A stretch of 32,229 nt of DNA from Armatimonadota bacterium. GTDB taxonomy: Bacteria > Sysuimicrobiota > Sysuimicrobiia > Sysuimicrobiales > Sysuimicrobiaceae. A program made the position numbers and the translations under genes. This document shows positions 1 through 32,229 of this stretch, piece after piece. Position 1 is the stretch's first letter. Each line of letters opens with the position of its first letter. The notes under the pieces were generated by a model that worked only from the letters and a program-made list of their open reading frames with translations, made no database searches and was not told the DNA's origin. Location: assembly GCA_031460175.1 (NCBI GenBank), contig JAVKGW010000013.1, forward strand, positions 1 through 32,229, read 5' to 3'.

Positions 1-288
1 AGAATAGCGATTTCCGATATTGCCCTTCTCAAGGAGCTTCCTAAAAGAATTCAGGAAAGCATTGAAGCTTATGTAGGTTGTGTTGGAGGGGCAATACTTA
101 TTGACGAGTATAAGAGGATTGTCGAAGCATCGGGGTTGAAGAATGTAAGAATTACAGTCAAGGGCTCCTCTGCTTGTATTGACACTAATACAAAAGACCC
201 GATAGGCAGAGCTATTTTAGATCGCTTAGGAGACAATGAATCTCTTGAAGGGTATGTAGTCAGTGTTTATGTAGAAGGGTATAAATAA
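1..288 (+). CDS. arsM: Arsenite S-adenosylmethyltransferase, C-terminal 95 residues (5' truncated by window edge)
   Basis: Frame 1 is open from base 1 and stops with TAA at 286-288. The product matches the C-terminal region of ArsM, which methylates As(III) with SAM in the cytoplasm. It starts with SDIALLKELPKRIQESIEAY and contains the AYVGCVGGA segment, whose Cys corresponds to a conserved arsenite-binding Cys of the family. A second Cys follows in GSSACIDT. The SAM-binding N-terminal half lies outside the window. The gene is visibly AT-rich (codons such as ATA, AGA, TTA) while everything after about 370 is GC-rich, so it is of foreign origin. It is followed 18 nt later by an attC site, so it is read here as an integron cassette gene. 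The family call is good; the cassette status is inferred from the neighbouring site. Confidence 0.8.
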   Translation, partial: RIAISDIALLKELPKRIQESIEAYVGCVGGAILIDEYKRIVEASGLKNVRITVKGSSACIDTNTKDPIGRAILDRLGDNESLEGYVVSVYVEGYK

Positions 289-306
289 GGTGTGAGAATC
301 TATTTT

Positions 307-366
307 GCCTAACAAGTCGTTGCAGCGGACGGCGTTCCGCCGCCGTTGATGCCGATGCCGTTAGGC
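307..366 (+). other. attC-like integron recombination site 1
   Basis: A 60-nt site is bounded by GCCTAAC (307-313, fits RYYYAAC) and its exact inverse GTTAGGC (360-366, fits GTTRRRY). The interior has an imperfect hairpin, CGG-A-CGGCG / CGCCG-CCG with loop TTC and one unpaired A. The outer arms pair less well than in sites 2 and 3. It lies just behind the arsM stop and ahead of the next cassette gene, as expected of attC. Confidence 0.68.
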
Positions 367-406
367 CGACATGCCAGTCGATTAGGGCCAGGGAAAGGAG
401 GACCTT

Positions 407-859
407 ATGTCATCGTTAGAAGAGAACAAGGCCTTGGTACGGCGGTTCTACGAGGAGATCGACAAGGGGAACATCGACGCGATGGACGAGTTAGTCGCCG
501 AGGACTACATCAACCACGATCCGCCTCCGTTCCCGGGCTTGGCCACTGGCCGCGCCGGTTTGAAGCAAGCATTCGAAATGTTCTGGAAGGCTACGCCGGG
601 CCGCCACATTATCGAAGACCAGGTCGCTGAAGGCGACAAGGTCGTAACCCGGCTGAGAGCGGTGGGCAAGCATGAGGGTGAGTTGGCAGGGATCCCACCA
701 TCGGGTAATGACCTCGACGTAAAGGCGGTAGCCATTCACCGGATCGAGAATGGAAAGCTCGCGGAGCACTGGTCGGTAGTCGATTCCGCGGCCTTGCTGT
801 CCCAACTGGGTGTCATCCAGCTCCCATTCGCCCCGAAGCATGGTAATGGTGCGACCTAA
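407..859 (+). CDS. SnoaL-like polyketide cyclase / ester cyclase family protein (cassette gene)
   Basis: The product is 150 aa, the usual length of a single NTF2/SnoaL-fold domain. The ATG at 407 has AGGAGG about 7 nt upstream. Family features are the N-terminal EENKALVRRFYEEI helix, the DYINHDPPPFPG segment after VAEDY, a central GDKVVTRLRAVGKHEGELAGIPP strand pair, and the closing IENGKLAEHWSVVD with a His-Trp. These proteins include aldol-type cyclases and many of unknown substrate, so no reaction is assigned. The stop codon TAA (857-859) is embedded in the first core box of attC 2. This is typical of integron cassettes, which carry one gene ending at the recombination site. There is no promoter of its own; expression would come from an upstream cassette promoter. 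Confidence 0.82.
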   Translation: MSSLEENKALVRRFYEEIDKGNIDAMDELVAEDYINHDPPPFPGLATGRAGLKQAFEMFWKATPGRHIIEDQVAEGDKVVTRLRAVGKHEGELAGIPPSGNDLDVKAVAIHRIENGKLAEHWSVVDSAALLSQLGVIQLPFAPKHGNGAT

Positions 860-922
860 CTCGCGGTTGGAGCCGACCGCTCGCCTGTGGCTCGCAGCGG
901 CTCAACCGCAGTATCGTTAGGC
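854..922 (+). other. attC integron recombination site 2
   Basis: A 69-nt site runs from ACCTAAC (854-860) to GTTAGGC (916-922). The inner arms pair as GCGGTTGGAGCCGACCGCT on the left against the complement of AGCGGCTCAACCGC on the right. The unpaired left-arm bases (a G, then AC) correspond to the extrahelical bases that set strand choice in attC folding. It overlaps the stop codon of the preceding gene. This is the clearest of the three sites. Confidence 0.85.
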
Positions 923-959
923 AGACCATGGATTCTCAATCGAAACGCGATCGGGGACA

Positions 960-1493
960 ATGGGTTCATCGTTGGTCCGAGGTGCTGGCACTCTCTCCTT
1001 AATCGCGGGTATCGGGTGGATGGCTGGGCGTTTCCTCATGTTCGGCCAGACTCCTGGAACCTCTCGATATATTCAGGCCAATCGCGTTTGGACTCTTGGC
1101 CTGGCCATGCTTCCGCTGGCGTTAATCAACCTCGCTGGACCGGCCCGTCAGCGTCCCGGCCTCGTCGGTGGGTTGGGTCTCTTGCTCAGTGCCTTGGGAT
1201 CCTCAGCGATGGCCGCTGGCAATTTCGTAGAGTTTTATGTCGGTGAAGACTTTGGTTGGATCTTCTTTGGGGCCGGTCTGTCCCTGTTCACCATTGGCTG
1301 CGCTCTCCTGGGGTGGTTTCTCCGGGCACGGGGGGCGAGGCCAGAACTGTCCACCTACTACATACTCCAGCTTCTCGGGGTATTCGCCCTTCTAGGGTCG
1401 ACTGCTGGTGCAATCGGTCTGGCGTCTTCTATTCTGTTTGCCTCTTCAATGTTTTGGCTTGGGTTTCGGCCGGCGGTTGTGGAGACGATTTGA
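960..1493 (+). CDS. Unrecognised integral membrane protein (cassette gene)
   Basis: The 177-aa product has about five hydrophobic segments: around residues 8-25, 48-62, 70-88, 100-118 and 135-168. A charged loop (GWFLRARGARPELS) lies between the last two. I do not recognise a family and see no catalytic motif. The ATG at 960 is preceded only by a weak GGGA. An ATG at 928 is in another frame and was rejected. The stop TGA (1491-1493) lies 21 nt before the first core box of attC 3, so it is the single gene of its cassette. Cassette-borne membrane proteins are often lineage-restricted; a role in transport or envelope stress would be a guess. Confidence 0.72.
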   Translation: MGSSLVRGAGTLSLIAGIGWMAGRFLMFGQTPGTSRYIQANRVWTLGLAMLPLALINLAGPARQRPGLVGGLGLLLSALGSSAMAAGNFVEFYVGEDFGWIFFGAGLSLFTIGCALLGWFLRARGARPELSTYYILQLLGVFALLGSTAGAIGLASSILFASSMFWLGFRPAVVETI

Positions 1494-1514
1494 ACCAAGC
1501 TGGTTTGTGCTGCT

Positions 1515-1575
1515 GCCTAACACGCCTCTGGAACCGACCAGCTTCGCTGGCGGCTCAGCGGCCAATCCGTTGTAC
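1515..1575 (+). other. attC integron recombination site 3
   Basis: A 61-nt site runs from GCCTAAC (1515-1521) to GTTGTAC (1569-1575); the last box departs from GTTRRRY at one base. The inner arms pair as GCCTCTGGAACCGACCAGC against the complement of GCTGGCGGCTCAGCGGC, with single unpaired left-arm bases and a short TTC loop. The fold and length are typical of attC, and it sits between two same-strand genes. Confidence 0.8.
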
Positions 1576-1604
1576 GGATCTGTGATTCCGGGAACCGACG
1601 CTGA

Positions 1605-2034
1605 ATGAGTCTTCGATACTTCATTGGTTTGGGGGGCAGCGCCGTCGCTACGGTCGAGCGAGCCCGCGCGCTCGAGGCGGCCGGATGGGACGGTATCGCT
1701 ATCGGAGACCATCGCACGAGTACTCGCCATATGTGGGCGACCCTCGGGGCTGTGGCGGCTGCTACGTCACGGGTGACGCTGCTGTCCGCATTCGCCAACA
1801 ACCTCTTCCGCCACCCCGGGGACTTCGCTCGGGGTGCCGTCACTGTACACGCCATCGCGACAGGGCGGTTCGAGGGCGGCCTGGGCGCGGGGTGGTTGGC
1901 GGACGATCACAGCGTGATCGGCGAGGTCCTGCCCTCGCCTCGGGAACGTGTCGACCGGCTTCGCGAGGCGGTTGAGATCGTGGCGGGGCTGTTCCGCCAG
2001 AGGTCGTGTCACCACCGTGGCGTCCACTACCGCG
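1605..2034 (+). pseudogene. LLM-class flavin/F420-dependent oxidoreductase, 3'-truncated cassette gene
   Basis: From ATG 1605 the frame encodes an N-terminal LLM (luciferase-like) TIM-barrel half. Features are ARALEAAGWDGIAIGDH, TLGAVAAATSRVTLLSAF, the NLFRHPGDFARGAVTVHAI block, and GRFEGGLGAGWLADDH followed by SPRERVDRLREAVEIV. Full-length relatives have 280-340 residues; here similarity ends near residue 143 (HYRG) and the frame runs into unrelated codons, stopping only at 2147. The catalytic C-terminal half is missing and no attC follows. The most likely explanation is that mobile-element DNA was joined at about 2035-2045. F420 rather than FMN use is a family possibility, not visible here. 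Confidence 0.72.
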
Positions 2035-2097
2035 GTTCAGCGCGAGCTGCCGAAGATTTTGCCCGGCCTACCCCATGCGCCACCCTTGCGGCGGGCC

Positions 2098-2301
2098 CTA
2101 GATCGGGACATCGGCCTCCTCCGCGTCTTCCGCCTGGCCCGGGCTGACCCGTAGCCCGGGGGCCACAGGTGGGTGGCAGACCCCGCAGACCCAGCGCCCC
2201 GGAGGCTGGAACCACCACGCCCTCTCCCCGCAGCACGGACACGGCCCCTGGGGGGCGTGGCCGTCAGGCCGTAGCGTCGCGATACGTTGCGGTACGGGCA
2301 C
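2098..2301 (-). CDS. Small zinc-ribbon protein or gene remnant
   Basis: A 67-aa frame begins at GTG (2301) and ends at a true TAG after EEADVPI. It holds one clear zinc ribbon, CPCCGERAWW then RWVCGVCHPP, that is two CxxC pairs 17 residues apart. Such ribbons commonly form the C-terminus of phage and plasmid replication proteins; the primase at 3589-5964 also ends in one. The first 12 codons overlap, in another frame, the HTH-like sequence described at 2265-2486. The ribbon may therefore be the frameshifted tail of that gene rather than an independent protein. The function is probably nucleic-acid binding, by inference only. Confidence 0.4.
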   Translation of the reverse strand: MPVPQRIATLRPDGHAPQGPCPCCGERAWWFQPPGRWVCGVCHPPVAPGLRVSPGQAEDAEEADVPI

Positions 2302-2486
2302 TGGCCGCCTGCGTCAAGTACGCTGTAGGCGCTCTGGAGCTCCTCCTCCCGCCTCTCCCGGGCGGCCGCCTCCAGGGCCTGAACCACGTGCGCCCGGTGC
2401 CGGCGCGTGGCCGTCTCGGAAAGCCCGTAGTGCGCCGCTATGCGCCGGCAAGGCAGGCCATCCACCAGGGCCTGGTCGGCCTCCCG
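2265..2486 (-). pseudogene. Degenerate helix-turn-helix gene of mobile-element type
   Basis: The minus-strand reading shows EADQALVDGLPCRRIAAHYG followed by LSETATRRHRAHV, a good helix-turn-helix. It continues as a charged helix (LEAAARERREEELQSAYSVL) and then a second HTH-like half, CPYRNVSRRYGL, at 2265-2300. After that the frame loses sense, while a zinc ribbon continues in a different frame. No convincing start exists: upstream at 2528-2556 another HTH half, PYRNVAERYG, appears in yet another frame. This is read as a broken small DNA-binding protein such as those found beside phage primases. Confidence 0.4.
2269..2297. repeat. 29-bp repeat, copy A
   Basis: The plus-strand text begins CCGTAGCGTCGCGATACGTT. 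It is 25/29 identical to copy C (3531-3559) and 22/29 to copy B (2528-2556), all in the same orientation. On the minus strand each encodes YR(N/D)V(S/A)xx(Y)G, half of an HTH. Coherent sequence changes at or beside each copy. Confidence 0.5.
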
Positions 2487-2527
2487 GGGTCCGGGGCCTG
2501 CTCCTGCCCGTGGCCATAACGGGAACC

Positions 2528-2556
2528 CCATAGCGTTCCGCAACGTTTCGGTATGG
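2528..2556. repeat. 29-bp repeat, copy B
   Basis: The plus-strand text begins CCATAGCGTTCCGCAACGTT. It matches copy A at 22 of 29 positions. It abuts the MacB-type permease stub that begins at 2553, so the join of unrelated sequence falls inside or next to the repeat. The minus strand reads PYRNVAERYG. Confidence 0.4.
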
Positions 2557-2690
2557 TACTGCGGGCGCTCTCCGGGAACCCCCTGCGGTCTCTGCTCACC
2601 ACGCTGGGCGTGATTATCGGTGTCGCGGCGGTGGTGACCACGGTGAGCATCGGTGCCGGGGCCCGGCGCAGCGTGGAAGAACAGGCGCTA
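2553..2690 (+). pseudogene. MacB/FtsX-type ABC transporter permease, N-terminal stub
   Basis: About 46 codons from ATG 2553 encode the characteristic N-terminus of MacB-like permeases: LRALSGNPLRSLLTTLGVII then GVAAVVTTVSIGAGARRSVE. That is the cytoplasmic 'RSLLTTLGIIIG' entry followed by the first membrane helix. Similarity stops after VEEQ (about 2690) and the frame then runs through unrelated sequence to 2846. A full permease has about 400 residues. No partner ATPase is nearby. It is a fragment carried by recombination and presumably non-functional. Confidence 0.6.
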
Positions 2691-2901
2691 GCTACTTTGC
2701 CGTCAAAAGGGCAAATCGTGCCGCGTTTCGTCGGCTCGGCCCCGTTGCTGCGCCGAACCCTCTCACAACACGGCAGGGTGGGGTTACGCCCAAAACGTAA
2801 CGTCCCCCCCGTTGCCGGCATGCCCGAGATACCCGACCCGGGGTAGACCCCCCCAAACGTACCGTCCTCTTGGGCGACGCCTGCGGCCCCCGCGCGGACG
2901 C
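2691..2901. other. No recognisable gene; short imperfect direct repeat
   Basis: I see no coherent protein on either strand. The only structure noticed is a direct repeat of about 16 bp, CCCAAAACGTAACGTCC near 2790 and CCCCCAAACGTACCGTCC near 2845. The interval links the MacB stub to the integrase-like remnant. Confidence 0.35.
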
Positions 2902-3283
2902 CCCACCCCCCTCGAACCCTCGCTTCACCACTCCGAGCCGCATCAGCTCCAGGAGACCCTCTGCCGTCTCCTCGGAGAAGGACGGGAACCACGCCATTAG
3001 ATCCTCCAGCGTGCCTCCGTGGTTCGTGCGGGGAAGAGGCCGGCTCAGCACCCAGTTCCCGCCGTCCTCCACAGTGCCCAGGTCCCTCGCGGCCAACCGG
3101 AGCTCCTCCTCCTCGAAGCCCGCGCTCGAGCCACGCGGTCACGAAATCCCCGACCGTGGTGCCGGCGTCGGACGGGACAGCGCCGCCCCTGATTTCTACC
3201 ACCAGCTTGGCAAGCTCCCGCTCCGCATCGCGCCGGGTCCCGCGCACCCTGCGGGCCTGTTTCGCCCCCTTCTTCCTGGTCAC
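2902..3283 (-). pseudogene. Integrase-like N-terminal remnant with a frame change (decayed)
   Basis: From GTG 3283, 56 codons read like the start of a tyrosine integrase: GTRRDAERELAKLVVEIRGG followed by TTVGDFVTAWLERG, which resembles the region leading into the SAM-like core-binding domain. At about 3118 the sense passes to another frame: FEEEELRLAARDLGTVEDGG, later HGGTLEDLMAWFPSFSEETA and EGLLELMRLGVVKRGF, ending near 2902. A one-base frameshift would join the two parts. The second part does not match an integrase core, and no catalytic R...HxxR...Y box is present anywhere nearby. It is either a frameshifted unknown protein or a chimera of an integrase N-terminus with something else. Confidence 0.42.
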
Positions 3284-3371
3284 GGGTCCCCCGCGACCGG
3301 CATCGCGTACGCGCGGCTGCGGGCGCGGTTCCCGGCGGCCCTCGCTCGGGTGGGGCCACGATCCCTACCCC

Positions 3372-3521
3372 TCAGTCGCGGCACTGCCCGGCAGCCGCAG
3401 CAGGGCACCGCCACTCCCACCGGTCGCCCTGCACACGGAGGGCCCGGGTGGCTTGGTTGCGGAGTTCCAGGCCGGCGCTGAGCAGGAAGGGCAGGATGAA
3501 GAGCGTCCGTGGGCCACCCAT
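3372..3521 (-). CDS. Short hydrophobic-start ORF of unknown function
   Basis: ATG at 3521 opens 49 codons whose first 17 residues are hydrophobic (TLFILPFLLSAGLEL). They are followed by a basic, Trp-containing tail (RALRVQGDRWEWRC). There is no clear ribosome binding site. It lies between the primase stop (3589) and the integrase-like remnant, directly after repeat copy C. It may be a small exported or membrane peptide, or chance; it is listed only because it is an uninterrupted frame in a mosaic interval. Confidence 0.2.
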   Translation of the reverse strand: MGGPRTLFILPFLLSAGLELRNQATRALRVQGDRWEWRCPAAAAGQCRD

Positions 3522-3530
3522 GCTCAGAGG

Positions 3531-3559
3531 CCGTAGTGTCGCGCTACGTCGCGGTACGA
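3531..3559. repeat. 29-bp repeat, copy C
   Basis: The plus-strand text begins CCGTAGTGTCGCGCTACGTC; it is 25/29 identical to copy A. The minus strand reads SYRDVARHYGL followed at once by a stop (TGA). It lies 30 nt downstream of the primase stop codon. Confidence 0.5.
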
Positions 3560-3588
3560 GCCCCCCGGGGCCCTGGTCGGCCTCAGCC

Positions 3589-5964
3589 TCAATCTCGCAG
3601 GGCCTCCGCCGCGTACACCTCGTCCGGATCCCGGATCTCGGGTACCGGGGTGGAGCCGGCGCTGGAGAGTACGTCCGGAGGGATCCTGCCCGCCGGGATT
3701 CCGCGCCAGCCACACCGGCTGCACACCGGCCGTCCCCCCAGGACCGCCACCGGGCTGCCGCAGCCCTCGCAGAGCCCCCGAGACCTCCTGCGGGCCCGGG
3801 CGGCCTCGGGGTCCTCCTGGGGGAGCGGCTCAGGGCCCACGGGGCCGGGATCCTCCACCCAGGGTGGCGGCCCTGCCTCCGGGTCGGGGGGGATGTCCGG
3901 GACCTCCTCTTCGTGCAAGGGGTCATTTTCTGGGCCCCAAAGCTCCACAACCTCCACAAGGCCGTCATTTCGCGGGTTTGGGCCGTTTTCGAATCCTCCA
4001 CAACCCCCCTCCTGTGGAGGATTGGGTTGTGGGCCGGAATGCCCGTCATTGCTGGGTTGTGGAGGATGTGGAGGATTGAGGGTGTTAAACCAGCAATATC
4101 GGAGCCAAACATCCTCCAGGGCCGCCCTGGAGTAGCCCTTGACTCCGGCCCTCTCACCCAAGCGCCGCTTCTCCGGGTGTACCCCGTACCGGCGGAGGAT
4201 CCTGGCCAGGGTGTGCGCGGTCAGCCCCCTCCCCTTCCAGTCCCTCCAGGGGGCCTCGGGGTCCGACCTGAGGTCGTCCACGATGGTCTCCGTCCGGAGC
4301 CAGTCGGCCTGGCGCTCCTCGAAGACCAGCTTCAGGTCCGCGAGGAGCCGGACCCCCACCGACTCCCGGTTCAGGTCCTGGCCGTCCCCCTCCAGGGCCT
4401 GGGCGGAGGCCTCCAGGTCCCCGAGCCGGGAGGGGTCGGCCGCCTCCACCACCGCCCAGAGCACGCTCCAGTTGTCGGCTGCCCGGTCGTGCATCCAGCC
4501 CGGCGGCTCCGTCCGCAGGTAAGCCTCCCGCACCCGGGCCTCGTTCGCCGTGGCCCACGCCTCGAGCCGCCGGCGGAGGTCCTCGGTCTCGGCCCGGACG
4601 CGGAGCCGCCGGAACCGCTCCACCCTCTCATGAGGCGCGCGCCGGTGCATGTAGATGCGAATACTACGATCGGCGAGAACATCCGTGAGCGAGCCGATCA
4701 GCGCCACGGCTTTGAACCCGAAGCAGTCGAACGGCTCCAAGCGGAACTCGCCCTTCGTCTTGGTGACCCGGTAGACCGGCCTCCCACGGACATGGCCCGC
4801 CGCGAGCAGGTCGTGGAGCGCGGCGGACCGCTCCGTACGATCCCCGAGTTGCTGCGCTTCGTCGATCAGCAAGGTAGGCCGCTTCGCCTGGACCACTCGA
4901 AACAACGCGGCCTCCGAGATGTTTGCGGTGGCGACCGGCTCGCGGACCACGAAGCTCAGGAGGTCAAGCAACGTGGTCTTCCCGCACCTCCGCTCAGCGC
5001 TGGTGATGGCCAAGTACGGCGCGACCTCGAACGCGTCCACCACCCACGTGGCCATCGTCCACGCCGCAAGCGCCAGCGGCGCGCCCTGTGGGAGCACGAG
5101 GTAGCGCGTGAAGTACCGCTCCAACTCGCGCAGCAGCTCCGCGCCGTCCGGCGCTTCCGGAGGACGCCACCGGACCGCCTGCTGCAGCAGCCGCTCCACG
5201 TCCGCGCGGGTGGCCCCCTGCGCCACGAAGTCCGCGGCGTCTCCGCCGGGCGGTGCGTCGGGCCAGTTCACCACGTGGATGTCGTGGTGCCCGAGCGCGT
5301 ACAACCTCCGGGCGATGCGCTCCATGTGCGAACACCCCGGCTCGTCGTGGTCGGGCCAGAGGTACACGGTCTGGCCGAGGAGGGGGCGCAGGGCTTCATC
5401 GCCGGGTGTCGCACTCGCACCGGTCACGGTGCCGACTGCCGGAAGTCCCAGGCGGAGGAGGGCGTCTGTGGCCTTCTCGCCCTCGCACACCACGACGCGA
5501 TCCGCGTCCCCGAGCAGGTGGATGCCGTACAACGGGAGGCTCTCAACACGGGCCCCGTCCAGACCGGGGCGGCCGTCGGGCGACCACCACGACAGCTTTT
5601 TCCCGGCCGGGCCGTCCTCGCGGACGTGGACCGCCACGAGGCGGCCGTCGGGCGCGCGGACCTCGTACCGGGTAACGGTCTTCTTCGCCCGCTCCCGCTT
5701 CGGAGCCGCGCCACCGTCCCGTTCAGGCCACAAGCCCCGCTCACGCAGGGACTCAATCACATCCTCTTGCCGGCAGCCTGCGCCGCACCAGACCAGCACC
5801 TTGCCGTCGCGCACGCTGACGGATAGCGACGGATGTTGATCATCATGGCAGGGGCAATGGCTTAGACCTGTCGGTCCGGGCTTTGTGCACGGACATCCCG
5901 GGCGGCTGCAGCTGAGGGCTTTTCGAATTTGCGAAGCAAACAATTCGTGTGGTAAGCTGCTCAT
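3589..5964 (-). CDS. Primase-helicase-like protein: CHC2 zinc finger, Toprim, DUF3631 ATPase, C-terminal zinc ribbon
   Basis: The 791-aa product probably initiates and unwinds DNA during replication of the mobile element. The start at 5964 (MSSLPHEL) is set by AGGAGGTG about 9 nt upstream; a Met 13 codons earlier lacks this. Domains in order: a CHC2-type zinc module at about 19-64 (CPCHDDQHPSLSV, then VWCGAGC); a Toprim-like segment at 155-230 with CEGEKATDAL (Glu161) and LWPDHDEPG (Asp205/Asp207). A P-loop ATPase of DUF3631 type follows, with Walker A ERRCGKTT (324-331), Walker B TLLIDEA (364-370) and ADRSIRI as a candidate arginine finger near 433. Next comes a Pro/Gly-rich linker from about residue 625 on, and a last zinc ribbon (CEGCGSP...VCSRCGW). 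The architecture is usual for phage, plasmid and satellite replication genes. It is followed on the same strand by decayed fragments and preceded by a putative excisionase gene. Confidence 0.85.
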   Translation of the reverse strand: MSSLPHELFASQIRKALSCSRPGCPCTKPGPTGLSHCPCHDDQHPSLSVSVRDGKVLVWCGAGCRQEDVIESLRERGLWPERDGGAAPKRERAKKTVTRYEVRAPDGRLVAVHVREDGPAGKKLSWWSPDGRPGLDGARVESLPLYGIHLLGDADRVVVCEGEKATDALLRLGLPAVGTVTGASATPGDEALRPLLGQTVYLWPDHDEPGCSHMERIARRLYALGHHDIHVVNWPDAPPGGDAADFVAQGATRADVERLLQQAVRWRPPEAPDGAELLRELERYFTRYLVLPQGAPLALAAWTMATWVVDAFEVAPYLAITSAERRCGKTTLLDLLSFVVREPVATANISEAALFRVVQAKRPTLLIDEAQQLGDRTERSAALHDLLAAGHVRGRPVYRVTKTKGEFRLEPFDCFGFKAVALIGSLTDVLADRSIRIYMHRRAPHERVERFRRLRVRAETEDLRRRLEAWATANEARVREAYLRTEPPGWMHDRAADNWSVLWAVVEAADPSRLGDLEASAQALEGDGQDLNRESVGVRLLADLKLVFEERQADWLRTETIVDDLRSDPEAPWRDWKGRGLTAHTLARILRRYGVHPEKRRLGERAGVKGYSRAALEDVWLRYCWFNTLNPPHPPQPSNDGHSGPQPNPPQEGGCGGFENGPNPRNDGLVEVVELWGPENDPLHEEEVPDIPPDPEAGPPPWVEDPGPVGPEPLPQEDPEAARARRRSRGLCEGCGSPVAVLGGRPVCSRCGWRGIPAGRIPPDVLSSAGSTPVPEIRDPDEVYAAEALRD
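3941..4078. repeat. Cluster of CCTCCACAACC-type direct and inverted repeats inside the primase gene
   Basis: CTCCACAA occurs at about 3943 and 3952, and CCTCCACAACC at 3995. The inverse appears as TGTGGAGG (4013-4020), GGGTTGTGG (4024-4032), GGTTGTGGAGG (4055-4065) and TGTGGAGG (4067-4074). CCGTCATT occurs twice (3962 and 4043). The stretch encodes the NPPHPPQPS...GPQPNPPQ linker of the primase. Iteron clusters within or beside replication genes are common origins, but a low-complexity linker explains it as well. Confidence 0.5.
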
Positions 5965-6022
5965 GGGAACTGCACCTCCTTTTTTCTCCGGCCGCGCCCG
6001 CACGCGCGGCCCCGCTTTTCAC

Positions 6023-6247
6023 CTAACGGCGCGTCTCCGTCTCCGGGGCCGCCTCGTCCGTGAGCCGGCCGAGGAGCCAGCCCTCAAGCCCCGCCCGGAC
6101 GAGGTACGTCCGCCTCCCGAGCCTCACGACGATGCGGTCCGGCACGCGCCCTCGCTGCAGGTGCGCGTAAAGCATTCTCGCGCTCACCCCGAGCAACCGG
6201 GCCGCCTCTTTGACGGTGATGAGTAACCTCCGATCGTCCTGCATCAT
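6023..6247 (-). CDS. Excisionase / helix-turn-helix family DNA-binding protein
   Basis: A 74-aa protein with a MerR/excisionase-type winged helix: LLITVKEAARLLGVSARMLY, then AHLQRGRVPDRIVVRLGRRT and YLVRAGLEGWLLG. This is the standard order of helix-turn-helix plus wing in Xis and Phd-like DNA-binding subunits. It would bind near the attachment site and favour excision, or regulate the element. GGAGGTG lies 7 nt before ATG 6247; a second ATG follows immediately at 6244. It sits 58 nt ahead of the primase start on the same strand, so the two are probably co-transcribed. A palindrome (6263-6295) lies just upstream. Confidence 0.75.
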   Translation of the reverse strand: MMQDDRRLLITVKEAARLLGVSARMLYAHLQRGRVPDRIVVRLGRRTYLVRAGLEGWLLGRLTDEAAPETETRR

Positions 6248-6262
6248 GGCGTCTCACCTCCA

Positions 6263-6295
6263 CCCATCACGATGCACGCCGGAGGGCGTGATGGG
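6263..6295. promoter_or_regulatory. Perfect inverted repeat upstream of the excisionase-like gene (candidate operator)
   Basis: CCCATCACG (6263-6271) and CGTGATGGG (6287-6295) are perfect 9-bp inverses around a 15-nt spacer. They start 16 nt from the start codon at 6247 and overlap the region where a promoter for the minus-strand genes would be. No T-run follows on either strand, so an operator is preferred over a terminator. Confidence 0.4.
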
Positions 6296-6370
6296 AATGT
6301 GCACGTGCTGCGCACGCCCTCTGGCTGGAAGCCGCTCAGGATGCGGGTTCTGGCGAGATCGGGCCAGGCG

Positions 6371-6394
6371 AAAAAGTGACACCCCGGCGGGGTG
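6371..6394 (-). terminator. Rho-independent terminator of the 6420-7313 gene
   Basis: On the minus strand CACCCC-GCC-GGGGTG (6394-6380) forms a tight hairpin followed by TCAC and then TTTTT (6375-6371). It lies 26 nt after the stop of the upstream minus-strand gene and before the next one. Confidence 0.6.
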
Positions 6395-6419
6395 ACGGGA
6401 CTGGGTTGTGGGTCTGGGG

Positions 6420-7313
6420 CTAAGCCAACTGGAGGAGCTCGGAGAGGCGTCTGAGCAGCTGCAGGTCGCGCTGGTAGCCTCCGTACCGGCTGGCGGGGTG
6501 CGCCGGGGGGTGTTGACCGGAGGCGATCACGGCGAGGCTTCGGATGAGCCAGTCGATCTTTGCATCACTCCGCACCCAGCCGCGCCGCCCGTTGCCCAGG
6601 CAGAGCTGCGCCGCCAGCTTCTGTCTTCGCTCTTCGGGAAGGCCGCTGCCGATCAGATCCTGTGCGGTAATCTCGTCCCACGTCCTGCGCAGGACGGGCC
6701 GCATCTGCCGGATCGCGGCCCGCTCCGCGCGGCTTGCGGCATCGGGGGTTTGCGGCAACACCTCGCGCCCTTGGGGCGTGACGCCTGGGCTGCGCACCAC
6801 AACGAACGGGGAGATGGCGGCAAACGCGAGTAGCCGCGGGTCGTACCGCCTGTAGCGGGCGTACGCCAGCAGCAAGTTTCTCGCGATCCTTTCAGGGCTT
6901 GTCCATGGCGGGCGTGGGAGACGGATGCCGGCCTCCCGGAGCCGGTCCAGCAGTTCGGGTGCGAGTTGTTCCGCCTGGTTGCGCACGTGCAGTCCGAGGT
7001 CCCGGAACGATTCGTTCATCAGCTCCCGCAGCGCGCGCGACGTCATCTTGGTCGCGAGGGACTGGCGGAGTACTTTAAGCGACACCGGGTGGCGTACGTA
7101 CCGCGATGGCGTACGGGGTGGGCGTCCGCGAGGGCGAGGTGCAGGGGTCGTCGCCTGCTCGGGGAGCCGACGGACGTGCTCCTGCAGAAGTGGGCGGACC
7201 ACGCCTTCCTGCTGCTTGAGGATCCTCCGCAGGACCTGGCGGGCGGTTGCTTCAAGGAAAACTGTTGAGATTCGGCTGTTGTTCTTCGCACCACTGCGGG
7301 GTACACTACTCAT
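6420..7313 (-). CDS. Unrecognised basic protein of the mobile element (297 aa)
   Basis: A start at ATG 7313 with GGGAGG about 11 nt upstream gives 297 aa. I do not recognise a family. Visible features: a basic, Pro/Arg-rich stretch at about 55-75 (APRPRGRPPRTPSRYVRHPV); predicted helices LKVLRQSLATKMTSRALREL and LGLHVRNQAEQLAPELLDRL; an aromatic-basic patch NLLLAYARYRRYDPRLLAFA; and a C-terminal helical part with WDEITAQDLI and SDAKIDWLIRSLAVIA. There is no Walker box, no membrane segment, and no integrase R/H/Y catalytic set that I can align. The gene is the one nearest the attachment scar and has its own terminator. Possible roles are DNA binding, replication initiation or relaxase-like, all unproven. 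Confidence 0.6.
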   Translation of the reverse strand: MSSVPRSGAKNNSRISTVFLEATARQVLRRILKQQEGVVRPLLQEHVRRLPEQATTPAPRPRGRPPRTPSRYVRHPVSLKVLRQSLATKMTSRALRELMNESFRDLGLHVRNQAEQLAPELLDRLREAGIRLPRPPWTSPERIARNLLLAYARYRRYDPRLLAFAAISPFVVVRSPGVTPQGREVLPQTPDAASRAERAAIRQMRPVLRRTWDEITAQDLIGSGLPEERRQKLAAQLCLGNGRRGWVRSDAKIDWLIRSLAVIASGQHPPAHPASRYGGYQRDLQLLRRLSELLQLA

Positions 7314-7340
7314 GAGGCGAGCAGCCTCCCTTTGCGCATG

Positions 7341-7369
7341 GCCCCAGCGACCCGCACCGCCGCTGGGGC
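7341..7369. terminator. Strong hairpin, possible terminator or regulatory stem
   Basis: GCCCCAGCG (7341-7349) and CGCTGGGGC (7361-7369) are perfect inverses with an 11-nt loop. Read on the plus strand it is followed by TCGTTTGTCCTT, a poor T-run. It lies just upstream of the start of the gene at 7313. It could stop rightward transcription or act in the leader of the leftward gene. Confidence 0.35.
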
Positions 7370-7677
7370 TCGTTTGTCCTTAGTCTACTACGCCCTATCT
7401 TCGCGACGCCTCCAGAGCATCTCCACCACCTCTCCGGTCCCCTAGTATCCTGGGACAGGTACCCACTGGAAGCAGGTCCACATTGCGTAGGACCCCGAAA
7501 CACCTCCACCCGCTCCGCGCGGCCCCGGGACCGCGACCTCGGGAGTTGCCGCCAAATTGCCGCCAGACACCAGGGAAAAGGTGGTAAAATGAGGCTACGC
7601 TAGGAGAAGAGGAAAGGCTAGAACCCGCACAGGACGTGAATTCCGGGGAAGAGGGGAAGTGGGGGGAACACCCAGGG
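7370..7677. other. Element terminus without a recognisable gene; tandem TTGCCGCCA
   Basis: About 300 nt between the hairpin and the tRNA fragment contain no convincing coding sequence on either strand. They hold two identical 9-bp direct repeats, TTGCCGCCA at 7546-7554 and 7557-7565, spaced 11 bp start to start (one helical turn). They also hold a purine-rich run (7605-7670). The repeats lie about 115-130 bp from the attachment scar, where arm-type or Xis sites of an integrase would be expected. Confidence 0.35.
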
Positions 7678-7725
7678 CGCCCTCTCAAGGCGGAGACGGG
7701 GATTCGAATTCCCCTGGGGCCACCA
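7678..7725 (+). other. attR-type scar: 3' half of a tRNA-Glu (CUC) gene
   Basis: The 48 nt fold as the 3' half of a tRNA. The anticodon loop is CTCTCAA (anticodon CTC, 7684-7686) with a four-pair stem. The T arm is GGGGA-TTCGAAT-TCCCC, and the acceptor strand TGGGGCC is followed by A and CCA (7723-7725). The required 5' half (GGCCCCA start, D arm) is absent upstream, and pair 27-43 is already mismatched (G-G), so identity ends at about 7678. Such fragments are left by integrases that insert in the 3' part of tRNA genes. Its orientation puts the element to the left and the original chromosome to the right. Confidence 0.75.
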
Positions 7726-7763
7726 ACTCCATGTCCCCGGGCCAAGAGCCGGGGAGGGCTCCC

Positions 7764-9008
7764 GTGGGCAAGCCGGACGCCGTGGTGGTGGGAGGGGGTG
7801 CGGTCGGCCTGTGCTGCGCGTGTGCCCTGGCGCGCGAGGGCATGCGGGTGCTTCTCCTGGAGCGGAAACGCCCCGGGGCCGGTGCCTCCTGGGGGAACGC
7901 GGGACTGGTTGCGCCCTCCCGCAGTGTTCCCCTGGCGGAGCCCGGGATCGTACGACGCGGCCTGCGCTGGATGCTGGATCCCACGAGCCCCTTGTACGTC
8001 CCCTTGCGGGCAGATGTGGGCCTGATCCAGTGGCTCTGGAGGTTCCGGAAATTCAGCACCGCGGCCCACCTGCGCCGCAGTCTGCCCCTTTTGGTCGGCC
8101 TCCAGCGGTGGAGCCTGCGCCTGTACCGGGAGCTGGAAGGGCGCGGCCTGGACTTCGGGTTCCGAACGTCGGGAACGCTTGCCGTCTTTCAGAGTTCCCG
8201 GGAGCTCGCGTCCTTCCTCGGGGAGGTGGATCTGCTCCGGAGCCACGGGATCCCCGCGGAGGTCCTGGGCCCGGACGCGGCCCTGCAGAGGGAGCCTCTC
8301 CTGCGACCGCAACTCGCGGGGGCGGTCTACTTTCCGGAGGACGCCTATCTGGATCCGGCCCGCCTTGTGGAATCCCTGGCCGCCTACGCGGGTGAGCTCG
8401 GCGTGGAGATCCGGAACGGGGCTGCAGGGCAGCGGCTGTGGCGCCGGGGAGGAGAGGTCTCCGTGGAGGTGGGGGACTCCTTCCTGCATCCGGCGACGGT
8501 GGTGGTGGCCGCGGGTGCGTGGAGCGCGCCCCTCCTCCGGACCGCGGGGGTCCGGATCCCGGTCTTGCCCGCCAAGGGCTACGCGATCACGCTCCCGCAC
8601 GCGGCCCCGCCCGGCCGTCCCCTGATGCTGAGCGAGGCACGGGTGGCGGTGACCCCGCTCCGGGGACCCGGTGGGGAGGCACGGGTTCGGCTCGCGGGGA
8701 CCCTGGAACTAGGAGTTGCGGAAGAGGGGATCAACCACCGACGGGTGCTTGCCATCCGGCGGGCTGCGTCCAGATACCTGGATCTGGATCCTTCCGGGGG
8801 AGAGGTGTGGGCCGGGCTCCGGCCCTGCACCCCGGATGGCCTTCCCGTGGTGGGGAGGCCGCGGGGGTTCAGGAACCTGGTGGTGGCCACCGGCCATGGA
8901 ACCCTGGGCATCTCCCTGGCTCCCGTGACCGGCGAGCTGGTGGCCTCCCTTGTCGCGGGGCGTCCTTTGCAGGAGCTCGATCCCCTAAGCCCGGACCGGT
9001 TCTGCTAG
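7764..9008 (+). CDS. DadA-type FAD-dependent amino-acid/amine oxidoreductase
   Basis: The 414-aa protein belongs to the DAO superfamily, most like D-amino-acid dehydrogenase/glycine oxidase. It oxidises an amine carbon and passes electrons to quinone or oxygen. The N-terminal Rossmann motif is VVVGGGAVGLCCACALAREG with the acidic LLLER end of strand 2. The DadA-like block RRGLRWMLDPTSPLYVPLRA follows, and the C-terminal FAD contact region contains GLRPCTPDGLPVVGRPRGFR and GHGTLGISLAPVTGELVA. GTG 7764 was chosen because GGGGAGGG lies 5 nt before it. An ATG at 7731 lacks a site and sits 6 nt after the tRNA fragment. It is the first chromosomal gene right of the island scar. The substrate is unknown. 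Confidence 0.82.
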   Translation: MGKPDAVVVGGGAVGLCCACALAREGMRVLLLERKRPGAGASWGNAGLVAPSRSVPLAEPGIVRRGLRWMLDPTSPLYVPLRADVGLIQWLWRFRKFSTAAHLRRSLPLLVGLQRWSLRLYRELEGRGLDFGFRTSGTLAVFQSSRELASFLGEVDLLRSHGIPAEVLGPDAALQREPLLRPQLAGAVYFPEDAYLDPARLVESLAAYAGELGVEIRNGAAGQRLWRRGGEVSVEVGDSFLHPATVVVAAGAWSAPLLRTAGVRIPVLPAKGYAITLPHAAPPGRPLMLSEARVAVTPLRGPGGEARVRLAGTLELGVAEEGINHRRVLAIRRAASRYLDLDPSGGEVWAGLRPCTPDGLPVVGRPRGFRNLVVATGHGTLGISLAPVTGELVASLVAGRPLQELDPLSPDRFC

Positions 9009-9143
9009 GGAGCGACGGATCCCGGGCACACGCCCCTGTTGACCCGGGGGCCGCCGTGCGGACCCGAGCAGGAATGCGCGCCCAGGGCAGAGAAGGAAAG
9101 TCCCCCGTCATCCGTCCAGATTCCAGGCAGTGGAGGAGCGTCC
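9009..9143 (+). promoter_or_regulatory. Possible structured leader upstream of the ECF S-component gene
   Basis: The 135-nt gap is the longest within the first gene block. GACGGAT (9014-9020) and ATCCGTC (9110-9116) are perfect inverses that could close a domain. Inside are GGGC-ACAC-GCCC, two CCCGGG sextets and a CCGC/GCGG hairpin. It matches no riboswitch consensus I know; in particular no RFN (FMN) element is present. It may equally be GC-rich chance pairing. Confidence 0.25.
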
Positions 9144-9692
9144 ATGCGGGCACAGCGGATGGTGATGACGGGGCTGCTCGTGGCGGTGGCCTTCCTCCTC
9201 ATGGCCACGGTGCAGATTCCGATCCTCCCTCAGGCACCCTTTCTGAAGTACGATCCCAGCGACGCGGCGGCCCTCGTGGGCGGGGTCCTCTACGGCCCCG
9301 GCACCGGCGTGCTCGTGGTGCTCCTCAAGGACGTGCTCTTCCTCCTGTTCCGGGCGAGAGGGCCCTTCGGGCCTGTTGCGGACTTCATCGCCGCGGGCAC
9401 GTTTGTGGCGGTGACCGCGTGGGCCTACCGGCGCATGGGAGGCGCCTTCCCCCGGCGGCTTCTCTCCGCGGCCGTGGTCGGGATGGTGGCGCGGGTGCTG
9501 GTGATGATCCCCGCCAACTTCGTGATCCTGTACCTGGAGTTCGGGATGCCGCCGGCCCGGGTGGCGGGGATGCTGCTCCCCGCCATCGTGCCCTTCAACG
9601 CGGTGAAGGCGGCCCTGAACGCCCTCCTGGCTTTGGCGGTGGCGGAACCTCTGGGCCGCTACCTTCCCGTGCCGGAGCTTCCCGGACGCTAG
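9144..9692 (+). CDS. ECF transporter S component (RibU-like substrate-binding membrane subunit)
   Basis: A 182-aa membrane protein with about six helices. S components bind a vitamin or small molecule and work with a shared EcfT and two EcfA ATPases. Family marks are the N-terminal Ala-rich helix (TGLLVAVAFLLMATVQIPIL), FLKYDPSDAAALVGGVLYGP (the RibU-type loop), GVLVVLLKDVLFLL, and a later VARVLVMIPANFVILYLEFG helix. ATG 9144 has GGAGG about 7 nt upstream. No T or A component lies in the window, so it must use a general module elsewhere. RibU likeness suggests riboflavin/flavin uptake, but there is no FMN riboswitch, so the ligand is open. Confidence 0.78.
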   Translation: MRAQRMVMTGLLVAVAFLLMATVQIPILPQAPFLKYDPSDAAALVGGVLYGPGTGVLVVLLKDVLFLLFRARGPFGPVADFIAAGTFVAVTAWAYRRMGGAFPRRLLSAAVVGMVARVLVMIPANFVILYLEFGMPPARVAGMLLPAIVPFNAVKAALNALLALAVAEPLGRYLPVPELPGR

Positions 9693-9757
9693 GCCCAGCA
9701 GGATTCTGCGGCTCCCACGGCCAACTCTCGTCCGGAGGACTTGCGGGAGGGCTCCCC

Positions 9758-10534
9758 GTGCGGTTCGCGGTCAACCTCTCCATGTTGTTCACCGAGTTCC
9801 CCTTCCTGGAGCGGTTCCAGCATGCCCGCCAGGCGGGATTCTCCGCGGTGGAGTTCTGGTTCCCCTACGAGGAGGATCTGGAGGCCATCGCCCGGGAGCT
9901 GCGACGTCTACGGCTGGAACTCGTGCTCTTCAACCTGGAGGCGGGGAACTTCGCCGCGGGAGAACGGGGATACGCCTGCCATCCGGACCGGCGGCAGCGG
10001 TTTCGGGAGACGGTGGAGCGGGGGATTGAGGTGGCGCGGCGCCTGGGATGCCGGCGGCTCAACGCGCTCGTGGGAAATGTCCTGCCTCACGTTCCCCGCG
10101 CGGACCAGCGGCGGATCCTGGTGGAGAACCTCCGGGAGGCGGCCCGGGCCATGGAACGCTGGGGCATCACCCTGCTCTTCGAGGCCCTCAACCCCTACGA
10201 TGCCCCGGACTACTTCCTGCACTCCTCCGCGGAGGCCTTCGCGATCCTGGAGGAGGTGGGAGAGCCCAACCTGCGGTTCCAGTACGACGTCTACCACATG
10301 CAGCGCAGCGAGGGGAACCTCACCCACACCATTACCCGACACGTGGACAAGATCGGCCACATCCAGATCGCGGACTCCCCGGATCGCGGGCCGCCCGGTA
10401 CGGGCGAGATCAACTTCCGCTACTTGCTGGGCCGGATCGCGGCAAGCGGCTACGGGGGATACGTGAGCGCGGAGTACCGACCCCACGGGCCGAGCGCGGA
10501 ATCCTTCGGGTGGATGCGGGAGGTGCTGCCGTGA
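9758..10534 (+). CDS. hyi: Hydroxypyruvate isomerase family sugar-phosphate-isomerase-like TIM barrel
   Basis: The 258-aa protein interconverts hydroxypyruvate and tartronate semialdehyde in glyoxylate/glycerate metabolism. The start RFAVNLSMLFTEFPFLERFQ followed by AGFSAVEFWFPY is diagnostic for Hyi. The metal-binding barrel residues appear in LLFEALNPYDAPDYFL (Glu), FQYDVYHMQRSEGNL (Asp, His), HIQIADSPDRGPPGTGEIN and GYVSAEYRP (Glu). GTG 9758 has GGGAGG 5-6 nt upstream. The stop overlaps the next GTG by 4 nt, so it is translationally coupled to the aldolase. No glyoxylate carboligase is present, so tartronate semialdehyde more likely comes from the neighbouring aldolase. Confidence 0.85.
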   Translation: MRFAVNLSMLFTEFPFLERFQHARQAGFSAVEFWFPYEEDLEAIARELRRLRLELVLFNLEAGNFAAGERGYACHPDRRQRFRETVERGIEVARRLGCRRLNALVGNVLPHVPRADQRRILVENLREAARAMERWGITLLFEALNPYDAPDYFLHSSAEAFAILEEVGEPNLRFQYDVYHMQRSEGNLTHTITRHVDKIGHIQIADSPDRGPPGTGEINFRYLLGRIAASGYGGYVSAEYRPHGPSAESFGWMREVLP

Positions 10535-11310
10535 TCGCGAACCGGATCAAACGCCGGCTGCAGCAGGACCTCCCCGTGATCGGGCACTGGCTGAGCTTCC
10601 CGTGCCCGGCGGTGGCGGAGCTGCTGAGCGCCTTGGAGCCGGACTGGCTTGTGGTGGATACGGAGCACGGGCCCAGCAGCTGGGAGACGGTGGAGGACCA
10701 GCTGCGGGCCATGCGGGGCACGGGCGTGACGCCCATCGTGCGGGTCGCGGCGAACGATCCCGCCCTCATCAAGCTGGCCCTGGATCGTGGGGCCATGGGG
10801 GTGATCGTCCCGCTGGTCAGCTCGCCGGAGGAGGCGCGGAGGGCCGTCCTGGCTTCCCGGTATCCCCCCGAAGGGATCCGGGGGGTTGCGGGGACCCGGG
10901 CGAGCCGGTATGGCCTAGACCTCGCGGAGTACTTTGCCGCCTGGAACCGGGAGGCCCTGGTGATCTGCCAGGTGGAGACCCTTCCGGGACTGGAACAGGT
11001 GGAGGAGATCGCCGCCGTGGAGGGGGTGGACGTGCTGTTCGTGGGTCCCAACGACCTCTCCGCGAGCGTGGGGCATTTCCGGCGCTTCGAGGCCCCGGAG
11101 TACGAGGAGGCGGTGCAGAGGGTGCTCGCGGCCGCCCGGCGACGCGGCAAGGCCGCGGGATACCTCGCGTCGGATCCGGAGGAGGCGCTTCGCCGCATCG
11201 CGCAGGGATTCCGGTTCGTGGGAATCGGCAGCGACAGCCGCCTGCTGGCGGCCGCGGCCTCCTCGGTCCTGCGGCGGGTACGGACGGGTCTAGAGGAGAA
11301 GGCGCCATGA
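10531..11310 (+). CDS. HpcH/HpaI family class II aldolase
   Basis: The 259-aa metal-dependent aldolase splits 2-keto-3-deoxy (sugar) acids to pyruvate plus an aldehyde. Visible family residues are DTEHGPSS (catalytic His), VRVAANDP (Arg), VICQVETLPGLEQVEEI (metal Glu) and VDVLFVGPNDLSASVGH (metal Asp). The substrate could be 2-dehydro-3-deoxyglucarate, giving pyruvate and tartronate semialdehyde (GarL role), or a 4-hydroxy-2-oxo acid from aromatic breakdown. The genes on both sides (Hyi and a GarR-type reductase) favour the first. The GTG at 10531 overlaps the preceding stop; the end overlaps the next ATG by 4 nt. Confidence 0.82.
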   Translation: MIANRIKRRLQQDLPVIGHWLSFPCPAVAELLSALEPDWLVVDTEHGPSSWETVEDQLRAMRGTGVTPIVRVAANDPALIKLALDRGAMGVIVPLVSSPEEARRAVLASRYPPEGIRGVAGTRASRYGLDLAEYFAAWNREALVICQVETLPGLEQVEEIAAVEGVDVLFVGPNDLSASVGHFRRFEAPEYEEAVQRVLAAARRRGKAAGYLASDPEEALRRIAQGFRFVGIGSDSRLLAAAASSVLRRVRTGLEEKAP

Positions 11311-12224
11311 GGGTATCGCCGGAGACCACTCGGGTGGGCGTGGTCGGGCTCGGGATCATGGGCAAACCCATGGCCCGTAACCTCCTGCGGGCCGGGTACC
11401 GACTCGTGGTGCACAACCGGAGCCGAGCGCCCGTGGAGGAGCTGGTGGCCCTGGGGGCCGTGGACGGGGGGTCTCCGAAGGGCGTCGGGCAGGCTTCGGA
11501 CGTGGTCCTCACCGTGCTTCCGGATACCCCGGACGTGGAGCGGGTGATCTTCGGCCCAGAAGGACTCCTCGAGGGGATGCGACCGGGGTCGGTGCTCGTG
11601 GATATGAGCACCATCTCCCCCGCGGCCACCCGCGATTTCGCGGAGCGGCTGCGCGCCCGGGGGATCGAGATGCTGGACGCGCCCGTGAGCGGGGGACAGC
11701 GGGGCGCGGAGGAGGGAACCCTGGCCATCATGGTCGGCGGCTCTCCGGAGGTCTTCCAGATGTGCCGCCCCCTTTTCGAGGTCCTGGGACGGCACATCGT
11801 GCACCTGGGCCCCAACGGGGCGGGGCAGGTGTGCAAGGCCTGCAACCAGATCGTGGTGGCCCTCACCATCCAGGCGGTTTCCGAGGCCCTGGTGCTGGCG
11901 GAGCGGGCAGGGGTGGATCCCGCGAAGGTCCGGGAGGCCCTGCTGGGGGGCTTCGCGTACAGCCGCATCCTCGAGTTGCACGGGCAGCGGATGCTGGAGG
12001 GCAACTTCACCCCGGGCTTCCGGGTGGAGCTGCACCACAAGGATCTCCGCCTCGCCCTGGAAGCCGGGCGCACCTACGGGGTGCCCCTTCTCGGGACCGC
12101 CGTCGTCCACGAGCTCCTGGGCGCTCTGGTGGCCAGAGGCCGCGGGAAGCTGGATCACTCGGCCCTGTTGTTGCTGGCGCGGGAGCTGGCGGGCGGAGGT
12201 GGGCTTGACGCAGGGTCCGTATAA
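11307..12224 (+). CDS. Beta-hydroxyacid dehydrogenase, tartronate-semialdehyde-reductase type
   Basis: The 305-aa NAD(P)-dependent enzyme of the 6PGDH/3-HIBADH family has all four family boxes. These are the dinucleotide fold GVVGLGIMGKPMARNLLRAG, the substrate box LDAPVSGGQRGAEEGTLAIM, the catalytic Lys in GAGQVCKACNQIVVALTIQA, and the cofactor/substrate helix HHKDLRLALEAGRTYGVPLL. It would reduce tartronate semialdehyde to glycerate, or act as 3-hydroxyisobutyrate dehydrogenase. The position after Hyi and the aldolase supports the former; the semialdehyde dehydrogenase at 16605 leaves the latter possible. ATG 11307 overlaps the upstream stop by 4 nt. Confidence 0.85.
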   Translation: MRVSPETTRVGVVGLGIMGKPMARNLLRAGYRLVVHNRSRAPVEELVALGAVDGGSPKGVGQASDVVLTVLPDTPDVERVIFGPEGLLEGMRPGSVLVDMSTISPAATRDFAERLRARGIEMLDAPVSGGQRGAEEGTLAIMVGGSPEVFQMCRPLFEVLGRHIVHLGPNGAGQVCKACNQIVVALTIQAVSEALVLAERAGVDPAKVREALLGGFAYSRILELHGQRMLEGNFTPGFRVELHHKDLRLALEAGRTYGVPLLGTAVVHELLGALVARGRGKLDHSALLLLARELAGGGGLDAGSV

Positions 12225-12295
12225 TTGAGGCGGATCGGGTCGGTGGGGGCGACCTTGGGCAAGAGGGTCTGCAGGACGGACGCGGAGAGGGCCGG

Positions 12296-13237
12296 ATGAA
12301 GTCGTCCACTGCCGCCGTCCGGCCCTTGGCGGGCGTTCTCGCCCGGGGGGGGCGTTGGCTGCGGAGGGAGCGGGTCCTGGCCCCTCTGCTGGTGCTGCCC
12401 GCCTTCCTGTACGTGGCCCTTCTCGTGGGCCTTCCCTTCCTCTACGCCCTCTACCTGAGCCTCACGGACGCCACCACCGGCAACCCCTACGGGAGCTTCA
12501 TCGGGTTCCGGAACTTCTCGGAGGTGGTTCAGGACCGGGTCTTCCGGACGGCCCTGAAGAACACCTTCGTCTTCACCCTCTCCGCGCAGGGCGCGGTGAT
12601 CCTGCTCTCCAACGTCCTGGCCCGGGCATTGAGCGTGGACTTCCGGGGCAAGGGATTCGTGCTCTTCCTGCTCCTGCTCCCCTGGGTGGCGCCGGTGTCG
12701 CTCTCCACCATCGGCTGGCTGTGGATCCTCCACGCCCGGTTCAGCGTCCTGGACTGGGTGGGCTGGCAGTTGGGGCTGCTGCCCCACGGCCAGAACACCT
12801 TCTGGCTTGGGAGACCGAATCTCGCCATGTTCTCCGTGGTGATGGTGCACGTGTGGCGGATGTTGCCCTTCGCCACCGTGATTCTCCTGGCGGGCCTCAC
12901 CGCCCTTCCCCGGGATCTTCTGGACCAGGCGGAGGTGGACGGTGCGGGGTTCTGGCGGAAGCTCTTTCAGATCGAGCTTCCCCTGTTGCTTCCCATCATG
13001 AGCGTGGCGGTGCTGTTCGGCACCATCTTCACCTTCACGGACATGGCGGTGGTGTACGTGCTCACGCGGGGGGGACCCTTTGACACCACCCAGGTGCTCA
13101 GCAGCCTCGCGTTCTTCAAGGGCATCGTGGGCGGAAACCTGAGCGTGGGCGCGGCCATCTCTCTCTTCCTGTTCCCCGTGCTCCTCGTGGCGGCGGTGCT
13201 CATCCTGCGGGCCGCCCGGCGGGCGGAGGTGACGTAA
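12296..13237 (+). CDS. Sugar ABC transporter permease, MalF/UgpA type
   Basis: A 313-aa inner-membrane permease of the carbohydrate uptake (CUT1) family with six predicted helices. The first, VLAPLLVLPAFLYVALLVGL, is followed by the LYLSLTDATTGN exit typical of these permeases. The EAA loop that contacts the ATPase reads LPRDLLDQAEVDGAGFWRKL FQIELP. ATG 12296 follows GGAGAGG by 5 nt. The 71-nt gap before it separates it from the enzyme trio. It pairs with the next permease and the binding protein; the stop overlaps the next start by 1 nt. Confidence 0.88.
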   Translation: MKSSTAAVRPLAGVLARGGRWLRRERVLAPLLVLPAFLYVALLVGLPFLYALYLSLTDATTGNPYGSFIGFRNFSEVVQDRVFRTALKNTFVFTLSAQGAVILLSNVLARALSVDFRGKGFVLFLLLLPWVAPVSLSTIGWLWILHARFSVLDWVGWQLGLLPHGQNTFWLGRPNLAMFSVVMVHVWRMLPFATVILLAGLTALPRDLLDQAEVDGAGFWRKLFQIELPLLLPIMSVAVLFGTIFTFTDMAVVYVLTRGGPFDTTQVLSSLAFFKGIVGGNLSVGAAISLFLFPVLLVAAVLILRAARRAEVT

Positions 13238-14100
13238 TGGCGGATCGACAGAGGTGGGGGCGCTGGCGGCGCGGTCTGCGGGTCGGCGGACGGGCCCTGA
13301 TCCTCGGAGCCTTCTGCACCTTCACCGCTTTCCCGTTCGCCTGGATGCTCATCACCGCCTTCAAGCGGAACTCCGACCTGTACAACCCCGTGAACAACCC
13401 CTTCTGGTTCAATGAGCCGCCGACCCTGGAACATCTGGAGTACGTGTTCACGAAGACCCTGTTCGCCAACTGGATCGTGAACACGGCCCTGGTGGGCGTG
13501 GCGGTGGTGGGCATCACCCTCCTGTTGGCCCTGCCCGCGGGCTACAGCCTCAGCCGTTTCCTCGGGGCATGGGGGACCCAGCTGGGGATCGGCATGTTCC
13601 TGGTGTACCTGGTCCCCCCCACCCTGCTCTTTATCCCCCTCGCGCGGGTGGTGAGCGAGCTCCGGCTGCACAACACCCTGTGGTCCCTCATCCTGATCTA
13701 TCCCACCATCACCGTGCCCTTCGCCACCTGGCTGCTGATGGGGTTCTTCAAGTCCATCCCCCCGGAGCTGGAGGAGCAGGCCCTGGTGGACGGGTACAGC
13801 CGGATGGGCGCCTTCCTCCGGGTCACCCTGCCCCTGGCGGTTCCCGGCATCATCGCGGTGGTGATCTTCAGCTTCACCATCTCCGCCCAGGAGTTCGTCT
13901 ACGCCCTCTCCTTCGTGACCAACGTGGCCCGGAAGACGGTCAGCGTCGGCGTCCCCGCGGACATGGTACGAGGGGACATCTTCGACTGGGGGCCGCTCAT
14001 GGCGAGCGCCTTTTTGGCCAGCGTTCCCGTGGCCGTCCTGTACTACTTCGTGATGGACAAGTTCGTGCGTGGGTTCACCACGGCAGGAGCCATCCGATGA
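13237..14100 (+). CDS. Sugar ABC transporter permease, MalG/UgpE type
   Basis: The 287-aa second CUT1 permease. The N-terminal helix and periplasmic entry FPFAWMLITAFKRNSDLYN are typical of MalG-like subunits. The EAA loop reads IPPELEEQALVDGYSRMGAF and RVTLPLAVPG. The start overlaps the preceding stop (TAATG). The C-terminus FVRGFTTAGAIR is the classic MalG-family ending (VxGLTAGAVKG-like). No ATPase gene follows; the binding protein does. Confidence 0.88.
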   Translation: MADRQRWGRWRRGLRVGGRALILGAFCTFTAFPFAWMLITAFKRNSDLYNPVNNPFWFNEPPTLEHLEYVFTKTLFANWIVNTALVGVAVVGITLLLALPAGYSLSRFLGAWGTQLGIGMFLVYLVPPTLLFIPLARVVSELRLHNTLWSLILIYPTITVPFATWLLMGFFKSIPPELEEQALVDGYSRMGAFLRVTLPLAVPGIIAVVIFSFTISAQEFVYALSFVTNVARKTVSVGVPADMVRGDIFDWGPLMASAFLASVPVAVLYYFVMDKFVRGFTTAGAIR

Positions 14101-15671
14101 GAAGGGGGGTGTCGGAGAACATGCCGGACGAGAGGCAGGAACTGCGGTGGGTGCGGGTCGCGGAGGGAAGGTGGCGCCTCGTGACCCGGAGGGAGTTCCT
14201 GAAGCTGGTCGGAGCAGGGCTCGGCGCAGCGGCCTTTGGTCCCTTCGTCTTTACGGAGAAGACCGCGGCCCAACCCGTGACCCTGCGCATCCTGCAGTGG
14301 CGGCACTTCGTCCCGCCCTACGACGAGTGGTTCAACAAGGTGTTCGCGCCCCGGTGGGGGGAGAAGAACGGGGTCCGGGTGGTGGTGGAGAACGTGGGGC
14401 TTGCGGAGATCCCCGCCATTGCCGCGGGCGAGGCGGCCCGGGTGGCCGCGGGCGCGGATCCGGGACACGACATGATCCAGTACCTCACCCCGCCCGCCAC
14501 CCTGGAGCGGCAGGTGGACACGGAGGCCCACCGGGAGGTCATCGAGGAGCTCCGGCGCAAGGTGGGGCCGTACATCCCCCTCGCGGAGAAGAGCACCTAC
14601 AACCCCGTGACCCGGCGGTACTTCGGGGTCTCGGACAACTTCGTGCCCGACCCCATGCACTACCGGGGATGGATGTGGCGGGAGGCCTCCGCGAAGGCCC
14701 TGGGCCGCTCCACCACGGGCCCTGTCACCTGGGACGACGTCCGCAAGGTGGGTCGGGAACTGCGGCGCATGGGCCACCCCGTGGGCCTGGGTCTGAGCCA
14801 GGAGATCGACACGGGCATGTGGCTCCGGAGCCTCCTGTACTCCTGGGGCACGGGTGAACAGGACGAGGGCGGCAACGTGATCCTGGACGTGCCGCCCTAT
14901 CGCCAGCGGACCATCGACGCGCTGAAGTTCGTTCGGGATCTCTACAACGAAACCATGTTCGCGGGGGTCTTCGCGTGGACCGCGGCCTCCAACAACGAGG
15001 AGTTCCTGGCAGGCCGCATCTCCATCGCCATGAACGCCATCTCCATCACCCGCACGGCCCAGGCCCTGGCGGCCCAGGCCCTCAAGCGGGGGGAGGATCC
15101 CAGAACCAGCAAGGCCGTGCTCCTGGCCCGGGACACCCTGATCACGGAGCGGGCGCCCCAAGGGCCCGCGGGCGCCCGGGGTCTGGAGCACGTCATGGGG
15201 GTCTACTTCATCTGGCGGAACCGGCCCCGGCCCGTGCGGGAGGCGGCGAAGAAGCTGCTCATCGACCTCATCCTCAGCTACGACCCGGAGGTGGCGGCGC
15301 GGGAGGGCTGGCCGCCGGGGAAGTTCCAGGCCTCCCAGGCGTACGACTACCCCACCTTCGAGAACGCCATCCCCAAGGCCAAGCGGCTCGCGTACCTCCG
15401 CAACGATCCCGTGAGCCGGGCGGCCGGGGATCGCCCGGACAAACTGGTCACCATCGAAACCGCGTACGAGTGGGCCCACAACGTGGGCTGGCCGGGTCCC
15501 TCGAGCGCGGCCATCGACGAGGTGTTCAACACCTGGATCCTCAACGTGATGTTCGCCCGGGTGGCCCAGGGGATTGACACGCCGGAGCAGGCCCTGGACG
15601 CCGCGGCCCGTCAGATCCGCCGGGTGTTCCAGAAGTGGCGGGAGCAGGGGCTCGTGGGCGGCCGGCGGTGA
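14097..15671 (+). CDS. Extracellular solute-binding protein (family 1) with Tat signal
   Basis: The 524-aa binding lipoprotein-like receptor for the CUT1 importer. A twin-arginine motif TRREFLKLVG (Arg31-Arg32) precedes a hydrophobic stretch GAGLGAAAFGPFVF, so export is probably folded and Tat-dependent. The mature part begins VTLRILQWRHFVPPYDEWFN, the usual first strand, and continues with GHDMIQYLTPP and GRISIAMNAISI segments expected of a two-lobe family-1 protein. ATG 14097 overlaps the permease stop by 4 nt and has AGGAG 8 nt upstream; ATG 14121 is an alternative. At over 500 residues it is longer than maltose-type proteins. The sugar or sugar acid bound is unknown. Confidence 0.85.
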   Translation: MRRGVSENMPDERQELRWVRVAEGRWRLVTRREFLKLVGAGLGAAAFGPFVFTEKTAAQPVTLRILQWRHFVPPYDEWFNKVFAPRWGEKNGVRVVVENVGLAEIPAIAAGEAARVAAGADPGHDMIQYLTPPATLERQVDTEAHREVIEELRRKVGPYIPLAEKSTYNPVTRRYFGVSDNFVPDPMHYRGWMWREASAKALGRSTTGPVTWDDVRKVGRELRRMGHPVGLGLSQEIDTGMWLRSLLYSWGTGEQDEGGNVILDVPPYRQRTIDALKFVRDLYNETMFAGVFAWTAASNNEEFLAGRISIAMNAISITRTAQALAAQALKRGEDPRTSKAVLLARDTLITERAPQGPAGARGLEHVMGVYFIWRNRPRPVREAAKKLLIDLILSYDPEVAAREGWPPGKFQASQAYDYPTFENAIPKAKRLAYLRNDPVSRAAGDRPDKLVTIETAYEWAHNVGWPGPSSAAIDEVFNTWILNVMFARVAQGIDTPEQALDAAARQIRRVFQKWREQGLVGGRR

Positions 15672-16486
15672 GAACCCGGGGGAGCCGGGACAGGGGGGGC
15701 GTGCGGCGGAGCCAGGGAATCGTTCCCTCCGTCCTGCGGGCCGTCCGGATCCTGGAGGCGGTGGGAGACGCCGCGCGCCCCCCGACCCTGGGGGAGCTGG
15801 CGCGGACGCTGGGGATTCCCAAGAGCAGCCTGCATGATCTCTGTGCCACCCTCCTGCAGGAGCGCCTGTTGGAGCGCACGGACGGAGGCGGCTTCCGGAT
15901 CGGGGTGCGGGTGTTGGACTTCTACCGGGCGTACGACACCACCACCCACCTCGGTACGGAGTTCCACCGGGTGTGCGAGGAGATCATTCCCCGGCACGAG
16001 GAGACCATCGTGCTTTCCGTTCTGGACGGCCGGGAGGTGGTGTACGTGGCCTGCCGGAACGGGACCCAGCCCATCGCGGTGAACTACCGCATCGGACTTC
16101 GCCTTCCGGCCCACACCACGGCCACGGGGAAAGCCATTCTGAGCACCCTCCGGGAGGAGGAGGTCCGTGCCCTGTTCTCCGGAGAGCCCCTCGCACGCCC
16201 CACCCGGCACAGCATCGGGCAAGTGGAAGCACTCCTCGAGGAGCTGCGGAAGACCCGGGCCCGAGGGTACTCCGTGGACGATGAGGAGACGGTGGAGGGC
16301 ATGAGCTGCGTGGGGGCCCCGCTGTGTGCACCGGGAGAGGTGCGTGCGGGCATCGCCTTCAGCATGGTGAAGGCCCGAACCCGACGGGATCGCCTTCAGG
16401 AGCTCGGCCGGAAAATCCAATTCCTCGCCACCGTGCTGTCCGAGCGGCTGGGAGGAGCTCTCCCAACCCGTCTCTCGCGGGGATGA
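15668..16486 (+). CDS. IclR family transcriptional regulator
   Basis: About 272 aa. The N-terminal winged helix reads VPSVLRAVRILEAVGDAARP, then TLGELARTLGIPKSSLHDLC as the recognition part. The C-terminal effector domain has LRLPAHTTATGKAILSTLRE, ARGYSVDDEETVEGMSCVGA and the closing helix that starts RRDRLQELGR. IclR proteins bind small acids and control adjacent catabolic operons. GTG 15668 overlaps the binding-protein stop by 4 nt; GTG 15701, preceded by a G-run, is an alternative start. A palindrome lies 55 nt downstream (16541-16565), so it may control the operon that starts at 16605. Confidence 0.87.
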   Translation: MRTRGSRDRGGVRRSQGIVPSVLRAVRILEAVGDAARPPTLGELARTLGIPKSSLHDLCATLLQERLLERTDGGGFRIGVRVLDFYRAYDTTTHLGTEFHRVCEEIIPRHEETIVLSVLDGREVVYVACRNGTQPIAVNYRIGLRLPAHTTATGKAILSTLREEEVRALFSGEPLARPTRHSIGQVEALLEELRKTRARGYSVDDEETVEGMSCVGAPLCAPGEVRAGIAFSMVKARTRRDRLQELGRKIQFLATVLSERLGGALPTRLSRG

Positions 16487-16540
16487 GACCCCTTGACAAA
16501 AGCCCAAGGAGCTGCTGAGCTGGATCCGGTTGTTCCAAAT

Positions 16541-16565
16541 TTCGAATAATGTCCGGATATACGAA
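16541..16565. promoter_or_regulatory. Candidate IclR-family operator in the only regulatory-sized gap
   Basis: TTCGAATA (16541-16548) and TATACGAA (16558-16565) are inverses at 7 of 8 positions around 9 nt. The AT-rich tract starting at 16531 (TGTTCCAAATTTCGAATAAT) stands out from GC-rich surroundings. A TTGACA lies at 16493-16498 but no -10 is at 16-18 nt, so the promoter itself is unplaced. It lies between the IclR gene and the dehydrogenase start at 16605. Confidence 0.45.
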
Positions 16566-16604
16566 CACCCGGGGAAGGCGGAGATCCGCACGGAGGACGC
16601 GAGG

Positions 16605-18065
16605 ATGCGGGGCGTGGAGGTTCAGGAGGTCCTGAACTGCGTGGGTGGGGTGTGGGACAGACCCCGAGGGCAGGAGGCCCTGCCGGTCTACAACCCCGCC
16701 ACCGGAGAGGTCATCGCCCGGGTGGGAGAGAGTGGCCCTGAGGACGTGGACCGGGCGGCCCAGGCCGCCCACCGCGCCGGCGCGGAGTGGCGCCGCACCC
16801 CGCCCGGAGAGCGGGTGCAGTACCTGTTCCGGTTGAAGCGTCTGCTGGAGGAGAACCTGGAGGATCTTGCCCGCACCATCACGGAGGAGTGCGGGAAGAC
16901 CTACCAGGAATCCCTGGGAGAGTTGCGGCGGGGCATCGAGAACGTGGAGGTGGCCTGCGGGATTCCCAGTCTCATGCAGGGCTACAACAACGAGGACATC
17001 GCCCGAGGCATAGACGAGTACATGTTCCGGCAGCCCGTGGGCGTGGTGGCCGCCATCACGCCGTTCAATTTCCCCGGCATGATCCCGCTCTGGTTCTTGC
17101 CCTACGCCATCGCGTGTGGCAACACCTTCATCGTGAAACCCTCCGAGCGAACCCCGCTCACCATGCAGAAGATCATGCACCTCGTGGAGCAGACGGGGCT
17201 CCCTCCGGGCGTGGTGAACGTGGTGAACGGCGCCAAGCAGACCGTGGACGCCATCCTGGATCACCCCCTTATTCGGGCCGTGAGCTTCGTGGGCTCCACC
17301 CCGGTGGCGCGGTACGTGTACAGCCGGGCCGCGTCGAACGGCAAGCGTGCCCAGTGCCAGGGCGGTGCGAAGAATCCCGTGATCGTCCTCCCGGATGCGG
17401 ACTTCGATCTGGTGCCCCGGATGGTGGCCGATTCCGCGTTCGGATGCGCCGGGCAGCGGTGTCTGGCGAGCTCCCTCGCCCTGGTGGTGGGGGAGGCCAG
17501 GAAACCCTTCCGGGAGGCCATCGCGGACCTCGCCCGCACGCGGCGGGTGGGCTACGGCCTGGATCCCGGAGTGGAGATGGGGCCCGTGATCCGGCGGGAA
17601 AGCCGGGAGCGCATCGAGGGGCTCATCGCGAGGGGCGCGGAGGAAGGGGCGCGGATCCTGGTGGACGGTCGAGGCACCCGGATTCCGGGATACGAGGGCG
17701 GGTTCTTCGTGCGGCCGACGGTGCTGGAGGAGGTCCCTCCGGAGGGGCTCATTGCCCGCACGGAGATCTTCGGGCCCGTGCTGGGCTTGATCTACGTCCG
17801 GGACCTGGACGAAGCGATCGAACTCATCAACCGGGGAAGCTACGGCAACATGGCGTGCCTGTTTACCCGCAGCGGGGCGGCGGCGAGGAAGTTCCGGTAC
17901 GAGGCCCAGGTGGGGAACATCGGGATCAACGTGGGGGTGGCCCAGCCCATCGCCTTCTACCCCTTCGGGGGCATGAAGGAGAGCTTCTTCGGTGACCTCC
18001 ACGGCCAGGGCCGGGACGCGGTGGAGTTCTACACGGAGAAGAAGATCGTGGTGGAGCGGTGGTAA
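16605..18065 (+). CDS. mmsA: CoA-acylating methylmalonate/malonate-semialdehyde dehydrogenase
   Basis: The 486-aa aldehyde dehydrogenase of the MmsA subfamily oxidises a semialdehyde to an acyl-CoA with NAD and CoA. Family marks are [32 protein letters not shown], the NAD-site [21 protein letters not shown], the subfamily sequence [16 protein letters not shown] (replacing the usual general-base Glu box), and the catalytic Cys in [10 protein letters not shown]. Length is normal for the family. ATG 16605 has GGAGG 8 nt upstream and begins the conserved [15 protein letters not shown]; an upstream ATG at 16530 lies inside the operator-like region and was rejected. It heads the second gene block, so its acyl-CoA product is probably the pathway's outlet to central metabolism. 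Confidence 0.88.
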
Positions 18066-18089
18066 TCCTCCGTTGACGGCACCACGGGG

Positions 18090-18953
18090 ATGAAACCGGC
18101 ACCGTTTCGGTACGTGCGGCCCCAGACCCGGGAGGAAGGACTGGAGGCACTGGCCCGGTACGGCGAGGACGCCAAGGTGCTGGCCGGGGGCCAGAGTCTC
18201 GTCCCCCTGATGAACCTGCGGCTCGCCCGCCCGAAGGTGTTGGTGGACATCAACCGCATCCCCGCGCTGGGAATCCTGGAGCGTCGAGATGGGGAGCTGG
18301 TCCTCGGCGCGCTCGTCCGCCACCGGCAGCTTGAAGGGGATCCACGGGTATGGGAGGCCTGCCCCATCCTGAGCCGGGCCGCGGCCTGTATCGGGTATCC
18401 CGCCATTCGAAACCGTGGAACGGTGGGAGGGAGCCTCGCCCACGCGGACCCCGCGGCGGAGCTCGGTTGCGTCCTTCTTGCCACGGGAGCCGTGGTGGTG
18501 CTGGAGTCCTCGAGGGGCCGTCGGGAGGTGCGCATCGAAGACCTGTTCGTGGGGCCCTACACCACCTGCATCCGGCCCGATGAGCTCCTGGTGGAGGTCC
18601 GGATCCCCGCCTGGAGAGAAGGTACGCGCTGGGGTTTTGCGGAGTTTACCCGTCACGAAGGGGGGTTCGCCCTGGCCCTGGCCGCTTGCGTCGTCCACCT
18701 GGATGGAGAGGGCAAGGTGACCTCCGCCCGGGTGGCGGTGGGGGGCGTGAGCCCCCTTCCCGTCCGGCTTCCCGAGGCCGAGAAGAGCCTGCGGGGTGCA
18801 GGGCTCTCGAAGGAGGGGATCGCGCAGGCCGCCGCCTGTGCCCTGTCCCTCGAGGACTATGACGACGTCCACGCGCCCGCCTGGCACCGCCGGCAGCTCG
18901 GTCGCTGGCTGCTGCTCCAGGCGCTTCAACAGGCCGCGGGAGGGGGAAGTTGA
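18090..18953 (+). CDS. Molybdenum hydroxylase FAD-binding subunit (CoxM/XdhB type)
   Basis: The 287-aa medium subunit of a xanthine-dehydrogenase-family enzyme. It carries the two FAD boxes of the family: AGGQSLVPLMNLRLARPKVL (residues about 31-50) and IRNRGTVGGSLAHADPAAEL near 110. The CO-dehydrogenase-flavoprotein C-terminal domain follows (RVAVGGVSPLPVRLPEAEKS). It passes electrons from the 2Fe-2S subunit to NAD or another acceptor. The stop TGA overlaps the TTG start of the small subunit, so the subunits are coupled. The order medium-small-large is the common cox-like order. Confidence 0.9.
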   Translation: MKPAPFRYVRPQTREEGLEALARYGEDAKVLAGGQSLVPLMNLRLARPKVLVDINRIPALGILERRDGELVLGALVRHRQLEGDPRVWEACPILSRAAACIGYPAIRNRGTVGGSLAHADPAAELGCVLLATGAVVVLESSRGRREVRIEDLFVGPYTTCIRPDELLVEVRIPAWREGTRWGFAEFTRHEGGFALALAACVVHLDGEGKVTSARVAVGGVSPLPVRLPEAEKSLRGAGLSKEGIAQAAACALSLEDYDDVHAPAWHRRQLGRWLLLQALQQAAGGGS

Positions 18954-19447
18954 GGGATCGGATTTCCATCGCCCTGCAGGTCAATGGAAAGCCCTACCGC
19001 CTGGAGGTGGAGCCGCGCCGGCTGCTGGCGGATGTGCTGCGCCGGGATCTGGGGTTCACCGGCGTGCACCTGGGGTGCGAACACGGGGTGTGCGGGGCAT
19101 GCACGGTGCTCCTGGATGGAGAGCTCGTGCGTTCGTGCCTGATGTTCGCGGTGCAGGCGGATGGATGCGAGATCCTCACCGTGGAGGGTCTGAACGCCTC
19201 CGGAGATCTTCACCCCATCCAGCGGGCGTTCATCGAGGAATTTGGATTTCAGTGTGGGTTCTGCACTCCCGGCATGATCCTCGCCGCGTACCGTCTGCTG
19301 CAGGAGCGCCCGCGCCCCTCAGCGGAGGAGATCCGTCGGGCCCTGGCAGGAAACCTGTGCCGGTGCACGGGATACGCGGACATCCTCCGATCCGTCCAGC
19401 GGGCCGCGGTCCTCCTCGCCGAAGCGGAGGAAACCCGTGCTCCCTAG
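18950..19447 (+). CDS. Molybdenum hydroxylase 2Fe-2S subunit (CoxS/XdhC type)
   Basis: The 165-aa small subunit with two 2Fe-2S clusters. The plant-ferredoxin-type cluster is GCEHGVCGACTVLLDG with a final Cys in VRSC. The second is GFQCGFCTPGM with NLCRCTGY. The N-terminus ALQVNGKPYRLEVEPRRLLA is typical. The start is a TTG at 18950 overlapping the upstream stop (TTGA); AGGGGGA precedes it. It joins the molybdenum centre of the large subunit to FAD. The large-subunit GTG lies 11 nt inside its 3' end. Confidence 0.92.
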   Translation: MRDRISIALQVNGKPYRLEVEPRRLLADVLRRDLGFTGVHLGCEHGVCGACTVLLDGELVRSCLMFAVQADGCEILTVEGLNASGDLHPIQRAFIEEFGFQCGFCTPGMILAAYRLLQERPRPSAEEIRRALAGNLCRCTGYADILRSVQRAAVLLAEAEETRAP

Positions 19448-21815
19448 CGGCCGGTACGTGGGCCGGCGGGTTCCCCGGTGGGAGGACCGACGGTTCGTAC
19501 AGGGCCGGGGCCGATACCTGGACGACCTGAACCTCCCGGACCAGGTGGAGGTGGCCTTCGTCCGAAGCCCCCATGCCCATGCGCGGCTTCTGCGTGTGGA
19601 TGTGGAGGCCGCGCGGGGGCACCCGGAGGCCGTGGGGGTGTATACCTGGGAGGATCTCCAGGGGCTGCTTCGCCCCTACTGGACCATGCCGCGGGGGCCC
19701 ATTCGCCAGGCGCGCGTCACGCCCCTGGCGAGCGGAAAGGTCCGGTGGGTGGGAGAACCGGTGGCTGTGGTGGCGGCGCGGGATCGGTACGTGGCGGAGG
19801 ATCTGTGCGAGCTCGTCACGGTAGAGTACGAGCCGTTGCCCGCGGTGGTGGACGCGCTGGAGGCCATGCGGCCGGAGGCGATCCGGCTGTATGAGGAGTG
19901 GCCGGACAACGTGGTCTCCCACCAGACCTTCCAGGCAGGGGATCCCGAGGCCCAGCTGGCAGGTTGTGCCGTGGTGGTCCGCGAGCGCTTTCGCAGCAAC
20001 CGCGTGACCGCGGTCCCCCTGGAGGGGCGCGGGATCCTCGCCCGATGGGACCCCCTGGAGGAGACCCTTACGGTGTGGATGGGCCACCAGGACGTCCACT
20101 TGGTCCGCGCCGTGCTTTCGGAGGTCCTGGGGCTTCCCTTGGGTCGCATCCGGGTGATCAGCCCGGACGTGGGGGGAGCCTTCGGGATCAAGCTGCCCGT
20201 CTACCCCGAGGAGATGGTGGTGTGCGCCCTGGCGCGGATCCTGCAGCGGCCCGTGAAGTGGGTGCAGGACCGGAGGGAGAGTTTGCTCGGCGACACCCAT
20301 GCACGGGAGGCCGTGGTGGACGTGGAGGCGGGCTTCGACGCCGAGGGGCAGCTCCGGGCCCTGTGGGTCCACATCGTCAGCGATGCGGGCGCCTATGCGG
20401 TGGCCGGACGGGGTCCTGTCATCGAGGGGAGCATGCTGGCCCGGGAGCTTCCCGGCCCCTACGACCTGCGCCACTACGCCTACACCCTGGACGTGGTGAT
20501 GACCAACAAGGCGCCCGTGGCCGTGTACCGGGGCGTGGCCATCCCCGTGAGTACCTTCGTCATGGAACGGGTGATGGACCTCGCCGCGGATGCCCTGAAG
20601 CTGGACCCCGCGGAGATCCGGCGCCGGAACCTCGTCCGCACCTTCCCCTACTCCACGGTCACCGGGCACGTGTACGACGCGGGCCGGTACCTGGAGGGCC
20701 TGGAGAAGGTGCTGGAACTTGTGGACTACCGGAGATGGCGGGCAGAGCAAGCCCAGCTGCGGGCGCAGGGACGGTACCTGGGCATCGGGATTTGCTGTCT
20801 TGTGGACGCCACCGCCCGGGGAGGTGGATTCTACGGCCGGCTGGGGCTGAAGGCGGCAACCCAGGAGGGCTGCATCCTGCGCATCGACCCCGCGGGAGGG
20901 GTCACCGCGGCCCTGGGGACCACCACCCAGGGGCAGGGGTTGCACACGGCGCTCGCGCAGCTCATCGCGGACACCCTGGGGGTTCCTCTAGAGCGGGTCA
21001 CCGTGGTGATGGGGGATACGGCCACCACCCCCTATGGGGGAGGGGCTTGGGCCAGCCGGGGCGCGGTGGCGGGCGGGGCCGTGGCCCTGCTGGCGGCGCG
21101 GAGGCTGCGGGAGAAGGTCCAGCACATCGCGGCCCACCTCCTGGAGGCGGCACCGGAGGACATCGAGCTGGCCGACGGGCGCGCGTTTGTTCGAGGCGCT
21201 CCGACCCGGAGCCTCTCCCTGGAGGAGATCGCCCACACCGCGTACTTCGTGGCCGCGGACCTCCCCCGGGGCATGGAGCCGGGATTGGAGGTGATGGTGC
21301 ACTGGGAGCCGGAGATCCCCGCCACCTTCGCCTACGCGGCGCAGGCGATGGTGGTGGAGGTGCAACCCGAGACCGGTGCCGTGGACATCCTGAAGTACGT
21401 GGTGGTGGAGGACTGCGGTCCCATCATCAACCCTGGGCTCGTGGACGGGCAGCTGCGGGGCGGGATCCTGCAGGGGCTGGGCCAAGCCCTCTACGAAGAC
21501 CTCGTGTACGATGCCCAGGGACAGCTGCTCACCTCCACCCTCATGGACTACATCCTTCCGGGAATCCACGAGGCGCCGGAGATCGAGATCCACCACATGT
21601 CCACCCCCTCCCCCCGGACCGTGGGAGGCCTGCGGGGGATGGCGGAGAGCGGGACCGCGGGGGCGCCCGCGGTGCTGGCGAATGCGGTGGCAGATGCCCT
21701 CAAGCCGTTCGGGGCGGCGGTGACCGCCCTCCCGCTCTCCCCGGCACGGGTGGTGGAGCTGATCCGGAAGGGAAGGGAGCGAACGACGGAAACATCCCAC
21801 ACGGAAGGAGGGTGA
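19437..21815 (+). CDS. Molybdenum hydroxylase large (molybdopterin-binding) subunit, not a CO dehydrogenase
   Basis: The 792-aa catalytic subunit of a xanthine dehydrogenase/aldehyde oxidase-family hydroxylase, which adds water-derived oxygen to a carbon, often next to a ring nitrogen. Seen: the N-terminal a/b hammerhead (YVGRRVPRWEDRRFVQGRGR), PLEGRGILARWDP, DVGGAFGIKLPVYPEE, GTTTQGQGLHTALAQLIADT, and the C-terminal catalytic Glu in GGLRGMAESGTAGAPAVLAN. The active-site loop reads VAVYRGVAIPVSTFVMER; the AYxCSFR loop of true CO dehydrogenase is absent. The loop also differs from the common YRGxGxPxA pattern (Ala for Gly, Ser-Thr following). The GTG start at 19437 overlaps the small subunit by 11 nt. 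Neighbouring aromatic-ring enzymes suggest an N-heteroaromatic or aromatic acid substrate. Confidence 0.88.
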   Translation: MLPSGRYVGRRVPRWEDRRFVQGRGRYLDDLNLPDQVEVAFVRSPHAHARLLRVDVEAARGHPEAVGVYTWEDLQGLLRPYWTMPRGPIRQARVTPLASGKVRWVGEPVAVVAARDRYVAEDLCELVTVEYEPLPAVVDALEAMRPEAIRLYEEWPDNVVSHQTFQAGDPEAQLAGCAVVVRERFRSNRVTAVPLEGRGILARWDPLEETLTVWMGHQDVHLVRAVLSEVLGLPLGRIRVISPDVGGAFGIKLPVYPEEMVVCALARILQRPVKWVQDRRESLLGDTHAREAVVDVEAGFDAEGQLRALWVHIVSDAGAYAVAGRGPVIEGSMLARELPGPYDLRHYAYTLDVVMTNKAPVAVYRGVAIPVSTFVMERVMDLAADALKLDPAEIRRRNLVRTFPYSTVTGHVYDAGRYLEGLEKVLELVDYRRWRAEQAQLRAQGRYLGIGICCLVDATARGGGFYGRLGLKAATQEGCILRIDPAGGVTAALGTTTQGQGLHTALAQLIADTLGVPLERVTVVMGDTATTPYGGGAWASRGAVAGGAVALLAARRLREKVQHIAAHLLEAAPEDIELADGRAFVRGAPTRSLSLEEIAHTAYFVAADLPRGMEPGLEVMVHWEPEIPATFAYAAQAMVVEVQPETGAVDILKYVVVEDCGPIINPGLVDGQLRGGILQGLGQALYEDLVYDAQGQLLTSTLMDYILPGIHEAPEIEIHHMSTPSPRTVGGLRGMAESGTAGAPAVLANAVADALKPFGAAVTALPLSPARVVELIRKGRERTTETSHTEGG

Positions 21816-21820
21816 GGCGG

Positions 21821-23047
21821 ATGAAGATCACGCGGCGGGAGTTCCTGAAAGGAGTGGTGGCGGGAGGGGCGGCTCTGGCCCTTCCGGAGGGTCTGCGATC
21901 CATCGTCCACGCGGCTCCCCGGGAGCCCATCCGAATCGGCTTTCCCGCTCCGCTCACGGGAGCCTTTGCGGACGAGGCGAACTACATGGTGCAGGGAGCC
22001 ACCCTGGCGGTGGAGGAGTTCAACCGGGCCGGAGGCGTGCTGGGCCGTTCGGTGGAGCTCTTGGTGCGGGACGACCGGTTGAGCCCGGACGAGGGGGCCC
22101 GGCGCGCGCTGGAGCTCATCGAGCGGGAGCGGGTGCACTTCCTGGCCGGGGTCCTTTCTGCCGCGGTGCAGCTGGCGGTGAACGAGGTGGCGAAGCGCCA
22201 CCGCCGGATCTTCGTCTCCACCAGCCAGTCGGACAAGATCGTCATGCCCCCGGACTTCAGCCCGTGGACGTTCCACGAGGCCCTCACGCCCTGGATGACC
22301 TCCACCGCCCTGGCCCGGTACGTCCTGCGGGAGGGACGCGGGAAGCGGGTGTACATCCTGTACGCGGACTACGCCTACGGTCAGGAACACACCGCCGCCT
22401 GGCGCCGCGTGATCGCGGAGGTGGGAGCAACCTTGGTCGGCGTGGACCCGCATCCTCTGGGCACCACGGACTACTCCGCGTACCTCCCGAAGATCGTGGC
22501 GGCCCGCCCGGACGTTCTGGTGCTGAACAACTTCGGACGGGACATCGTGAACTCCGCAAAGCAGGCGGTGGAGCTGGGTCTCAAGCAACGGGCGCAGATC
22601 GCGGTGCCCATCATCCCCACTGCCGCGGCCCTGGAGGCGGGCCCGGAGGTGCTCGGAGACGTGGTCTGCGCCTCCAGCTACTGGTGGGAGGTCCAGGAAC
22701 GGATTCCGAAGGCGAAGGAGTTCAACACGAAGTTCAGCCGGCGGTTCAACCGGGTTCCCTCGGACTACGCGGCCTACGCCTACAGCGGGGTGCGGGAGCT
22801 ACTGGAGGCGGTGCAGCGGACCGGGACCACGGACAGCGATCGGGTGGCGAAGGCCATGGAGGGTCGCCGGTACGCCCACTACAAGGACACCCAGTACTGG
22901 CGCGCATGCGACCACCAGTCCGTCCAGACCATCTTCCTCCTACGGGGACGTGAGCGGCCACGGGGGGCGTACGGGCTGTTTGACATCGTGGGCACCGTGG
23001 AAGGGGAGCGGGTGATCCCGAGCTGCGAGGCCCTGGGACACCGGTAA
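21821..23047 (+). CDS. Branched-chain-amino-acid-type ABC substrate-binding protein (Tat exported)
   Basis: The 408-aa Peripla_BP_6 (LivJ-like) receptor. The signal is Tat type: TRREFLKGVVAGGAALALPE with Arg5-Arg6, cleavage likely near VHA-A. The mature start RIGFPAPLTGAFADEANYMV and GATLAVEEFNRAGGVLGRSV is diagnostic. Also seen are GVLSAAVQLAVNEVAKRHRR and RVYILYADYAYGQEHTAAWR. AAGGAGGG precedes ATG 21821. LivJ-like proteins linked to catabolic genes often bind aromatic acids, amides or urea rather than leucine, so the ligand is probably the substrate of the neighbouring enzymes. Confidence 0.88.
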   Translation: MKITRREFLKGVVAGGAALALPEGLRSIVHAAPREPIRIGFPAPLTGAFADEANYMVQGATLAVEEFNRAGGVLGRSVELLVRDDRLSPDEGARRALELIERERVHFLAGVLSAAVQLAVNEVAKRHRRIFVSTSQSDKIVMPPDFSPWTFHEALTPWMTSTALARYVLREGRGKRVYILYADYAYGQEHTAAWRRVIAEVGATLVGVDPHPLGTTDYSAYLPKIVAARPDVLVLNNFGRDIVNSAKQAVELGLKQRAQIAVPIIPTAAALEAGPEVLGDVVCASSYWWEVQERIPKAKEFNTKFSRRFNRVPSDYAAYAYSGVRELLEAVQRTGTTDSDRVAKAMEGRRYAHYKDTQYWRACDHQSVQTIFLLRGRERPRGAYGLFDIVGTVEGERVIPSCEALGHR

Positions 23048-23066
23048 GGGAGGCGACCCGGTCCGC

Positions 23067-23930
23067 ATGAGCGCGCAGGCCCTGTTGCTGCAACTCGTGA
23101 CGGGGGTGGTGGTGGGCGCCATCTGGGTCATCGTGGCCATCGGGCTCTCCTTGATCTTCGGGATCCTGCGCATCGTGAACTTCGCCCATGGGGCCTTCTA
23201 CATGCTCGGGGCGTACCTCGCCGCCTTCGCCGTAAGCTGGACCGGGCACTTCTGGCTGGCGCTCCTCGTGGCCCCGTTGAGCATGGCGGCCCTGGGCGTG
23301 CTGGTGGAGCGGGGCCTCGTCGGCCGCCTCTACGGCCGGGGCCTCGTGTACAGCGTGCTGGCCACCTACGCGGTCTCCCTGGTGATCATCGAGGGCGTCA
23401 AGATCCTGTGGGGGACCGTCGGTCCTCAATTCCGGGTGCCCGCGGAGCTGGCGGGCATGGTGAACCTGGGGTTCAGCTTCTTCCCCAAATACCGCCTGTT
23501 CGTGCTCCTGGCGACCGCCCTGACGGTGCTGGGGGTATGGTGGTGGCTGTACCGGACGCCCATGGGGCTCTTCATCCGGGCCGCGAGCCAGGACCCCCTC
23601 ATGACGCAGGCCCTGGGAGTGGACATCGCCCGAGTGCTCGCGGGTGCCTTCGGCGCGGGGGTCGCGCTCGCGGGGTTGGGCGGAGCCCTGGCAGGTCCCC
23701 TGCGGGGGGTCTTCCCGGAGATGGGACTCGATATCCTCGTGGAGTCCTTCGTGGTGGTGGTCATCGGGGGAATGGGGAGCCTATTGGGCGCGGTGGTGGC
23801 GGGACTTCTGGTGGGATTGGTTCAGAGCTTCACCTTCCTGTGGGCCCCGGTCTTCGCCCACGTGGTCCTCTTCCTCCTCATGATCGCCACCCTGCTGGTT
23901 CGGCCGCAGGGTCTGTTCGGTACGGAGTGA
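23067..23930 (+). CDS. LivH-type ABC transporter permease
   Basis: The 287-aa permease with about eight membrane helices. The family opening GLSLIFGILRIVNFAHGAFY is exact for LivH. Also seen are GLFIRAASQDPLMTQALGVD, the conserved cytoplasmic loop near the ATPase contact, and VVVVIGGMGSLLGAVVAGLL. The C-terminus RPQGLFG is the standard ending. It follows the binding protein by 19 nt, with GGGAGG before the ATG. Confidence 0.92.
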   Translation: MSAQALLLQLVTGVVVGAIWVIVAIGLSLIFGILRIVNFAHGAFYMLGAYLAAFAVSWTGHFWLALLVAPLSMAALGVLVERGLVGRLYGRGLVYSVLATYAVSLVIIEGVKILWGTVGPQFRVPAELAGMVNLGFSFFPKYRLFVLLATALTVLGVWWWLYRTPMGLFIRAASQDPLMTQALGVDIARVLAGAFGAGVALAGLGGALAGPLRGVFPEMGLDILVESFVVVVIGGMGSLLGAVVAGLLVGLVQSFTFLWAPVFAHVVLFLLMIATLLVRPQGLFGTE

Positions 23931-23937
23931 GGGGGGC

Positions 23938-24957
23938 ATGGAGCTGAAGATTCCCTCTCAACTCCTCACGTCCCGCGGACCCCTGCAGGCGATGTCCTTC
24001 CCGGCGGCCCTGGCGGCTTTCCTCCTCCTCCTCCCCGTGGTGCTCCCCTACGAGGCCCTGGCCGCGCAGATCCTCGTGTACACGCTGTTCAGCCTGGGCT
24101 ACAACCTGCTCTTCGGATACACGGGGCTGCTGTCCTTCGGGCATGCAGCCTTCTTCGGAATGGGAAGCTACACCGCGGGGTTGCTGGCCCGGGAGATCAC
24201 CGCGAACGTGCTCTGGACCCTGCCCGCCGCCATCGGAGTGGGAGCGGTGGGGGGAGCGGTGGTGGGGTTCTTCTGCCTGCGTCGGCGGGGAGATTACTTC
24301 TCCCTCATGACCCTGGCCTTCGGGCAGCTCCTGTACTTCATCGCGCACCAGTGGCGGGAGGTCACGGGCGGCGACGACGGTCTGCGGGGGATCCCCGTGG
24401 CCCACGTGCAGGTGGGGCCGTGGGCGTACGCGCTGGAGAGCTCCCGGGACGTCTACGTCCTCCTGGCACTGCTGACCTTCGGGGCGTTCCTGGGGTTCCG
24501 GAGGTTGCTCCGTTCCCCCTTCGGCACCGCCCTGCAGGCCATCCGGGAAAACGAGCTCCGGGCGGAGGCGGTGGGGTACGACACCTTCCGTCTGAAGTTG
24601 TGGGCCTTCGTCCTCTCCGCAGCCATGAGCAGCGCCGCGGGGGCCCTCAACGTGTACCTCCTGAAGTTCGCGGGACTCAACAGCCTGCACTGGACCACTT
24701 CCGGCTATGCGGTCCTGATCACCATCCTGGGAGGCGCGGGGACGCTGCTGGGCCCCCTCGTGGGGGCCCTGGCCTTCGTGGGGCTGCAGGACGTCCTGAG
24801 CGCTCTGCCCGCCATCGTGGATCGGTGGCCGTTTTTCGTGGGATTGCTCTTTATCGTGTGCGTCCTGGTGTTCCCGCACGGCATCTGGGGCACGGTGGAG
24901 CAGCTGCAGGCCCGCTTCCGGAGGCATGCGCCTGCCCTCGGGAGTTCGGAAGGATGA
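23938..24957 (+). CDS. LivM-type ABC transporter permease
   Basis: The 339-aa second permease. Diagnostic stretches are GYNLLFGYTGLLSFGHAAFF, GDYFSLMTLAFGQLLYF, FGTALQAIRENELRAEAVGY (EAA-like loop) and ILGGAGTLLGPLVGALAFVG, with the FPHGIWGT ending. It starts 7 nt after LivH and its stop overlaps the ATPase start by 4 nt. Confidence 0.92.
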   Translation: MELKIPSQLLTSRGPLQAMSFPAALAAFLLLLPVVLPYEALAAQILVYTLFSLGYNLLFGYTGLLSFGHAAFFGMGSYTAGLLAREITANVLWTLPAAIGVGAVGGAVVGFFCLRRRGDYFSLMTLAFGQLLYFIAHQWREVTGGDDGLRGIPVAHVQVGPWAYALESSRDVYVLLALLTFGAFLGFRRLLRSPFGTALQAIRENELRAEAVGYDTFRLKLWAFVLSAAMSSAAGALNVYLLKFAGLNSLHWTTSGYAVLITILGGAGTLLGPLVGALAFVGLQDVLSALPAIVDRWPFFVGLLFIVCVLVFPHGIWGTVEQLQARFRRHAPALGSSEG

Positions 24958-25703
24958 GGGGACCGGTGCTGGTCACGGAGGGCTTAAGCCGGCGGTTCGG
25001 ATCCCTGGCCGCGGTGGACGAGGTGAACCTGGCCCTGCAGCCCGGGGAGATCCGGGGAATCATCGGGCCGAACGGGGCCGGCAAGAGCACCCTCCTGCGG
25101 CTGCTGGCCGGGGAGATCCGGCCGAGCGCCGGGAGGATCCTGTACCGGGGCCAGGACGTGACCGGCCGGCCCATGTACGACCTGGCGCGCCGGGGCATCG
25201 TGAAATCCTTCCAGATCACACAGGTGTTTCCGAACCTCTCGTGCCTGGAGAACGTTCGGGTGGTGGTCCAGGGTCCAGGCCGGGCATGGAACTTCTGGCA
25301 GCGGGTGGACCTGGACCGGCCCACCCTGGAGCGGGCGGAGGCCCTGCTGGCCCGGGTCGGGCTCTACGGGAAGCGGGACCTTCCAGCCCATGCGCTCTCC
25401 CACGGGGAACAGCGGCACCTGGAGATGGCCATGGCCCTCGCCATGGATCCTGAGGTCCTGCTGCTGGACGAACCGACCGCGGGCATGAGCGGGGAGGAGA
25501 TTCAGAGGACCATGAAACTGCTGCAGGAGATCGCGCGGGAGCGGACCGTGGTCATCGTAGAACACAAGATGCCCGTGATCATGAATCTGTGTCAGCGGAT
25601 CACCGTGCTCCACTTCGGGCGCATCCTGGCGGAGGGGACTCCGGAGGAGATCCAGGCTTCGGAAGAGGTCCAGGCGGTGTACCTGGGAAAGGTCAGGGGA
25701 TGA
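24954..25703 (+). CDS. LivG-type ABC transporter ATP-binding protein
   Basis: The 249-aa ATPase. Walker A is GPNGAGKST, the Q-loop region is KSFQITQVFPNLSCLENVRV, and the LivG-type signature SHGEQRHLEMAMALA replaces LSGGQ. Walker B is VLLLDEPTAGMS and the switch His is in VIVEHKM. The ending IQASEEVQAVYLG is typical of LivG. It is coupled to both neighbours by ATGA overlaps. Confidence 0.92.
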   Translation: MRGPVLVTEGLSRRFGSLAAVDEVNLALQPGEIRGIIGPNGAGKSTLLRLLAGEIRPSAGRILYRGQDVTGRPMYDLARRGIVKSFQITQVFPNLSCLENVRVVVQGPGRAWNFWQRVDLDRPTLERAEALLARVGLYGKRDLPAHALSHGEQRHLEMAMALAMDPEVLLLDEPTAGMSGEEIQRTMKLLQEIARERTVVIVEHKMPVIMNLCQRITVLHFGRILAEGTPEEIQASEEVQAVYLGKVRG

Positions 25704-26428
25704 GTCGGGACGCTTTACGGCTGGAGGACGTCCACTCGTACTACGGGAAGAGCCATGTGCTCCAGGGGGTCTCCCTGGAGGTGGCGGAGGGGGAGTTCGT
25801 GGCCCTGGTGGGGCGGAACGGAGCCGGCAAGTCCACCATCCTCAAGAGCATTATGGGCATCGTGCCCCCGCGGGCCGGACGGGTGCTGCTGGAGGGGCAG
25901 GAGATCACGGGTTTCCCGCCCCAGGAGGTGTCCCGGCGCGGGATCGCGTGGGTGCCCGAGGAGCGTCGGGTGCTCCCCGAGCTCACCGTGGAGGAGAACC
26001 TGTGGCTCGCGCTGCACGCCGCGGGCGTGAAGGGACGGGAGGCAAGCGCGCGTCTGGAGGACGTTTTCTCCCTGTTCCCAAGGCTCCGGGAGCGGCTGCG
26101 TCAGAAGGGTCGGACCCTCTCGGGCGGAGAGCAACAGATGCTCGCCATCGCCCGGGCGCTCGTGGTGCGTCCCAAGGTCATGCTGGTGGACGAGCCCACC
26201 CAGGGGTTGATGCCCCGTCTGGTGAGCGCGCTGGCGGAGGTGCTGCGGGAGATCCACGCCCGCGGGGTGACGGTGGTGCTGGTGGAACAGATGGTCACCG
26301 TGGCCATGGAGCTCGCGCAGCGGATCTACATCGTGGATCAGGGAAGGGTGCGACTCTGCACCACCCCGGAGGGCATCCAGGAGGACCCGCAACTCGTTCA
26401 GGCCTTCCTGGGGGTTTCCGGAATCTAG
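25700..26428 (+). CDS. LivF-type ABC transporter ATP-binding protein
   Basis: The 242-aa second ATPase. Walker A is GRNGAGKST, the Q-loop region GIAWVPEERRVLPELTVEEN, the signature LSGGEQQMLAIARAL, Walker B VMLVDEPTQGL, and the switch region VLVEQM (Gln rather than His, normal for LivF). It completes a full five-gene Liv importer with the preceding four genes. Confidence 0.93.
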   Translation: MSRDALRLEDVHSYYGKSHVLQGVSLEVAEGEFVALVGRNGAGKSTILKSIMGIVPPRAGRVLLEGQEITGFPPQEVSRRGIAWVPEERRVLPELTVEENLWLALHAAGVKGREASARLEDVFSLFPRLRERLRQKGRTLSGGEQQMLAIARALVVRPKVMLVDEPTQGLMPRLVSALAEVLREIHARGVTVVLVEQMVTVAMELAQRIYIVDQGRVRLCTTPEGIQEDPQLVQAFLGVSGI

Positions 26429-26443
26429 GCACGGGAGGGGCAC

Positions 26444-27196
26444 ATGGAGGAATACCGGGACCACGTGGTGGTGGAGCTCTTCGGCAAACGGATTCACGTC
26501 CTGGACCTTTCCCGGGAGATCGGCCCGCACATCCCCGTGTATCCCGGCCACATGCGGGTGGCGACGTGGTGGCACCTGACCCACGAGGACGTCCGACGGT
26601 TGCGACTGCCTCCGGATTCCCCCTTCGGGGGATATGGGGTGTTCGGAATCGCCATGTGCGATCACGTGTCCACCCATCTGGACGCGGTGTATCACTTCAA
26701 TCCCGAGCGGCCGGAGAAGACCGTTGACCGGGTTCCCCTTACCCAGCTCATCACCCCCGGGGTCTGGATCGACGTGAGCTGGGTGCCGCCCCGGCAGCAT
26801 ATCCGACTTGCGGACGTGCAGCGGGCCCTGCGGGAGGCGAATGTGGAGCTCCGGGCGGGCGTCACCCTCCTGTACTACACGGGAGCCGCGAGGCACTGGG
26901 AAGACCCCTACCGCTTCCTGACGGAGTACCCGGGCCTGGACGAGGAGGCAAGCCGCTGGATCCTGGACCAGGGGGTGGTGAACGTGTGCACGGACGCTCC
27001 CAGCACGGACAACCCCGCGGATCTGAGCTATCCCAACCATCGGGTGCACGGGGAGCGGGAGGTCATCCACACGGAGATCGTGAACAACATCGAACGCATC
27101 CCCCGACACGATGGGTTCTACGTCATGTTCCTGCCCTTACGGTTCGTGGGCCTGTCGGGTTCCCCGGTTCGAGCCCTGGCCCTCTGGGAAGAATAA
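26444..27196 (+). CDS. Cyclase family protein (KynB-like metal-dependent hydrolase)
   Basis: The 250-aa protein of the cyclase/kynurenine-formamidase fold, which hydrolyses amides or lactone-like bonds at a metal site. It starts with the family block VLDLSREIGPHIPVYPGH. The metal motif reads DHVSTHLDAVYHF, matching HxGTHxDxxxH except that Gly is Ser. Later parts are GVTLLYYTGA and CTDAPSTDNP, then NHRVHGEREVIHTEIVNN, where relatives have the second metal/active-site His. AGGGG lies 6 nt before the ATG. It may open a ring product or a formyl/amide intermediate of the pathway. The Gly-to-Ser change is conservative but uncommon. Confidence 0.82.
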   Translation: MEEYRDHVVVELFGKRIHVLDLSREIGPHIPVYPGHMRVATWWHLTHEDVRRLRLPPDSPFGGYGVFGIAMCDHVSTHLDAVYHFNPERPEKTVDRVPLTQLITPGVWIDVSWVPPRQHIRLADVQRALREANVELRAGVTLLYYTGAARHWEDPYRFLTEYPGLDEEASRWILDQGVVNVCTDAPSTDNPADLSYPNHRVHGEREVIHTEIVNNIERIPRHDGFYVMFLPLRFVGLSGSPVRALALWEE

Positions 27197-27221
27197 ACCG
27201 ATAGGGAAGGAGGGGATGGAG

Positions 27222-27404
27222 ATGCCCTTGATCCGCGTGAGCTCGTTCCCGCAGTCCAAGGAGACCCGCAAGGCCCTGGCGGAGGAGATCACGGAGGTGG
27301 TCCACCGCCACACCCAGATCCCCAGGGAGTACATCTGGGTGATCTTCGACCCCGTCCCTCAGGAGAACTGGGCGGTGGCGGGCCGCCTGGTCTCGGAGCA
27401 GTGA
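27222..27404 (+). CDS. 4-oxalocrotonate tautomerase family enzyme
   Basis: The 60-aa protein has the exact length of 4-OT subunits. ATG 27222 is chosen over ATG 27216 because it places Pro directly after Met (MPLIRVSSF), giving the catalytic N-terminal Pro1, and AGGAGG then lies 8 nt upstream. The C-terminal WVIFDPVPQENWAVAGRL matches the family's second half with the ENW-GG turn. It would tautomerise a 2-hydroxymuconate-like dienol produced after ring cleavage. This fits the extradiol dioxygenase at 31178. Confidence 0.85.
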   Translation: MPLIRVSSFPQSKETRKALAEEITEVVHRHTQIPREYIWVIFDPVPQENWAVAGRLVSEQ

Positions 27405-27422
27405 ACGGAGTACACCGCGAAG

Positions 27423-28196
27423 GTGGAGCCGAGAGGGACCGGACGGTTCTCCCTGGAGGATAAACGGGCCCTGGTGACGGGCGCGAGCCGGGGGCTCGGG
27501 GAGGCCATCGCGGTGGGCCTCGCGGAGGCAGGGGCTCACGTGGCGGTGGCCGGCCGCAGCCGGCCTGACCTCGAGCGGGTCGCTCGGCGCATCCAGGATC
27601 TGGGTCGGAGAGCGGTGGTGGTGCAGGCGGATGTCACCAGGGTCCAGGATGCTCAGCGGATGGTGGAGGAGGCGGAGGAACGGCTGGGCCCTCTGCACAT
27701 CCTCGTGAACAACGCGGGGGTCAACCTCCCGCGCCCCGCCCTGGAGGTCACGGAGGAGGAGTGGGACCTGGTGCTGAACACAAACCTCAAGGGCCTGTTC
27801 TTCGTCGCCCAGGCCGCGGGCCGACGGATGGTCGAGCGGCGTTACGGCCGCATCGTGAACATGGCCTCCCAGATGGGGTTCGTGGGATTCTACTTCCGCG
27901 CGGCCTACTGCGCCAGCAAGGCAGGGGTCGTGAACCTGACCCGGGTCCTGGCCGTGGAATGGGCCCCCTACGGCGTGACGGTGAACGCGGTGGCCCCCAC
28001 CTTCGTGGAGACCCCCATGACCCGGGGCATGCTGGAGGATCCCTGGTTCCGGGAAGAGGTCCTGCGCCGCATCCCCCTGAGGCGTCTGGCGGACCCTCAG
28101 GACGTGGTGGATGCGGTTCGGTATCTCGCCTCGGACGCCGCGGCCATGGTCACAGGACACACGCTCCTGGTGGACGGAGGTTGGGTCGCCTGGTGA
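27423..28196 (+). CDS. Short-chain dehydrogenase/reductase
   Basis: The 257-aa classical SDR. NAD(P) site ALVTGASRGLGEAIAVGLAE, NNAG motif at ILVNNAGVN, catalytic Ser in NMASQMGF and catalytic YxxxK in AAYCASKAG; the C-terminal GHTLLVDGGW is standard. The overall pattern is closest to gluconate-5-dehydrogenase/FabG-like members. GTG 27423 is the likely start, with GGAG about 12 nt upstream. It probably oxidises or reduces a hydroxyl/keto intermediate of the pathway; the substrate cannot be read. Confidence 0.87.
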   Translation: MEPRGTGRFSLEDKRALVTGASRGLGEAIAVGLAEAGAHVAVAGRSRPDLERVARRIQDLGRRAVVVQADVTRVQDAQRMVEEAEERLGPLHILVNNAGVNLPRPALEVTEEEWDLVLNTNLKGLFFVAQAAGRRMVERRYGRIVNMASQMGFVGFYFRAAYCASKAGVVNLTRVLAVEWAPYGVTVNAVAPTFVETPMTRGMLEDPWFREEVLRRIPLRRLADPQDVVDAVRYLASDAAAMVTGHTLLVDGGWVAW

Positions 28197-28206
28197 GGAG
28201 GGGATT

Positions 28207-29484
28207 GTGCGGGAGTACCTGAAGCGCGCTTCTCCGAAGGTGGAGGGGGATCGGCGCGCGGTCGAGGAGACGGTGCGCGGGATCCTGGAGGACGTGCGGC
28301 GGCGGGGGGAAGAGGCCGTGCGGGAATACTCCCGGCGGTTCGACGGGTGGGATCCTCCCCGGTTCCGGGTGACGGAGGAGGAGATCGAGCGGGCCTGCCG
28401 GTCTCTGCCCGCGGCGCTGCTGGAGGACATCAGGTTCGCCGCGGAACAGGTGCGCTCCTTCGCCCGGTTGCAGCGGGAGACCCTGGGCCCTCTCGAGGTG
28501 GAGGTCCGGCCCGGCGTGATCCTGGGCCACCGGCACATCCCCGTGGCCTCCGTGGGGTGCTACGTGCCGGGCGGGCGCTACCCCCTCATCGCATCGGCCA
28601 TCATGAGCATCGTCACCGCCAGAGCGGCCGGGGTCGAGCGGGTCGTGGCATGTGCCCCCCCGCGGGGGGAGGGCATCTATCCGGCCACCCTGGTGGCCAT
28701 GGCGGTGGCGGGGGCGGACGAGATCTACTGCCTGGGAGGCGTGCAGGCCCTCGCGGCCATGGCCTACGGGATCCCGGAGATCCGGCCCGTGGACATGATC
28801 GTGGGACCCGGCAACGCATATGTGGTGGAGGCAAAGCGGCAGCTGTTCGGAACCGTGGGGGTGGATCTCCTCGCGGGTCCCACGGAGATCCTCATCATCG
28901 CGGACGATGGTGCGGATCCCCACGTGGTGGCCGCAGACCTCCTGGGGCAGGCGGAGCACGGCCCGGACTCCCCCGCGGTTCTCGTGACCACGAGCCGAGA
29001 CCTCGGGGTGCGGGTGCTGGAAGAGGTGGAGCGGTTCATCCCCCACCTGCCCACCCACGAGATCGTCCGGGCAGCGTGGCGGGATCGGGGGGAGGTGATC
29101 TGGGTGGACTCCGAGGAGGAGGCAGTGGCGGTGGCGGACGAGTACGCGCCGGAGCACCTGGAGGTCCAGACCAGGAACCCCTCGTGGTATCTGGAGCGGC
29201 TGCGGAACTACGGTACCCTCTTTCTGGGCGAGGAGTCCACGGTGGTCTATTCCGACAAGGCCATCGGGACCAACCACATCCTGCCCACGGGCCGGGCGGC
29301 CCGGTTCACGGGGGGGCTTTGGGTGGGGAAGTTCCTGAAAACGGTGACTTACCAGCGCCTGAGCCGGGAGGGGAGCGTGGAGGTGGCCCGGCGGGCCGCG
29401 AGCATCTCGGAGGCGGAGGGGATGATGGCCCACGCGTACACGGCCCGGTTGAGGATGGAGCGGTACGGGAGGTCCGTTTCCTGA
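28207..29484 (+). CDS. Histidinol-dehydrogenase family protein, catabolic paralogue
   Basis: The 425-aa protein of the HisD family. It retains the catalytic and zinc residues: QAEHGPDSP (Gln and His ligands), APEHLE (catalytic Glu-His), YSDKAIGTNHILPTG (Asp ligand) and EGMMAHAYTAR (His ligand). NAD contacts are in VGCYVPGGRYPLIASAIMSI and GPGNAYVVEAKRQLFG. No histidine-synthesis gene is near, so a catabolic role is likely. HisD paralogues such as the sulfopropanediol dehydrogenase HpsN oxidise other alcohols to acids in two steps. GTG 28207 has GGAGGGG 3-4 nt upstream and lies 10 nt after the SDR. Confidence 0.85.
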   Translation: MREYLKRASPKVEGDRRAVEETVRGILEDVRRRGEEAVREYSRRFDGWDPPRFRVTEEEIERACRSLPAALLEDIRFAAEQVRSFARLQRETLGPLEVEVRPGVILGHRHIPVASVGCYVPGGRYPLIASAIMSIVTARAAGVERVVACAPPRGEGIYPATLVAMAVAGADEIYCLGGVQALAAMAYGIPEIRPVDMIVGPGNAYVVEAKRQLFGTVGVDLLAGPTEILIIADDGADPHVVAADLLGQAEHGPDSPAVLVTTSRDLGVRVLEEVERFIPHLPTHEIVRAAWRDRGEVIWVDSEEEAVAVADEYAPEHLEVQTRNPSWYLERLRNYGTLFLGEESTVVYSDKAIGTNHILPTGRAARFTGGLWVGKFLKTVTYQRLSREGSVEVARRAASISEAEGMMAHAYTARLRMERYGRSVS

Positions 29485-29504
29485 GACGAGGGGGGAGGGA
29501 CACG

Positions 29505-29945
29505 GTGGACATCCGGTCGTTGCAGCATTGCAGCCTTGTGGTGCGGGACCTTGAGCGCTCCCGGTGGTTCTACGGGAAGGTCCTGGGACTGGAGGAGGTC
29601 CCACGGCCGTCCACGTTCACCTTCCGGGGCGCCTGGTTCCGGCGGCAAAACGCGGAGGTGCACCTGATCTTGGCGGAGGACACCACGGCCCCGCCCGGCT
29701 TTCCGGAGGCGGGAAGCGCGAAGCGCACGGGCCTTGCCACCCACTTCGCCTTCGAGGTCGCGGACCTCGAGGCGGCCCGGGAGGAGCTCCTCCGGGCCGG
29801 GATTCCCATCCTGGGAGGTCCCATGCCGCGGGGCGATGGGGTGATGCAGCTCTACATCCAGGACCCGGACGGGTACCTGATCGAGCTCTTCCAGCGGACC
29901 CCTGAGGGAACAGGAGGGCCGGAGCGGGGAGCGGTCAGGGAGTGA
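29505..29945 (+). CDS. VOC (glyoxalase/dioxygenase fold) family protein
   Basis: The 146-aa protein with two bab-type repeats. LQHCSLVVRDLERSRWFYGK and VLGLEE form the first; THFAFEVADLEAAREELLRA and YIQDPDGYLIELFQ form the second. Candidate metal ligands are the His in QHCSL, the His in THFAFEV and the Glu in LIELF. VOC enzymes include lyases, isomerases and dioxygenases, so the activity is open. GTG 29505 has GGGAGGG just upstream. It precedes the monooxygenase by 6 nt. Confidence 0.82.
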   Translation: MDIRSLQHCSLVVRDLERSRWFYGKVLGLEEVPRPSTFTFRGAWFRRQNAEVHLILAEDTTAPPGFPEAGSAKRTGLATHFAFEVADLEAAREELLRAGIPILGGPMPRGDGVMQLYIQDPDGYLIELFQRTPEGTGGPERGAVRE

Positions 29946-29951
29946 AGGACC

Positions 29952-31181
29952 GTGCTCCGAAGGCCACTCCGGGTCGTGATCGCGGGCGGATCCCTCGGCG
30001 GTCTGAATGCGGGGTTGTGGCTTCGCTCCGTCGGCTGTGAGGTCACCATTTACGAGCGGTCCTCGCACCTCCTGGAGGGCCGGGGGGTGGGAATCGTCCT
30101 GCATCCGGCCACCGTCCGGTACCTGATGGACCACGGGATGAGACTTTCTTCGTTGGCGGCCGCGGTCCGGAAGCTGCGGTACCTGGATCGCGGCGGTGCG
30201 GTGGCCCACGAGGCGCCCTGCCGCTACTGGTTCGCCTCGTACTCCTCCCTGTACCGCGCCTACCTGGGATTCTTCGGGCGGGAGGGGTACCGCTTGGGGT
30301 GCGAGGTCTGCGCCCAGGAAGAACAGGAAGCGGGGGTCAGGATCCGGCTCGCGGACGGGACCGAGAAAACCGCGGATCTCCTCGTGTGGGCGGACGGCAT
30401 CCGATCCACGGGCCGTGAATGGATCGCCCCGGGAGTTTCCTTAGAGTACGCGGGATACCTGGCCTGGCGGGGGACGGTGGGCAGGCAAGAGATCTCCCCG
30501 AGCACCTTCGCGTGGCTTTCGGAGTCCATCACGTACTTCCTCCTGCAGCCCGGTCATGCCCTGGCTTACCCCATCGTGCAGCCGGACGAGGGAGGGGGAG
30601 GGGGAAGCCGGATCAACTGGGTGTGGTACTGGAACGTGGATCCCACGCACCTGGACGCCTTCATGACGGATCGGGAGGGGGTCCGGCAGCCCGTCTCGGT
30701 TCCCCCGGGGAGCGTTCGGGAGGATCTGGTCCATCGGCTGCGGGAACGGGCCCGGGACGAACTTCCCCCGCAGCTGGCGGAGGTGGTCGTCAGTACCCCC
30801 CGTCCCTTCCTCCAGCTGATCGGGGATGTGGAGATCCACCGGATGGCTTCCCGGCGGACGTGTCTGGTGGGGGATGCGGCCTTCGTGGCCCGGCCCCACA
30901 TCGCGGCAGGCACTGCGAAGGCGGCAGAGGATGCGTGGCAGCTCAGCCAGGCCCTGGTCCGGTGCGGAGGAGACGTGGAGGCGGCTTTGCGGCTTTGGGA
31001 ACCCCGGCAGCGGGAACTGGGCGCTCTGGTGGTGGCCCGGGCGCGGGAGGTGGGCCGACGGATGCAGGTGGAGGGGACCTGGCCCGTGGGGGCTCCCCTG
31101 CCCTACGGTCTGTACAGGCCTGGGGACAGCGAGTTCGAAGAAAGCGGGGAGGGCGAGGCCGGAGAGGAGAGGGGAGCATGA
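29952..31181 (+). CDS. FAD-dependent aromatic-ring monooxygenase (DHPH-like)
   Basis: The 409-aa class A flavoprotein hydroxylase. Seen: FAD ADP-site VVIAGGSLGGLNAGLWLRSV, VTIYERS at the end of strand 2, the second-motif ADGIRSTGRE, and the third box TCLVGDAAFVARPHIAAGTA followed by KAAEDAWQLSQAL. The GRGVGIVLHP segment and the ARPH(I)xxGTxKAxEDA ending recall 2,6-dihydroxypyridine 3-hydroxylase. That enzyme acts in nicotine breakdown. This likeness is from memory of the family, not from alignment. It would hydroxylate an aromatic or hydroxypyridine ring with NAD(P)H and O2. GTG 29952 is the start; the stop overlaps the next ATG by 4 nt. Confidence 0.82.
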   Translation: MLRRPLRVVIAGGSLGGLNAGLWLRSVGCEVTIYERSSHLLEGRGVGIVLHPATVRYLMDHGMRLSSLAAAVRKLRYLDRGGAVAHEAPCRYWFASYSSLYRAYLGFFGREGYRLGCEVCAQEEQEAGVRIRLADGTEKTADLLVWADGIRSTGREWIAPGVSLEYAGYLAWRGTVGRQEISPSTFAWLSESITYFLLQPGHALAYPIVQPDEGGGGGSRINWVWYWNVDPTHLDAFMTDREGVRQPVSVPPGSVREDLVHRLRERARDELPPQLAEVVVSTPRPFLQLIGDVEIHRMASRRTCLVGDAAFVARPHIAAGTAKAAEDAWQLSQALVRCGGDVEAALRLWEPRQRELGALVVARAREVGRRMQVEGTWPVGAPLPYGLYRPGDSEFEESGEGEAGEERGA

Positions 31182-32005
31182 GCGCGTGGCGGTTCTCCCC
31201 GGTGACCCGGCTGGTGGGGCTGGTGTTCGGGAGCCCGGACCCTTCTCGGCAGGTGCGGTTCTACCGCACGGTGCTGGGCCTGGGCGCCCTCGGGCCGGAT
31301 CGGGTGGCGGCAGGTCCTGAACCCTGCTTTCTGGAGTTCCGGCCTGCTCCGGAGCCAGCCCTCCTGTGGACGGTGTACGAGGTGGAGGATTTGCGGGAGG
31401 CCCGGGACCGCCTGGAGATGGCAGGTGTTCCCTACGAGGAGACCCCGGAGGGGCTGGCGGTGGAGGACGTGGAGGGACGTCGCCTGCTGCTCCAGGCCGT
31501 CCGGGGTGTTCCGGATCCGGCTCCCCTGGCCTACCCGGGACCCTATCTTCAGCACGTGACCTACACCACCCGGGATCCCGTGGCGGTGGCGGAGTGGTAC
31601 GAGCGGGCCTTGGGCTTCCGGGTGTCGGACTGGCAAGCCCGCAACTTCGTGTGGCTCCGCTGTGGTCCCCCCCACCACGTGATGGCCGCGGTCCGCGGTC
31701 CGGACGTGGGCCTGGACCACTATGCCTTCGAGGTGGCCAGCTGGGAGGACATGAAGCGGTGGGCGGATCACCTCGCGACCCGCGGGATCCCCCTCATCTG
31801 GGGTCCCGGCCGCCACGGGCCCGGCAACAACCTCTTCCTGTTCTTCCAGGACCCGGACCGGAACCGGGTGGAGTTCTCCGCGGAGCTGGAGCGGTTCTAC
31901 GACGACCGGGCCCACTACCCGCCCCGGGAGTGGCCGGACAGCCGGTGGGCGGCCAATCAGTGGGGACCCCAACCGGACTGGCGGAGACTGGAGGAAGATC
32001 CCTAG
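31178..32005 (+). CDS. Two-domain extradiol ring-cleavage dioxygenase-like VOC protein
   Basis: A 275-aa protein with the two-module layout of type I extradiol dioxygenases (catechol 2,3-dioxygenase type). The N-terminal module (1-110) lacks metal residues. The C-terminal module has His126 (LQHVTYTT), His181 (LDHYAFEV) and Glu232 (RVEFSAE), the expected 2-His-1-carboxylate Fe(II) triad. RHGPGNNLFLFFQDPDRNRV holds an extra conserved His. It would cleave a dihydroxylated ring using O2. ATG 31178 overlaps the monooxygenase stop by 4 nt, so ring hydroxylation and cleavage are translationally linked. Confidence 0.82.
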   Translation: MSAWRFSPVTRLVGLVFGSPDPSRQVRFYRTVLGLGALGPDRVAAGPEPCFLEFRPAPEPALLWTVYEVEDLREARDRLEMAGVPYEETPEGLAVEDVEGRRLLLQAVRGVPDPAPLAYPGPYLQHVTYTTRDPVAVAEWYERALGFRVSDWQARNFVWLRCGPPHHVMAAVRGPDVGLDHYAFEVASWEDMKRWADHLATRGIPLIWGPGRHGPGNNLFLFFQDPDRNRVEFSAELERFYDDRAHYPPREWPDSRWAANQWGPQPDWRRLEEDP

Positions 32006-32077
32006 GCGCGTCCGGAGCGTGACGTGGGGTGTAGACCGAACGTGGTAAGCTGACAAAAGTACGCAGAGGAACGGTGG

Positions 32078-32229
32078 ATGGATGCGCCCACCTTCCGTCG
32101 GATCATGGGGGAGTTCGCCACGGGGGTGACGGTGCTGGCCGCGAGGGCAGGGGAAGTACTCCACGGCATGACCGCCAACGCCTTCACCTCCGTCTCCCTG
32201 CACCCTCCCCTTGTGCTCGTGTGCGTGGC
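32078..32229 (+). CDS. Flavin reductase-like protein, N-terminal 50 residues (3' cut by window edge)
   Basis: The frame from ATG 32078 reads [20 protein letters not shown] and [20 protein letters not shown]. This is the standard N-terminus of the HpaC/DIM6-type flavin reductase domain; FATGVTV and [17 protein letters not shown] are family marks. AGGA lies 9 nt upstream. Such enzymes supply FADH2/FMNH2 to a two-component monooxygenase, whose large subunit may lie beyond the window. A 72-nt gap separates it from the dioxygenase, the largest in this part, so it may start a new unit. Confidence 0.82.

Follow-up and report, generated by a model that had tools for sequence, protein, structure and literature searches.

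The window, a stretch of 32,229 nucleotides, corresponds to the entire contig C13 of the host genome, a 2.49-Mb metagenome-assembled genome (MAG) in 18 contigs that is 98.9% complete, has a GC content of 69%, and in which no SSU rRNA was found. The window begins in the middle of a gene cassette: its first 288 nucleotides (1–288, plus strand) encode the last 95 codons of an ArsM-type arsenite methyltransferase (NF008823 positions 178–267), and this first cassette is closed by attC site 1 (307–366, plus strand), whose R'' (GCCTAAC) and R' (GTTAGGC) are perfect complements. Cassette 2 (361–916, plus strand, 556 bp), delimited from its core boxes with G/TT recombination points at 360/361 and 916/917, carries a gene for a SnoaL-like protein of 150 aa (407–859, plus strand; PF07366, 2.6e-36), followed by attC site 2 (854–922, plus strand; R'' ACCTAAC, R' GTTAGGC). 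The TAA stop codon of this gene (857–859) falls within the R'' box of site 2, in line with the first-pass annotation of the window, which had noted one stop codon within a core box. Cassette 3 (917–1569, plus strand, 653 bp), again delimited by the core boxes read in the sequence, encodes a hydrophobic protein of 177 aa (960–1493, plus strand) that matches no family in Pfam or NCBIfam and, judging from its hydrophobic sequence, is probably a membrane protein. The array ends at attC site 3 (1515–1575, plus strand), with an R'' of GCCTAAC and a degenerate R' (GTTGTAC) that departs from GTTRRRY. The arsM cassette, with a GC content of 0.44–0.45, is furthest from the 0.69 of the host, and cassettes 2 and 3 are intermediate (0.58–0.60).

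The first-pass annotation had called attC-like sites at these three positions. A covariance model of attC (R1) was built from 18 sites at other loci around IntI relatives, none of them from the window, with the site ends aligned in register and both the R''/R' and L''/L' helices modeled. When R1 was run unfiltered across all 32 kb of the window, its top three matches were site 1 (36.7 bits, E = 1e-7), site 2 (29.6 bits, E = 9e-6), and site 3 (13.2 bits, E = 0.2). Class 1 attC sites from two plasmids, held out of the training, scored 43.1, 34.5, 31.3, and 25.9 bits with R1; sites 1 and 2 fall within this range, and we therefore regard both as secure. Site 3 is marginal when taken alone, and its position, in phase and co-oriented with the other two, is what makes it credible as an attC site. 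In a partial background test, an R1 search of the organism's own genome reported site 1 as the only match among the 150 of 639 candidates scored. With its stringency matched to sites 1 and 2, a pattern scan found 15–19 matches in 887 kb of real sequence versus one in a shuffle, and DNA folding of the better-folding strand gave z values of –3.9, –3.7, and –2.7 for sites 1, 2, and 3. The L'' arm carries the expected extrahelical G and A in site 1 as well as in sites 2 and 3, for which extrahelical bases had already been claimed, and the orientation of these bases puts each site 3' of its gene. An Rfam search of positions 1–4000 gave nothing above threshold; a Glutamine-II match at 341–408 was dismissed, as it scored 19.2 bits against a gathering threshold of 33 and overlaps attC site 1. 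With sites 1 and 2 significant and site 3 marginal, at least two attC sites bound mostly single-gene, same-strand cassettes, as in an integron. Inverted repeats that arose by chance between ordinary genes of mixed composition might account for site 3 with its E value of 0.2; for sites 1 and 2 this explanation is refuted by the scores from an independent model, and given the regular one-gene spacing, the single strand, and the IntI and attI upstream (see below), its chance of being correct is vanishingly small.

The array had initially been described as being without its integrase, with the advice to look for intI to the left of the contig. We searched the whole host genome with the integron-integrase model TIGR02249 (cut-off 265). 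The sole match above the cut-off is a full-length IntI (430.7 bits, C9:80424–81362), located 700 bases short of the right end of C9, a contig of 82,064 bases; the intI gene spans C9:80361–81446 on the plus strand. Its best match in the PDB is IntI4 (2a3v, residues 26–332, including the IntI-specific insert), and an alignment with IntI1 and IntI4 identified the catalytic residues R, K, H, R, H, and Y in addition to that insert. Approximately 100 bp past the intI stop codon is a putative attI core, TAAACAGGA-GTTAGGC, similar to the attI of relatives G001 and G017; a predicted G/TT insertion point thus lies beside intI, and the first cassette starts there. A weak candidate for a cassette promoter (TTGACA-17-TACCCT) follows intI, while a promoter scan gave none above threshold; in relatives G001 and G010, a TATAAT lies between intI and attI.

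The end of C9 holds the first 162 codons of a low-GC arsenite methyltransferase gene that runs off the contig. This part covers positions 3–168 of NF008823 and the part in the window covers 178–267, leaving a gap of ~9 codons (~27 bases) inside the first cassette, at a junction without sequence coverage. When the two ArsM parts, joined by eight X, were used as a tblastn query, plasmid arsM genes matched in one piece. Read across the gap, the order is intI, attI, arsM, attC1, the SnoaL-like gene, attC2, the membrane-protein gene, and attC3, all on one strand; intI on the plus strand is followed by attI and by plus-strand cassettes, which is the co-oriented, Treponema-type arrangement. That the window itself has no intI and that the array starts at a contig edge would fit the orphan chromosomal attC array without an integrase (CALIN) that the first-pass annotation proposed. 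Nevertheless, the adjoining end of C9 has an IntI above the cut-off, immediately ahead of the 5' part of the arsM gene that continues in the window, and a 52-bp tRNA repeat (described below) independently connects C9 with C13. We consider a CALIN very unlikely: intI and attI were separated from the array by an assembly gap of ~27 bases in the same genome. The remainder of that proposal is supported: the array consists of integron cassettes, and its host is GC-rich and apparently not a proteobacterium. The contig of relative G001 likewise breaks inside the first cassette beside intI.

Further to the left, C9 carries gltX, tRNA-Gln, and tRNA-Glu(CTC), and 31 bp past the last tRNA gene, on the opposite strand, lies an intact phage-type tyrosine integrase gene. 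A displaced copy of the tRNA-Glu 3' end lies in the window (7678–7729, plus strand) and marks the right end of an island (attR). This 52-bp repeat consists of the last 48 bp of the tRNA-Glu gene plus 4 bp and is identical at 52 of 52 positions (100%) to C9 (L009 14228–14279). Just inside the right end is a pair of direct repeats (TGCCGCCAA and TGCCGCCAG; 7547–7566, plus strand) separated by 11 bp, and an equal pair is found just inside the left end. TGCCGCCAR occurs in four copies only within the 52 kb examined, two per island end, and its paired copies are candidate arm sites of the integrase. Beyond attR, the chromosomal right flank opens with a gene for a FAD-dependent oxidoreductase (DAO; 7773–9008, plus strand; PF01266, 2e-71). 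The empty site is present in G002, which belongs to the same genus and has no intI: there, gltX, tRNA-Gln, tRNA-Glu, and DAO follow one another uninterrupted; its gltX and DAO are 92% and 69% identical to those of the host, and the predicted empty junction of the host aligns to G002 at 83% over 583 bp. Hence the ~13.5 kb from C9:76343 to window position 7729 are an insertion with the integron inside: intI and all of the cassettes sit between attL and attR. An integrase beside an intact tRNA gene, a displaced 3' fragment, and an empty site in a relative together are what a tRNA island should exhibit. Moreover, the 52-bp repeat and the empty site join C9 to C13 without recourse to arsM, which gives the adjacency of the two contig ends further and independent support; we regard this adjacency as established at the level of sequence. 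The repeat and the empty site also show that both flanks belong to the chromosome of this organism and do not stem from a binning error.

The earlier statement that the array lies next to chromosomal genes is accordingly incomplete, since the array itself is cargo of the tRNA-Glu island. Might the integron instead be a sedentary chromosomal one, with the tRNA-flanked island an unrelated neighbor? Environmental integrons are mostly chromosomal, and others in this phylum (for example, that of G001) have no neighboring tRNA gene in the stretch examined. Here, however, intI and the cassettes lie between attL and attR, the empty site of G002 lacks the whole block, and we found no relative with the integron at this position but without the integrase and attR, making a sedentary integron extremely improbable. 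The integron may have entered an island that was already in place, which would leave its present carriage by the island unaffected.

The main ORFs of the island were compared with Pfam, PHROGs, and NCBIfam; the matches comprised only an integrase, an HTH_17 protein, a primase/helicase, a PIN-domain protein, and fragments, and no conjugation or virion genes were recognized. The primase/helicase-like protein (DUF3631; 3589–6003, minus strand) matches PF12307 (6e-38) and a PHROG DNA primase (1e-19), and the neighboring small helix-turn-helix protein (HTH_17; 6023–6247, minus strand; PF12728, 5.5e-8) is a candidate excisionase. The gene for the PIN-domain protein, which is toxin-like, is on the C9 side of the island (L009 17468–17843) and is split near its 5' end by an apparent frameshift. 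The island gave no sign of a known virus, since the relatives of its primase and integrase on viral contigs are remote only (24% identity for the primase, at most 34% for the integrase). Within the host phylum, a relative of the primase was found in one other genome (G034), and island-type integrases at 34–41% identity were found in eight others.

To the right of the array is a truncated gene for a luciferase-like (LLM) oxidoreductase (1605–2147, plus strand; PF00296, profile positions 24–175 of 314), broken at ~2.0–2.1 kb. An N-terminal fragment of a MacB-like protein lies at 2553–2846, and the N-terminal remnant of a second island-type tyrosine integrase, which shares 42% identity with the island integrase over 50 aa (E = 3e-6), at 3128–3277 on the minus strand. 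The luciferase-like, MacB-like, and second-integrase fragments (1.6–3.3 kb) show past rearrangement, and with gene fragments at 2.0–3.5 kb the island has a partly decayed right arm. We also noted that a 32-bp stretch (2049–2080) is repeated at 87.5% identity near a transposase remnant on C9 (L009 15911–15941).

In a sample of 43 genomes of the host phylum, from one class and one order, integrase matches above the cut-off were present in five, and a partial one in a sixth. A phylum of this makeup, with a GC content of 69% in the host, would fit CSP1-3/Sysuimicrobiota (PMC11604079), which is offered as a guess. Cassettes are co-oriented with intI in G000, G001, G010, G014, and G017, the loci where the array or the first cassette could be read. 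On a tree of 88 IntI sequences, the host IntI clusters with those of G001, G010, G015, and G017 (SH-aLRT 88, on a long branch), with an identity of no more than 66%. By contrast, the intI of G014, in two fragments (L105 and L106), was placed with Rokubacteria and Acidobacteria, which suggests a separate acquisition within the host phylum. IntI relatives at 51–60% identity were found in genomes of more than 15 phyla. Orientation was scored for 40 loci; a single change on the IntI tree separates co-oriented from divergent intI, and all co-oriented loci among those scored are from genomes outside the Beta- and Gammaproteobacteria. Two further features of the relatives were noted: the IntI of G001 (L093 8815–10155) has a long N-terminal extension before the recombinase, with the motif IKTIAGRRWHPEGKYWTVP, that is absent from the host IntI, and a tRNA-Arg gene of G015 (L107 8216–8291) lies ~400 bp ahead of intI.

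In Gammaproteobacteria, SGI1-type islands carry integron cargo. Class 1 integrons, which occur on plasmids as well as on SGI1 and similar islands, have in common with the locus described here the platform of intI, attI, and cassettes, the range of attC scores, and a mobile carrier. However, IntI1 is 49–50% identical to the host IntI and, unlike the latter, is divergently oriented, and class 1 cassettes are antibiotic resistance genes whereas those on the island are arsenic-related or metabolic. The insertion target of SGI1 is trmE, not a tRNA gene (PMC8409611). Co-oriented intI has already been described for Treponema, whose chromosomal integrons (T. denticola type) share the attC-delimited one-gene cassettes but belong to another lineage, while here a short array is found on a tRNA-Glu island (PMC3607928). 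Prophage integrons of Vibrio and Shewanella (M16-3) are complete integrons within an integrated element that has a phage-type integrase, as here; those are phages of Gammaproteobacteria, whereas no structural phage genes were recognized on our island, only an integrase, an HTH protein, and a primase/helicase (PMC9892861). Integrons in archaeal MAGs resemble the present one in coming from MAGs of uncultured lineages and in having attI downstream of intI, and differ from it in that the host here is bacterial and the carrier is an island with an empty site (PMC9668308). The first-pass annotation had expected the array to widen the host range of integrons. The host is apparently not a proteobacterium, but the expectation is weakened because at least 14 bacterial phyla (PMC8618304), and archaea as well (PMC9668308), are already on record as having integrons. 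Mobilized integrons have mostly been treated as clinical and proteobacterial, and environmental ones are usually termed sedentary (PMC8618304).

Collectively, we are highly confident that window positions 1–1575 represent the distal part of a complete integron that is cargo of a ~13.5-kb tRNA-Glu(CTC) island. The anatomy of the integron, the adjacency of the two contigs, the ends of the island, and the empty site of the relative can each be read directly in the nucleotides, as set out above; what follows about activity is conditional. IntI, a tyrosine recombinase, joins the folded bottom strand of the attC of a circular cassette to attI, and new cassettes enter beside intI. In this way, the host IntI would have stacked the arsenite methyltransferase, SnoaL-like, and membrane-protein cassettes in one direction, with the arsM cassette, closest to attI, as the likely latest arrival. 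As intI points toward the array, the cassette promoter would be expected between intI and attI or within intI. The phage-type tyrosine integrase would have used the 3' end of tRNA-Glu(CTC) as the target for the island, so that an intact tRNA gene stands on the left and the 52-bp copy on the right; the same enzyme would carry out both integration and excision of the entire unit at tRNA-Glu. IntI and the island integrase may both be active. The whole island may also move between cells, a transfer that would need a helper because no conjugation genes were recognized on it. A stronger version, in which this is an environmentally evolved mobile integron outside the Proteobacteria, on an island with its own integrase, candidate excisionase, and primase that still excises and carries a working co-oriented integron between cells, so that there are two levels of mobility, we put forward tentatively, at a little under an even chance.

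Each component of this locus is already known. To our knowledge, an integron in such a host on a tRNA-Glu island with an empty site has no description among the open-access PMC papers searched, and the interest of the finding rests on the carrier and the host, as integrons outside the Proteobacteria are not new. The locus indicates that, outside the Proteobacteria, integrons can be carried by other mobile elements: in this uncultured lineage, one with arsenic-related and metabolic cassettes rides a tRNA island with site-specific insertion. Such an island would offer a concrete route by which intI and its arrays could pass between lineages. The island boundaries and the empty site are precise enough for this to be tested. 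The locus also shows, together with that of G001, that calls of an integron without integrase in MAGs can be artifacts of contig breaks. If the mobile-island reading is true, the element would be a cassette-capture platform with two levels of mobility in a little-studied phylum.
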